DNA of 64,000 nucleotides from Bartonella schoenbuchensis R1 (GTDB taxonomy: Bacteria > Pseudomonadota > Alphaproteobacteria > Rhizobiales > Rhizobiaceae): contig NZ_CP019789.1 of NCBI RefSeq assembly GCF_002022685.1, positions 62,001 through 126,000 on the forward strand. The letters are read 5' to 3'. Both the position numbers and the translations under genes were made by a program. Shown here piece by piece: positions 1-64,000 of the stretch. Within the stretch, counting starts at the first letter, position 1. The number at the start of each line of letters is the position of its first letter. The notes under the pieces are model-generated. The model worked only from the letters and a program-made list of their open reading frames with translations. It searched no databases and was not told the origin of the DNA.

Positions 1-758
1 ATGAAGAAGGTCCCGCTCTTAACGGCACAGTAAAACTTTTAAAATGGGCAGTAGAAAAGGGCGAAAAATGGACTGCGGCTATTGTTGGTGAACCGACAAG
101 TGTAAAAGTTGTTGGTGATATGATCAAAATTGGTCGTCGGGGGTCAATTTCCGGTATTATTAGAGTGCAGGGTCGGCAAGGTCATGTTGCTTTTCCTGAA
201 CGAGCAGCCAATCCATTACCTTTGGCACATAAGCTTGTTCAGGCACTGATACAAACTCCTCTAGATCAAGGAACAAAAAATTTTCAAGCAAGTAATTTGG
301 AATTAACAAGTATTGATACGGGTAATTGTTCTGTCAATATTATTCCTATGCACACAGTAATTCGTTTCAATATACGCTACAATGACCTTTGGACAAGAGA
401 AACACTCATTGCTGAAGTTGAAAATCGTCTTGCATCGGTACAATCAGAAAACAATCATAATGAGCTTCCATGTTATCAACTTGAGTGGGTGCCAAATTTA
501 GGTAGCGTTTTCTTAACTCAAAATGGTAAGCTGATTGAAACTTTATCGAACGCTATTGAAAGTATGACAGGAAATAGACCAGAACTTTCAACTTCTGGCG
601 GTACTTCAGATGCACGGTTTATTAAGGATTATTGCCCCGTTGTTGAATTTGGTTTACCAGGGCAAACCATGCATATGGTGGACGAATGCGTTACTCTTGA
701 TGCATTGGAAAATCTCACTTCGATTTATGAACGCTTCATTGTTGATTTTTTTGCATAA
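1..758 (+). CDS. dapE: Succinyl-diaminopimelate desuccinylase, 5' end outside window
   Basis: Hydrolyses N-succinyl-LL-2,6-diaminopimelate to LL-diaminopimelate and succinate in the cytoplasm, supplying lysine and the murein cross-link residue. The reading frame is open from base 3, so the first complete codon (GAA) lies inside the protein and the true start is upstream of the window. The visible part starts [11 protein letters not shown], followed by GEPTSVK and IGRRGSISG, then the dimerisation-domain segment with [10 protein letters not shown]. Near the C-terminus come [10 protein letters not shown] and a late His (GQTMHM) typical of the M20 metallopeptidase family. The first ATG in frame, at 120, is internal and not a plausible start. 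The gene converges on hemW. In many Rhizobiales dapE sits beside truA; here truA is about 21 kb away, so the local order has been rearranged. Confidence 0.95.
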
Positions 759-766
759 AAACGATT

Positions 767-810
767 ACTATAAACGTAAAATAGGTTAATTATTAAAAGC
801 GTTTTATAGT
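767..810. terminator. Possible bidirectional hairpin between dapE and hemW
   Basis: ACTATAAACG (767-776) pairs with CGTTTTATAGT (800-810), leaving one bulged T and a loop of about 23 bases. It lies between two convergent genes, where a shared terminator is expected. The stem is AT-rich and has no long T-tract, so the call is weak. Confidence 0.3.
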
Positions 811-850
811 CAGGGTCATTATTCGTAATTTTTTACCTGAAACAGAAGTG

Positions 851-2050
851 CTAATTTGCCAATTGATTAATGATGTAATCGAGAACAATAAATCCTTTAG
901 TTGTAGCTTTTAAGCGCTGGTTGTCTACCATTTCTATCAAACCTTGTTGTTGTAAATTGGCAAGTTTGACTGGTGATAAACTTTTTAAACTTAAGGTTTC
1001 ATAGCGTGTAAGATCAAGACCTTCTGAAAGGCGCAAACCCATGAGCAACATTTCGTTGGCCTGTTGTTTTCTTGTTAATTGTTCTGTTTCGATACAGCCA
1101 TGTCCTGTGGTTTCTACCAATTCAAGCCAACGTTCGGGATGTTTTTCATTCATTGTGACATAACGTTCAAGTTTTTCAGTTTTGGATAGTGGTATTTTTG
1201 AAAAAGTAGAGAAATTTTTCATCGGGCGTTGTATAAAACGTCCATGTGCTCCTGGGCCAAAACCTGCATATTCATTATAGCGCCAATAAAGAAGATTATG
1301 ACGAGATTCAGCACCAGGCATTGCATGGTTTGAGATTTCGTAAGCGGGAAGGCCGTGCATAGTTGTTATTTCTTGAGTAAGATTATAAAGGTCTGCTGCC
1401 AGCTGAGATACTGGAAGAATAAGTTTTCCTGCAGCGTAAAGCTTTTTAAAGACGGTCCCTTCTTCAATGGTTAGTTGGTAAAGGGAAAGGTGGTCTGCTG
1501 CTAAATCAATAGCTTGGGAAAGTTCATATTTCCACTGTTTAAGCGTTTGCTCAGGGCGGGCATAGATTAAATCAAAAGATAAACGTGTAAAGATTTCACG
1601 TGCTAAAGTGATAGCATGAAGAGCTTGTTTAACATCATGAAGACGGCCAAGTTGTCGCAGGGCTTTATCATTGAGTGCTTGTACACCTAAAGATAAGCGA
1701 TTAATACCTGCCGCACGGTAGCCGCGAAAGCGCTCTGCTTCTACGCTGGAAGGGTTGGCTTCTAACGTGATTTCAGTTTTATCGTCGATTGTCCAATTTT
1801 TGGCGACAGTTTGTAGTAAAGCATCAACAGTTTGAGGTGTCATAAGGGAAGGTGTACCACCGCCTATAAAGATACTTGTAATATGACGGGGGCCTATCGT
1901 ACGATATTGTGTTGTCATTTCGCGTTTAAAGGCGGCTACAAAACGCTGTTGATCCACCCCATTTTTGCGAACATGCGAATTAAAATCACAATAAGGACAT
2001 TTAGCAACACAAAAAGGCCAATGAATATAAATACCGAAGGGTTCAGCCAT
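851..2050 (-). CDS. hemW: Radical SAM heme chaperone HemW
   Basis: HemN-like radical SAM protein of 399 residues, often annotated as an oxygen-independent coproporphyrinogen III oxidase. Family knowledge favours HemW, a heme-binding chaperone. The [4Fe-4S]/SAM motif C-x3-C-x2-C is visible as FCVAKCPYC (Cys14, Cys18, Cys21), preceded by GIYIHWPF. This spacing without a fourth nearby Cys is the HemW pattern rather than that of true HemN. FIGGGTPS and SLGVQALND are the following radical-SAM core motifs, and the HemN C-terminal domain is present. The ATG overlaps the stop of rdgB by one base (TAATG), so the two are translationally coupled. Confidence 0.93.
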   Translation of the reverse strand: MAEPFGIYIHWPFCVAKCPYCDFNSHVRKNGVDQQRFVAAFKREMTTQYRTIGPRHITSIFIGGGTPSLMTPQTVDALLQTVAKNWTIDDKTEITLEANPSSVEAERFRGYRAAGINRLSLGVQALNDKALRQLGRLHDVKQALHAITLAREIFTRLSFDLIYARPEQTLKQWKYELSQAIDLAADHLSLYQLTIEEGTVFKKLYAAGKLILPVSQLAADLYNLTQEITTMHGLPAYEISNHAMPGAESRHNLLYWRYNEYAGFGPGAHGRFIQRPMKNFSTFSKIPLSKTEKLERYVTMNEKHPERWLELVETTGHGCIETEQLTRKQQANEMLLMGLRLSEGLDLTRYETLSLKSLSPVKLANLQQQGLIEMVDNQRLKATTKGFIVLDYIINQLAN

Positions 2051-2694
2051 TAGGATGCCAAAAAATTTTCCACAAAGAGCTTAAAAGCGCGTGAGCGATG
2101 GGAAAGGGGTGTTTTATCATTAAGTGTCCAGCCATGTTTTTGCTCTGTTGACATTTCACCGAAGGTATTTTCATATCCATCTGGTAGAAAAATGGGATCA
2201 AAACCAAAACCTTTATCTCCACGTGGTGGCCAAATGAATGTGCCTTCAATGCTGCCACGAAAATAATCTGCATAGCCGTCGGGCCATGCAACACAGATGA
2301 CTGATATAAACCGACATTTACGCTGGCCTTTTTCAAGGGCTCCAATTTTTTGTAATTCATCTTCTATTTTTTGCATAGCTTTTGAAAAATTACGTGTACC
2401 ATCAGGCTGAATGGCCCAGTCGGCTGTATAGACGCCTGGTGCACCACCTAATGCGTCTATTTCTAAGCCAGAATCATCAGATAAAGCAGGAAGCTGTGTA
2501 GTTTTTGCTGCTGCAAAGGCTTTGATATAGGCATTTTTTTCAAATGTTGTTCCTGTTTCTTTTGGTTCGGGCAAACCGAGCTCTTTTGCTGAGAGTGTTG
2601 TTAAGCCGAAAGGAGCAATTAATGCGGTGATTTCATGCAATTTTCCGGCGTTATGTGTAGCAATAACAAGTTTTTCATTTGTTATACGTTTCAT
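2050..2694 (-). CDS. rdgB: XTP/dITP pyrophosphatase (RdgB/HAM1)
   Basis: Cleaves non-canonical purine triphosphates (XTP, dITP, ITP) to monophosphates, keeping deaminated bases out of DNA. The HAM1 signature [11 protein letters not shown] is at the N-terminus, [11 protein letters not shown] and PGVYTADWA follow, and GFGFDPIF and SHRSRAFK lie near the C-terminus. The frame is open upstream, but the ATG at 2694 is preferred: AGGAGA lies just upstream, and the family motif begins a few residues in. This gives 214 residues. The stop overlaps hemW by one base. In many Rhizobiales ribonuclease PH (rph) lies upstream of rdgB, but here that space holds no recognisable gene. Confidence 0.94.
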
Positions 2695-3301
2695 ACGTAT
2701 CTCTCCTGATATGAGGGATGAATTATTTGTTGGATTGAGAGTTTGTTTATAGGAGAATAAATTTGACAATACCGGTTTTGTAAATTCCAATAAATGAAGT
2801 GATCAATACAGCTTGAGAGATTTATTTGCGGTGGTTTTTTCACGTCCACAAAAGTTTTGCGACTTATTATAACGAAATTAGTATTAGGTTTAGTTTGTAA
2901 ATTTACATCATAGTTAAAGTCAATCATGAATATATTTTTATAGATATGACAAAAAATAACACCCTTATGGTTTTTAAGGATTTTATCGTGAGAAAATTTT
3001 TTATAGTGGTGTCTAACTTGAATAATTATAAAATGTGAATATTGCCAAATTTTGCGTAATTTGATCCTTCTATAATTTTTTTTGAGATCTTATTCAAAGA
3101 GGATTATTTGCATTTGAGAAGGATGAAGATTAGAGTGCTACATAAAATAGCTTCTCTTTTGATGATGGTATCTTTGATGATAAAACGATAGTACTTTTGG
3201 CAATAAATATGTGATATGCTTTTTACGTTGCTTTAGACTATTTGACCAAACCTTAATAAAACTTATATAAGAAAAAGTGTTTTTGAAGTGGTGAAATAAT
3301 T
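2695..3301. other. Gene-poor spacer between rdgB and hrcA
   Basis: About 600 AT-rich bases between two divergent operons. The only longer open frame (2691-2927, minus) has no family resemblance I can see and overlaps the rdgB start. The hrcA promoter candidate is at its right end. The rph gene expected here in related genomes was not found. A GAGTGCTA at 3133-3140 matches half of a CIRCE element, but its partner is missing. Confidence 0.6.
3242..3270 (+). promoter_or_regulatory. Candidate promoter of hrcA
   Basis: TTGACC (3242-3247) is followed after 16-17 bases by TATATA / ATATAA (3264-3270), a good sigma70-like pair about 30 bases upstream of the hrcA start codon. Spacing and position fit a housekeeping promoter. 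No full CIRCE operator overlaps it. Confidence 0.45.
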
Positions 3302-4375
3302 GTGATAAAACAAGCATCTATTACCGATGAGCTTAAAGGGCTTGATGAACGCTCGCGTGATATTTTTCGCCATATTGTTGAAGCCTATCTTAATGATGGT
3401 GAGCCGGTGGGATCACGTAATCTATCGCGGCTTTTACAACAAACATTATCACCTGCAACAATTCGCAATGTAATGAGTGATCTTGAACACCTGGGTTTGA
3501 TTTATGCACCTCATGTGTCTGCAGGGCGAATGCCAACGCAATCAGGTTTACGATTTTTTGTTGATGCATTTATGGAAGTAAGCGACTTACCATCTGAGGA
3601 ACGTGAGAATATTGAATTTCAAGTCAAAGAAGCAGGTCATACACAATCAGTTGAACACTTTTTGATCCAAGCTAGCCAAATTCTTTCAGACCTTTCACGT
3701 GGAGCGGGGTTGGTTTTAGCGATGAAACATGAAGGTACATTAAAACATATTGAATTTGTACGTCTTGATTGCGAGCATGCTCTTGCAGTTTTAGTGACAC
3801 AACAAGGTGAGGTTGAAAACCGCATCATTCATTTGCCAGAAGGCGTTACGCATTCGCAATTGACGGAAGCAACGAATTTTCTCAATGCTCATATTCAAGG
3901 GCGTACACTCAATGAAGCTAAAACGGAAATTGCACGTTTATGTGTGGAAACGCGGGCTGCACTTGATCAATTATCCCATCATCTTGTTGAAACTGGATTA
4001 GCTCTTTGGGGGGGAGAAGATTCAGATCATAAGATGCATCTTATTGTTCGTGGGCGAAGCAATTTACTTGAAGATGTAAAAGCAGAAGAAGACTTAGAGC
4101 GGTTACGGCATTTATTTGATGATCTTGAAACGCGTGAAAGTATGGCACAATTGCTTGATTTAGCAGATGCAGGTTTGGGGGTTCGTATCTTTATCGGTTC
4201 AGAAAATAAGCTGTTTTCGCTTTCAGGTTCTTCTTTAGTGGTAGCACCTTATTGCGATTCACAGCAAAGGGTAATTGGTGCTTTGGGTGTTATTGGACCA
4301 ACACGGCTTAATTATGCAAGAATTGTACCTATGGTTGATTATACAGCTCAACTTATGTCACAGTTATTGCGTTAG
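3302..4375 (+). CDS. hrcA: Heat-inducible transcription repressor HrcA
   Basis: HrcA represses class I heat-shock genes by binding CIRCE inverted repeats and depends on GroEL for folding. The 357-residue protein has the normal length. It has an N-terminal winged helix (LSPATIRNVMSDLEHLG, then the GRMPTQSGLRFFVD stretch), a central GAF-like dimerisation region and a C-terminal part with VVAPY and GALGVIGPTRL motifs. The start codon is GTG (3302), with only a weak ribosome site. No CIRCE element was found before hrcA or dnaK in this window, so its targets are probably elsewhere (groESL is the usual one in alphaproteobacteria). grpE follows 121 bases downstream. Confidence 0.95.
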   Translation: MIKQASITDELKGLDERSRDIFRHIVEAYLNDGEPVGSRNLSRLLQQTLSPATIRNVMSDLEHLGLIYAPHVSAGRMPTQSGLRFFVDAFMEVSDLPSEERENIEFQVKEAGHTQSVEHFLIQASQILSDLSRGAGLVLAMKHEGTLKHIEFVRLDCEHALAVLVTQQGEVENRIIHLPEGVTHSQLTEATNFLNAHIQGRTLNEAKTEIARLCVETRAALDQLSHHLVETGLALWGGEDSDHKMHLIVRGRSNLLEDVKAEEDLERLRHLFDDLETRESMAQLLDLADAGLGVRIFIGSENKLFSLSGSSLVVAPYCDSQQRVIGALGVIGPTRLNYARIVPMVDYTAQLMSQLLR

Positions 4376-4496
4376 CTTGTATCGGGCATTTTTATTGTAG
4401 ACACTCATTATGTTAAGGTGAATAAATACCTCTTGATTTTTGTCTGCAAAATTTCAATATCGGAAATAACAAATCTTATGAAGGAATGGAACTTTT

Positions 4497-5170
4497 ATGT
4501 CTGACGAAAAAAACAAATTTGCTGATGCTTCATTTGAAAATTGTAATCTAAAAAACCCAAACGATCGTGAAGCACTTGAAAAAGCTGCAGATGAGCTTTT
4601 GAAAATGAATAAAGAAGAGGTTTGCGAAAACGTTGAAGAAAAAGAAAGTGAGTCTACAGATCCCTTAGTTGATTTACAGAATGAAAATAAGGAACTAAAA
4701 AATCAACTTTTACGTTTTGCTGCTGATATGGAAAATCTTCGACGTCGTACAACGCGTGATGTAGCTGATGCAAGGGCTTATGCGATCGCTAATTTTGCCC
4801 GCGATATGTTATCTGTTTCTGATAATCTTAATCGTGCTTTAGAAGCTATTCCAGAAGGTGCACGCGAAAATGATACTGGTTTGAAAATGCTAGCAGAAGG
4901 CGTTGAAATGACAGAGCGGGCCATGATGACAGCTTTAGAACGCCATGGAGTAAAAAAGATTCACCCAGAAGGGCAGAAATTTGATCCTCATTTTCATCAG
5001 GCAATGTTTGAAATTCCTAACACTGATGTTCCTGATAATACTGTACAGCAAGTCGTTCAGGCAGGTTATATTATTGGTGAGCGTGTTTTGCGTCCGGCCA
5101 TGGTTGGTGTGGCTAAGGGGGGCTTAAAGAAGATTCTGTTAAAGTTGATCCAGCCTCAACACATCAGTAA
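4497..5170 (+). CDS. grpE: Nucleotide exchange factor GrpE, C-terminus frameshifted at a G-run
   Basis: GrpE releases ADP from DnaK and works with the dnaK and dnaJ products encoded 6-9 kb away. An acidic, charged N-terminus (about 60 residues) precedes the long coiled coil ([14 protein letters not shown]) and the beta-domain motifs [14 protein letters not shown] and [20 protein letters not shown]. As written the frame runs on to 5282 with a basic tail unlike the family. Adding one G to the G6 run at 5117-5122 restores a tail ending ASTHQ with a stop at 5168-5170, giving 224 residues. The uncorrected frame would also run through the terminator-like hairpin at 5250-5274 and into thpR. A missing base, from sequencing or slippage, is more likely than a real extension. 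Confidence 0.92.
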
Positions 5171-5249
5171 AAAAGATATTTTAAACTATAAAGGCATGTT
5201 ATTTTATATTCGACCTGACATTGTTAAAGCAATTTTTAGAACAACTTTA

Positions 5250-5274
5250 AAGAGTACTTTGTTAAAGTGCTCTT
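5250..5274. terminator. Hairpin between grpE and thpR
   Basis: AAGAGTACTTT (5250-5260) and AAAGTGCTCTT (5264-5274) form an 11-bp stem with one G-T pair and a 3-base loop. It lies at the convergent end of grpE and thpR and could stop transcription from both sides. The T-tracts are short. It overlaps the last two bases of thpR. Confidence 0.5.
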
Positions 5275-5812
5275 ACGCTTGAAGTGGCCAACTTCCTTTT
5301 ACAATATAAAGGGCATCACTTGAGGGGTCTTTCGACAGGAGTAAAACAAAGTGATCAACTGAAAAGGGAGGAAAAGAAAAATCACTTTGAGCAGATAAAT
5401 ACGAAGAAAGATCCTCAGGTTGAATATCGAGCAGTCGTGCAAGAGTAATATGCGGGGTATATTGCATCTCATCGGGAGTTAATCCTAAACGTTTCTGAAT
5501 GCATAGTATTTTCTCATGTAAAAGGGTGAGGGGTTCACAGGGTTTTATGCGAACAACCAGGGAATGAGGGGAAGTTTCTGAACCAAAAACTTCAAAGCCA
5601 TTAGGTTGGAGCATAAAAGGAGGGCATTTTATTGTACCAAAAGCTTCAATAAGTTCATCAGCAACAGAGTTTGCGATCTCTCCAAAAAAAGACAAGGTGA
5701 CATGGAAATTTTGTGGGTTAATCCACTGGGCTTTTGGCAAGCCATTTTGCAGTGATATAAGTGCTTTTGTTGTTTCTTGAGAAATTTTAATAGCAGCAAA
5801 TAGACGTGGCAT
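5273..5812 (-). CDS. thpR: RNA 2',3'-cyclic phosphodiesterase (2H family)
   Basis: A 179-residue 2H phosphoesterase of the LigT/ThpR type, which hydrolyses 2',3'-cyclic phosphates on RNA to 2'-phosphates. Both catalytic H-x-T/S motifs are visible: HVTLSF at about residue 42 and HITLAR at about residue 126. The start is supported by a strong AAGGAGG just upstream of the ATG. The N-terminus [10 protein letters not shown] is typical of the family. It is monocistronic and converges on grpE. Its cellular role is poorly defined in any bacterium. Confidence 0.9.
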
Positions 5813-5821
5813 AGAGCCTCC

Positions 5822-6070
5822 TTATTGTTGGCAGATAATTTTGACGCTTAAATGTTTTGAATGTGATGATGGATAAACTAAGATAGAGCCAATTATTATA
5901 AGATAGATAATGATGTAGACAGAAATAACGAGCCCTATATTATCAATTGAATTCATAAGATTATTTGTGCTGAAAAGGGTGGTACTGTCACCAATAAAAG
6001 AAACTTTTGCGTGAATATTAGAATAGCAAATTTGATATACAATTTGTGAAAAAATAAAATATCTATCCAT
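5822..6070 (-). CDS. Doubtful small membrane protein
   Basis: An 82-codon open frame ending 9 bases upstream of thpR. It has one strongly hydrophobic stretch (IGLVISVYIIIYLIIIG) near residues 45-65. There is no Shine-Dalgarno sequence before the ATG and I recognise no family. The surrounding DNA is AT-rich, where such chance hydrophobic frames are common, so it may well not be a gene. Confidence 0.15.
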   Translation of the reverse strand: MDRYFIFSQIVYQICYSNIHAKVSFIGDSTTLFSTNNLMNSIDNIGLVISVYIIIYLIIIGSILVYPSSHSKHLSVKIICQQ

Positions 6071-6714
6071 TTTAGTGGCACTGAATGTAGCTTAGAATAA
6101 GGGGGGACTTAAAAATTCTGATTATTTAATAACCTTTATTGACTCAAAAAAATGGCAAAAAGATTACGCTCTAATGTATCTAACTAAAAAGTAAGCTTTT
6201 CTGTTTTCGAGAATTTTTATTATTATACAAAACATTACAGTGTACTAAGAGTAATGTTTCTAAAAAGAATATTTGATAGCTTAACAAATGGCTATAAATT
6301 GTATTTTATGAAAGCTAAAAAATTTTAAAAGAAGAGTGTATTAATTCACAACTTCAATAATTTGATTAATGGAAAAATACTCATATTCAAAATTAAAGAG
6401 AATAATGCAGCGGATAAATTCGTTTTCTAAATTCTATTTAAAAGGCAACTTTACAAATTTAAATGCTGTTCTTTAAATTTTCTGGAATGTTTTTGCGGCA
6501 TTTTTTATTTTTTGCGCACAATATCGCATTCTGATTACTAATCAGTTTTACTTTATGTTGTGGTTAGCCCATACAGTCAAGTAAGGCAAGAGAGAGGAAT
6601 AGTTTTCTTTGTTCAGGAGGATTGATAATTCAGCTTTTATTCTTTAGTTGGAGATAATTAGCATAGCTGTATTTTATTTTTTCTTGCACCTTGGTGTATT
6701 GTGAATAGAAGGTT
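6071..6714. other. Gene-free region downstream of batS
   Basis: About 640 AT-rich bases without a credible gene. In rhizobia the chvG homologue is usually followed by hprK and PTS genes; none is seen here. The only structured element noticed is the 15-base palindrome at 6531-6545. Confidence 0.6.
6531..6545. repeat. Perfect 7-1-7 palindrome
   Basis: CTGATTA-C-TAATCAG in otherwise gene-free DNA, 170 bases beyond the batS stop. It could be an operator or a small hairpin. No gene start lies close enough to assign a role. Confidence 0.35.
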
Positions 6715-8499
6715 CTATTTGGCAAAGGGAAGAACAATAATAAACCGCGCACCAATTTTGCTATTTTCAAGTAAGGGGTCAATAATATTTTCAGCTGTGA
6801 GTGTTCCATTATGGGCTTCAATAATTTGCCGACTAATAGATAAACCAAGTCCTGAATTTTGTCCAAATGTATCTTCATTTGGTCTGTCAGTATAAAAACG
6901 TTCAAAAATGTGATCAATACTTTCTGAACGAATGCCAGGGCCATTATCTTCAACAGTTAGGGTAAGAGTTGAAGCATTATTTTTCATTGTAATACGGATT
7001 TCGCCATTGTTATGCGGAATGAAGGAACGTGCATTTTCAATGAGATTGGAAATGACTTGACCTAAACGTAATTCATGTCCCAAAATGAGATAGGGTTTAT
7101 TGTAAGGGCGCGGCATAATATTAAGGCTGATATTAATAGTTTGCTTATTACGATATACTTCACGAACGGCATGAATAAGACTTTCCAAAAGCTGACTCAT
7201 ATCAACAATCTGCGCAGTTTCGCGGGCAAGTTCTGCATCAAGCCGTGAGGCATCAGAAATATCGGTAATTAAACGGTCAAGACGGCGGACATCATGTTGG
7301 ATAATTTCAAACAGTTGTCTTTGTGCTGCTTCATTTTTAGCCAATGGTAGCGTTTCAACAGCGCTGCGCAGTGAAGTAAGAGGATTTTTTAATTCATGGC
7401 TCACATCGGCAGCGAAGCGTTCAATAGCTTCAATACGTGTATAAAGGGCGTTAGTCATATCGCGTATAGAAGTTGAAAGATGGCCAATTTCATCTTCACG
7501 TTCTGAAAAGTCAGGAATTTCTACCCGCTTATTGTTGCCATGACGCACACGATTGGCAGAGGCAGATAATTTGCTTAATGGATTAGCAATTGTATAGGCT
7601 AAAAATAAAGAAAGTACAAAAAGTACACTACCAACAACTGCAAAAACTTTAAAAATAACAAGCCTTTCAGCTTTCACAATATTATCAATGTCTGAACTGA
7701 GAGTTGAAAGAAGAAGAGCACCAACTACTGCACGATAACGTTGCACAGGAACAGCAACCGAAACAATCAGTTGTCCATGCTTGTTACGCCGTTGGGCAGT
7801 AGCGGAAGAACCATTTAATGCTTGATAAACTTCTGGATAGATATCACCATTATTTTTTGCTTGCTCTCTATCAAGAGCAAGGCCACCACCGTAGAGTGCA
7901 TGTGAAAACCATGAATATAAGCGTTTCCAGGGACTTTGTTTTGTTTCAATAGCGGGAAGATCATAGCTAGAAACTATTCCACTGGAGTAAAGAACACGTG
8001 AATCAAGAAGCAAAGTGGCATCTCGATCATAAATACGTGCTCTTGTTGTTTTTGGTGTAATAAGGCGGCGTAAAAGTGGAGCTATTTGCTCTGGATTAAT
8101 AGGAAAATCCCAAGTGTCGGTTGATTGAGGTGTTGGTGTAACACTTTCTCCAGCTTGTAATTCCAAAAGTTTTTGAGGATCAATTAAAATAGAATTAGTA
8201 TCTACTGTTGCAGAAGCAGCAATGGCCCCAGCAATGATTTTTCCTTGGGTGCGCAAACTTTCAATTTTTGCTTCAATCAAACCATCACGAAATTGTTTAG
8301 GATACAAAATACTTGTAACCAAAATGCCAAGAGCAGCGAGATTTAAAATAACAATGCGGCGTGTAAGGCTAGAAAAAAACAATTGTCTAAATAAACGCTG
8401 TCCCCGAAAATGCAAATGAGTAAATATAGGAAATCGTGTAGGGGAAACGTTATTGGGTGTTTTATTTGATACAGTGTTTGATTGAGTATTTGTTGTCAT
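6715..8499 (-). CDS. batS: Sensor histidine kinase BatS (ChvG/ExoS family)
   Basis: Inner-membrane sensor kinase of the ChvG-ChvI type. In Bartonella this pair (BatS-BatR) is known to respond to physiological pH and control host-adaptation genes. The 594 residues comprise a first membrane helix (about 48-65), a periplasmic sensor domain (about 66-278), a second helix (about 280-303), HAMP (303-355), the HisKA box FAADVSHELKNPL with His368, and an HATPase domain with N-box (ISNLIENA), G1 (VEDNGPGI) and G2 (GLGLSI). It starts 39 bases after the batR stop, so it is the second gene of the operon. I see no clear ribosome site, which suggests coupling to batR or low expression. Confidence 0.93.
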   Translation of the reverse strand: MTTNTQSNTVSNKTPNNVSPTRFPIFTHLHFRGQRLFRQLFFSSLTRRIVILNLAALGILVTSILYPKQFRDGLIEAKIESLRTQGKIIAGAIAASATVDTNSILIDPQKLLELQAGESVTPTPQSTDTWDFPINPEQIAPLLRRLITPKTTRARIYDRDATLLLDSRVLYSSGIVSSYDLPAIETKQSPWKRLYSWFSHALYGGGLALDREQAKNNGDIYPEVYQALNGSSATAQRRNKHGQLIVSVAVPVQRYRAVVGALLLSTLSSDIDNIVKAERLVIFKVFAVVGSVLFVLSLFLAYTIANPLSKLSASANRVRHGNNKRVEIPDFSEREDEIGHLSTSIRDMTNALYTRIEAIERFAADVSHELKNPLTSLRSAVETLPLAKNEAAQRQLFEIIQHDVRRLDRLITDISDASRLDAELARETAQIVDMSQLLESLIHAVREVYRNKQTINISLNIMPRPYNKPYLILGHELRLGQVISNLIENARSFIPHNNGEIRITMKNNASTLTLTVEDNGPGIRSESIDHIFERFYTDRPNEDTFGQNSGLGLSISRQIIEAHNGTLTAENIIDPLLENSKIGARFIIVLPFAK

Positions 8500-8538
8500 T
8501 GATTTGATTGTTGTTCAAACTGTCGTGACACAATAACT

Positions 8539-9261
8539 TTAAACCTCATGGAAACGATAACCTACACCATAAAGCGTTTCAATCATTGCAAAATCATCAT
8601 CCACTTGTTTAAATTTTTTACGCAAACGTTTAATATGACTATCAATGGTACGATCATCTACGTAAACTTGATCATTATAGGCAGCATCCATTAAAGCATC
8701 ACGACTTTTAACAACTCCTGGTCGTTGCGCTAAAGTTTGCAGAATCAAAAACTCTGTAACTGTTAATATAACAGGTCTATTTTTCCATGTACAGGTGTGG
8801 CGTTCTTGATCCATAACAAGATCTCCACGTTTAAGAGAAGAGGCAGGTGATGTTCCTGTTAGAAGCGCTTGATTGCGAGCGTTTGAACGGCGTAAAATAG
8901 CTTTTACTCGCTCAATAAGAAGACGTTGAGAGAAGGGTTTGGTAATAAAATCGTCAGCACCCATTTTAAGCCCAAAAAGTTCATCAATTTCATCATCTTT
9001 AGATGTAAGAAAAATAACTGGGAGATCAGACTTTTGACGTAGTCGACGCAAAAGTTCCATTCCATCCATTCGTGGCATTTTAATATCAAAAATAGCTAAG
9101 TGAGGGGGATGTAACGTTAAGCCTTTAAGCGCAGATGCTCCATCTGTATAGCTTTCAACCCGATAGCCTTCTGTTTCAAGTGCAAAAGATAAGGATGTCA
9201 AAATATTGCGATCATCATCAACAAGTACAATCGTCTGGGTGATTGCTGGAGTATCCTTCAT
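8539..9261 (-). CDS. batR: Response regulator BatR (ChvI family, OmpR/PhoB type)
   Basis: Cytoplasmic partner of BatS. The N-terminal receiver domain carries the acidic pocket VDDD (about 15-18), the phosphoacceptor Asp59 in FDIKMP, Thr/Ser in FLTSKDD and the conserved Lys108 in ITKPF. The C-terminal winged helix (about 145-238) has [13 protein letters not shown] and [16 protein letters not shown], the DNA-binding pattern of OmpR/PhoB regulators. The length of 240 matches ChvI. It is the first gene of the operon, with AAGAAG upstream of the ATG. The pckA gene that commonly lies next to chvI in rhizobia is absent. Confidence 0.94.
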
Positions 9262-10162
9262 AGCTTCTTAGACCTTTCTATCGCTGTGGCAGAGAATCGC
9301 CCATAGCTCTTATATGAGAGTTCATATTTTTTTTGCAAAACAAATATGGTACAAATTGTAGCAAAGTAAAATACATTTCGTCTTAATGGTAAAGACTATT
9401 TTTTCTTTGCAGTTTTGTAATGCGTTTTTGCTTAGTTAGGATTCCCTCGCTTAGTGTAGGTTTTCATTGAGGCGTTTTTTACAAAATCTACCATTGTTTG
9501 TGTCAAAGAAGTGAAAGAGCTCATTTTTAATGGTTGGAGTTTATAAAGTGCACCTAATCTATTTTTACAGTATGGTGATATAGGGGGAACAGGTGCGCTA
9601 TTAAAGATACGCTGTTATTGTACGAAAGAAAATTATAAGAGGATTTTAAATTTTTCTAAAATTAGTCAATTAATATAGGCAATTATAAACAAAAAGAAAA
9701 CAACCTTAAAGCTGTACTTAATAATTTTCAGTTTGGTACAGAAAAAATCGATTTTAGATTGAAAATTGTGAAATTGTTTTGAGCAAAGAAGTTCAAGATT
9801 AAAGAAACATTTGAAGGAGTGGTTTTAATCGTTAATAATTCGTATGGTGTTTTTTCTGTTAATGTTTACCAATCTGATCGTAAGATTACAAATCTATTGC
9901 TGTACAAGGTTTAAAAAACTAAAAAAGTTTTATAGAAAAAGGCTAAAATACATTTGTATTTGAAACCAATGAACCAATGTCAAGGCCGCTTGATGAATTA
10001 CTTTGAACAATACTTATATATTGCTGACATTGGCCAAATATGATAAATAAGAGTGGTGGGAGACTCTCTATTTTTATGATAGATTATAGACCATTAATAG
10101 TGTTTAAGAAAAATTGAAAAGCGTACCCTACTCTTATCGTATCATATGGTTTTTGTAAGAGT
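9262..10162. other. Gene-free region upstream of batR
   Basis: About 900 AT-rich bases between the batRS promoter side and the copper-chaperone stop. No open frame of useful length and no RNA gene was recognised. The batR promoter must lie at its left end, but no convincing -35/-10 pair stood out. Confidence 0.6.
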
Positions 10163-10687
10163 TTAGTGAGAGGTATGTGGCTTAGAAGATGATGTTACTC
10201 CTATAGCATCTACGAAAAAGTCAACATTAATTGCTCCAGCTTTCTCAAATGTTAACTTTGCATTGATTTTATTGCCTTGTTGAAATGGCTGTGAAAGCCC
10301 TATAAACATGATATGATTGCCACCAGGTTTCAATATGATTTCACCATTGCCGGGAATTTCAATGCCATTGGACAGTTTTTTCATTTGCATAATATTGTTA
10401 ACTGCTGCCATGGAGTGAATTTCTGTTTCTTGTACTCCGTCCATTGAAATAGCAATTAACCGATCGGGGGTATTGCCGTGATTAATAATATGGAGATAAC
10501 CGCTGCCAACTTTTGCACTTTTAGGCGTTTCTCGTGTCCAAGGGTAAATGATTTCTAACTCGCCAAGTTTGTATTGGTTAACATTTGCAATTGCAGGTAG
10601 AGCTATAAAGGCAGAAATAAGAGTATACAAGATGCAGGTGATAATAGTTTTAAATGCATATTGTGTAGAGGTAGTGTGTGTGTCCAT
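10163..10687 (-). CDS. Periplasmic copper chaperone, PCu(A)C family
   Basis: Secreted copper(I)-binding protein of the PCu(A)C/DUF461 family, which delivers copper to cytochrome c oxidase. The second ATG (10687) is chosen because GGAGAG sits a few bases before it, inside the first four codons of the longer frame. The protein has 174 residues. A signal peptide is evident (hydrophobic core about residues 14-33, ending near ALPAIAN). The copper ligands follow the family pattern: EIHSM, a Met in NIMQM, then PGGNHIMFIG with the H-x-M pair. It appears monocistronic. An inverted repeat lies about 70 bases upstream of the start. Confidence 0.88.
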   Translation of the reverse strand: MDTHTTSTQYAFKTIITCILYTLISAFIALPAIANVNQYKLGELEIIYPWTRETPKSAKVGSGYLHIINHGNTPDRLIAISMDGVQETEIHSMAAVNNIMQMKKLSNGIEIPGNGEIILKPGGNHIMFIGLSQPFQQGNKINAKLTFEKAGAINVDFFVDAIGVTSSSKPHTSH

Positions 10688-10753
10688 AAAACTCTCCATT
10701 TTGGGGTGGTAGGTGTCGCCATTGGTTTATTTTTAGTTTATTAAACTCATATT

Positions 10754-10769
10754 AATTGTAAGTACAATT
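10754..10769. promoter_or_regulatory. Inverted repeat upstream of the copper chaperone
   Basis: AATTGTA-AG-TACAATT, two perfect 7-base arms with a 2-base centre, about 67-82 bases before the start codon at 10687. The position suits an operator. The regulator is unknown. Confidence 0.35.
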
Positions 10770-11472
10770 CTTACGCATATTAATAAAAGGTAATATTGCA
10801 CAAATTATGTTGGTATGAATGATTAAGAAAAAGGGTACATGCGTATATTGGTTAAAGAAATGAGAAAAGTTCAAGATGCTCAGAGAGAAAATATGTTAGG
10901 GAGTACATAAGAATTAAGAATTTCACTTCATTTGAAAATTGAGTTTAATTTTATAAGTGATGCAGAAATACTTATGTGTAGCAATTAAGTCTGATTTATT
11001 GCAACCAATATAAAGTTTATTTAGTGCGATTGGAAATATTTGAGTAAACTTATTGTGCATGAAGGATATTTTTACAAACTTTTCCTTGAATATTTTTAGT
11101 CACTATGAGAAATAAAGGTTAAGGAAAAGTGGAATAATCATTCTTATTCCTTCAAGTTTTATGGGCGTAATTTACAGCTTTGTGAGAGATATGCTATTGT
11201 ACTTGTCTTAGTTGTAGAAATATATTTTAGCGAAGATATTAAAAGTACGAATGCTTATTTTAAAGAAAATTTTTATTTTAGAAATGTTTCTCTCGTTATT
11301 CTCTTGTAGGGGTAAAAAGCTGTTCTTATATACCAGCTAACAAGACTTGTTATGATTTTCAAGTTATCGTTTATAGTGTTGAAATCAAAAGCAGGCTTTA
11401 AATGTGATAAGGAGCTGTCTTGGAAAGATGCTTGATAAAGGTTTAGGCAGCTTGCTGAATGGAGATTAAAAT
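10770..11472. other. dnaK upstream region
   Basis: About 700 bases without a credible gene; the minus-strand frame at 11273-11479 overlaps the dnaK start and looks accidental. A possible heat-shock or vegetative promoter is CTTGTTA (11346-11352) followed by TTATAG (11371-11376). This is tentative. No CIRCE repeat is present. GGAGA (11461-11465) precedes the dnaK ATG by 7 bases. Confidence 0.4.
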
Positions 11473-13368
11473 ATGGCAAAAGTAATTGGTATTGATTTGG
11501 GGACGACCAACTCCTGTGTTGCTGTCATGGATGGCAAAAATGCGAAGGTCATTGAAAATTCAGAAGGGGCACGGACCACACCTTCTGTTGTTGCCTTTAC
11601 CGATAATGGTGAGCGGCTTGTTGGGCAACCTGCTAAACGGCAAGCGGTTACCAACCCTGAAGGAACGGTTTTTGCGGTTAAACGTCTAATTGGGCGCCGC
11701 TTTGATGATCCTATGGTTGAAAAAGATAAAGTGCTTGTGCCTTATAAAATTGTTAAAGGTGACAATGGTGATGCATGGGTTGAGGAAGTAGGAAAGAAAT
11801 ATTCTCCATCGCAGATTTCTGCAATGATTTTGCAAAAAATGAAAGAGACCGCAGAATCTTATTTAGGTGAAAAGGTTGAGCAGGCGGTTATTACTGTTCC
11901 TGCCTATTTTAATGATGCGCAACGTCAAGCGACTAAAGATGCTGGTAAAATTGCTGGGCTTGAAGTTTTGCGAATCATTAATGAACCCACAGCTGCTGCT
12001 TTAGCTTATGGTTTAGATAAAAAGGACGGTAAAACTATTGCAGTTTATGACCTTGGGGGTGGTACATTTGATATTTCTGTTCTTGAAATTGGAGATGGTG
12101 TTTTTGAAGTTAAGTCAACCAATGGAGATACATTCTTAGGTGGTGAAGACTTCGATATGCGCTTGGTTAGCTATTTTTCGGATGAATTCAAGAAAGAACA
12201 TGGAATTGATCTGAAAAATGATAAATTGGCTTTACAGCGCTTGAAAGAAGCAGCGGAGAAAGCAAAGATCGAGCTATCTTCTTCACAGCAGACTGAAGTT
12301 AATTTGCCATTTATTACAGCTGATCAATCTGGTCCTAAACACTTAACGATGAAATTAACCAGAGCGAAATTTGAATCGTTAGTAGAAGATTTGATTCAGC
12401 GCACTATTGAGCCTTGTAAAGCTGCATTGAAAGATGCGGGTTTAAGCGCTGGTGAAATTGATGAAGTCGTTTTGGTGGGTGGTATGACCCGTATGCCTAA
12501 AATTCAGGAAGTCGTACAAAGCTTCTTTGGTAAAGATCCACATAAAGGCGTTAATCCTGATGAAGTTGTGGCTATGGGTGCTGCTATTCAAGGGGGTGTA
12601 TTACAAGGTGATGTAAAAGATGTATTGCTCTTAGATGTTACACCTTTATCTTTGGGTATTGAAACATTAGGTGGGGTATTTACACGTCTAATTGAACGCA
12701 ATACCACTATTCCGACTAAAAAATCGCAAACTTTTTCAACAGCTGATGACAATCAAAATGCTGTTACTATTCGTGTTTTCCAAGGTGAACGCGAGATGGC
12801 TAGTGATAACAAATTATTAGCTCAATTTGACCTTGTTGGTATTCCACCGGCACCACGTGGTGTTCCTCAGATTGAGGTCACTTTTGATATTGATGCAAAT
12901 GGTATTGTGAATGTTTCTGCCAAGGATAAAGGTACTGGTAAGGAACATCAGATTCGCATTCAAGCATCGGGTGGTCTGAGTGATGCTGACATTGAAAATA
13001 TGGTCAAAGATGCAGAAGCGCATGCTGCTGAAGATAAAAAGCGTCGTGAAAGTGTTGAAACGAGAAATCAGGCAGAAGCTCTTGTCCATTCAACTGAAAA
13101 ATCTTTAGCTGAATATGGTGATAAGGTATCGCCTGAAGATAAAGGTCAGATTGAGACAGCAATGGCTGATTTAAAGACTGCACTTGAAGGTACTGATACT
13201 GAAGAAGTAACAGTGAAGATGCAAAAATTAGCAGAAGTTAGCATGAAGCTTGGACAAGCTATGTATGAGGCTTCAGAAACAGAAGCAAAGACTGATGCTG
13301 AAACAGATACAAAAAATGATGATGTTGTGGACGCTGATTTTGAAGAAGTTAATGATCAAAAGAAATAG
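11473..13368 (+). CDS. dnaK: Molecular chaperone DnaK (Hsp70)
   Basis: ATP-dependent chaperone that binds exposed hydrophobic peptides. It acts with DnaJ (next gene) and GrpE (4497). The protein has 631 residues. The ATPase domain starts with [13 protein letters not shown] and has [12 protein letters not shown] near residue 170 and VGGMTRMP near 335. A linker ([15 protein letters not shown]) leads to the substrate-binding domain, and the lid ends in an acidic tail, [10 protein letters not shown], typical of bacterial DnaK. GGAGA precedes the ATG. It is followed by a strong terminator before dnaJ, so the two genes can be transcribed separately. Confidence 0.98.
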
Positions 13369-13395
13369 TTGAAGCAAATGTATTTATAAGTTAAT

Positions 13396-13430
13396 AAACC
13401 CGGCCTGTGAAATATAAGGCTGGGTTTTGT
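13396..13430 (+). terminator. Rho-independent terminator after dnaK
   Basis: AAACCCGGCCT (13396-13406) pairs with AGGCTGGGTTT (13417-13427): 11 pairs including one G-T, loop of 10, then a short T-rich stretch. It lies 28 bases after the dnaK stop and would limit read-through into dnaJ. Confidence 0.85.
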
Positions 13431-13525
13431 TATTTAGGAGCAAGTTTATAACTTTGTTACTTAAAGAATGTAGATTAAAACAAATATTATCTTGAGATGG
13501 ATGACGGAAAATTTATCAGGAATAC

Positions 13526-14659
13526 ATGATGAAAGTTGATTATTATGAAATTCTCGGCGTAACGCGTGGATGTGATGATAAAAAGCTGAAATCTGCTTTT
13601 CGTAAGCTGGCAATGCAATATCATCCTGATCGTAATCCAGGGGATAAAGAAGCAGAACAAAAATTCAAAGAAATTGGCGAAGCCTATGAAGTTCTAAAAG
13701 ATCCTCAAAAGCGGGCTGCTTATGATCGATTTGGTCATGCCGCTTTTGAAAATGGTGGTCGTGAAGGGGTTAGTCCGTTTGGTGGTGGATTTGCTGATAT
13801 TTTTGAAGATTTCTTTGGTGAAATCATGGGCGGTGGACATCGTAAACGTAGTGATGGACGTGAACGTGGTGCAGACCTAAGTTATAATATGGAGGTGACA
13901 TTAGAAGAAGCATTTGCAGGTAAAACGGCGCAAATTAATATTCCCAGTTCCATTATGTGTGATGTTTGCGAGGGATCGGGTGCAAAAAAAGGCTCCAAGC
14001 CACAAACTTGTGGCACTTGTTATGGGGCTGGGCGTGTGCGTGCTTCGCAAGGCTTTTTTTCTATTGAACGAACATGTCCACTTTGTCATGGCCGTGGTGA
14101 AATTATTACAGACCCATGTTCAAAATGCCATGGTACAAGACGGGTGGAAGCAAACCGTTCGTTGCGTGTCAATATTCCAGCGGGTATTGAAGATGGTACT
14201 CGTGTTCGTCTTTCTGGCGAAGGTGATGCTGGAACTCGTGGGGGTCCTGCGGGTGATCTTTATATTTTTCTTTCCATTAAACCGCATGAATTTTTTCAGC
14301 GGGATGGAGCAGATCTTCATTGCCGTGTGCCTATTTCGATGATTACGGCTGTGTTAGGGGGAGAGTTTGAGGTTTCTGATCTTAATGGTGTCAAAGCCCG
14401 AGTGAAGGTTCCAGAAGGTACACAAAATGGGCATCAATTCCGCCTTAAAGGTAAAGGAATGCCTATATTACGCCAACAAACAAGGGGTGATCTTTATATA
14501 CATATCACTATTGAAACACCGCAAAAATTGACGCAAAAACAACGTGAATTATTGCAAGAATTTGATAAGCTTTCCAACCATGAAAATTCACCGCAATCAC
14601 ACGGTTTTTTTTCACGTATGAAAGAGTTTTTTGAAAATATTGCTGGTCAAAATTCATAA
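13526..14659 (+). CDS. dnaJ: Co-chaperone DnaJ (Hsp40)
   Basis: Stimulates DnaK ATPase and delivers substrates. The J-domain (about 1-70) has the essential HPD motif in [11 protein letters not shown] Gly/Phe-rich linker follows. The zinc region has all four C-x2-C-x-G-x-G-type repeats: [24 protein letters not shown] and CSKCHGTR. The C-terminal substrate-binding domains follow. Two consecutive ATG codons (13526, 13529) follow CAGG. The family usually begins MKVDYYE, so the second may be the real start, which would make the protein 376 rather than 377 residues. Confidence 0.97.
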
Positions 14660-15844
14660 AATAGACATAAGCAAGGAACGACAAAAAATACACACGAATG
14701 TTTTTGCAATAAATCTGTCTACATATTCTTAAATCAGGTAACCTAACAGGTTTTTCTTTAAGTATAATCTCTAAAATACCTATAGAGGATGGTTTTAGAA
14801 AATATAAGAATAGTCAATCCTCTGCCTGAGGTTAAGGACGATAAACATAGCTTCATTAAGATTTATGTATAAAATACTTTTCATTGGACGCAATCAGAGT
14901 AATCATTAACTATAGATTTCATGCATCTGTTCTTCAGTTTTTTGTCGTTCCTACAGTATGAAAAGATTGCAAGTTGGTTGCAAAATTTCAATATATTCAA
15001 CGTTTTTTGTCATATGTTTTGTAAAATATAATAGAAAAACTCAAATCACATTTGATTTTTTTGTTTGAAAGAAAATTTTTGTTTTACAGCAATGATAGTT
15101 GAGTAATTTAAATTTCAGTAGCTTGTAAAGCTATGGATTGTGAGAGAAAAATAACGAATAAGTTTCAATATTGCACAATGATGATAATTAATTTTATTGG
15201 AAACTTATTAAGGTGCATCATAATTTGACAGTTAATTCTTCAAAAAGGATAGAGCGGATTGGGCCAATATGGTACAGATTATGATAAAAGTAAAACCCTT
15301 AAAAGATGGGCATAGAGACCAAAATACAATCGCCTTTATGAATGTTTAACTTTTATGCAGAAATTGCTAAGGTTTGGATTCCATTAAACAATGTTTAATT
15401 AGTGATAATAATACATTTATGTATTAGAGATTATTACACTTATCAAGTTGTTCCATTTACTAAAGGTATGGCAATTAATTGCATTATAGAAAAATATATT
15501 TTCTCCATAAAACCATTGATTTTTTACAACCTATTTTGTTAAAGCGTTATTGTGTAGTTTAATCAGTAATTATATAGCATTTCCCAAAGGGTTTTCTATA
15601 TTATCTTAGCACTTTTGATAAAGTAAGATTATAAAGTGGTAATATTTTTTTGTTCCTCTTTTTTAAACACTCCAGTGTCAATAATTGCTTAAGATGCATT
15701 TATCTAGTTTCGTTTGTTTTAAACGCAATTTTGGAAAAAATCAGATGATTTTTAAGGAGTTGAATAAAAAATGTATTTCAAATCTGTTTTCATTTTCCCT
15801 AAATTTTATAAAAGAGGGCAAAAAATGATGAGGAGACTCTTTTA
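14660..15844. other. Long gene-free region between dnaJ and argB
   Basis: Nearly 1.2 kb of AT-rich DNA. No open frame above 60 codons was supported, and no tRNA or clear terminator was recognised. In related Rhizobiales, engB, yidC and rnpA often precede argB; none was found. This may be decayed gene remnant. The end of the region provides the argB ribosome site. Confidence 0.55.
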
Positions 15845-16750
15845 ATGGGTGATATTGCAAATACTGCCGCAGATATTTTCGAAAAACAGGCAGCGTTTTT
15901 GTCATCTGCTTTGCCTTACATGCAAAAATATGAAAATAAAACGGTTGTTGTAAAATATGGCGGACATGCTATGGGTGATCCTGCTTTGGGGCAGGCATTT
16001 GCACGTGATATTGCTCTTTTGAAACAATCAGGCATTAATCCTGTTGTAGTTCACGGGGGTGGCCCTCAGATCGCTGAAATTTTGAGAAAAATGGGTATCG
16101 AATCGCGATTTGAAAATGGTTTACGCGTAACTGATGAAAAAATCGTTGAAGTAGTTGAGATGGTGTTAGCAGGCTCCATCAATAAGGAAATTGTAGCTCT
16201 TATCAATGCTGAAGGAGAGTGGGCAATTGGTCTTTGTGGTAAAGATGGCAATATGGTTTTTGCTGAAAAAGCTTATAAGACTATAATTGATCCTGAGTCA
16301 CATATTGAACGTGTTTTAGATTTAGGATTTGTTGGTGAACCTGTTGAAATTGACCGAACATTGCTGGATCTGTTAGCACGTTCTGAAATGATTCCGGTAC
16401 TTGCTCCGGTTGCTCCAGGCCGCGATGGTAAAACCTATAATATTAATGCTGATATTTTTGCTGGAGCAATTGCTGGTTCTTTAAAAGCTAAACGCCTTTT
16501 ATTTCTAACTGATGTTCCTGGTGTGTTGGATAAAAAGGGTAAAATTTTAAAAGAATTGACAATTTCTGAGGCTAAGCACCTTATCAAAGATGGAACAATT
16601 TCAGGTGGTATGATTCCAAAAGTAGAAACTTGTATTGAGGCTATTCAAAATGGCGTGGAAGGTGTAGTTATTTTAAATGGTAAAACACCTCATTCTGTTT
16701 TGCTTGAATTATTTACCGAACATGGGGTTGGGACGCTTATCGTTTCATAA
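15845..16750 (+). CDS. argB: Acetylglutamate kinase
   Basis: Phosphorylates N-acetyl-L-glutamate, the second committed step of arginine synthesis. The amino-acid-kinase fold motifs are visible: [11 protein letters not shown] near residue 40, VVHGGGPQI near 70, [10 protein letters not shown] and [11 protein letters not shown] in the middle, and SGGMIPKVE near 260. The length of 301 is normal for alphaproteobacterial ArgB. A good GAGGAGA lies 8-10 bases before the ATG. No other arginine gene is in the window. The EamA transporter gene follows 35 bases downstream and may be co-transcribed. Confidence 0.95.
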
Positions 16751-16785
16751 AATGTATCGGAATCAATTTAGGAATGGAACCTTTC

Positions 16786-17700
16786 ATGGCTGAGATGCAA
16801 CAATTGAGGCGTTTTTTATTCAGTAAACAAGAATTGGCATTATTTGCTGCGACAATACTTTGGGGTATTACATTTTTAATTATTCATATTGCAGTACAAT
16901 ATAGTGGGCCACTTTTTTTTGTGGGGTTTCGTTTCATTGTTGCGGCGTTCATATCTGGAATGATTTTTTGGCGCTCTATGAAAGGCGTAACCTTTTATGA
17001 AATTTTTGCTGGTATGAGCATCGGTTTGGGAATGTTTTTTGGTTATACTTTGCAAACAGCAGGGCTTCAAACTATTATCAGTAGTCAGTCAGCATTTATC
17101 ACTGCACTTTATGTGCCGATGGTTCCAATATTGCAATGGATTTTGTTTAAAAAGCCACCTCATTTTGCCAGTTGGATTGGTATTATTTTTGCTTTTGTCG
17201 GGCTTGTGTTGGTTTCGGGACAAGGGTTTAAAGGTATTAATTTTTCAAAAGGTGAAATTCTTACTTTGCTAGGAGCTTTAGCAATTGCTGGGGAAATTAT
17301 TCTCATTGGGCTTTTTGCAAATAAGGTTGATAGTCGGCGTATAACGGTTATACAATTATTTTTTGGTGGTGTTTTTTCATTTCTCTGTATGCCTTTAATG
17401 GGAGAAAATATTCCTGAATTTTCATGGGTTTGGCTAAATGTAGGTTTAAGTTTGGCTTTGATGAGTGCAGTAATCCAATTGACTATGAATTGGGCACAAA
17501 AATCTGTTTCACCTACCCGCGCAACACTCATTTATGCAGGTGAACCTGTTTGGGCTGGTATTGTTGGGCGTTTGGCTGGTGAGCGTTTGTCTGCTTCAGC
17601 TTTATTGGGTGGTTTATTTATTCTAATTGGGATTGTGATAGCTGAATTACAGCCTGCGCAATGGCGTAAAAAAGGCGCAGTGAATAAAAAAATCAATTAA
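16786..17700 (+). CDS. EamA/DMT-family membrane transporter
   Basis: Member of the drug/metabolite transporter superfamily, with about ten predicted membrane helices arranged as two EamA repeats (about residues 15-145 and 160-290). The substrate cannot be told from sequence; relatives export amino acids or other metabolites. The ATG at 16786 is preferred over 16774, because AGGA runs directly into the first ATG while TGGA sits at proper distance from the second. This gives 304 residues. It has a basic cytoplasmic tail. It lies just downstream of argB. Confidence 0.85.
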   Translation: MAEMQQLRRFLFSKQELALFAATILWGITFLIIHIAVQYSGPLFFVGFRFIVAAFISGMIFWRSMKGVTFYEIFAGMSIGLGMFFGYTLQTAGLQTIISSQSAFITALYVPMVPILQWILFKKPPHFASWIGIIFAFVGLVLVSGQGFKGINFSKGEILTLLGALAIAGEIILIGLFANKVDSRRITVIQLFFGGVFSFLCMPLMGENIPEFSWVWLNVGLSLALMSAVIQLTMNWAQKSVSPTRATLIYAGEPVWAGIVGRLAGERLSASALLGGLFILIGIVIAELQPAQWRKKGAVNKKIN

Positions 17701-17963
17701 CTTTTTCTTCTTAACAATTTTTATGACGATTTTGCTTGAGAGAGCTAGATTATTGAAAATGTTTAGAGTCTATAGTTGATAAAAACCAAAATAGAGAATT
17801 TCATATTGAGTAATTCTCATTGTGATTGAAGCAAATAAAAATTTAATCTTTGTTCAAGTTAATGGGGTTTTACGAACGATCTTCACCTCTATTCTTTTAA
17901 AGGTTTTCAAGAGTATATAATTGGTCTTTGCGTTTTGTTCTATTCTTTGCTAAATCGCCTTGT

Positions 17964-19769
17964 ATGACAATAGATCGCAATTATATCCGTAATTTTTCCA
18001 TTGTGGCACACATCGATCACGGAAAGTCAACTTTGGCTGACCGCTTGATTCAAATGACAGGTGGTCTTGAAACACGAGAGATGAAAGATCAAGTGCTCGA
18101 TTCTATGGATATTGAGCGCGAACGTGGGATTACTATTAAAGCGCAAACAGTACGTTTGCACTATAAAGCAAAAAATGGTGACACATATATCTTAAATCTT
18201 ATTGATACACCTGGGCATGTTGATTTTGCTTATGAAGTATCGCGTTCATTGGCGGCTTGTGAGGGTTCATTATTAGTAGTGGATGCAAGTCAGGGGGTAG
18301 AAGCACAAACATTAGCAAATGTTTATCAGGCCATTGATAATAATCACGAATTGGTTGTTGTGCTCAATAAGGTGGATCTTCCAGCTGCAGAGCCTGAACG
18401 AATTAAAGAGCAAATTGAAGATGTGGTCGGTATCGATGCATCTGGAGCGTTGGAAATATCGGCAAAAACAGGTTTAGGTGTTGTGGATGTTTTAGAAGCA
18501 ATTGTTATGCACCTACCTCCTCCCCACGTTGGCGATGTTACAAAACCACTAAAGGCAATGCTAGTTGATAGTTGGTATGATGTTTATCTTGGTGTTGTTG
18601 TTTTGGTGCGGGTAATTGATGGTGTGTTAAAAAAAGGTCAAACTATTCGTATGATGGGCACGGGAGCAAAATATCCCGTTGAACGAGTTGGAGTGTTCAC
18701 TCCAAAAATGATACAGGTTGATGAATTAGGACCAGGAGAGATCGGTTTTATAACTGCTTCTATTAAGGAAGTTGCAGATACGCGCGTTGGGGATACTATT
18801 ACTGAGGAACGCCGCCCTTGTGAAGATATGTTGCCTGGTTTTAAACCTGCTCAGCCGGTTGTCTTTTGTGGCCTTTTTCCAATTGATGCAGCTCATTTTG
18901 AAGATTTACGTGCAGCTATGGGGAAATTGCGCTTAAATGATGCGAGCTTTTCTTTTGAAATGGAAACATCGGCTGCTTTGGGTTTTGGTTTTCGTTGTGG
19001 CTTTTTAGGGCTGCTTCATCTTGAAATTATTCAAGAACGATTAGAGCGCGAATTTAATTTAGATTTAATTGCAACAGCACCTTCTGTTGTTTATCGCATG
19101 CATATGACTAATGGTTCTGTTGAGGAATTGCACAATCCAGCTGATATGCCTGATAGTATTAAAATTGTTTCCATTGAAGAGCCATGGATTCGCGCAACAA
19201 TTATGACACCTGATAATTATCTTGGAGCGATTTTAGAGCTTTGCCAAGAACGGCGTGGGGTACAAGTTGGTTTATCATATGTTGGGACGCGTGCCATAGT
19301 AACGTATGATTTACCTCTAAATGAGGTAGTTTTTGATTTTTATGATCGGTTAAAGTCAATTTCAAAGGGATATGCTTCTTTTGATTACCAGATGATTGAT
19401 TATTCTGAAGGTGATTTGGTTAAAATGTCTATTTTAGTCAATGGAGAACCTATTGACGCATTGTCAATGCTTGTACACCGCACTATAGCAGAAAAACGTG
19501 GGCGTTCTATGTGCGAAAAGCTTAAAGATCTTATTCCTCAACATATGTTTCAGATTCCAATTCAAGCAGCAATTGGTGGTAAAATTATTGCACGTGAAAC
19601 AATTCGTGCTTTACGCAAAGATGTGACAGCTAAATGTTATGGTGGTGACATTACCCGTAAACGCAAATTGTTAGAAAAACAAAAAGAAGGCAAAAAACGC
19701 ATGCGTCAGTTTGGGAAGGTAGAAATTCCACAGTCAGCCTTTATTCAAGCACTTAAAATGAATAAATAA
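17964..19769 (+). CDS. lepA: Elongation factor 4 (LepA)
   Basis: Ribosome-associated translational GTPase related to EF-G. Family work links it to translation initiation, ribosome assembly and stress. The GTPase domain carries G1 [10 protein letters not shown]3 DTPGH and G4 NKVD. EF-G-like domains II, III and V follow, with the LepA-specific C-terminal domain ([17 protein letters not shown]). A TTG-started frame opens at 17928, but the ATG at 17964 starts with [12 protein letters not shown], as in the family, giving 601 residues. It is convergent with dapD, with a shared hairpin between them. Confidence 0.96.
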
Positions 19770-19772
19770 TTT

Positions 19773-19797
19773 AAAAAGGAAAGTGTTTGCCTTTTTT
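19773..19797. terminator. Bidirectional terminator between lepA and dapD
   Basis: AAAAAGG (19773-19779) pairs with CCTTTTT (19790-19796), extended by AAA/TTT across a bulged G, with a 3-base loop. The arms give a T-tract on both strands, so it can serve both convergent genes. Confidence 0.65.
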
Positions 19798-19849
19798 GAT
19801 TATTTTGTTTGATATAATGCTTGTCGAGAAAGATCTTTAAACAGTACTT

Positions 19850-20698
19850 TTAGTCGCGTAGGAGATCATTAATGGATGTTTTTTTCCGTGTTTTTTGATC
19901 GACTCGTTTGACAATGACAGCACAATAAAGGTTGGGACCTATTTCACCGTTGGGTAGTGGTTTTCCAGGAAGAGAGCCTGGAACAACAACTGAATAGGCT
20001 GGTACTTCACCTATAAAAATTTCACCTGTTGTACGGTCAATAATTTTTGTAGATTTTCCAATAAAAACTCCCATACCTAAAACAGCGCCTTCACGAATAA
20101 TGCAACCTTCAACTATTTCAGAACGTGCACCGATAAAACAATGATCTTCAATAATTGTTGGGCCTGCTTGCAGTGGTTCTAAAACGCCTCCAATGCCGAC
20201 ACCACCAGAAAGATGAACATGCTTACCAATTTGAGCACAAGAACCAACAGTAGTCCACGTATCAATCATTGTTCCTTCGTCTATATAGGCACCAAGGTTA
20301 ACAAAAGATGGCATTAAGATGACATTGGGCGCAATATAAGCAGAATGGCGTACAATCGCTCCAGGAACTGAGCGGAAATTGGCTTGTTTAAAATCATCTT
20401 CTTGCCATCCAGAAAATTTTGAAGGTATTTTATCCCACCAACATGATCCATTTGTTTCACCAGAAATGATGCGCATAGGATTGAGTTTAAACGATAGAAG
20501 AATAGCTTTTTTTAACCATTGATGAATATGCCATTGACCATCTTCTTGACGTTTTGCTACGCGGACTTCACCTTTGTCTAGAAGATTTAATGCGTGTTCA
20601 ACGCTGTCACGAATTTCACCTTTTGTAGAGGTATTAATAGAATCGATATTGTTAAATGCTTTTTCAATAATCGTTTCAAGTTGTGTAAGATTGGTCAT
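19850..20698 (-). CDS. dapD: Tetrahydrodipicolinate N-succinyltransferase
   Basis: Succinylates tetrahydrodipicolinate with succinyl-CoA, two steps before DapE in lysine/diaminopimelate synthesis. An N-terminal helical domain is followed by the left-handed beta-helix of hexapeptide repeats (about residues 105-250), including [26 protein letters not shown] and [11 protein letters not shown]. The frame is open from a TTG at 20719; the ATG at 20698 (MTNLTQLE) is chosen, with GGA upstream, giving 282 residues. It faces away from the LOG-family gene, with about 135 bases between for divergent promoters. Confidence 0.95.
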
Positions 20699-20833
20699 TG
20701 CCAAAGTTCCATTAAGCAAGTTGAAAGCATAAAGATTTATTGTTTATGGCCTACGTGAAGAAATGTGTGTAGTCAATAAAAGGGTTTTAAAAGAGTGTAA
20801 CAGGTACAGGTATATAAAAAAGGCTATAAAAGA

Positions 20834-21675
20834 ATGGTAAAAAAAGAAGAAAAAAATAATACGCTATCTTCCTGTGCAAAAGAGGTTGGGCAACAAGTGG
20901 ATACAATATCTGACACACCGCAGATGCGTTCACTTACTTACCGTATAGCTTATATGGATCAGGAATTTATGATGCGTCCTGAATTGCGTTCACAACGTCT
21001 TGGTCTTGAGTTTTTAAAACCAGAAATGGTTTTTCAAGAATGTGGCATTCAATCAACTGTTGTTTTATTTGGTGGGGCACGTATTCCTGAGCCTGGGCAA
21101 GAAGCGTGGGCAGCAAAAAATCAACACCAAAAGAATAATTTGCAAAATATGTCTCATTATTATGATGAGGCAAGAGAGTTTGCGCGTTTGTGCTCGCGCT
21201 ATTCTGCTACCACAAAATATCGCGAATTCGTAATTGCAACGGGGGAGGACCTGGGGTAATGGAAGCAGGAAATCGTGGTGCTGATGATGTTGGTGCACCA
21301 ACGGTTGGTTTGAATGTTTTTTTGCCTCATGAACAATGGCCCAATATTTATGTGACACCGCATTTGTGTTTTAATTTTCATTATTTAACAATACGAAAAA
21401 TGCATTTTTTAATACGAGCGAAAGCATTGGCTATTTTTCCTGGGGGATTTGGCACTTTGGATGAGCTGTTTGAGGCATTAACTTTAATGCAAACAGGTCG
21501 TATGAAAAAAATTCCTATTTTAATATTTGGGAAGGAATTTTGGAACAATGTTATCAATTTTGATTATTTGTCCACTCAAGGTATGATTTCTCCTTCTGAT
21601 GTTGATCTTTTCACGTTCGTCAATACAGCAGAACAAGCTTTTGAAGTAATTCGTTCTTTTTATAAGTTGGGTTGA
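20834..21675 (+). CDS. LOG-family (TIGR00730-like) protein, frameshifted at a G-run
   Basis: Belongs to the LOG/lysine-decarboxylase-like family, whose studied members are nucleotide 5'-monophosphate phosphoribohydrolases. The signature motifs are PGGFGTLDEL and the GGGPGVMEAGNRGA loop. As written the frame ends at 21259 with EDLG, and the rest lies in another frame. Adding one G to the G5 run at 21241-21245 joins VIATG to GGPGVMEA and gives 280 residues with no other break. The break falls on the Gly-rich substrate loop, so the uncorrected gene would be inactive. Function in this organism is unknown. Confidence 0.85.
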
Positions 21676-21702
21676 TAGCTTAAGAAGACGTTTTTAAAAT
21701 AA

Positions 21703-22446
21703 TTAATAGTCAATTTTCATCAAATAAAGACCTGAAGGAGGTGCGACCATACCACAGCGCGCACGATCCTTGGCATTAAGCGCTGCTTCAAGATCTTGAG
21801 CTGTCCATTGTCCAGTACCAACTTTCACAAGACTTCCTGCAAATGAACGGATTTGATGGTGAAGAAAAGAGCGAGCCTGTGCGTACAGAAAAATTTCTTC
21901 TCCTTTTCTGTACACATCTAAGCGTTCAAGGGTGCGAATAGGGCTTTTAGCCTGGCAGTGGGCTGAGCGGAAAGTGGTAAAATCATGCTGTCCCACAAGC
22001 TTTTGGGCTGCTTCATGCATAGCATCCGCATTAAGATGTTTTGGTAGCCACCACACACGTTTAACGTTTAGAGCTGGTGGTGAACGACGATTGAGAATTT
22101 TAAAAAGATAATAGCGTTTGGTTGCGCAAAATCGTGCATGAAAACTATCTGGGACATTTTGTACATTTAAAACAGCAATATTTTCACCTTGTTGCTGCAA
22201 ATGAGCATTAAGTGCATTATGTACAGTATTAGCATGCCAGTTTTTCGTAAAATCAACATGCGCAACTTGTTCTATAGCATGAACACCAGCATCGGTTCTA
22301 CCAGCTGTAACGATGGTCAATTTTTCGCCGCTAAAGTTAAAAATAGCTTGCTCAATAGCACCTTGTATAGTGCGCAGACCCGCTTGACGTTGCCAACCAG
22401 CATAATTTGAACCATCATATTCAAGAGTAAGTTTAAAACGTACCAT
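21703..22446 (-). CDS. truA: tRNA pseudouridine(38-40) synthase
   Basis: Converts uridines 38-40 of the anticodon arm of many tRNAs to pseudouridine. The catalytic Asp lies in AGRTDAGVHA near residue 52. LTLEYDGSNYAGWQRQ is the N-terminal family motif, and RSFLHHQIRSFAG lies in the C-terminal part. The 247-residue length is normal. It is the last gene of a def-fmt-truA operon: its ATG lies one base after the fmt stop, so translation is probably coupled. Confidence 0.96.
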   Translation of the reverse strand: MVRFKLTLEYDGSNYAGWQRQAGLRTIQGAIEQAIFNFSGEKLTIVTAGRTDAGVHAIEQVAHVDFTKNWHANTVHNALNAHLQQQGENIAVLNVQNVPDSFHARFCATKRYYLFKILNRRSPPALNVKRVWWLPKHLNADAMHEAAQKLVGQHDFTTFRSAHCQAKSPIRTLERLDVYRKGEEIFLYAQARSFLHHQIRSFAGSLVKVGTGQWTAQDLEAALNAKDRARCGMVAPPSGLYLMKIDY

Positions 22447-22447
22447 A

Positions 22448-23376
22448 TCAAAAAACTGCAGAAATGTTGGTTCCCCGCAAAAATGTTGGACTATCGAGAA
22501 TTTTGCCGCCAGATCGTTGGAGGTGAGTTATTTCTATTTGTCCTTTTCCGCAATGGATAATCAGATTTTTTGCTTCTATTCGACCAATTTCAAGTGAGAC
22601 ACCTTCTACTACGCGACTTCCAAGAATTTTCACCCGTTCTTGTTTTCCACCAATATCCATGATGCACCAGCAACCAGGAAAAGGGGAGAGAGCGCAGATA
22701 CATTTGTGGATGGATTGTGCAGATTGCGTCCAATCAATTCGGGTTTCTTCTTTTTAATTTTGGCAGCATAGGTTACCCCTTCCAAGGGTTGTGGGGTAAG
22801 TTTAAGTTCGTTTCTTTCAAGAGTTGATAGAGCTTCTACTATGAGCTTTGCTCCTATATGTGAAAGCTTGTTTGAAAGTTCATGAGCTGTCATATTATCG
22901 GTGATAGTGATTGAACGGGATAAAGCAATAGGCCCTGTATCTAGCCCTTCATCCATTTTCATAATCATGATTCCAGTTTCTTGGTCACCAGCCATAATCG
23001 CGCGTTGAATAGGGGCTGCGCCACGCCAGCGCGGTAATAATGAGGCATGAACATTCAAACAACCAAAGCGTGGTGTTTCGAGAATAGCTTTTGGCAAAAG
23101 TAATCCGTAAGCTGCGACAACAGCAACATCAATAGATAATGCTGCAAACCGATCTTGTTCTTCAGGTGTTTTAAGACTTTGAGGGGTAAAAACGGGGATG
23201 GATTTTGCTTGTGCTACATTCTGGACAGGGGAAGGGACCAATTTAAGACCACGCCGTCCCGCTGGGCGGGGAGGTTGGCTGTAGACTGCTACAATATCAT
23301 GGCCAGCATCTAATAAAGCATGTAAAATGGGCACAGAAAAATCAGGTGTTCCCATAAAACCTAATCGTAATACCAT
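22448..23376 (-). CDS. fmt: Methionyl-tRNA formyltransferase, frameshifted at a T-run
   Basis: Formylates initiator Met-tRNA using 10-formyl-tetrahydrofolate. The N-terminal domain has [18 protein letters not shown], and the catalytic [16 protein letters not shown] with the Asn-His pair. As written the protein ends after 248 residues in an unrelated tail; the remaining C-terminal tRNA-binding domain is in another frame. Adding one T to the T5 run at 22751-22755 restores [13 protein letters not shown] and joins both parts into 309 residues ending at 22448. The ATG at 23376 overlaps the def stop by one base (TGATG). The gene is expected to be functional if the break is a sequencing artefact. 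Confidence 0.9.
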
Positions 23377-23900
23377 CAAACAATTGCTTTCTGTGTGTCT
23401 TTTTCTTTTGCGCGTTTTTTTAATTTTCGAATTACCATATCGCGCTTGATTTTTGAAATGTGATCAATAAAAAGGCAGCCATTCAAATGGTCGATTTCAT
23501 GTTGCAGACAAGTAGCTAAAAGATCATCTGCTTCAATTTCTGTTTGCTTTCCTTCACGATCACTATAACGAACACGAAGACGTTTAGGACGTTCAACTTG
23601 TGCATAATATTCAGGAATAGAAAGACAACCTTCTTTGTAAATATTGCGTTCATCTGATAGCCATAAAATTTCCGGGTTGATCACAACAAGCGGATTTTTA
23701 GGGGTATTGTTTTCAGCAATATCTATAACCAGCATACGTAATGGCACACCAACTTGAATGGCAGCAAGACCGATGCCTTGAGCGTGATACATGGTTTCCA
23801 ACATATCGTCGGCTAGCTTTTGAATAGCTAGATCGATCTGTTCGACAGGTTTTGAAACTTCACGTAGAATCGGGTCAGGTAGAGTAACTAAAGATTTCAT
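23376..23900 (-). CDS. def: Peptide deformylase
   Basis: Removes the N-formyl group from nascent proteins, undoing the modification added by Fmt. All three metalloprotease motifs are present: [17 protein letters not shown] (metal-binding Cys) and QHEIDHLNG (HExxH with two metal His and catalytic Glu). The usual family start [10 protein letters not shown] corresponds to the ATG at 23900, two codons into the longest frame, giving 174 residues. It is first in def-fmt-truA and divergent from rmuC, with about 95 bases between them. Confidence 0.95.
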
Positions 23901-23995
23901 TAGCATAGAAATAAATTAATCAATGGTTTATGACTGGTCAATATTGAATAAGAGATTCGCGCACTTTTTCGTAATAAAATCGCTATATTACTGTT

Positions 23996-25162
23996 ATGTT
24001 TGATTCGTTTTTTTCTTTGATACTCTTAAATGAGCGCTTTTATGGATTTATAGTTTTATTTTTACTGGCCGGTTTTGTGATTATGATGATTATACGCAGT
24101 AACCGGAAAAAGACTATTGAAGCGACTACACACGCACATGAAATGCAAATGCAGATGGCTGCATTGTTAAAAACCCAAGCAGAAATGCAAGGGCGCATGC
24201 AGACAATGGCAGAAATTTTTGGTCAAAGACAGGCTGAATTAAATCAATCTATTCGCGAACAACTCAATGGGATGACAACTAATTTAGGTCAAACTCTCCA
24301 AGTGCAGACCAAATCTACTTATGAAAATTTAACTCGTTTGCAAGAACGTTTAGCAGTCATTGATGCAGCACAAAATAATATTCAATCACTTACTGGGCAG
24401 ATTATTCAACTGCAGGCTATTTTAAACAACAAGCAAACACGCGGCATCTTTGGTCAAGGACGGATGGAAGCTATTATTTCTGATGCTTTGCCAGCTAATA
24501 CTTATGTTTTTCAAGCGGTTCTTTCAAATGGAAAACAACCAGATTGTCTCATCCATATGCCTAATAAAGCACCAGCCCTTGTTGTGGATGCTAAATTTCC
24601 TCTAGAAGCTTGGAATGCTATGCGCAAAGCATCATCTTCTGAAGAACGAAAAAGAGCTGAACGCCAATTTCGTACTGATATGGATGTTCATATTCGTGAT
24701 ATTGCGCAAAAATATTTAATTCCCGGAGACACACATGATACAGCTTTTCTCTTTGTGCCATCGGAATCAATTTTTGCAACAATCTATGAAGATTTTGAAT
24801 CATTAGTACAAAAAGCCAATCGTGCGCATGTGATTATTGTCTCGCCATCTTTGTTGATGTTATCTGTTCAAGTTGTACAAACTATTATGAAAGATGCAAA
24901 GATACGTGAACAAGCGCATTTGGTTCAATCAGAGGTAGCAAAATTAATGGAAGACTTTGGACGGATGGATATGCGTGTTCGTGCTTTACAAAAACATTTT
25001 TACAAAACAGGCGAGGATATTGAAGCAATTTTAACATCGTCTTCTAAAATCATGAGACGTGCTAGCCGCATTGAGGCTTTCGAATTAAAAGAAAATGATT
25101 TTGTGTCAAAGCCAATAACAGCGCATATTCAGTCACAAACATTGCGTTTGGGTGATGAGTAA
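23996..25162 (+). CDS. rmuC: DNA recombination protein RmuC homologue
   Basis: RmuC limits inversions at short inverted repeats and has a PD-(D/E)xK nuclease-like domain. The 388-residue protein has an N-terminal membrane helix (about 18-36), a coiled-coil region rich in Gln and Met (about 45-145), and the conserved RmuC domain with DCLIHMP, LVVDAKFPLEAW and FLFVPSESIF, followed by VIIVSPSLLMLSVQ. The DAK motif in LVVDAKFP corresponds to the nuclease active-site strand. It is divergent from def. Confidence 0.9.
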   Translation: MFDSFFSLILLNERFYGFIVLFLLAGFVIMMIIRSNRKKTIEATTHAHEMQMQMAALLKTQAEMQGRMQTMAEIFGQRQAELNQSIREQLNGMTTNLGQTLQVQTKSTYENLTRLQERLAVIDAAQNNIQSLTGQIIQLQAILNNKQTRGIFGQGRMEAIISDALPANTYVFQAVLSNGKQPDCLIHMPNKAPALVVDAKFPLEAWNAMRKASSSEERKRAERQFRTDMDVHIRDIAQKYLIPGDTHDTAFLFVPSESIFATIYEDFESLVQKANRAHVIIVSPSLLMLSVQVVQTIMKDAKIREQAHLVQSEVAKLMEDFGRMDMRVRALQKHFYKTGEDIEAILTSSSKIMRRASRIEAFELKENDFVSKPITAHIQSQTLRLGDE

Positions 25163-25270
25163 TAAAATAGGATTATTCAAGTAAATAGAGGATAATTTTA
25201 TCTTTTATTAATTTGGTAAGAATTTGGAAGTATTTATACCACGTTTTAGCTTTTTATAAGGGAATACAGG

Positions 25271-25861
25271 GTGATGCGGCGCCTTTTATTATTGGGGACA
25301 TTTGTATTTTTTTTAGGCAGTTGCGCAACAAAGCCTCCCACATATACAAATAATGCTTGTGCTATTTTAGCTCAAAAAAATGGCTTTTTTGATAATTGGA
25401 AAAAAGCTTCTAGAAATGCAGAAATGCGTCATGGAATTCCTGCATCTATTATTCTTGCAACGATTAATACAGAATCGGGTTTTCGTTATAATGCGCGCCC
25501 TAAGCGTAAAAAACTTCTTGGTTTTATTCCGTGGAAGCGTCGTTCAACAGCTTACGGTTATGCTCAAGCGCTTGATAATACATGGGCAGTCTATATCCGC
25601 TCTACAGGAAGATCTTCTGCACGACGGACTAATTTTGCTGATTCTGCCGATTTTGTCGCTTGGTATCATCGCCAAAGTGTTAAACGCAATGGTATTAACC
25701 CTAATGATGCGTATAGTCTTTATTTAAATTATTATATGGGGCATGGTGCTTATGCTCGCAATAAAGGTCGTTCTACCCCAGCGATTACAGAAGCTGCACA
25801 ACGTATGGATAAAATGGCAAGACGTTATGATCAGCAATTAAGAACATGTGGTTGGCGCTAG
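25271..25861 (+). CDS. Lipoprotein with lytic-transglycosylase-like domain
   Basis: A 196-residue exported protein. The N-terminus is a lipoprotein signal: a basic start, a hydrophobic core, then a lipobox around FLGSC with Cys18. The mature part resembles soluble lytic transglycosylases: HGIPASIILATINTESGF carries the expected catalytic Glu, and AYGYAQALDNTW and LYLNYYMGHGAY match later SLT motifs. It probably acts on periplasmic murein. GTG (25271) and ATG (25274) are both possible starts. No partner gene is adjacent. Confidence 0.85.
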   Translation: MMRRLLLLGTFVFFLGSCATKPPTYTNNACAILAQKNGFFDNWKKASRNAEMRHGIPASIILATINTESGFRYNARPKRKKLLGFIPWKRRSTAYGYAQALDNTWAVYIRSTGRSSARRTNFADSADFVAWYHRQSVKRNGINPNDAYSLYLNYYMGHGAYARNKGRSTPAITEAAQRMDKMARRYDQQLRTCGWR

Positions 25862-26092
25862 AAAGATTGTGCAAATAGCCGGATCAAAATGTCATTCAAT
25901 ATTTTAGGAAGATTTATGTTTATTGTGAATGATATACAAGCAAATGATTGATTGCCTTCTGTTTTTGTAAGACAAATTTATCCTGTTTAGTTGAAGCTTT
26001 AATAGCCTTTATGGCAAGAATTATGACTGTACAATGGCTACAACACTTAAGTTCATAGATTGGGTGATTTCATAATTTGTCTTAAAAATAAT
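25862..26092. other. Short gene-free stretch
   Basis: AT-rich DNA between the convergent lipoprotein gene and the DUF1150 gene. No terminator or gene was recognised. Confidence 0.5.
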
Positions 26093-26343
26093 TTAGTGCA
26101 ATGTGACAATTTGTAACTCATGTTCATTGGCACCTGCAAGAGCGATAGAGCGCTCATCGGATAAAATGATTGGGTGGCCTGTTTCACCAAAGAGAGCCCA
26201 TACTGTAATTCCTGGAGTCATTGGCGGAAGATCTGGAAAATTTTTAGCTAGATCGTCTGTACAAACTTTTTTAAATAAGCAATTTGTCCTTCATTAGAAG
26301 ATGCTGTGTCTTGTAATGACAAGATTTGTTTATGCTCACTCAT
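26093..26343 (-). CDS. DUF1150 family protein, frameshifted at a T-run
   Basis: A small gene broken in frame and easily missed. From ATG at 26343 the sequence reads MSEHKQILSLQDT; it would stop early. Adding one base to the T6 run at 26267-26272 gives 83 residues with PPMTPGITVWALFGETG, PIILSDERSIAL and ANEHELQIVTLH. This is the pattern of DUF1150 (PF06620), small alphaproteobacterial proteins of unknown function that often follow a small heat-shock (Hsp20) gene. AGGA lies 8 bases before the ATG. No Hsp20 gene is seen upstream, where only about 560 AT-rich bases separate it from nth. Confidence 0.8.
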
Positions 26344-26907
26344 TTCATTGGTCCTTTATGCATTGACTTTTGTTATTTTCGCTGCTGACTTGAATTAGAT
26401 CTATTGCATTTAATAAATAAAGAATAATTGATAAAAGATTATTTTTCAACTTAGTACTCATGCTATACATATCTTTAGTGAGAAGAAAAGCGTATTGGAA
26501 CTTATGCAAAGTTATATCATGATAGAAATATTAATGGTTTTAACTGTTTGCTCATTGTGAATAGCCAATTGATTCTCTTCTAGAGGAAGCTTAAGCATAT
26601 TAAATTTTAGTGCGATAACAGCTAGAGTTTACACGTATAGCTTTCCTCATTATTTTTATGAAAATACGCACTATTTATAATTAGCGTAAGCTTTATTAGT
26701 TATATTAATATATTGTGACGTTTTATTCCTTTTTCAAATTTAAAAAGAAAAGAATAAAATATGTGTCATTGTAATAGTTACTCTTTAAAGTGATTAATTG
26801 ACAAATCTTTAAAAAGCATTTTTCATATTTCTTTTATGAGGGCCAAGTGTGAGCAATAACTTCAAAGAAAATGAGAAAGAAGGTTGATGACTGAAAAGAC
26901 AAGGTAA
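26344..26907. other. Gene-free region between DUF1150 gene and nth
   Basis: AT-rich DNA with divergent promoters expected for the DUF1150 gene and nth. A 38-codon frame (26345-26461, minus) lacks a ribosome site and looks accidental. In relatives an Hsp20 gene would be expected here. Confidence 0.5.
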
Positions 26908-26916
26908 TTGAGAAAA

Positions 26917-27627
26917 ATGCAAAAAGTCGTCGGAACATTATATAGAAAAGATGAAATTGCAGAAATTTTTCGCCGTTTTTCTATTCAGCGCCCTACTCCC
27001 AAAAGCGATCTTGTGTATACGAATGCTTTTACTCTTTTGGTTGCGGTTATTCTTTCAGCTCAGGCTACAGATGTTGGTGTTAATAAAGTTACACAAGAGT
27101 TATTTCCCCTTGCAGATAGACCGGAAAAAATGGTTGCGTTGGGAGAAGAGGGGATCGCATCTTATATCCGAACCATTGGTCTTTGGCGTGCAAAGGCCCG
27201 AAATATTTATGCACTTTGTTGCCTTTTAATTGATCAATACGATGGACAAGTGCCTGATAGTCGCGAAGCACTTATGGCGCTACCTGGTGTAGGGCGCAAA
27301 ACGGCTAATGTTGTTTTGAATGTTGCTTTTGGTCAACCTACTCTAGCTGTAGATACGCATATTTTGCGCCTTGGAAACCGCCTTGGTTTAGCACCAGGTA
27401 AAACACCAGAGGTGGTTGAGGAGAAGTTAGTGAAAATTATACCAGCTTGTTATATGCATTATGCTCATCATTGGCTTATTTTACATGGGCGTTACATTTG
27501 CAAGGCGCGTAAAGCACTTTGTACACAGTGCATCATTGCTGATCTTTGCAAAGCAGCAATCAAAACAAATGCCATTCCAGCACCCTTGGTTGAAGTTAAA
27601 GGGAATGGAGCTCCTGTTTTTTTTTAA
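26917..27627 (+). CDS. nth: Endonuclease III
   Basis: DNA glycosylase/AP lyase that removes oxidised pyrimidines. The helix-hairpin-helix with catalytic Lys is in LPGVGRKTANVVL, the catalytic Asp in VDTHILRLGNR. The C-terminal [4Fe-4S] loop is C-x6-C-x2-C-x5-C (CKARKALCTQCIIADLC). The start is uncertain: ATG 26917 is used (236 residues), TTG 26908 is possible. An earlier in-frame ATG at 26887 with a good AGAAGG is separated from the gene by an in-frame TAA at 26905. The core enzyme is complete either way. Confidence 0.93.
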   Translation: MQKVVGTLYRKDEIAEIFRRFSIQRPTPKSDLVYTNAFTLLVAVILSAQATDVGVNKVTQELFPLADRPEKMVALGEEGIASYIRTIGLWRAKARNIYALCCLLIDQYDGQVPDSREALMALPGVGRKTANVVLNVAFGQPTLAVDTHILRLGNRLGLAPGKTPEVVEEKLVKIIPACYMHYAHHWLILHGRYICKARKALCTQCIIADLCKAAIKTNAIPAPLVEVKGNGAPVFF

Positions 27628-27763
27628 TACGGCCTTGCTATTTTATGTATACTGGCTTATGAAAATATGGTTGGAACCGCCCGGCAGGGCATGCCGTGGC
27701 TGTTCAAATGGCTTATTCAAGTTTTGATCAATTTGATCAAATTTAAACATATGGAGTAGCAAA

Positions 27764-27967
27764 ATGCCCAAAATGAAGACCAAATCATCTGCTAAGAAAC
27801 GGTTCAAGATTACTGCATTAGGTCGAGTGAAAGCAGCAGCAGCAGGCAAACGTCACGGTATGATTAAACGTTCTAATAAGTTCATTCGTGATGCACGTGG
27901 AACAATGATTCTAGCTGAATCAGATGCTAAAAAAATCACTCAGTATTATTTACCCAATGGCCTTTAA
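27764..27967 (+). CDS. rpmI: 50S ribosomal protein L35
   Basis: A basic 67-residue protein of the large ribosomal subunit. It starts [15 protein letters not shown] and has the internal [14 protein letters not shown], both characteristic of L35. It is first of the rpmI-rplT pair, 33 bases before rplT. infC, which often precedes rpmI, is not here. The upstream 130 bases include a GC-rich stretch around 27678-27705 that may form leader structure. Confidence 0.97.
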
Positions 27968-28000
27968 GCCTTGCACTTTTGATTCATAGGAGATTGTCAT

Positions 28001-28402
28001 ATGGCACGTGTAAAAAGAGGTGTTACAGCTCACGCTAAACACAAAAAAGTTCTTAAAGAAGCTGAAGGTTTTCGTGGTCGGCGTAAAAATACCATTCGTG
28101 CAGCTAAAGCAGCGGTTGATCGTTCAAAGCAATATGCTTATCGTGATCGTAAAAACCGCAAACGTACTTTCCGTTCTTTGTGGATTCAGCGGATCAATGC
28201 AGCTGTTCGTGTAGAAGGTTTAACTTATGGGCGTTTTATTGACGGACTGTCAAAGGCCGGTATTGAGATTGATCGTAAGGTTCTGTCTGATATAGCTATT
28301 TATGAGCCCACAGCATTTGCTGCTTTAGTGGTTTCTGCAAAAAAGGCTTTAGAATATTTAAAAGACACAACGCCTAATGCTTTTGAAGGCGCTGTCAAGT
28401 AA
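28001..28402 (+). CDS. rplT: 50S ribosomal protein L20
   Basis: A 133-residue 23S-rRNA-binding protein needed early in 50S assembly. The N-terminus [18 protein letters not shown] is the L20 signature, followed by the basic long helix ([16 protein letters not shown]) and the globular C-terminal domain ([17 protein letters not shown]). AGGAGA lies before the ATG. The pair ends at a hairpin with a T9 tract just before pheS. Confidence 0.98.
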
Positions 28403-28443
28403 GCCAGTTTGCGTTTTCTTAAAGCATTTATTTATTCAAGATT

Positions 28444-28476
28444 CCGCTCTGGTTATTACTGGTGCGGTTTTTTTTT
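28444..28476 (+). terminator. Terminator or attenuator between rplT and pheS
   Basis: CCGC-T-CTGG (28444-28452) pairs with CTGG-T-GCGG (28459-28467): eight pairs including two G-T, one T-T mismatch and a 6-base loop, followed by nine T residues (28468-28476). It ends 20 bases before the pheS ATG, so it may be a terminator for rpmI-rplT that also regulates read-through into pheST. Confidence 0.7.
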
Positions 28477-28496
28477 AATGTAAAATAGGCAGAAAT

Positions 28497-29582
28497 ATGA
28501 ATGATATTGAACGTCTAGAACAAGAAATTTGTTCAGCTTTAGAAGCAGCCAATGATGAACAGGCACTTGAAGCGGTACGTATTGCGGCATTGGGCAAAAA
28601 AGGTAGCATTTCTGAAAGATTAAAAGCATTAGGAAAGATGAATCCCGATGAGCGCCATAAAGTCGGACCGATACTTAATGGATTAAAAAATCGTATTTTA
28701 GAATTGTGGGCGCAAAAGCGCGATGTTCTCAAACGTCATGCAACGGCTCTACGCCTGTCTAAGGAAACAATTGATGTAAGTTTGCCTGTTCGTTCTTCGC
28801 CTATAGAGCGTGGTCGTATCCACCCTATTTCGCAAGTGATTGATGAAATCATAGCTATTTATGCGAATATGGGTTTTTCTATTGCGCAAGGGCCAGATAT
28901 TGAAACGGATTATTATAATTTTACTGCACTGAATTTTCCTGAAGATCATCCAGCGCGTGAAATGCACGATACCTTCTTTTTTGATGAGGATGAAGCGGGG
29001 AATCGGAAATTGTTGCGCACGCACACATCACCAGTACAAATTCGTGTAATGGAAAAGCAACAAACACCAATACGCATCATTATTCCTGGAAAAACTTACC
29101 GTATGGATTCTGATGCAACGCATTCACCGATGTTTCATCAGGTAGAAGGATTAGTAGTTGATAAAACTTCCACTATTGCACATATGATGTGGCTTCATGA
29201 AACTTTTTGTAAAGCTTTTTTCGAAGTATCTTCGGTAAAGATGCGTTTTCGCCCATCTTTTTTTCCTTTTACTGAGCCATCTATGGAAGTAGACATTCAA
29301 TGTAATCGTTCCGGTTCAGAAGTGAGGTTTGGAGAAGGTCGTGATTGGTTGGAGATTTTAGGGTGTGGTATGGTGCATCCTCATGTGTTAAAGAATGCTG
29401 GTTTTGATCCGGATGAATATCAAGGATTTGCGTGGGGTATGGGGATTGATCGTATGGCTATGTTAAAATATGGCATGCCTGATTTGCGGGCTTTTTTTGA
29501 AACTGATCTACGTTGGTTGAATCATTATGGTTTTCGTTGCTTTGATGTTCCTGCCCTTTTTACTGGCTTGAGCAATGTATAA
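28497..29582 (+). CDS. pheS: Phenylalanyl-tRNA synthetase alpha subunit
   Basis: Catalytic subunit of the alpha2-beta2 enzyme that charges tRNA-Phe. It has an N-terminal coiled coil (about 1-90) and the class II core with [10 protein letters not shown], the motif-2 region [17 protein letters not shown] and motif 3 [17 protein letters not shown]. The length of 361 is normal. It lies 94 bases after rplT, with a hairpin between, and 31 bases before pheT. Confidence 0.97.
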
Positions 29583-29613
29583 TTTTGTCGCGGTTTTCAT
29601 ATGAGGTTTTAAG

Positions 29614-32028
29614 ATGAAATTTACATTGTCTTGGTTGAAGGATCACTTAGAAACAGATGCATCTTTAGATGAAATTTGTAATAAATTGACAGCTATTGGT
29701 CTTGAGGTTGATCATGTTGAAGATTATGCTTCTTTAGCAGGTTTTGTGAATGCAAGGGTTTTAACAGCTGTAAAACATCCTGATGCAGATAAATTACAAA
29801 TTTTGTCAGTAGATACAGGGTCCAGTACACCTGTGCAGGTTGTGTGTGGGGCATCAAATGCACGTGCTGGGCTTGTTAGTGTTCTTGCATTGCCAGGCAC
29901 TTATGTGCCGGGGCTTGATGTGACATTATCTGTGGGGAAAATCCGCGGTGTTGATAGTTTTGGTATGATGTGTTCATCAGCAGAACTTAAATTGTTAGAT
30001 GAGCATGATGGGATTATTGAATTGCCAGAGGATGCTCCTCTTGGAGTGCCATATGCAGATTATGCAGGTTTGAATGATCCTGTAATTGATGTTGGGCTAA
30101 CGCCTAATCGTTCTGATTGCACAGGTGTTTATGGGATTGCTCGTGATTTAGCTGCAGCTGGAATTGGGCGATTGAAAGAATTATCGATACCGCAGTTTGA
30201 CATCTCTTTTGAAACATCAGTTCAAGTCACTTTGGATTTTTTTCAAAGTACATCACTATGTTTAGGCTTTTCTTGGCGCGAAGTGAGCAATGTGCAAAAT
30301 AGTGCATCACCACAATGGATGCAACGACGTTTGAATGCAATCGGTTTAAGACCGATTAATGCGCTGGTTGATATAACAAACTATATAAGTTTTGATCTTG
30401 GTCGTCCACTTCATGTTTTTGATGCCGATAAAATTAAAGGGGCTTTAAGAGTACGTTGTGGTTGTGAAGGTGAACAGCTGCAAGCTCTGAATGGTAAAAC
30501 CTATAACTTAAGTACCAAGGATTGTGTCATTGCAGATGAAGAAGGGGTTGTTGCTATTGCTGGCATTATGGGTGGTGTCAGGACAAGTTGTGATGAAATG
30601 ACACGTCGTGTCATTATTGAATCAGCTCTTTGGGATTCACGCAGCATTGCACAGACCGGTCGCACATTAGGCCTTATTAGTGATGCGCGTTATCGGTTTG
30701 AACGGGGTGTTGATCCTGCTTTTATGGAATCGGGGCTTGAGATTGCCACACAGTTGGTGCTGAATCTTTGTGGTGGTGAGGTATCAAAAGCGCAAGTTGT
30801 TGGCTATCAGAAGCCAGAAGTTAAACAGATTAGCTTTCCATTTTCTGAAATTAAACGTTTGACTAATTTAGAAATAGAACGCGGAAAAGCCATTGCTATT
30901 TTAAAACAGCTTGGATTTGGCATTAAAGGAGAAGGAGATGTGGTTACGGTCGAAGTGCCAACATGGCGCTTTGATGTTGTGGGTAAAGCTGATTTAGTAG
31001 AAGAAGTGATACGAATTTATGGGCTGGATAAAATTGAACCTATACCATTGAAAGATTTTACTGGGGGAAATAATAAAATTTTAACGTTCTCGCAAATTGT
31101 CTCACGTGTTGCTCGCCGGGCTTTAGCGTGTAGAGGCATGGTGGAAGCTGTATCTTGGTCATTTATTTCTGAAAATCAAGCACTGACTTTTGGAGGTGGT
31201 CAAGCGCAGCTTAAATTGGTAAACCCTATTGCAACTGATATGTCGGTGATGCGCCCTTCTCTTTTGCCTGGTTTGCTTATTGCTGCACAGCGAAATGTTG
31301 ATCGTGGTTTCCCGGATTTTGCTTTGTTTGAAGTTTCAAGTATTTATAAGGGCGATGCACCTGATGAACAACAGTGTGTTGCTGGTGGTATTCGTCGTGG
31401 TACAGAAAAATTTGAAGGGTCTGGACGTTTTTGGAGTGGAAATGCAAAAACAGTTGATGTTTTTGATGCCAAAGCAGATGCATTGGCTGTTTTGGAGGCG
31501 TGTGGTATAGATATTAGCAAAGTACAAATTGGAACTGAAACACCTGATTGGTATCATCCTGGTCGTTCAGGTGTCATTAAGCTTGGACCGAAGATTATTC
31601 TTGGTTTCTTTGGTGTTTTTCATCCTGATACATTAGAAAAATTAGATGTTAGTGGTCCTTTATGCGGTTTTGAAGTTTTTCTTGACCAAATTCCGGAACC
31701 AAAGAAAAAGGCAACAAAAATCTGTTCTCCTTTAAAGTTGTTACCTTTTCAAATGGTACGACGCGATTTTGCATTTGTGGTTGATAAAGCAATAGCATCT
31801 TCTTTAATTGTTAATGCTGCACGTGGGGCAGATAAAAAACTTATTCATTCAGTACAGATTTTTGATCTTTTTGAAGATCCAAGTCTTGGTGAGGATAAAA
31901 AGTCTGTGGCGATTGAAGTTGCTATTCAACCTGTTGAACGAACCTTAACAGATGAAGATCTTGAAGAACTTGCTTTGAAAGTGGTGGAAAATGTTACTAA
32001 AGCGACAGGTGCATGTTTGCGTTGCTGA
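29614..32028 (+). CDS. pheT: Phenylalanyl-tRNA synthetase beta subunit
   Basis: Partner of PheS. The 804 residues show the bacterial layout: N-terminal tRNA-binding (EMAP-like) domain with [10 protein letters not shown] and [11 protein letters not shown]; the B3/B4 editing domain with [12 protein letters not shown] and AGIMGG; the B5 domain; a catalytic-like core; and a C-terminal ferredoxin-like anticodon-binding domain ([10 protein letters not shown]). Start ATG at 29614 with a TGAGGT upstream. Second gene of pheST. Confidence 0.97.
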
Positions 32029-32314
32029 ATTTTATGTTTTGCACAGTTGGTTGCTATTCTTTTGTATGAATTATTTTATACATAAAGCGCCTTTTGGGTA
32101 TTTTTGTTGAGTACTAGAGCGGTAAATATGGGCCTTAAATTAAAGGGCCAGGGAATTTTTTGAAATTGATTTTCAATATCAGTAGACTATTAATTGAAAT
32201 TATAAACAGTTTTCAGTGTAAAAAATTTTTTTAAATAACTGAAAATAACAGAAAAAAACCGTTATTTTGGATAATTTCTCGTTGCAAAGGTAGAAATTAA
32301 CTGCTAATTGATAA
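32029..32314. other. Upstream region of the sit operon
   Basis: About 290 bases after pheT. An inverted repeat AAAATAAC (32242-32249) / GTTATTTT (32261-32268) may form a small hairpin near the likely sit promoter. No gene is present. The metal-regulator palindrome at 32315 follows. Confidence 0.45.
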
Positions 32315-32329
32315 TGCAAATCATTTGCA
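32315..32329. promoter_or_regulatory. Mur/Fur-like operator before sitA
   Basis: A perfect palindrome TGCAAAT-C-ATTTGCA, 15 bases before the sitA ATG. It resembles the A/T-rich TGCAAAT-type sites bound by the manganese-responsive Mur (Fur-family) protein upstream of sitABCD in rhizobia. Binding so close to the start would block initiation of transcription or translation when metal is plentiful. Confidence 0.6.
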
Positions 32330-32344
32330 ATAGAAAGTAGATCG

Positions 32345-33253
32345 ATGAAAGTAAAAACGTTTTTTACTGCATTTTTTTTAGGTTTAATCTTTTTAATTCC
32401 TAACTTAGCTTTGAGTGCTAACAAATTTAAAGCTGTTACAACGTTCACTATTATTGCTGATATGGCACGTAATGTAGCAGGTGATGTTGCTGATGTTGAA
32501 TCCATTACTAAACCAGGTGCTGAAATTCACGAATATCAGCCTACACCGCGCGATCTTATGCGTGCGCAAGGCGCCAATCTTATATTGTGGAATGGGTTAG
32601 AATTAGAGCTTTGGTTTGAAAAATTTTTTCAAAATATTAAAGATGTTCCAAGTGTTGTTGTTTCACAAGGTGTTGTACCCATCGCAATTGGCGAGGGGCC
32701 TTTTAGCGGTAAACCGAATCCTCACGCGTGGATGTCACCGACTTTGGCTTTAATTTACATTGATAATATTCGTGATGCCTTTGTAAAGTATGATCCTGAG
32801 CATGCTAACATTTATAAAGAAAATGCTGAAATCTATAAGCAGAAGATTCGTTTAAGTCTTGATCCAATCAAAGCTGAATTGGAAGCATTGCCAGAAGATA
32901 AGCGTTGGCTTGTGACCAGTGAAGGTGCGTTTAGTTATTTGGCTCGTGATTTTGGTCTAAAAGAGCTTTATTTATGGCCAATAAATGCTGATCAACAGGG
33001 AACACCACAGCAAGTTAAACATGTTATTGATATGGTTCGCAAATACCATATTCAAGTCATTTTTTCTGAAAGTACTATTTCTGATGCACCTGCCAAACAA
33101 GTTGCAAAAGAAACAGGCGCTCGATATGGCGGTGTTCTTTATGTTGATTCACTCAGTGAAAAAGGCGGGGAGGTTCCAACCTATATTGATTTGTTACGTG
33201 TTACGAGCGCGCGTATTGCCCAGGGGTTATCTGATGGGGTGAAAGGTCAATGA
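32345..33253 (+). CDS. sitA: Mn/Fe ABC transporter, periplasmic binding protein
   Basis: Cluster A-I metal-binding protein (TroA/SitA type), 302 residues. It begins with a signal peptide (hydrophobic [20 protein letters not shown]). Likely metal ligands in family order are His in EIHEYQPTP, His in [10 protein letters not shown], Glu in TSEGAFSY and Asp late in LYVDSL. Substrates in relatives are Mn2+ and Fe2+; Zn2+ cannot be excluded. It overlaps sitB by four bases and is first of four translationally coupled genes. The palindrome just upstream suggests metal control. Confidence 0.92.
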
Positions 33254-34080
33254 TTGAATCTGGAATATCTGTTCAAGATGTAACGGTGATTTATCGCAAT
33301 GGGCATATGGCTTTGCGCGAAGTAAGTTTTGAAAATCCAATTGGTTCGATTGCTGCATTGGTCGGGGTTAATGGATCAGGAAAGTCAACGTTATTTAAAG
33401 CCATTATGGGGTTTGTGCAGCCTTCAAAGGGGAGAATTCGCATTTTAGGTTTGCCGGTTAAGAAGGCTTTGAAACAAAATCTCATTGCTTATGTACCTCA
33501 GAGTGAAGATGTTGATTGGGATTTTCCTGTTCTTGTTGAAGACGTTGTATTAATGGGGCGGTACGGCCATATGAATTTTTTTCGCTATGCGCGCGCGCAA
33601 GATCGCGAAGCTGTTCGTTCTGCTTTAGAGCGTGTTGATATGTTAGCGTTTGCTAAACGCCAAATTGGGGAGCTTTCTGGTGGACAAAAAAAGCGTGTCT
33701 TCCTAGCACGTGCTTTAGCGCAGGAGGCAAAAGCTATTTTGTTAGATGAGCCATTTACGGGAGTTGATATTAAAACAGAAGATAAAATTATCGCTTTGTT
33801 GCAAGACCTTCGTAAAGAAGGTGCGATAATATTAGTTTCTACCCACAATTTAAGTTCTGTTTTTGAATTTTGTGATCGTACGGTTTTAATAAAAGGAACT
33901 GTTTTAGCTTCTGGATTGACACAAATGGTTTTCACGCAGAAAAATCTTGAACGAACTTTTGGTGGTGCATTACACCGCTATAATATTGATTTCCAAGGTG
34001 GAAAAAAAGATAATATTTTTGCAAATGGTGAAGAGCCTTTATTCTTTGACTACAATCAAGAGCGGAAGCACGTTTCATGA
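33250..34080 (+). CDS. sitB: Mn/Fe ABC transporter, ATP-binding protein
   Basis: Energises the importer from the cytoplasmic side. It has Walker [13 protein letters not shown]-loop region [12 protein letters not shown] signature LSGGQKKR, Walker [11 protein letters not shown] and the switch His in VSTHNL. 276 residues. It overlaps sitA and sitC by four bases each (ATGA type), indicating coupled translation. VDWDFPV after the Q-loop is common in Mn/Zn ATPases of this group. Confidence 0.95.
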
Positions 34081-34931
34081 TGTCTTGGTTACTTGAGCCA
34101 TTCAACTATCAATATATGATCAATGCAATGTGGGTCTCGGGGTTGGTTGGGTGTGTTTGTGCATTTCTTTCGGCTTTTCTAATGTTAAAGGGCTGGTCGT
34201 TAATTGGTGATGCACTTTCTCATTCGATTGTGCCTGGGGTTGCTGGGGCTTATCTTTTAGGGTTGCCTTTTTCGCTTGGGGCTTTTTTCTCTGGTGGGGC
34301 TGCTGCTGCCGCGATGTTATTTCTTAACCATCGAACAAAACTGAAAGAAGATACGATTATTGGTTTAACTTTTTCTTCCTTTTTTGCTCTTGGATTGTTT
34401 CTCAAGTCATTAAGACCAATGGCTGTTAACATTGATACGATTGTTCTTGGAAATGTTTTGGCAATTAGTTCATCAGATATTATGCAGTTAGTTTGTATTA
34501 GTGTTTTCTCTTTGTTGATATTATGTGCGAAGTGGAAAGATTTATTAGTTTCTTTATTTGATGAAAGTCATGCACGTGCTCTTGGATTGAATGTAAAGCT
34601 ATTGAAAATTCTCTTCTTTACGCTTCTTGCTGCGTGTACTGTTGCTGCTATGCAAACAGTAGGAGCTTTTTTGGTTATTTGTCTTGTGGTAACACCAGGG
34701 GCGACAGCTTATCTTTTAAGTGATCGTTTTGTGAACCTTTTGATAATTGCAGTAGTGATTGGGACATTTACGAGTGTACTGGGTGTTTATGTAAGTTATT
34801 TTTTAAATGCGCATACCGGTGGTGTTGTTGTGCTTTTTCAAGCATTTCTGTTTATTATAGCTTTTATTTTTTCTCCAAAATACGGTTTTCTCGCTGCCCG
34901 TTTGCGCGTGAGAATGGCAAAGAAAATGTGA
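34077..34931 (+). CDS. sitC: Mn/Fe ABC transporter, permease 1
   Basis: ABC-3 family inner-membrane permease with about eight to nine predicted helices (284 residues). The family motif [19 protein letters not shown] is near residues 40-60, and [12 protein letters not shown] lies in the late loop that contacts the ATPase. Its start overlaps the sitB stop. It probably forms the membrane channel with SitD. Confidence 0.93.
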
Positions 34932-34938
34932 TAACAAC

Positions 34939-35850
34939 ATGATAGATCAATTACTGCTCCCTTTTCAGCTTTCTTTTATGGTTAAGGGTATGACTATTAC
35001 CGTTATTCTTTCCATTCCAATGGCTATGCTTTCTTGTTTCCTTATTTTAAAAGGGTGGGCGCTTTTAGGAGATGCGATTTCTCACGCAGTTTTTCCTGGT
35101 GTGGTTATTGGTTATATGACAACACCGTGGGTGATAACATTTTTAGCCTCTTTGCCATTTGCTTGGTTTCACCATTTACATCCAGCCAATGTTACGATGA
35201 TTTTAATTGTTTTTGGTGCTTTCATTGCTGGTATGATTTGTGCCATCACGACAGGTTTTTTAGGGAGCAATAGCCGTATAAAACAAGATACGGTTATGGG
35301 TGTTGTTTTTTCGTCTATGTTTGGTTTGGGGCTTGTTCTAGCAACGGCAATTTATAGTAATTTGGATTTAAATCACATCTTATTCGGTAATCTTTTGGGT
35401 GTTAATTGGCTTGATATTACGCAGACAGCAATAATTTCTATTATCGTCACTTTAATTTTGGGAACGAAATGGCGTGATTTTATGCTGTATATTTTTGATT
35501 CGATTCAAGGGCGTGCAATAGGATTACAGATATCAGTGCTCCATTATACTCTATTAACAATGATTTCTCTCACGATTGTTGCGGCTTTGAAAGCAGTTGG
35601 GATTATTTTAGTTATTTCTTTGTTGATTGCACCAGGAGCAATTGCTTACCTTATTACTAAGCGGTTTTTCTCTATGCTTTTGATTGCTGTATTGGTTGCT
35701 GTTTTTTCTAGTTTTTTAGGAATTTATCTAAGCTTATTTATTGGTTCTGATTCTGCTTCTACGATTGTATTGATTTTGACACTAATTTTTACCGCTGTTT
35801 TTATATGGATTTTTGTTCAACAGGCTGCAACTCGGGAAACGCAAGTATAA
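34939..35850 (+). CDS. sitD: Mn/Fe ABC transporter, permease 2
   Basis: Second ABC-3 permease (303 residues). The family motif GDAISHAVFPGVVIGY and the late SLLIAPGAIAYLI loop are clear. Between VVIGYM and GAFIAGMICAITTGF lies a segment of about 25 residues (about 60-85; TTPWVITFLASLPFAW then HHLHPANV) where homologues usually have only a few residues before GAFIAG. The frame is intact through it. The segment is hydrophobic with two His and may be a lineage-specific insertion. It is the last gene of the operon, 8 bases after sitC. Confidence 0.9.
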   Translation: MIDQLLLPFQLSFMVKGMTITVILSIPMAMLSCFLILKGWALLGDAISHAVFPGVVIGYMTTPWVITFLASLPFAWFHHLHPANVTMILIVFGAFIAGMICAITTGFLGSNSRIKQDTVMGVVFSSMFGLGLVLATAIYSNLDLNHILFGNLLGVNWLDITQTAIISIIVTLILGTKWRDFMLYIFDSIQGRAIGLQISVLHYTLLTMISLTIVAALKAVGIILVISLLIAPGAIAYLITKRFFSMLLIAVLVAVFSSFLGIYLSLFIGSDSASTIVLILTLIFTAVFIWIFVQQAATRETQV

Positions 35851-35910
35851 TAGATTCTTTGCATAGCAGCCATGCATTTTTGTAGGTTGTTTTAAATTTT
35901 TCTTTTTATT

Positions 35911-36033
35911 AAATGGGGGGTGCTAGGTTATTTTCCTCCTAATGTCTAGCCGATGGATGCAGTATTTTCTCCTCCCAACACTGCATTCGTAATTGAGAGG
36001 CTGCATTGATTTATCGTGCAGCCTTTTTATTTT
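35911..36033 (+). ncRNA. Candidate anti-Shine-Dalgarno small RNA with own terminator
   Basis: Three hairpins follow one another. Hairpin 1: GCTAG (35922-35926) with CTAGC (35946-35950), loop containing CCTCCT (35935-35940). Hairpin 2: ATGGATGCAGT (35953-35963) with ACTGCATTCGT (35980-35990), 11 pairs including two G-T, loop containing CTCCTCCC (35969-35976). Hairpin 3: AGGCTGCA (35998-36005) with TGCAGCCT (36017-36024) and a T-rich tail, a clear Rho-independent terminator. Loops rich in CCUCC complement the ribosome-binding site. They resemble the CcsR/cuckoo RNAs and the alpha-r14 (NfeR1) family of alphaproteobacteria. No convincing promoter was seen, so it may be processed from the sit transcript or transcribed on its own. 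Confidence 0.65.
35998..36033 (+). terminator. Terminator of the sit operon / small RNA
   Basis: Perfect 8-bp GC-rich stem AGGCTGCA/TGCAGCCT, 11-base loop, followed by TTTTATTTTT. It is the strongest intrinsic terminator in this part of the window. Confidence 0.85.
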
Positions 36034-36233
36034 TAAATGTCCTAAAAACTTATTTTCATTTCTTGAAAACTTTTAAATGATCATCATATTGCATAAACTG
36101 TCCTACATTTAGGCAATGGTCATTGTTGAAAATATGTTTATTGATGGAGAGTGTTCAGCAAGATTATGTGCTAAATATATAGAGGGCAAAATTTTACATC
36201 ATGATATCTGAATGAGAGAAGAAACAGCAATAA

Positions 36234-36647
36234 ATGATAGAAAAAGATTTTAAAATATCTCGCCCTTTACGAGTTTTCTATTCTATATTGGGTTGGGTGA
36301 TGATTGTATTAGGTCTGATCGGTGTGGTTTTACCTATTATGCCAACCGTACCTTTTTTATTAGTTGCTTCATGGTGTTTTGCCCGTTCATCACCACGGTT
36401 TCATTATTGGTTGCATAATCATCGAATTTTTGGTCTTCCCATTAAGCAATGGGAAGAAAAGAGAATCATCTCACCTTTTGTTAAAATTTTTGCTGTGGTA
36501 AGTATGATCGGTGGTTTTTTGTCATTTTTAATAATTGTACACCCTGCCTTATGGTTTGCTTTCTCCGCTGCAATTATTTTGTTGGTGATTGCTATTTATA
36601 TTGTGACACGCCCATCCTCATCTACCTCATCATCATTATCAAAATAA
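36234..36647 (+). CDS. DUF454 (YbaN) family inner-membrane protein
   Basis: A 137-residue protein with three to four predicted membrane helices (about 15-52 and 80-125). It carries the DUF454 pattern: LGLIGVVLPIMPTVPFLL, then WCFARSSPRFHYWL and PIKQWEEKR. Function is unknown. It is monocistronic, with no recognised partner and a low-complexity Ser-rich C-terminus. Confidence 0.85.
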   Translation: MIEKDFKISRPLRVFYSILGWVMIVLGLIGVVLPIMPTVPFLLVASWCFARSSPRFHYWLHNHRIFGLPIKQWEEKRIISPFVKIFAVVSMIGGFLSFLIIVHPALWFAFSAAIILLVIAIYIVTRPSSSTSSSLSK

Positions 36648-37022
36648 GAAATTTTATTAATTAAGTCTGTCTTACATTTTTCTTGTTTTATTGAGACTAT
36701 TTGCAGAAAGTTTTCTGACTAAAAAATATTTAAGATAAAGTTTTCATCTATCGATATCAATATGCACATCAGCTGTCATTTTCTAAAGTAGTACAGGTAT
36801 GTTTGCTAGATGAAGTATACGTTTGTGAACAATTTATCATCAATAGAATTGTGCGTGGAATGCTTTATTGAATGCTGATCAGATCACAAGCAATAAGAGA
36901 TCATTCATGTAATGATATTATTTTTGCCTGTTAAGAGGAATAGAAATAATATCTGCTATTTGGGTTGGGCAATGATTTATTTCATAGTTGGTCTCTTTTA
37001 TCTAATCAGTATCAGTTAATGA
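36648..37022. other. Gene-free region between DUF454 gene and pncB
   Basis: AT-rich DNA at a convergent boundary. No terminator with a GC-rich stem and no open frame of note was seen. Confidence 0.5.
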
Positions 37023-38327
37023 TTAAATCTTGATAGGTTTGGTAGTGGATAGTTCAGGATTAAAAAAATTCAAATAGCGTTGTATTTCTTGTGGATCTCC
37101 AATGGCTTTTTCAGGATTATCTGAAAGTTTTACAGTTGGTCGACCATTAGCGTGAGTGGCTTTGCAAACAAGGGAAGCAGCTTCAAGATTTGCGATGTTT
37201 TGGGGTGCACAATTTTCAAAATCATTGGTGAGATTGGTTCCCCACCCAAAACTCATGCGTACTTTACCATGGAAGTGATGATAGGTTTTTTCAATCGTAT
37301 CTACATCTAGCGCATCGGAAAAAATCAATAATTTTTCTTGTGGATTTTTTCCTTTTTCTTGCCACCATTTTATAATGCGTTCACCTCCTTCAATGGGTAA
37401 AGCACTGTCAATTCTAAATCCTGTCCAGTCTGCTACCCAATCTGGTGCATTGCGTAAAAATGCTTCTGTTCCAAAAGCATCAGGCAAAACAATCAAAAGA
37501 TTTCCACCATAATAGCGGTTCCAATTTTGCAAAACTTGGTAAGATGCTTGGTGCAAGTCGTTGTCATTGTTAGCAAGGGCTGCGATAACCATAGGTAATT
37601 CATGTGCGTTTGTTCCAAGAGCTTCTAAGTCTGTGTCCATTGCTAGAAGGATATTGGAAGATCCGACCAGAGAATTGCCAATTCCTTCTTTTAACGCTTC
37701 GACACACCAACGTTGCCATAAAAAAGAATGGCGACGTCTAGTGCCAAAGTCAGCGATGTTAAGATCAGGCAATTGTTTCAGGCGTTCAATTTTACTCCAC
37801 ATTTTTGCTTTAGCACGAGCATAAAGGACATCGAGTGCAAAGCGACCGAGGTTTTTTATTGCAGCGCGTGAACGTAATTCACTGATAATAGAAAGAGCAG
37901 GGATTTCCCACATAGAGCTATAAGCCCATGGACCATGGAAACGTAGAATATATTGACCGTCTTTTTGGGTTAATTCGTATTCGGGTAGTTGAAATTTTTC
38001 AAGCCAATTAAGAAAATCTGGTTTAAAAATTTGTTTGCGTCCATAAAATGTATTACCAGCAAGCCAGATTATTTCTTTTTTGGTAAAGCGTAAACTAAGG
38101 GCATGATCAAGCTGAGCACGTAGCTCATCTTCATCAATATCATTGGCAAGACAAATTGTTTTACTGCGGTTTATAAGTGAGAAGGTGACATGAACATTTG
38201 GGTAAAGTCCCCAAATCATTTGCACCATAAGAAGCTTATAAAAATCCGTATCGAGAAGCGAGCGAATAATGGGGTCAAGTTTCCATGTGTGGTTATAAAC
38301 GCGTCTAGCAATATCTGTATGATTCAT
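37023..38327 (-). CDS. pncB: Nicotinate phosphoribosyltransferase
   Basis: Converts nicotinate and PRPP to nicotinate mononucleotide, salvaging NAD precursors. The 434-residue protein has the family features: [11 protein letters not shown] near the N-terminus, FGTRRRHSF with the autophosphorylated His, GTNAHELPM, and [10 protein letters not shown] and [10 protein letters not shown] in the PRPP-binding half. A host-dependent bacterium that salvages nicotinate would need it. It lies 113 bases downstream of the cyclic-glucan synthase gene on the same strand in the opposite order of transcription (synthase ends 38441). Confidence 0.95.
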
Positions 38328-38440
38328 GCCCCTGTTCTTTCAGCTGAGTGAAATCTAAAATTGTTGCATATCAATATAATCATCATAAAAATATAAAAAC
38401 TATAACAACTTTATAACTGTGAACAATATAAAAAAGCTTT

Positions 38441-41400
38441 TCATTTTTTTGGAATTGGGGATTTAAGAGTACGTATGATCTCATGAACACCTGTTTTTTG
38501 TAATTCTATACCTGCATCAATGTTGGTATATTCCTTACTGTTAACACTGAGTGTATCTTTTGAAGCCCATTTAACTTTAATAATATAAACAGCTTCATAA
38601 AATTTCATTTTTACTTCGTATTCAGGCCAACAGGAGGGTAAATGTGGGCGTAAAAATAACTGATTGGCTTGGATGTGAATCCCAAGAATAGTTTCTGTCG
38701 CTGCACGATAAAACCAGCCTGCTGAACCCGTATACCATGTCCAACCACCTTGTCCTCGATGTGGTTCAACAGCATAGATATCTGCGGCCATGACATAAGG
38801 TTCAACACGGTAAATTTCAGGATTTTGACCATGGATGATAGGGTTTATCATGGAAAATAAGTTATACGCTTTGTCTATTTCACCTATTTCTGCAAGCGCT
38901 ATAATACTCCAAATAGCACCATGGGTATATTGTCCACCATTTTCTCGAATTCCCGGTGGATACCCTTTAATATAGCCGGGTTCGAGAGTGCTTTTATTGA
39001 AAGGCGGCCAGAAAAGACGAATAAGCCCACCTTGTTCATCGCATAAGTGATCAAGCATTGACATCATTGCTTGTTTTTGGCGGTTGGAAGATGCCATTTT
39101 AGAAATTACAGCCCAAGATTGAGCGATGGCATCAATTTGACATTCAGTATTTATTTGAGAACCAAGAGGGGTTGTATCGTCAAAATAACCACGTCGATAC
39201 CAAGCGCCATCCCAACCATTTTTTTCCAGAGCTTTTGTTAAACGTTTAAAGTGTGTGCTCCAAGCTTTTACATGGTTATCGTCACCCCGTTTTTTAGCAA
39301 TGGGAATGAATGCTTGTAATGTGGTACCAAGAAACCAGCCCAACCAAATGCTTTCGCCTTTTCCTTCCACTCCCACTAAATTCATACCATCATTCCAATC
39401 ACCACCTAAAATAAGTGGGAGACTGTGTGGACCACAACGTTTGATAGTAAGATCTAAAGCTAGGGCACAATGTTCATAAAGTGTTGCAATTTTTGGTGAT
39501 TGTGTGGGGTGAAAATAAGCATCATGTTGTCCTGTTTTGAGAGGAGCTCCTTCAATAAAAGGAATAGGAGTATCAAGAAATGTATGTTCACCAGTAGTAT
39601 TGACATAAATGGCTGTTCCATAAGCAAGCCAGACTATGTCATCAGAAATGAGTGTGCGAACACCAGCGTTAGTATCAGGAAACCACCAATGTTGTACATC
39701 ACCTTCAGTAAATTGACGGGCTGCAGCGCTTAACAATTGTTCACGCGCTAATTGCGGTTTAAGCAGTAACAAAGATAAACTATCTTGTAACTGGTCGCGA
39801 AAGCCAAATGCACCACTGGCTTGGTAAAAAGCTGCACGTGCTATCATGCGGCATGCATAGATTTGGTAAGGAAGCCAATGATTGACCATAATGTCAAAAG
39901 AAGGGTCAGGCGTTTTAACTTGCAAAGGAGAAACAAAATCATTCCATTGCTGTTTTTGTTGTGCAAGAATAACTTGAAAATCATCTATGCGTACTTGATC
40001 CAGCAATTTTTCAGCTTCTTGTCTATTTTCAGCACTACCAAGATAAAAGATGATTTCTTTTGTTTGACCCGGTAATAGATAAATATCATAGGCTGATGCT
40101 GAACAAGGATCACGGCCTGCTTCTACTGTATTTGAAAGTTTTTCAGCTTTGTAAATGGCATGAGGGTGTTTAACTGTTCCTGTTGAACCAATAAACTCAG
40201 TGCGATCAGTTGTAACACTGGTTGGTATTTCGGATGCTGATAAAAAAGTGACCTGTTGAGATCTTTCGATGTGATAGGGGTTTTGAATAAAATGTGCGCC
40301 ACGTTTGGAATCGTAAGAGGGAATGATAAAGGGAGCATATTTTGTACGTGCATTACCTAAAACCCACTCAACGTAATTATAAAGACGTAAACTGCGTGGT
40401 TTTTTGCTTTCATTTTTAATAATAAGGCGCGAAAAACGAACAGGTCTTTCTCGATCGAGCGTATGGGTAAGTTCTAATGCAATATCGGAATGTGTGGATT
40501 TAAAGGTTGAAAATCCAAAACCATGACAAGCTTCGTAAACAACACTGTCATCACATTCGACAGCAGAGACTGGAGAAAAACGTTTTAAAGAAAGACGATC
40601 AACAAGATACAGAGCTTCTCCTGGGCGATTGGAAACAGGATCGTTAGTCCAAGGGGTTAAGTGATAATCACGACTATTGTTAGCCCAGGTGAAGATTGCA
40701 CCTTCAGCTGATACGTGAAAGCCAAAATTATGATTAGCAACGACATTAATCCATGGCTGTGGTGTAGTGGTATACCCATTAAGATGCACCACATAATGAT
40801 TATGTTGATTAAACCCCCCATAACCATTCCAATAACGCAGGTCTTTTCCATTGATAAGAGGAGATGATTGTTTTTGCTGAGCTATAAGACCAATAGAAGT
40901 AGATGAATTTTGTTCATCTTGCGTTTCTGCTTGTCTTTTTTTGTCATGTTTGCTGTGATTTAGTTTGTGATTAAAATCTTGCCTACGATTGCGAGTTATC
41001 AGATCAGGATCAATATTTTCTGTACATTTAAGCTGTTCAGATAAAGAACCATTTTGGGCATGAAGTATGATGCGGGCTGATGCAAGAAGTGTCTTGAAAC
41101 TTTGCTCATTTATTTGATCACGTTGAAGGGTAAAAATGTGTTTATTTCCATTCATTTCATTGGCATGACGACGATAGGATTCACATGTCCATTCAATAGC
41201 GCGTTGAGTGTCTTGTATGTAGGAAAATGCCTGTTCATTCAAAACAACCATATCAACAATTAACCCTCGCATACGCCAATATTCGTGTGCTTTAAGCAGG
41301 TCGCGTAGTACAGTTATATTCGTTTCATTATCAATTCTGAGAAGACAAATAGGATAATCTCCTGAGATGGACATTGGCCAAAGATCAGATTGTTTTCCAA

Positions 41401-44400
41401 GAGTATTAGCAAGCGTTTTAGAGGGAAGACGCCATGTTCTGTCGGGGTATATAAGTGGTGTTGCATATTTTTGATAAGCAATAGCTTCTCTGGGGCGGAT
41501 ATTGTTTTGGAATAGTGAAACTTGCGAGCGTGTCCATGTTATAGAAAATTCTCGCTGAAACATATTAGGTTGGCGATAACGTTCAATATGATTTTGCAGT
41601 GTTTCTTTTGAATGAGCAGCAAATGTCCAGAAAATAAGTTCTCTTTTTTCATGTGCTGGAATTTTTAAGTAGCAACGAATTGAGATAATCGGGTCAAGAA
41701 CACAGCCTTGACGGTTACTAAAGTGGGCATTTTGATCAAATGCAGCTGGACGATGAATAGATCGACCACGACCAATAAAAATACAACGGTCAGTTTCAGC
41801 TTCTGATTTTGGAATAGTTCCAGATGAGTCAGTGACAAAATGGGCAATATGAATATCCGGATCACTAGGGGCGCGTTTGCGCCTTTTAGCAAAAATCGTT
41901 CCACCTGAATCAGCAATTTCTGTTTCTACAAACATGTGTGAAAAAACAGGGTGAGCACAAACACTCTCCATAGTTGCTAGTGCTAGTTCACCATAAGATG
42001 TCACTTCAATAAAGCGATCTTTGTTGGTTGTATTTATAAGCTGAAGGCGTCTGCCTTCACCATCACCTTCCGATGCCACAAGACATTCAAGCGTTGATTT
42101 TATACCATCAACTATTTTTGTATATTCAGCTTTTTCATCTGTAAAAATGGTGACTGATTCTTCTTCGACAATGCGTGTTGGCTCACCGGTGGCAGACCAC
42201 CAGCGTCCATTTTGTGTATCACGTAGGAAAAACAAGGTACCTTGTTGATCTTCTGATGCATCAGGGATAAAGCGTGTGATAGTATAATCATGCCAACGGC
42301 TATAGCCGGAACCATTGGCTGTTAGCATTGTGGAATAACAACCATTGGATAAGAGCAAAGTCTCACGGGTTTTGAGAAGCGGGTTTGTAATAGTGCGCAA
42401 AGGAGCGTCATCAAATTCTCCAGAGTCATTGCGCATTGGGTTAGCAACTTTGGCGTGAATGATAGGAATTTGAAGGGGGGCTCTTTCTTGTAATAATAAT
42501 TGTGTAGCTTCAATAACGGGATCACGATGAAAACGGTTACGCATCCGTCCTTCAAAAATGACATTATTAATTGCAAGAATTGACATGCCGTGATGGTGCG
42601 CATAATAATTACGCACGATAGCATATTGTTCTCCCTTTGGCACACGCGAAGGAGTAAAATCAATAGAATCATAATATCCATAGGCCCCTAAAGCGCCAAG
42701 ATCACGTAAATGTTTTAAATTTATAAGAGCTTGAGTTGGCATATATTGCGCAGCTAAAATGCTAGCGTAAGGGGCAATAACAGCATTACGTGATAAACCG
42801 CGTTGAAGTCCAAGGCTTGGAGCTCCAAAATTGGAATATTGGTAATTCATTAAATGATCGCGGGCATTAAACGCAGCTTCTGAAATACCCCATGGCAGTT
42901 CCCGTTTACGGGCGTATTGTATTTGATGGCGAATAATCAATCGATTAGTTTGATCTAGTATGGATCCTAAGGGTTCACGCATAACCAGAGAAGGCATAAG
43001 ATATTCAAACATAGATCCCGACCATGATAGTAAAGCACCTTTCCAACCAATTGGGATGAGTAAACGGCCAAGATGAAACCAATGTTTGAATTTTATATCG
43101 CCTTTTGCAATAGCGAAAAGACTTGAGAGACGTGCTTCTGAAGCTAGAAGATCATAACAGCTTTCATCAAGTTTATTTTCCTGAACACGATAGCCGATAG
43201 ACAAAAGTTGCCGTTCAGGTTGTTCTAAAAAATCAAATTTCATATCAAAAGCTATTTGTCGTGCTTTTGTCGCTAAAGTGTTTAATTGTTTGCGCAGTTT
43301 TTCGATGTCATAGTCATAGGTAATATCATGATGATGTGCTTCACAGGTTTCCACAAGACATTTAGCCCAAGACAGAGTGTGAGCAGATTCTACAGTTTGA
43401 ATTTTTTTATCAAGTTCCTCTGTTAAGAGTGCAATATCACGAGCTAAGAGTGGAAAATTAATAGTGCATGAAGTTACAGTTTCTGTCTTTTCTTTGGAAG
43501 TACTAACGACATGACGAAAGTAAACAATGCGTTCTTCGATCTGTTGGTATAGAGAGCATGAAAAATGCTGATTATCAGGAATCTCTTTTAAAGTTTCTTC
43601 AAGAATATCACTAACATCAAGTAAACCTGCTGGATCACTTTGTAAAAACATGTCAGGTGTTTGAGCCCATTCATTTAAAGCTGAAGAGAGTGTCACTAAA
43701 TGACCGGCAAGATTACCTGAATCAACTGTTGAAACATAAGTTGGCAATAAAGGTTTAAGAGTGTCTGTTTCATACCAATTATAAAGATGACCACGGAATT
43801 TTTCCATTTTTTCAAGAGTACTTAATGTACGCTTGATGCGTGTAATAGCATCTTTAAAGCCAATCCAACCAAAATCACGTGCGGCAATAGTGGAAAGAAG
43901 ATAAACTCCAATATTGGTGGGGGATGTACGCTGAGCGACAAGGGGTTCGGGATCTTCTTGGAAATTATCAGGTGGCAAATAATTGTTTTGCGCATTGACA
44001 AAAGTTGCATAATAAAGCCACGTACGTCGTGCAATACACCGAAGTGCTTTTTCATCTTCTGAAGATATATCAAGCATATCTTGGAATGTTGCTGGTTGGC
44101 TTACAATCCACGCAATGAGTGGTGAGAAAAACCAAACCAGTCCAAAGGGCAAAGCAATGAAGATTGTCGGGCTATAAAAGGATATAGGTAGCGCTATGGC
44201 AATGGCACCAATCAGTGATGCTGGCCACATTGTGAGAATATAGAAGCTTAAACTATTGGGGATTAATTTTGTTGCAGCCGAGGTTTTCCATTCAAGGAGA
44301 TGTTGTTTTGAAATCAACATGCGATAGAAAGTGCGGATGATTGCATCGGTTGCAAAATAAGCTGAATGAGCAATAAAGGTGGTTTTAAGAAGTATTTCTG

Positions 44401-47032
44401 CTGCCGTTGAAATAATACTGTTCAAAATTAATTTCAGCTGTCCACGCAAAGAATAATCAAGACTAAATGGCATGAATGTCTGAAGCATACCTAGAATTGG
44501 AGAGATAAATAGACTGAGCAGTAAAAATATTTGCCAGATGGCTGCTATCTTTAATGGTAAAATAGACCATCCCATGATTGCTGCAATTAGCCATGTAAGT
44601 GGTGTGAGAGAACGGCGTAAATTGTCTTGAATTTTCCAACGATTCATAAGATTAATTTGACAGCGCTTAAAGAGATAAGGCAATAATTGCCAATCACCAC
44701 GAATCCAACGGTGATGACGAGCAACATCAATGTTATAGGCTGTTGGATAATCCTCAATTACCTCTACATTACTCACGAGTGCTGCGCGTGCATAGCTTCC
44801 TTCCAAAAGATCATGACTAAGAACAGTGTTTTCTTTGATTTTTCCACTAAGCGCTTGTTCAAATGCATCAATATTATAAAGACCTTTGCCGGTAAAAGTT
44901 CCTTCTCCCCAAAGGTCTTGATAAGTATCAGAGACAGCAAAGACATAAGGATCAATTCCACGATTGGTAGAAAAAATTTGTTGAAAAATTGATGTTTCTT
45001 TTCCTGTTGTAAGAGAAGGCGTAATACGCGGTTGTAAAATGCTATAACCTTTTACAATTGTTCCATTTTGAGGGTCAAAAACGGGATGATTGAGTGGGTG
45101 GTTGAGCTTGCCAACAAGTTTAGTAACCCCTTCAGGTGTTAAACGTGTATCTGAATCCAGGGTCATAACGAAACGACAATCTACAGGAAGGCGTGGATCT
45201 GGAGTGTAAAAGCTCGTATTTTGATTTCCTCGTAGTAAAAGGTTGAGCTCATGAAGCTTACCACGTTTACGTTCCCACCCCATCCAGCATTTTTCGCTAG
45301 CATTGTAAAGGCGTCGGCGATGAAGAAGGAAAAACAAAGGAATGTCATCACGATGATAACGGTGGTTAAGTTTAGCTATGCTCTCTTGTGCATAATGCAG
45401 CAAATCAAGGTCATCTTGTGTTTCTTCTAATGAAGAATCTGCCCAGTCCGTGATTAACGCAAAATGAATAGCACCTTGCGGGTTAGAAAGATAATGTACT
45501 TCAAGATTACGCACTTGTTCATCAATATAATCATATGAAGTAATTAAAGTGGGCACGACAACCATTGTACGTGCGTGTTTAGGAATCCCCTCTTTATATT
45601 CATAACCAATGAGCTGATTTGGTGGGATAAACCATGAAACAACAGTATTAAAAAAGGAAAAAGAAGCTTCCATGGCAGGAAAGAGTGCCAGAGCGATAAA
45701 AATAAGATTCATCCATGGCGCTAGGTTGGATATCTGTAATAGAGTATAAGTTGCAAACAAAAGGATAAGTGTTAAAATAGAAACAGGAATTGCAATTGTT
45801 CCTACTTTTAAGCGACGGTAAGCGCGCATCCATCTTATGAAAAGGGATGGAGTGTATCCACAAGCTTTTTCAAAGGCATAACGCCCGTTGTCAACAAGGT
45901 ACCAGCCAATAGAAGAGTTATTTTGATGAGCGTCATCTTCAAGGAAGGTTTGCGTCATCTCTACGGCTTTTTGCGTAACTTCCAATTCACTGAGTGGAGA
46001 ACGGTGTGCGATTTTTTCAATCACTTGCCGATAGGTATTACGTGAATGAGAATCGAGTTCAGAAAAATCACTGTTTTGACGCAGGATAGAGTCCACATAG
46101 CTAACGGTTTCAAACCACGCTGTCCAATCAATGTCATCAATAGTTTTGAGAGCACGAATAATATTGCCCATAGTCACACCGTCTTTTGCTTGACGGGTAT
46201 GTTCATCAGCTGTTGCAATTTCTGGATTACTGCCGTGATGATGTAATTGCTTTTCAAGCCAAGTCAGTGCCACTGTAACATCAACAGATGCACCACGCAG
46301 ACGATAAAACAAATGAGTTGAAAAGGTTAAATTAGCAGTGAATTTTTCATAAAGAGTGAAAAGATTATGTAATTCAGTCTCATTTTTTGCAAGGGTAATT
46401 TTGTTAGCCACTTGATTGGCAAGGTAACGCATATGCTGTGCTTGCTCAATACGCAGTGAGAGACGACGAACATTTTCAATTAAAATCATACGAATAACAG
46501 AAGGCAAGGCCCACAATTCGCCAATTTTAAGGTTACATACTTTCTGAAAGCCATTAACCATGGCTGTAAGGGTTTCTTGTGAGAAACTGCTATCTGTATG
46601 GGCGATATAAAGCCAGGTTAAAGCAAAAATACGTGGGATTCCTGCTTTTTGTTCATCAAGGGAGAGTTTGTTAGTGAGCGTTTTTGGAAAATTGCAGCGT
46701 AACTGTTGTATGGTTTTGTCAATGGTGTAATGATTATCAATAAGCCATTGAGCAGATGGTGCTATAGTTTCATTGTTACGCGCGGCAACATCGCTAATGC
46801 GGAAAGCATGGAGAATAAGTTTAGCATTTTCAGTTAATCGTTTGCGAAAATCACTCTCTCCCTTGTATTCAGCAAGAAAATTGTTTTTGCCCAAAGCTAT
46901 ATCATAGCCTAATTTGTAAAGCTCTTCTTGCGATTTATCAGTTGAACGAATAGGGGAATCGGTTTCAGAAAAATAACAAATTTCTGTTTTTTGAGAAGAA
47001 AACCACTTCATGAAAAATAGTGTGGGTGCCAT
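38441..47032 (-). CDS. ndvB: Cyclic beta-1,2-glucan synthase (NdvB/ChvB/Cgs)
   Basis: An 8.6-kb gene for an inner-membrane enzyme of 2863 residues, almost the size of Brucella Cgs. The enzyme initiates, elongates and cyclises periplasmic beta-1,2-glucan. An N-terminal cytoplasmic part is followed by membrane helices near 410-470. The glycosyltransferase 84 domain has the metal-binding D-x-D in MTLDSDTRL (about 626) and HRWIRGDWQ (about 774-782). More helices lie near 811-850 and 928-980. A GH94-like C-terminal half has GGDWNDGMNLVG near 2540, the phosphorylase motif thought to set chain length. No frame break despite its length. The glucan supports osmotic adaptation, and virulence in Brucella. 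An exporter (ndvA/cgt) is not in the window. Confidence 0.95.
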   Translation of the reverse strand: MAPTLFFMKWFSSQKTEICYFSETDSPIRSTDKSQEELYKLGYDIALGKNNFLAEYKGESDFRKRLTENAKLILHAFRISDVAARNNETIAPSAQWLIDNHYTIDKTIQQLRCNFPKTLTNKLSLDEQKAGIPRIFALTWLYIAHTDSSFSQETLTAMVNGFQKVCNLKIGELWALPSVIRMILIENVRRLSLRIEQAQHMRYLANQVANKITLAKNETELHNLFTLYEKFTANLTFSTHLFYRLRGASVDVTVALTWLEKQLHHHGSNPEIATADEHTRQAKDGVTMGNIIRALKTIDDIDWTAWFETVSYVDSILRQNSDFSELDSHSRNTYRQVIEKIAHRSPLSELEVTQKAVEMTQTFLEDDAHQNNSSIGWYLVDNGRYAFEKACGYTPSLFIRWMRAYRRLKVGTIAIPVSILTLILLFATYTLLQISNLAPWMNLIFIALALFPAMEASFSFFNTVVSWFIPPNQLIGYEYKEGIPKHARTMVVVPTLITSYDYIDEQVRNLEVHYLSNPQGAIHFALITDWADSSLEETQDDLDLLHYAQESIAKLNHRYHRDDIPLFFLLHRRRLYNASEKCWMGWERKRGKLHELNLLLRGNQNTSFYTPDPRLPVDCRFVMTLDSDTRLTPEGVTKLVGKLNHPLNHPVFDPQNGTIVKGYSILQPRITPSLTTGKETSIFQQIFSTNRGIDPYVFAVSDTYQDLWGEGTFTGKGLYNIDAFEQALSGKIKENTVLSHDLLEGSYARAALVSNVEVIEDYPTAYNIDVARHHRWIRGDWQLLPYLFKRCQINLMNRWKIQDNLRRSLTPLTWLIAAIMGWSILPLKIAAIWQIFLLLSLFISPILGMLQTFMPFSLDYSLRGQLKLILNSIISTAAEILLKTTFIAHSAYFATDAIIRTFYRMLISKQHLLEWKTSAATKLIPNSLSFYILTMWPASLIGAIAIALPISFYSPTIFIALPFGLVWFFSPLIAWIVSQPATFQDMLDISSEDEKALRCIARRTWLYYATFVNAQNNYLPPDNFQEDPEPLVAQRTSPTNIGVYLLSTIAARDFGWIGFKDAITRIKRTLSTLEKMEKFRGHLYNWYETDTLKPLLPTYVSTVDSGNLAGHLVTLSSALNEWAQTPDMFLQSDPAGLLDVSDILEETLKEIPDNQHFSCSLYQQIEERIVYFRHVVSTSKEKTETVTSCTINFPLLARDIALLTEELDKKIQTVESAHTLSWAKCLVETCEAHHHDITYDYDIEKLRKQLNTLATKARQIAFDMKFDFLEQPERQLLSIGYRVQENKLDESCYDLLASEARLSSLFAIAKGDIKFKHWFHLGRLLIPIGWKGALLSWSGSMFEYLMPSLVMREPLGSILDQTNRLIIRHQIQYARKRELPWGISEAAFNARDHLMNYQYSNFGAPSLGLQRGLSRNAVIAPYASILAAQYMPTQALINLKHLRDLGALGAYGYYDSIDFTPSRVPKGEQYAIVRNYYAHHHGMSILAINNVIFEGRMRNRFHRDPVIEATQLLLQERAPLQIPIIHAKVANPMRNDSGEFDDAPLRTITNPLLKTRETLLLSNGCYSTMLTANGSGYSRWHDYTITRFIPDASEDQQGTLFFLRDTQNGRWWSATGEPTRIVEEESVTIFTDEKAEYTKIVDGIKSTLECLVASEGDGEGRRLQLINTTNKDRFIEVTSYGELALATMESVCAHPVFSHMFVETEIADSGGTIFAKRRKRAPSDPDIHIAHFVTDSSGTIPKSEAETDRCIFIGRGRSIHRPAAFDQNAHFSNRQGCVLDPIISIRCYLKIPAHEKRELIFWTFAAHSKETLQNHIERYRQPNMFQREFSITWTRSQVSLFQNNIRPREAIAYQKYATPLIYPDRTWRLPSKTLANTLGKQSDLWPMSISGDYPICLLRIDNETNITVLRDLLKAHEYWRMRGLIVDMVVLNEQAFSYIQDTQRAIEWTCESYRRHANEMNGNKHIFTLQRDQINEQSFKTLLASARIILHAQNGSLSEQLKCTENIDPDLITRNRRQDFNHKLNHSKHDKKRQAETQDEQNSSTSIGLIAQQKQSSPLINGKDLRYWNGYGGFNQHNHYVVHLNGYTTTPQPWINVVANHNFGFHVSAEGAIFTWANNSRDYHLTPWTNDPVSNRPGEALYLVDRLSLKRFSPVSAVECDDSVVYEACHGFGFSTFKSTHSDIALELTHTLDRERPVRFSRLIIKNESKKPRSLRLYNYVEWVLGNARTKYAPFIIPSYDSKRGAHFIQNPYHIERSQQVTFLSASEIPTSVTTDRTEFIGSTGTVKHPHAIYKAEKLSNTVEAGRDPCSASAYDIYLLPGQTKEIIFYLGSAENRQEAEKLLDQVRIDDFQVILAQQKQQWNDFVSPLQVKTPDPSFDIMVNHWLPYQIYACRMIARAAFYQASGAFGFRDQLQDSLSLLLLKPQLAREQLLSAAARQFTEGDVQHWWFPDTNAGVRTLISDDIVWLAYGTAIYVNTTGEHTFLDTPIPFIEGAPLKTGQHDAYFHPTQSPKIATLYEHCALALDLTIKRCGPHSLPLILGGDWNDGMNLVGVEGKGESIWLGWFLGTTLQAFIPIAKKRGDDNHVKAWSTHFKRLTKALEKNGWDGAWYRRGYFDDTTPLGSQINTECQIDAIAQSWAVISKMASSNRQKQAMMSMLDHLCDEQGGLIRLFWPPFNKSTLEPGYIKGYPPGIRENGGQYTHGAIWSIIALAEIGEIDKAYNLFSMINPIIHGQNPEIYRVEPYVMAADIYAVEPHRGQGGWTWYTGSAGWFYRAATETILGIHIQANQLFLRPHLPSCWPEYEVKMKFYEAVYIIKVKWASKDTLSVNSKEYTNIDAGIELQKTGVHEIIRTLKSPIPKK

Positions 47033-47196
47033 AATATTCTATTGCCACTCAATTATGCAAATTTCTCTTTATTTAATGAATTGTTAACATTTTATCCTAG
47101 TCATGAATGGTTAGTGAAAAAAATAAGTTTTTTATTGGAAAATATTTATTTTTTGTCAGCTCGCTGAAAAGTCAAGAAAATGTTTCCAGCAAAAGA

Positions 47197-47229
47197 TAAA
47201 AAAGACCGCTCAAAAATATAAGCGGTCTT
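47197..47229 (-). terminator. Rho-independent terminator after rpsA
   Basis: AAGACCGCT (47202-47210) and AGCGGTCTT (47221-47229) form a perfect 9-bp stem with a 10-base loop. On the minus strand it is followed by six T residues. It lies 22 bases beyond the rpsA stop and ends the aroA-cmk-rpsA unit. Confidence 0.9.
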
Positions 47230-47250
47230 AAGTATTAGTTATTGAGATTA

Positions 47251-48951
47251 TCAATCTTGTTCTTGTTTTTTTAAGGCCACACCAAGAATGTCACCAAGAG
47301 AAGCACCAGAATCTGTTGATCCATATTGTGCTACTGCTTCTTTTTCTTCTGCAATTTCCAAGGCCTTGATGGATACTGACAGTTTCCGCGTTTTTTTATC
47401 GAATGTGGTGATGCAAGCATCAACTTTTTGTCCAATAGCAAAACGTTCAGGGTTTTGTTCATCACGATCACGGGCCAAATCAGAACGGCGAATAGTCGTT
47501 TCAAGGTTGTGATCAATTAATTTCACATCAATGCCATTTTCATTGATTCCAGAAACTTCACAGGTCACGATAGTACCTTTACGCAATTCACCAGAAGCTA
47601 CTGCTTCTCCAACTTTATCACAGGAAAGTTGCTTAATTCCCAAAGAGATTCGTTCTTTTTCAACGTCAACATCAAGAACAACAGCTTTAACGATATCACC
47701 TTTGTTATAAGTCTCGATGACTTGTTCACCAGGACGGTTCCAATCAAGATCAGATAAGTGTACCATCCCATCAACATCACCTTCAAGGCCGATAAAAAGA
47801 CCAAATTCTGTCTTATTTTTAACTTCACCTTCAATTTGTGAATTTACAGGAAATTTATTAGCAAAAGCCACCCATGGATTTTCACATGTTTGCTTTAAAC
47901 CAAGGGAAATACGCCGTTTAGAAGCGTCGATTTCAAGAACAACAACTTCTACTTCTTGTGACGTAGAAAGGAGCTTTCCAGGATGGATATTTTTCTTTGT
48001 CCAGCTCATTTCAGAGACATGAATTAACCCTTCAATTCCTGGTTCAATTTCAACAAAACCACCATAATCAGTGATGTTCGTAACAGCACCTGTAATTTTC
48101 TTACCAACTGGATATTTGTCACTAATGCTATCCCAGGGGTCATTTTCAAGTTGCTTCATCCCAAGTGAAATACGGTGCGTATCCTGATTGATGCGAATAA
48201 TTTGAACTTTAATAGTTTGACCCATTGTAAGGATTTCAGATGGGTGATTAATACGCCGCCATGCCATGTCGGTAACATGCAAAAGGCCGTCAATTCCACC
48301 AAGATCAACAAAGGCACCATAATCGGTAATATTTTTAACCACACCTTCAACAATTTGATTTTCTTCAAGATTTTGAACAATTTCTGAACGCTGTTCAGCG
48401 CGGCTTTCTTCTAAGACGGTGCGGCGTGAAACAACAATATTACCACGGCGACGATCCATTTTCAGAATTTCAAAAGATTGTGGATTGTGCATTAAAGGTG
48501 CAACATCGCGGATAGGGCGAATGTCAACTTGGCTGCGGGGCAAGAAAGCAATGGCACCATCAAGATCGACTGTAAATCCACCTTTAACTTGGCTAAAGAT
48601 AACTCCATCTACACGCGCACCGGCATTGAATTTTTCTTCAAGGCGAGTCCAGCTTTCTTCACGACGTGCTTTTTCGCGTGATAAAACAGCTTCACCCATC
48701 GCATTTTCGATGCGTTCAACATAAACTTCAACTTCATCACCAGCTTGCAAGGAACCATCTTTACCTTTTGTGCCAAATTCCTTAAGTGGAATACGTCCTT
48801 CTACTTTAAGGCCAGCATCGATAATGACCATGTCTTTTTCGATTGCAATGATACGACCTTTCACAACGGATCCTTCAGTAAGATCGTTGGTTTGAAAGGA
48901 TTCCATTAAAAGAGCTTCAAAATCCGCTGTTGTGGGATTATATTGTGACAT
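47251..48951 (-). CDS. rpsA: 30S ribosomal protein S1
   Basis: Binds mRNA leaders and helps initiation on structured or weak ribosome sites. The 566 residues contain six S1 repeats; typical strands read GMVHLSDLDW, GLIHVSEMSW and GLLHVTDMAW. The C-terminal end (ALKKQEQD) follows the last repeat. It is downstream of cmk, with 136 bases between, an arrangement conserved across proteobacteria. The leader before the ATG carries AGGAG. The operon ends in a strong terminator. Confidence 0.97.
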   Translation of the reverse strand: MSQYNPTTADFEALLMESFQTNDLTEGSVVKGRIIAIEKDMVIIDAGLKVEGRIPLKEFGTKGKDGSLQAGDEVEVYVERIENAMGEAVLSREKARREESWTRLEEKFNAGARVDGVIFSQVKGGFTVDLDGAIAFLPRSQVDIRPIRDVAPLMHNPQSFEILKMDRRRGNIVVSRRTVLEESRAEQRSEIVQNLEENQIVEGVVKNITDYGAFVDLGGIDGLLHVTDMAWRRINHPSEILTMGQTIKVQIIRINQDTHRISLGMKQLENDPWDSISDKYPVGKKITGAVTNITDYGGFVEIEPGIEGLIHVSEMSWTKKNIHPGKLLSTSQEVEVVVLEIDASKRRISLGLKQTCENPWVAFANKFPVNSQIEGEVKNKTEFGLFIGLEGDVDGMVHLSDLDWNRPGEQVIETYNKGDIVKAVVLDVDVEKERISLGIKQLSCDKVGEAVASGELRKGTIVTCEVSGINENGIDVKLIDHNLETTIRRSDLARDRDEQNPERFAIGQKVDACITTFDKKTRKLSVSIKALEIAEEKEAVAQYGSTDSGASLGDILGVALKKQEQD

Positions 48952-49087
48952 AAGAACTCCTAAATATATACCTTTATTTAAAGAGGTATAAGCGCTGGGT
49001 TAGTGTTAATATGGGGTAATTCCATGATTTCTTATCTTTAATACAGGAAAGAAAAATTAGCGCTAAGCTGGAATCACCAGGATGATT

Positions 49088-51108
<2,021 letters not shown>

Positions 51109-51250
51109 TTAGCACACGCTTTAATAAGCGTCATGAGAAAATCCGTGTGAAACGATGCATTTATCTTTGACAAATACATTGTTTTTCGCTTAAGCACCTT
51201 AAATTCGTTTTTAAATGAAATTGTAGCTAACCAAAAAAGAGGCACGGTCC

Positions 51251-51631
51251 ATGGCAAAACAGGAACTTGGAACCAAACGTGTTGACCCGGAAACGGGAAA
51301 GAAATTTTATGATCTTAATCGTGATCCTATTGTATCACCTTATACAGGGCTTTCTTATCCGCGCTCTTATTTTGAGGTTGCCGCAGCTGAAGCCAGTAGC
51401 GAAGAAGAAGTTGACACTGAAGAGCTAGATACAGCACTTGAAAAGTCTGCTTTTATGTTGCTGGAAGAAGATGTTGACGATTCTAAGGATGATGATCTCC
51501 CTATTTTGGAAGATGATGATATGGATCTCGGGGATGACGACGATACATTTTTATCGCACACTGAAAGCGATGAGGATGACGATGTAACCGACATTATTGG
51601 TGGTAGTGTTCCAGACGATGATGGTACTTAA
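51251..51631 (+). CDS. TIGR02300 family (FYDLN acid domain) protein
   Basis: A 126-residue alphaproteobacterial protein of unknown function. The conserved N-terminus (about 1-45) contains GTKRVDPETGKKFYDLNRDP and SPYTGLSYP. The rest is strongly acidic and low in complexity, nearly all Asp, Glu and Ser, and is probably unstructured. It diverges from aroA and precedes tRNA-Ala by 125 bases. The minus-strand frame through it is a Ser-rich shadow of the acidic codons. Confidence 0.9.
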   Translation: MAKQELGTKRVDPETGKKFYDLNRDPIVSPYTGLSYPRSYFEVAAAEASSEEEVDTEELDTALEKSAFMLLEEDVDDSKDDDLPILEDDDMDLGDDDDTFLSHTESDEDDDVTDIIGGSVPDDDGT

Positions 51632-51634
51632 AAG

Positions 51635-51704
51635 AAACGAGAAGATTCAGTATTCGTTTTGTTGAAGACAAATTCTTCTTGATCTTCGATTTTTCTCGTT
51701 TTAG
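51635..51704 (+). terminator. Possible hairpin after the FYDLN gene
   Basis: AAACGAGAA (51635-51643) and TTCTCGTTT (51693-51701) are perfect 9-base arms separated by 49 bases, just after the stop. The large loop makes a simple terminator unlikely; it may be a composite structure. Confidence 0.35.
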
Positions 51705-51755
51705 GAATCTTGTTAGATTGTTAATCTTCCTTTTGGGAAGAGAGGGTATCTTTTA

Positions 51756-51831
<76 letters not shown>

Positions 51832-52592
51832 AAAAGGTCGGGATATTTTTCTTAATATAACGCAAATATTTGGAAAGAAGATCTATACATCGGTTGAGAG
51901 GTACCATGGTTTTCGTGATAAATCTCTTTTTTAAGAGGTTTATTCAATAGAGTTTGCAATATGTTTATCTTGCACTCATTCATTCTATGTCTTTTTGAAT
52001 TTTTAACAGCCATAAAAATGAAAGTTTAATAAAAGCAAAGTGAAATAAACTATTCGCTAAACAAAAACTCTATTATTGCTTGAAGGTATTACAAAAAAGC
52101 CATTGATTGGATTATAACTTGTAATAAAAGATCTCAAGAGTAGCGTAAAATTAGATCCATAAACTGGAAAATAGTGCTAACTTCATGATTCGTAATGCGC
52201 AGCACATACCAAAATAGCAATGGGATTTGAATTTTATCTTCAAAAAAACAATTAATAAAATCAATGCATTATGCACTATAAATTCATGATTTAAATTTTA
52301 TTCATCATGAATTCAATTGATATTGGTTATTATTATTGTCTGGTTGTGCTTTTATTTAGTTCTTGTAAGTTATTGTTATATTTAATCAAAATTAAAGAAG
52401 TGGTACATAGGATAATCTTATTGATTATGAACAAATAACAGCTATTGAATTGAATTTTATAAAGAATACCAGTCTTTTAGAGATTCAAATGCTTCAGTAG
52501 AACAATATTTTATTTTTAGCGCTAAAATTCTTGTCTTTATTTAGGGTGCAGCACAACAGAGAAGAATTTTAAATTATTCAAGGAAAGAAATA
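51832..52592. other. Gene-free region between tRNA-Ala and ilvD
   Basis: About 760 AT-rich bases without a supported gene. The ilvD promoter and leader should lie at the right end, with AAGGAAAG before the ATG. No leader-peptide attenuator with branched-chain codons was recognised. Confidence 0.55.
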
Positions 52593-54430
52593 ATGCCTTT
52601 TTATCGTTCAAGAACGTCAACTCATGGACGCAATATGGCAGGGGCTCGTGGTCTTTGGCGTGCAACAGGAATGAAAGATACGGATTTTGGTAAGCCCATT
52701 ATTGCAATTGCGAATTCTTTCACACAATTTGTGCCAGGGCATGTACATTTGAAAGATCTTGGGCAACTTGTTGCGCGAGAAATAGCTGCCGCTGGTGGTG
52801 TTGCGAAGGAATTTAACACTATTGCTATCGATGATGGGATTGCTATGGGGCATGATGGAATGCTTTATTCTTTACCTTCCCGTGAAATCATTGCTGATTC
52901 TGTTGAATATATGGTCAATGCCCATTGTGCAGATGCTCTTGTTTGCATTTCTAATTGTGACAAAATTACGCCTGGCATGTTGATGGCTTCTTTACGGTTA
53001 AATATTCCAACAATCTTTGTTTCAGGTGGCCCTATGGAAGCTGGCAAGATTAAATGGAAAGATCAGGATATTACTGTTGATTTAGTTGATTCAATGATTG
53101 TTGCGGCTGATGATCGTAATTCAGAGGAAGAAGTTTCTGAAATGGAACGCGCCGCTTGTCCTACATGTGGCTCTTGTTCAGGCATGTTTACTGCCAATTC
53201 TATGAATTGTCTTACAGAAGCATTAGGACTTTCTCTTCCTGGAAATGGATCTATGTTGGCTACACATGCAGATCGTCAGCGGCTTTTTGAAGAGGCAGGC
53301 CGGCGTATCGTTACATTAACAAAGCGTTATTATGAACAAGATGATGAGACAGTTTTGCCGCGTTCTATCGCTTCACGTAAGGCTTTTGAAAATGCAATGA
53401 TTGTAGATATTTCTATGGGCGGATCAACTAATACTGTGCTGCATCTTTTAGCAGCAGCGCAAGAAGGCAAGGTGGATTTTACCATGGCTGATATTGACCG
53501 TCTTTCACGCCGTGTTCCTGTTTTGTGCAAAGTTGCACCTGCTATTGCTAATATTCATATGGAAGATGTTCATCGCGCTGGTGGTATTATGGGGCTTTTG
53601 GGTGAATTAGATGCAGCCGGACTTATCGATACATCAACTTACACGGTTCATGCAAAAACGATGAAAGAGGCTTTGTGTCGATGGAATGTGAAACAAACCA
53701 ATGAACAAAGCATTCATGAATTCTATCGTGCGGCACCAGGTGGTGTATCAACACAGTTAGCTTTTAGCCAAGCATCTCGTTATGATACTCTTGATCTTGA
53801 TCGTGAAAAAGGTGTCATCCGTGATATTGCACACGCTTATTCGCAAGATGGAGGATTGGCGGTTCTTTATGGGAACCTTGCACAAGATGGTTGTATTGTG
53901 AAAACCGCAGGTGTTGATCAGTCGATTTTAACTTTTAAAGGTCCTGCACGGATTTTTGAAAGTCAAGATTCAGCTGTTTCAGCAATCTTGGCCGATAAAA
54001 TTAAACCAGGTGACATTGTTTTGATCCGTTATGAAGGTCCACGTGGTGGGCCTGGAATGCAAGAAATGCTCTATCCCACGAGCTATCTTAAATCTAAAGG
54101 ATTAGGGAAGGTTTGCGCACTTATAACAGATGGTCGCTTTTCGGGGGGTCTTCAGGGCTTTCTATCGGTCATGTTTCACCAGAAGCTGCTGAAGGGGGCA
54201 CAATTGCTTTAGTGGAAGAGGGCGATATCATAGAGATTGATATTCCAAACCGTATCATTCATTTGATGGTTGATGATATTGAGATTGTACGCCGTCGTGC
54301 CAAGATGGAAGAAAAAGGAAACACTGCTTGGCAACCGGTTGAAGAACGTAAGCGTAAGATTTCAAAAGCTCTAAAAGCTTATGCAGCTATGACTACTTCT
54401 GCTGCTAAAGGCGCGGTTCGTAATATTTGA
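52593..54430 (+). CDS. ilvD: Dihydroxy-acid dehydratase, frameshifted at a G-run
   Basis: Third step of valine, leucine and isoleucine synthesis, using an Fe-S cluster. [13 protein letters not shown] and [16 protein letters not shown] carry the cluster cysteines, and [13 protein letters not shown] and ITDGRFSGG are in the C-terminal part. As written the frame is lost after DGRFSGG and stops at 54212. Adding one G to the G6 run at 54143-54148 continues with [17 protein letters not shown] and gives 612 residues ending at 54430, the normal length. The break lies in the conserved C-terminal substrate region, so the protein as read would be inactive. Confidence 0.92.
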
Positions 54431-55040
54431 TTTAAGTAAAATTTAAGTTTAGTGCAGATAAATAAAATTGACCAAAACTTTAATTTTTCAGATTGTCACT
54501 CATTGGTAGAGGGGAGGGTTATGAACTATTTTGATTAAAGCTTAGAGAGATTGAAAAATGTAATGATGTAATTTTTGATTGCTGTAGTTTCTCTACGTCA
54601 TGAAGAGAACAAAAAGTTATCCCAAACAATACTATAAATAAGCTCTACTAAAACGCCAAAAGAAGATCTGTAGTTAGGGGATGAAATCAATTTACACTTA
54701 TCTATAAGTTATGCTGATCATAAAAAAAGCAATAATAATACAATGAGTTATAAGCATAAATGGGGAATGAATAGAGTGGTATATTTGAAGGTTATCTTAC
54801 AAGGTAAGAGTGTTTACCAAAGGAACTGATACACCATAATACTGATAATTAAATCACTTAATGTTGTTGGTAAGGAAAAATCAGAAAAGTGAAGTTTACT
54901 TGTTAGATTTTAACGTTCCAAATAAAAAATTATGAATCCTAAAAGGAGAAAAATCAAAAGGATTTAAATCCAAATAAAGCTTTTTTAAAAAATATGCCTA
55001 AGTAAATGATAAGAAATCTTTCTACAGTTTATTAGAAAAT
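54431..55040. other. Gene-free region between ilvD and mutS
   Basis: About 610 AT-rich bases at a convergent boundary. No gene, tRNA or convincing terminator was recognised. Confidence 0.5.
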
Positions 55041-57764
55041 TCATTGTGCATTCAGCTGTTTAAGGCGATAGAGCTCTTCTAACGCAGCCTTAGGTGATAA
55101 TTCATCAGGGTGGATATTATTTAAAGCTTCTTTAATTGCATAATATTTATCTGTTTCTTCAGTTGTAGGTGACGTTGTTTGAGGAGAAAATAGCGGCAAG
55201 TTATCAATTAATTTGTTTCCTTTTCCATTCATTTCACCTTTTTCTAATTGTTGTAGAACATCTGTAGCACGAGCAATAACTGCTGTGGGAAGTCCGGCAA
55301 GCTTTGCAACCTGTACACCATAGGATCGGTCAGCAGCTCCTTTAGTGACTTCATGCAGAAAGACCACATCACCATTCCAATTTTTGACTTTCATTGTTAC
55401 ATTATGAAGACGATTGAGTTTTTAGTCAGTGCTGTCATTTCATGGAAATGTGTGGCAAGGATGGCACGACAGTGGTTTACCTCATGAAGATATTCAACTG
55501 CTGCCCAAGCAATTGAAAGGCCATCAAAGGTTGATGTGCCCCGCCCGATTTCATCAAGAATAACGAGAGAACGGTTACTAGCGTGATTGAGAATGGTTGC
55601 TGTTTCAACCATTTCCATCATAAAAGTTGAACGCCCCCGTGCAAGATCATCAGAAGCACCAACACGACTAAATAAACGGTCAACAACACCAATATGAGCT
55701 GAAGCAGCTGGAACAAAGGAGCCCATTTGTGCCATAATAGCAATGAGAGCATTTTGCCGTAAAAAGGTTGATTTTCCTCCCATGTTTGGGCCTGTTAATA
55801 ACCAAATTGCTGCATATTGATGGTCTTGTTGTGCAGAGAGATCGCAATCATTGGCAACAAATGATTCTGTTGCTTGTTTTCGTAATGCTTGCTCTACAAC
55901 GGGGTGACGTCCCCCAGTGATCTGAAAGGTAAGCGAATCGTCAATTTTGGGACGACAATATCCTTGTTCTTCAGCTAAATGAGCTAAAGCAACAGATACA
56001 TCTAAAACAGCAAGCGCTTCAGAGGCTTTACGAATGAAATCAACGTGTGCGGTAATTTCATTAACAAGTGTATCAAAAATTTCTAATTCAAGCGTTATTG
56101 CGTGATTTGCTGCATGAGCAATACGACTTTCAAGTTCAACAAGCTCTGTTGTAGTAAAGCGCATAGCGCTTGCCATTGTTTGCCGGTGGATAAAACGTTC
56201 TTTTGATTGCGGGTTATCTGTGAGAGCTGAAGCTTGTAAGCTTGTGACTTCAATGAAATACCCTAAAATGTTATTATGCTTAATCTTGAGTGTTTTAATA
56301 TCTGTTTCTTGAGCATATTGTGCTTGAAGTTCAGCAATGATACGACGGGATTCGTCACGTAAACTGCGCGTTTCATCTAATTCTTGATGATAATTAGAAC
56401 GAATAAAACCACCATCACGTTTAAGAAGAGGCAGATCATCGGCTAATGCTTTTTCTAATTGAATATGCAAAGCAATGGGTAAATGTGAGAATACTTCTCG
56501 TACGTCACCTATTTCTTGAGGAGGCAATTCATTGCTCAGAAGTTGGTTAAGCTCATTAATAATTTCAAAACCACGCTGAATTGTGGCTATATCACGTGGT
56601 CCTCCTCGGCCAAGAGCTAAGCGTGAAACTGCACGCGGCATATCTGCCCCCCTTTCAAAATAAGACGGATAGCTTTTGCAAGGGAAGTATTGCTCAGAAA
56701 AAAGGCAATTGAATCAAGACGTTTATCAATAATTTCAGGAGTAGTAAGCGGGGAAATTAAGCGCTCAGCAAGAAGACGTGAACCACCTCCTGTGACAGTG
56801 CGGTCGATAGTTTTTAGTAAGCTCCCGTCGCGTTGTCCAGATGTGGTACGAATAAGTTCAAGGTTAAGTCTAGTAGCTGCATCAATAAAAAGGGTGGCAC
56901 TTTCATTTTGGCGCTCAGGTCGCATAAGAGGGGGCGATGAGTGATTTGCGTTTTTTCAATATAACGGATGGCGGCTGCGATTGCTGAAAGTTCTGCAGGT
57001 GAATAGTCTGCAATGCCTTCAAGAGTTGATAGTTTAAAATAATTGCAAATATCATGTTCAGCGGTTATTGTATCAAAAAGACTAAGTGGTTGAGGTGAGA
57101 CAATACGACCAAGAGCATTAAAGAGCGATTTTTGCGATGGATCATGGAAAAATGAGTCGGCTACGATCACTTCTTGTGGGTCTACGCACATGATATCTGT
57201 CAAAAGCTTTTCATGGTGACTTTGTGTAACACGAAATATGCCCGTGGAAATATCAATCCAAGCAAGGGCAAATTCTTTTCTGTCATTGGTTCTGGTGCGA
57301 GCAAGTGTCATCAAATAATTTGCGCGCGTTGGATCAAGGAGCTTTTCTTCTGTTATGGTTCCGGGTGTAACAAGGCGTACAACATCACGCTGAACAACGG
57401 ATTTTGAGCCGCGCTTTTTTGCTTCTGCAGGGTCTTCTGTTTGTTCACATACAGCAACACGATAACCACGAGCGATAAGCTTTTGCAAATAATCATCTGC
57501 AGAATGAACAGGAACACCACACATGGGAATGTCTTCGCCTAAATGTTTGCCACGTGTTGTGAGCGTGATTCCTAAAGCTTGTGAAGCTTCAATTGCATCA
57601 TTGAAGAATAATTCATAAAAATCACCCATACGATAAAAAAGAAGAGAATCGCTATTGACTGCCTTGATTTCTATATATTGCTCCATCATGGGTGTAAGGC
57701 GATCTTGATGTGCAGTTGCAGACTGTGGGATTAAATTATTTTTATATTCAGCCTTTTCTGTCAT
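55041..57764 (-). CDS. mutS: DNA mismatch repair protein MutS, three frameshifts
   Basis: MutS recognises mismatches and small loops, including slipped homopolymers. The N-terminal mismatch-binding domain has [15 protein letters not shown] with the Phe-x-Glu wedge. The C-terminal ATPase has [12 protein letters not shown] and [15 protein letters not shown], then [10 protein letters not shown]. As written it is in four pieces. Adding one base to each of the runs C5/G5 at 56930-56934, C6 at 56647-56652 and T5 at 55419-55423 restores one continuous frame of 908 residues. All family regions are then present in order. Either the sequence has homopolymer errors, or mutS is truly inactive and the strain is a mutator. 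Confidence 0.92.
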
Positions 57765-57957
57765 TTTGACGTGCCCATTTCCTTTGATATAGGTTTTTAC
57801 GCCCTTTTTTATTTACTTCAATGCAGATCTTCATTATCTCTAAATTGAAACGTATAGTAAATTATCTATTTAATGAAAACATAGCGATTTTTAGCATATG
57901 AATCAAACTTTAAAATCAAGTAGTTGCACTTGTTAGTAAGCAGAATATATACTGTTT

Positions 57958-60276
57958 TTGGAGAAAAATAAGTCAGATGAAAAAAGTGAACAGGGTCAAA
58001 AAGTGCATAAAAAAGCTTATAGTGCAAGCGAGCAAGAGGCTCTTGATTTTCATAGTCGTGGTCGGCCAGGAAAGCTTGAAATTGTTGCAACAAAGTCTAT
58101 GGCAACTCAGCGTGATTTAGCACTTGCTTATTCGCCGGGTGTGGCTGTTCCGGTTAAAGAAATCGCTCACGATTCAGCACTGGCTTATGATTATACAGCA
58201 AAAGGCAATCTTGTTGCTGTTATATCAAATGGGACTGCTATCTTAGGTTTAGGGAATTTAGGGGCACTGGCATCTAAACCGGTGATGGAAGGAAAAGCGG
58301 TACTCTTTAAGCGTTTTTCAGATATTGATGCGATTGATTTAGAAATTGACACAAACGATACGGAAAGTTTTATCAATCTAGTGCGCCATTTGGAGCCATC
58401 TTTTGGTGGCATTAATCTTGAAGATATTAAGGCGCCTGATTGCTTTATTATCGAAAGCCGTTTGCGCGAGATAATGAACATTCCTGTTTTTCACGATGAT
58501 CAACATGGAACAGCAGTTATCGTAGCTGCTGGTGTTCTCAATGCTTTGCATTTAACTGGGCGTGATATGAAGAATACGCGGTTGGTTTGCAATGGCGCTG
58601 GTTCTGCGGGGATTGCTTGTATTGAGCTCATCAAAGCAATGGGTTTTCGTCCTGAAAATATTATATTATGTGACACTAAAGGCGTTGTCTATGAAGGTCG
58701 TGAAGAGGGGATGAATCAGTGGAAGTCTGCTCATGCTACAAAAACAGATAAGCGTACTCTTGCCGAAGCAATGGAAGGGGCTGATATATTTTTCGGAGTT
58801 TCAGTTAAAGGTGCATTAACTCGTGAAATGGTCAAGTCAATGGCTCCACGGCCGATCATTTTTGCTATGGCCAATCCCGATCCCGAAATTACACCTGAAG
58901 AGGTTATGCAAGTACGTGATGATGCTATTATAGCAACAGGTCGATCAGATTATCCCAATCAAATTAATAATGTTCTTTGTTTCCCATATATATTTCGTGG
59001 TGCGCTTGATGTGCGTGCGACAGTTATTAATGAAAGTATGAAGATTGCTGCAGCAAGAGCTATTGCTGGTTTAGCGCATGAAGATGTGCCAGATAGCGTT
59101 GCAGAAGCTTACCATGGCAATCGGCTAAAATTTGGCCAAAACTATATTATTCCCGTTCCATTTGATCCACGTTTACTTACAGTTGTTTCAATTGCAGTGG
59201 CAAAAGCAGCAATGGAGAGTGGTGTTGCAAGGAAGCATATTGATGATTTAGAGGCTTATGAGCGTGATTTAAATGCTAGGCGCGATCCTATTGCATCCAT
59301 GATGCGTGGTGTTTACAATCGTGTTCGTCAAGCGCCAAAACAAATTGTTTTTGCAGAAGGCGAAGAAGAACAAGTGATGCGTGCAGCAGTTTCTTATGTT
59401 CATCAAAAATTGGGCAAAGCAATTTTAATTGGCCGTGAAGAACAGATTAAAGATACTGCTGTTGTTGCTGGAATTGATCTTGAACGTGAGGGTATTTCTA
59501 TTGTTAATGCTAAGCTATCCGATTATACGGATGCTTATGCTGATTATCTTTATAAAAAAATGCAGCGTCAAGGTTGGTTGTTGAGAGATTGTCATCGCCG
59601 CATTAATAATGATCGCAATTATTTTGCCGCTTGTATGGTAGCATTGGGCCATGCTGATGTGATGATTACAGGGGTAACACGAAATTATGAAACAGCTTTA
59701 ATGGATATACGCCGGGTAATTGATGAAAAACCAAAAGAACGGCTGCTTGGTATCTCAATGGCTATTTGTCGTGAACGAACTGTGTTTATTGCTGATACAG
59801 CTATTTATGAACATCCTAGCGCTGAAGAACTTGCCGACATAGCTGAACAGACGGCTTCTTTTGTTCGTGGGCTGGGGTATCAGCCACGGGTAGCATTTTT
59901 AGCATTCTCTACCTTTGGGTATATGAAAGGGCAGGTTACTCAGCATATTCAAGATGCTGTTGATCTTTTGTGTGAACGTAAGGTTGATTTTGAATTTGAT
60001 GGAGAAATGAGTGCCGATGTAGCACTCAATCCGAAATTGATGCAACAATATCCTTTTATGAAGTTAACAGAACCTGCTAATATTTTGGTCATGCCTGGAT
60101 ATCATTCATCTTCAATTGCAAGTAAAATGTTACAAGAGCTTGGCCAAGCAACCATTATTGGCCCCATTTTAATTGGGTTGAAAAAATCTGTCCAAATTGT
60201 GCCGTTTAGTGGACACGACACAAATATTGTCAATATTGCAACACTGGCGGCTTATCATGCAGCAAAAATTGTTTGA
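57958..60276 (+). CDS. maeB: NADP-dependent malic enzyme with phosphotransacetylase-like domain
   Basis: Decarboxylates malate to pyruvate with NADP+. The malic enzyme half (about 1-440) has YSPGVAVPV, FHDDQHGTAVI and NGAGSAGIACIELI. The C-terminal 320 residues resemble phosphate acetyltransferase but lack enzymatic activity in studied relatives and may regulate the enzyme. 772 residues. The start is uncertain: the frame begins at a TTG (57958) without a clear ribosome site. An ATG at 57977 with GGAG upstream would join the frame if the A6 run at 57980-57985 had one more A. Divergent from mutS. Confidence 0.93.
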   Translation: MEKNKSDEKSEQGQKVHKKAYSASEQEALDFHSRGRPGKLEIVATKSMATQRDLALAYSPGVAVPVKEIAHDSALAYDYTAKGNLVAVISNGTAILGLGNLGALASKPVMEGKAVLFKRFSDIDAIDLEIDTNDTESFINLVRHLEPSFGGINLEDIKAPDCFIIESRLREIMNIPVFHDDQHGTAVIVAAGVLNALHLTGRDMKNTRLVCNGAGSAGIACIELIKAMGFRPENIILCDTKGVVYEGREEGMNQWKSAHATKTDKRTLAEAMEGADIFFGVSVKGALTREMVKSMAPRPIIFAMANPDPEITPEEVMQVRDDAIIATGRSDYPNQINNVLCFPYIFRGALDVRATVINESMKIAAARAIAGLAHEDVPDSVAEAYHGNRLKFGQNYIIPVPFDPRLLTVVSIAVAKAAMESGVARKHIDDLEAYERDLNARRDPIASMMRGVYNRVRQAPKQIVFAEGEEEQVMRAAVSYVHQKLGKAILIGREEQIKDTAVVAGIDLEREGISIVNAKLSDYTDAYADYLYKKMQRQGWLLRDCHRRINNDRNYFAACMVALGHADVMITGVTRNYETALMDIRRVIDEKPKERLLGISMAICRERTVFIADTAIYEHPSAEELADIAEQTASFVRGLGYQPRVAFLAFSTFGYMKGQVTQHIQDAVDLLCERKVDFEFDGEMSADVALNPKLMQQYPFMKLTEPANILVMPGYHSSSIASKMLQELGQATIIGPILIGLKKSVQIVPFSGHDTNIVNIATLAAYHAAKIV

Positions 60277-60352
60277 GAGAAAAAACTGAAATTTTAAGAT
60301 CTTTTTAATATTGGAAAACCAAAAATAGATCGCATCTGTTTTGAAACAATTT

Positions 60353-60829
60353 TTAAGATGGTTGCGTTGAGTTATTTTTTTGTTCTTCAGCAATACGCTT
60401 TTGAAATAAAGCTGCAAAATCGATAGGATCAATGCGCAAGGGCGGAAAACCACCATTGTGAGTAGCATCAGATATAATTTGCCGAGCAAAGGGAAACAAA
60501 AGACGGGGACATTCAATAAAGACCAATGGCATAACGTGTTCTTGTGGAATATTTTTAATATGGAAAATACCACCATAAATTAGTTCTACATGAAATAATA
60601 TTTCAGAATCATCAAAGGCTTTGACTGAAAGTGATAAGGTTACATCATAATTATCGTTGCCAGCTGGGTTGGCATCAACATTTATGTTAATATCAATTTG
60701 CGGTGCTTTTTCTCGTGGACGCAATGACTGAGGGGCGTTTGGATTTTCAAATGAAAAATCTTTTAAGTACTGAGTCAATACAGCAAAAACTGGCCCTGCA
60801 TTTTTATTATTTATTTCACCTTCGGCCAT
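60353..60829 (-). CDS. secB: Protein-export chaperone SecB
   Basis: Tetrameric cytosolic chaperone that keeps preproteins unfolded and hands them to SecA. The 158-residue protein has the family motifs [35 protein letters not shown] and [17 protein letters not shown]. It is convergent with maeB and is followed upstream, in the same direction, by the fxsA gene. secB-fxsA with timA on the other strand is a common alphaproteobacterial arrangement. Confidence 0.96.
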
Positions 60830-60963
60830 ATTAAATACCTTTCATATGGAATGCATATATTTTTCAGGTTTCAAAATAAAGTGGTTACCATGCTTTGTGC
60901 AAGGTTACAAGAAACGTTCTTTTGTCTTCGTTATTTTTTGGTTTTCTGTCGCTTTTTTATATT

Positions 60964-61461
60964 TTAATGATCATCATTTATACGCCAAGGAGATTCTTTG
61001 ATATTGTAGCTTTGATAATCTTCTGCGTTAAGCTCAATTATTTTTTCAGATTTATTTTGAGTCTTGGCACTGGTTTTAGCATTAATTTTATTTTTTAATG
61101 ATAAAAAGAGGAAACGGATAAAGGTACGTATAGGTTTTATAAGGAGTGATATTCCTAAAATATCGCTTACAAAACCAGGAAAAATAAGTAAAATCGCTCC
61201 AATAATAATGAGGACATCATCAGCTATATAATATTCTGACATAGTCCCTTGGATAAGTTCTCTTTGTATATTTTTTAAAAGGCTAATACCCTGAATACGT
61301 AATAAAATACTTCCAATTATCATTGTTAAAAGGATTAAACTTAAAGTTGCTAAAATTCCGATTTCATTCCCAACAACAATAAAACTGGCAATTTCGATAA
61401 AAAGAACGCTAAGGACAATAACCACAAAAAAGCGAGGCTTTATATGATAGAATTTTGTCAC
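60964..61461 (-). CDS. fxsA: FxsA family membrane protein
   Basis: Cytoplasmic-membrane protein of 165 residues with about four predicted helices (roughly 10-30, 33-52, 80-100 and a short one following). GSILLRIQG and LLIFPGFVSDILG are the FxsA family motifs. FxsA overexpression in E. coli relieves exclusion of phage T7 by the F plasmid. The native function is unknown. It is divergent from timA with about 180 bases between. Its tail is Lys-rich. Confidence 0.85.
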   Translation of the reverse strand: MTKFYHIKPRFFVVIVLSVLFIEIASFIVVGNEIGILATLSLILLTMIIGSILLRIQGISLLKNIQRELIQGTMSEYYIADDVLIIIGAILLIFPGFVSDILGISLLIKPIRTFIRFLFLSLKNKINAKTSAKTQNKSEKIIELNAEDYQSYNIKESPWRINDDH

Positions 61462-61644
61462 ACGAAACTTCCCTTCTCAAGATTTTTTATAGGAAAATTT
61501 ATATATAGTGTCTTTTCAACTTAAATTAGAGACCATAAACACTATTTGAATGGTAGATTTATTTAATTTATATATTTATTGATAAATAATATTAACTGCA
61601 ATGTTTATTACAGATCACTTTAAGTTTGGAGATTGACAGCACCC

Positions 61645-62337
61645 ATGGAATTTGACGTTGTACTTGTAATAGCTCTTGTTATTATGGTTGTTGTTTTTAT
61701 GCAACTACGTAATGTATTAGGAAAGCGGACTGGTTTTGAAAGACCTCCCTTTGATCCTTATTCTGGTTGTTCTAAAAAGCAGATTGAAACAGAAACAGTC
61801 GATCATAGTCTTTCGTTCCCTCATCAGGCTAACGCACGAAAGAAAGATTTTAGCGAAATTGATGCAATTGCACCAGAAGGAAGCGCATTGAATGATGGTT
61901 TGCGGGCTATCTGTCAGGCTGATTCTAATTTTTCTCCTCAATTTTTTGTCAATGGTGTTCAAATTGCTTATGAGATGATTATGACAGCTTTTGCACAAGG
62001 TGATCGTGATCAGCTTAAAAAGTTGCTTTCTCAAGATGTTTTTGAAAGTTTTTGTGCAGCTATTGAGCGGCGCGAAAAGAGAGAAGAGAAAGTCGAATTT
62101 ACTTTTGTCGGGATTAATAAAGTTGAATTTGTTGCAGCAGAAATGCAAAAAAATGAAGAGTTTTTAACTGTGCGTATTGTGAGTGAAATTATTTCTGTAA
62201 CTTATAATAAGCAAAACGAATGTATAGATGGTGATCCTGAAGCTATTGTAGAAATTAAAGATGTTTGGACCTTTGTTCGCAACAGTTTATCACAAGATCC
62301 AAATTGGAAACTTTTTGCAACAGAAGATGGAGATTAA
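61645..62337 (+). CDS. timA: Tim44/TimA domain protein
   Basis: Alphaproteobacterial homologue of the mitochondrial import motor subunit Tim44, called TimA in Caulobacter. An N-terminal membrane helix (about residues 5-20) is followed by a Tim44-like domain with FVNGVQIAYEMIMTAFAQGD and DVWTFVRNSL. The ATG at 61645 is preferred to the TTG at 61633, giving 230 residues. It is divergent from fxsA. In relatives timA is followed by mltA and smrA; here smrA follows 59 bases later and mltA is missing. Confidence 0.88.
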   Translation: MEFDVVLVIALVIMVVVFMQLRNVLGKRTGFERPPFDPYSGCSKKQIETETVDHSLSFPHQANARKKDFSEIDAIAPEGSALNDGLRAICQADSNFSPQFFVNGVQIAYEMIMTAFAQGDRDQLKKLLSQDVFESFCAAIERREKREEKVEFTFVGINKVEFVAAEMQKNEEFLTVRIVSEIISVTYNKQNECIDGDPEAIVEIKDVWTFVRNSLSQDPNWKLFATEDGD

Positions 62338-62396
62338 AACGATTGTTCGTTTATTTGAGTTTTTTTAATTAAATTCAAGAAAATTGCAGGGTCAAA

Positions 62397-62981
62397 ATGG
62401 CTAGAGGTCAAGAGGAGGAGGGGCATAAGTTATTGGTGTTAGAAGATAGCCTTTTGTGGGAGAAAGTTTGTCGTACTACGATACCGCTTCATGATAGAAG
62501 CTCTCCTTTTATGAGAGAAGATATTCAAAATACCAAACATAAAAAACTGCAAGAAGAACATGTTCTTTCATTTTCTCAACAAAATCAAAAACAATTAACG
62601 ATGGTTAAAAACAGTAGAGGGATGATAGAACAAACAGAAAAAATATATTTTTTCGATCGTGCAACACATCGTAAAATTGCAAAGGGTCACTATCCTATAG
62701 AAGCATGTATTGATCTTCATGGTTTTATACAGGATGAAGCCTATTTTTTCTTGAAAAAATTTCTACAATCATCTCAACAGCGTGGATTACGCTATGTTCT
62801 AGTGATTACAGGAAAAGGCCAATCACATGGAAGTAATGGCGTTCTATGTCAGTATGTTCCTTATTGGTTATCAACACCAATTTTTCGGTATTATATTCAT
62901 GCTTTTGAGAAAGCTTCTCGTCAGCATGGTGGAAATGGCGCACTTTATATCCGGTTACGCAGTTTACATAAGGGGAAATAG
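62397..62981 (+). CDS. smrA: Smr domain protein
   Basis: A 194-residue protein with a C-terminal Smr domain (about 100-190). The conserved motifs are IDLHGFIQDEA, VLVITGKGQSHG and GGNGALYIRLR. Smr domains nick or cleave nucleic acids and occur in MutS2. The N-terminal region of about 95 residues is variable and basic. It probably shares a transcript with timA. Function in this organism is unknown. It is convergent with hslO. Confidence 0.9.
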   Translation: MARGQEEEGHKLLVLEDSLLWEKVCRTTIPLHDRSSPFMREDIQNTKHKKLQEEHVLSFSQQNQKQLTMVKNSRGMIEQTEKIYFFDRATHRKIAKGHYPIEACIDLHGFIQDEAYFFLKKFLQSSQQRGLRYVLVITGKGQSHGSNGVLCQYVPYWLSTPIFRYYIHAFEKASRQHGGNGALYIRLRSLHKGK

Positions 62982-63067
62982 TTATGATGCTGTGTTTAGT
63001 GAAATTGTGCAAATCATGTTTATTGTTGAATTAAGAAGAAACAACTCTTCTTTGTTATAAGTAGAGA

Positions 63068-64000
63068 TCATTCGTGTTCTGTTTCAGAAAATTCTTGTGG
63101 TTTGAAATAATAGACTGTTGAACAAAATTCACATGTGACTGAAATTTGTTGGTTTTCGACTGTTTGAGCACGTTCTTCAGTAGAAAATTTATCTAATATC
63201 ATTTTAATTTTTTTGCGTGAGCAAGAACATTGAGCCACAATAGAAGAGGCTTTAAAAACTGTAACGCCTTGTTCATGAAAAAGACGGAACAGTAGCCGTT
63301 TAGGACCAACTTGAGGGTCTGTAAGCTCTTCATTTTCAATGGTTTTAGTGAGTACTTTAACTTCTTGCCATTGATCTTTAAGTTGGGCATGAGTTTTGGT
63401 TTCTTTTACTTGTTTATGTGTTATATGCGTTTTATGATAGGGTGATGCTTGAGGCAAAAGTTGGGTTAAAATACCCCCTGCTCGCCAGGTTTTTGTTAAT
63501 TTTCCTTGGTGATCATGATTGATTAACATGGCGACTGCCAAACGGATATCTGTGGAGATTTGTTCTGATTGATCAAAATAAGTACAGGCAACCTCTTGTA
63601 AATTTGATCCATCTAATGCGACAATTCCTTGATAGCGTTTCGTATGGGAACCTTGATCGATGGTAAATGCTAAGGTTCCTTTGCCAAGCAGCATTTTTGA
63701 AGATGTTTGACCATTGGTTATTGCTTGTTTTAAACTTTTTTCATCAAAGCGAGCGTAACCACGCAGCTGAGAGGGAGTAGTAAAGTCACATACCAGCATA
63801 TTTACTGGTCCATTAGAGTGAGTTTGTAAGATAAATTTCCCTTTAATTTTGAGTGATGTTCCAAGCAGAACGGTTAAAACCAAAGCTTCTGCCAAAAGAT
63901 AAGAGACAGGTTCAGGATATTGATGGCTTGTAAGAATAGAGTTTACAGCTTCTCCAAGTTGTACAATACGTCCACGCACATCAAGTCCTTCAACTTGAAA
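63068..64000 (-). CDS. hslO: Redox-regulated chaperone Hsp33, 5' end outside window
   Basis: Hsp33 is activated by oxidative stress and holds unfolding proteins. The frame is open to the window edge; codons before the apparent Met at 63979 read FQVEGLDV then RGRIVQLGEAVNSIL, which is the normal internal sequence, so the true start lies beyond 64000. The C-terminal zinc switch has the cysteines CSCSRKK and CEFCSTVYYF (C-x-C ... C-x-x-C). The substrate-binding part contains GNSL-like GSNLQEVACTYFDQSEQ. It is convergent with smrA. Confidence 0.95.
   Translation of the reverse strand, partial: FQVEGLDVRGRIVQLGEAVNSILTSHQYPEPVSYLLAEALVLTVLLGTSLKIKGKFILQTHSNGPVNMLVCDFTTPSQLRGYARFDEKSLKQAITNGQTSSKMLLGKGTLAFTIDQGSHTKRYQGIVALDGSNLQEVACTYFDQSEQISTDIRLAVAMLINHDHQGKLTKTWRAGGILTQLLPQASPYHKTHITHKQVKETKTHAQLKDQWQEVKVLTKTIENEELTDPQVGPKRLLFRLFHEQGVTVFKASSIVAQCSCSRKKIKMILDKFSTEERAQTVENQQISVTCEFCSTVYYFKPQEFSETEHE

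Follow-up and report, generated by a model that had tools for sequence, protein, structure and literature searches.

A predicted ar14-like small RNA with anti-Shine-Dalgarno loops downstream of sitD in Bartonella, and VtlR/LsrB as its candidate activator

The window, the whole 64,000-nucleotide stretch of the Bartonella schoenbuchensis R1 genome that was analysed (C1:62001-126000), encodes the metal ABC transporter SitABCD, with sitA at 32345, sitB at 33250 and sitC at 34077 in the list of open reading frames (ORFs). SloB and AztB were the nearest NCBIfam models for the Sit permeases, with scores under the cut-offs of these models, while the Sit ATPase passed the cut-off of the NCBIfam manganese/iron ABC transporter model. 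The nearest named sit locus was that of Bartonella sp. WD12.1 (SitD 97% identical). The interval between sitD and the next gene downstream very probably contains a genuine small RNA (sRNA) gene (C1:97921-98033 in the genome), preceded by a palindromic box and a predicted promoter:

34939..35850, + strand: sitD, the final gene of sitABCD, encoding a metal ABC transporter permease (ORF; context outside the sRNA)
35860..35876, - strand: palindromic box TGCATAGCAGCCATGCA, fitting the VtlR/LsrB consensus GCAT-N3-TG-N3-T
35886..35914, + strand: predicted sigma-70 promoter GTTGTT-N17-TTAAAT, seen by eye in the alignment
35921..36029, + strand: predicted ar14-like sRNA of about 109 nt (RF02344 match, model R2 and fold z score; the 5' end is a prediction)
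35922..35950, + strand: stem-loop 1, arms 35922-35926 and 35946-35950, CCUCCU (35935-35940) open in the loop
35953..35990, + strand: stem-loop 2, arms 35953-35963 and 35980-35990 (11 pairs), CUCCUCCC (35969-35976) in the loop
35995..36028, + strand: intrinsic terminator, GGCTGCA...TGCAGCC followed by TTTTT (35999-36028; sequence and fold)
36234..36647, + strand: DUF454 protein gene, downstream context (Pfam PF04304, E 5.2e-37)

The predicted fold of the sRNA depended on where the transcript begins. From 35921 to 36029 the folding energy was -36.0 kcal/mol (z -4.78), a value equalled by none of 200 shuffled sequences. A preliminary description of this DNA had reported two stem-loops that expose CCUCCU and CUCCUCCC, an 11-pair second stem and a terminator; all were recovered by direct reading of the sequence (the DNA letters at 35969-35976 are CTCCTCCC) and by the fold from 35921. 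The drawn fold holds from this predicted start and not from the start given with it, 35911, where the minimum-energy structure was a different one (z -3.12) and a GGGGGG run (35915-35920) paired with the first CCUCC. Accordingly, CCUCCU was unpaired at 7% when folding began at 35911, at 69% from 35916 and at 98-99% from 35919 or later. The G-run shows little conservation (mean column identity 48%) and falls in the spacer that separates the predicted -10 element from the predicted start; a start near 35921 (35919-35923) is therefore preferred, which makes the drawn structure the likelier fold. The terminator was not listed by a generic promoter/terminator scan, probably owing to the loop range of 3-8 bases used by that scan.

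The RNA aligned with the whole of the Rfam ar14 model at a score below the family threshold. A covariance search, as the preliminary description had proposed, matched ar14 (RF02344) at 35916-36030 on the correct strand and over model positions 1-123 of 123, with 37.3 bits (E 1e-5) against a gathering score of 58.8; a scan of the window at gathering level returned a tRNA alone and no ar14. PMC10746234 defines ar14/NfeR1 RNAs by three hairpins, each with an unpaired CCUCCUCCC, and describes LsrB as the activator of NfeR1, whose anti-Shine-Dalgarno (anti-SD) loops mediate repression. NfeR1 of Sinorhizobium meliloti, the founder of ar14, shares with the window RNA the succession of two stem-loops and a terminator, the pyrimidine anti-SD loops, and a box of the LsrB type ahead of a sigma-70 promoter (predicted for the window RNA) whose elements are 17 bases apart. 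The window RNA differs in having two such loops instead of three, with CCUCCU rather than CCUCCUCCC in loop 1, CUCCUCCC in loop 2 and no third anti-SD motif in the terminator loop.

Full ar14 RNAs occupied the same place in other members of the genus. In eight bee-type or basal Bartonella genomes (G003, G006, G007, G008, G012, G014, G018 and G021), the copies downstream of sitD scored 72.7-87 bits, over the ar14 cut-off, and carried three anti-SD loops, one of them within the terminator. Bartonella apis, B. apihabitans and B. choladocola are bee dwellers. Since these same-place copies are complete three-loop ar14 RNAs, the window RNA is, by synteny, an ar14 descendant whose third loop was lost; since two defining features of ar14 fail here (the score and the three motifs), it is a variant of the family and not a member. 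The preliminary assignment thus stands as far as a structured, conserved anti-SD sRNA related to ar14/NfeR1 is concerned and not as to membership. Among 61 genomes (the source genome, 36 of its genus and 24 of its order), ar14 was found at E <= 0.01 in 35, nine of them above the cut-off with stricter filters, and a DNA comparison across this set gave a match in 32 genomes, all of one genus.

Other RNA families resembled the element less closely. The SmelA075 and SmelA099 models (PMC3927594) share CCUCCUCCC-type hairpins in multi-hairpin modules, of three and four hairpins, and no Bartonella locus, box or regulator is given for them in the accessible part of that paper; Bartonellaceae are listed there among the families covered by a seven-model set including both. 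Because these models and the B. bacilliformis sRNA BbsR14 (PMC7717549) precede the present analysis, it is not new per se that Bartonella contains the family. A match to the CcsR/cuckoo RNAs had also been suggested. These RNAs (RSs0680a-d in Rhodobacter) have anti-SD loops in tandem hairpins as well, and originate on the 3' side of a DUF1127 gene (CcaF1). They fit less well, as the window RNA has sitD upstream, the single DUF1127 match of the genome lies at C1:1596572-1596679, and cuckoo-like copies in bee-type Bartonella do follow DUF1127 genes. No CcsR-like copy was seen by eye beside the DUF1127 gene of the source genome. The bee-type copies appeared as second ar14 matches (L148-L154; 46.7-56.3 bits), immediately downstream of a DUF1127-like frame; their loops read CUUCC/CUCCC, and in G014 and G021 a VtlR-type box stood ahead of their DUF1127 gene.

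Conservation across Bartonella was strong in loop 1 and in the terminator. Model R2 was built from an alignment (A1) of 41 Bartonella copies, including two identical rows from one assembly (L080 and L082) and the window itself, which scored 128.6 bits as one of the training rows. R2 detected the element in all 61 Bartonella genomes of its own set; many of these had supplied training copies, so the telling matches are those in bee-type and basal genomes that were not used for training (e.g., G003, G006, G012 and G021), at E 1e-9 to 1e-12. Column identity among the 41 copies was 97% in loop 1 and 96% in the terminator, compared with 69% in the bases just past the terminator, and the alignment indicates that the element is conserved beyond chance. 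CCTCCT was kept in loop 1 of 39/41 copies (exceptions: L099, CCTCCC; L071, CATCCT). Loop 2 did not follow the expectation that both CCTCC loops would be conserved: CCTCC was present in 13/41 copies only, a C-run of 4-11 in 27/41, and neither in one (the second B. bacilliformis copy). This C-run was 8 long in one B. tribocorum strain and 7 in another, and its length also varied among B. vinsonii subspecies. Loop 1 was predicted to be more than 80% unpaired in 40/41 copies, and the pyrimidine tract of loop 2 likewise in 39/41.

The stems were retained mostly through sequence conservation. Helix cells were paired at 95.2% overall (97.2% in stem-loop 1 and 95.7% in stem-loop 2), as opposed to 29.5-48.5% when the helices were slid by 1-3 columns. 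Among 500 shuffles, the observed values were reached by 4 for paired cells, 3 for double-change cells and 12 for the covariation score, while the five double-change pairs were reached by 34 and the further pair types by 122. Base-pair covariation is therefore modest, and it was rejected as the main proof of the structure, the signal being too weak.

Within the source genome, the search for further copies returned none. R2 gave two weak matches besides the locus: one (E 0.15) was the 3' end of an autotransporter-like gene with its terminator (C1:1378553-1378663), not an anti-SD RNA, and the other (E 4.8) was the opposite strand of the element itself. The word TTCTCCTCCC occurred at three places in the genome, of which the other two look coding by eye. 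The autotransporter-like gene (L159) is followed by a strong GGCAGCAC/GTGCTGCC terminator.

The box upstream of the predicted promoter accompanied the sRNA in nearly all copies. It reads GCATGGCTGCTATGC on the - strand, ahead of the -35 element, and corresponds to GCAT-N3-TG-N3-T, given as the LsrB consensus in PMC8844928. The strict consensus was found in 39/41 copies (missing in L088 and L098a) versus 0.7% of shuffled upstream regions, and a box also stood ahead of the main copy in all eight bee-type or basal genomes. Column identity was 93% in the box versus 74% for the bases between the sitD stop and the box, and the 17-base palindrome with no mismatch occurred once in the whole genome (0.04 expected at an assumed 38% GC). 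The box is of the AbcR1 type and unlike the form described for the NfeR1 promoter, TGCA-N6-GCAT (PMC10746234). The promoter hexamers matched the alphaproteobacterial sigma-70 type, CTTGAC-N17-CTATAT, at 3/6 and 4/6 positions with the same spacing and were not reported by the generic scan; weak hexamers at the right spacing may be what is expected of an activated promoter. Judged on sequence alone, the locus is a candidate for an LsrB-dependent sigma-70 promoter of the ar14 kind, with 17-base spacing and an AbcR1-type box.

Similar palindromes were distributed ahead of a second class of genes. With at most one mismatch, the palindrome marked the ar14 promoter in 11 of 12 genomes; the exception was B. 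bacilliformis, with a more degenerate version. The same search gave 27 other places by hand count, and the reversed pattern gave 6 strand hits versus 48. Fifteen of the 27 places, picked partly by mutual resemblance, were examined; eight lay just upstream of a DUF1127 gene (L150, L154 and L162 to L167), at 91-100 bases from the start codon in the six measured, and seven had no DUF1127 gene (six according to a motif script that missed L162, one by eye). In the source genome, the single DUF1127 gene showed by eye a degenerate version of the box only. DUF1127 genes and an sRNA are known outputs of VtlR in Brucella (PMC12595884).

A candidate regulator for this box, VtlR/LsrB, appears to be encoded in every Bartonella genome searched. 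One LysR-type helix-turn-helix protein was detected in the source genome, 301 aa long and directly beside trxB (named from its sequence), the length being that of B. melitensis VtlR (PMC12595884) and the trxB-vtlR/lsrB order being conserved (PMC7486931, PMC11975290). It aligned over its full length with the Agrobacterium tumefaciens LsrB structure 9hh1 (E 2.6e-136), and kept the C144/C273 redox pair but not C236/C244. By neighbour, length and redox pair, it has the features of a VtlR/LsrB orthologue. VtlR/LsrB was present in all 61 Bartonella genomes of the set also searched with R2, with no internal stops and at least 76% identity, and 48 of the 61 had no second VtlR relative at E <= 1e-20. 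No Rfam family was found beside vtlR (locus L147) at E <= 0.1. The Bartonella arrangement shares with the VtlR/LsrB regulon elsewhere (AbcR sRNAs, vrsA and DUF1127 genes) the box consensus, the trxB-vtlR order, and a boxed sRNA along with boxed DUF1127 genes; it differs in that the boxed sRNA is ar14-like. From box and regulator, the switch of the sRNA looks like VtlR/LsrB rather than the neighbouring metal importer. Literature searches, whose coverage excluded most subscription papers, returned nothing linking Bartonella with VtlR and nothing naming Bartonella together with DUF1127; in the accessible parts, PMC5596092 mentions Bartonella and NfeR1 in unrelated passages, and PMC8726615 is a Salmonella paper naming Bartonella and LsrB.

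BbsR14 is a probable orthologue of this RNA at the sitD-adjacent locus of B. bacilliformis, as judged from its published description and assuming that the strain corresponds to Ver097. As described in PMC7717549, BbsR14 is an sRNA from B. bacilliformis RNA-seq, with two stem-loops carrying TTCCTCCTAA, and is significantly higher at pH 8 than at pH 6; no ar14 or regulator assignment is given in the accessible part. B. bacilliformis Ver097 (L098) has two tandem copies after sitD, and BbsR14 is provisionally placed at this locus because the only TTCCTCCTAA word pair of the genome with 15-45 bases between the words lies in one of them. Like the window RNA, BbsR14 has two stem-loops with anti-SD loops; its second loop is UUCCUCCUAA instead of CUCCUCCC, and it belongs to a tandem pair where the window has a single copy. 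Box and sRNA were duplicated as a unit (L098:4981-5360), and loop 2 of the second copy has decayed. The ar14 model had no match at E <= 0.1 on these two copies. Two adjacent sRNA matches were also found in one further 1.4 Mb genome (G074:C1:1360261-1360647).

With its structure, its conservation, its box-promoter architecture and the co-occurrence of sRNA with regulator in all Bartonella genomes searched, the element is likely to be a stand-alone, trans-acting anti-SD sRNA of ar14/NfeR1 descent, activated by VtlR/LsrB and blocking ribosome entry. In the proposed mechanism, VtlR/LsrB would respond to the redox state, bind the palindrome at 35860-35876 and recruit RNA polymerase to the weak sigma-70 promoter. 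In the source organism, an RNA of about 109 nt would then be transcribed up to the terminator, and its two pyrimidine loops, loop 1 foremost, would pair with the Shine-Dalgarno sequences of selected mRNAs, so that ribosome entry is blocked and these targets are repressed.

Candidate targets gave hints only. GGAGGA-N2-11-ATG had 136 hits in the source genome (89+47), and the reversed pattern 30+27. Many of the hits came from one repeat array (C1:336979-350432) where GGAGGAG...ATG returns every ~400 bases; this array, which inflates Shine-Dalgarno searches, is probably a surface-protein gene with repeats. Of 34 GGAGGA places inspected, five (L204, L205, L221, L223 and L231; farthest ATG used) began a reading frame that stayed open as far as the fetched sequence went. 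Pfam gave a weak, sub-cut-off porin for L204, a phage terminase for L221, a family-3 solute-binding protein for L223 and a class-V aminotransferase for L220, where the start is probably internal. The porin-like and solute-binding proteins among the candidates would be a hint in line with the preference of NfeR1 for ABC transporters (PMC10746234).

The sRNA was adjacent to sitD throughout Bartonella and absent from sit loci elsewhere. Sit loci were compared among the best 80 of 454, comprising 48 from Bartonella and 32 others, a few of the latter cut by contig ends. In this best 80 of 454, the sRNA followed sitD in 48/48 named Bartonella loci, at 70-81 bases from the sitD stop on the same strand in 39 and at 929-933 bases in the remaining 9, where a glycosyltransferase-like ORF of 257-293 aa intervenes (glycosyltransferase family 25 by Pfam in the bee-type locus L101, 4923-5747, the one in which the family was confirmed). 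At the 32 non-Bartonella loci of the same best 80, ar14 was absent at gathering level, which the window RNA would itself miss, and R2 had no match at E <= 1. As an ORF intervenes in 9/48 loci and the sRNA is absent at non-Bartonella sit loci, the closeness of sitD and sRNA in the lineage of the window, where the glycosyltransferase gene is missing, is best read as the loss of a gene between them. A RyhB match over the Rfam cut-off was observed ~3 kb from sitD in Oceanisphaera pacifica (L118:832-893), a case of an iron-linked sRNA close to this importer in a bacterium of another class.

The constancy of this neighbourhood (48/48 Bartonella loci among the best 80 of 454) favours the proposal made in the preliminary description, a regulator tying metal status to translation through SitABCD. 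This proposal is nevertheless highly improbable and was rejected, as a conserved promoter region of its own, with the box of a non-metal regulator, precedes the sRNA, a gene intervenes in 9/48 loci, and the element is missing beside 32/32 sit loci outside the genus (best 80 of 454). Moreover, the loops paired weakly with the start regions of sitA to sitD (-4.5 to -8.9 kcal/mol; the best ORF of the window reached -14.3), the strongest of them, sitB, ranking ninth of 50 crude window ORFs. The same synteny bears on whether the element is simply the 3' end of the sitABCD mRNA, as a terminator region or possibly a processed 3'-UTR RNA following metal-regulated sit transcription. The short same-strand gap in 39/48 loci (best 80 of 454) is compatible with this, and so is the lack of a + strand terminator between sitD and the sRNA in the generic scan, which also missed the terminator of the sRNA itself. 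The intervening ORF, the box that accompanies the RNA and not sitD, the joint duplication of box and RNA in B. bacilliformis and the absence of the element from the 32 other sit loci (best 80 of 454) make a 3'-end origin decidedly unlikely.

A related doubt concerns the palindrome at 35860-35876, which together with TTTTT might be a weak sitABCD terminator instead of a regulator box. In 7/8 copies tried it was predicted to form a hairpin of -3.3 to -7.9 kcal/mol, with -0.4 in L088, and the T-run of five was invariant across 41 copies. However, the hairpin of the window is weak (-3.3), the middle CAG is nearly invariant despite being the loop of that hairpin, the bee-type box is ~0.9 kb from sitD with no T-run behind it, and similar boxes stand ahead of DUF1127 genes; a terminator in place of a box is thus unlikely, and a double use as box and terminator is possible in the lineage of the window. 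As for the mode of action, the loops might mimic the 3' end of 16S rRNA and compete for Shine-Dalgarno sequences generally, with no chosen targets. Loop 1, the most conserved segment of the RNA, reads CCUCCUAA, which resembles the ribosomal anti-SD sequence. 'Indiscriminate translational repression' has been proposed for BbsR14 (PMC7717549), but NfeR1 acts on particular mRNAs (PMC10746234) and the GGAGGA pattern gave only 89+47 hits in the genome, many of them within the repeat array, next to 30+27 for its reverse, so that a global brake appears rather unlikely.

The preferred reading, a VtlR/LsrB-activated sRNA acting on selected mRNAs, places the hitherto unassigned BbsR14-type sRNA of Bartonella in a family and connects it with a promoter region and a specific candidate regulator. 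Tentatively, the LysR layer of most Bartonella may have come down to one redox-sensing VtlR/LsrB, whose main outputs would be a single anti-SD sRNA and a single DUF1127 gene, amounting to a minimal switch from redox state to translation. In this scenario, the lineage of the window would have shed the third loop and kept loop 1 as the working seed, while many relatives would have turned loop 2 into a C-run (4-11) that could be a slippage-tuned contingency site. The presence of regulator and sRNA in 61/61 Bartonella genomes suggests that the VtlR/LsrB circuit, with its known roles in Brucella virulence and rhizobial symbiosis, persists in Bartonella in a reduced form, with translation start sites as its likely output.
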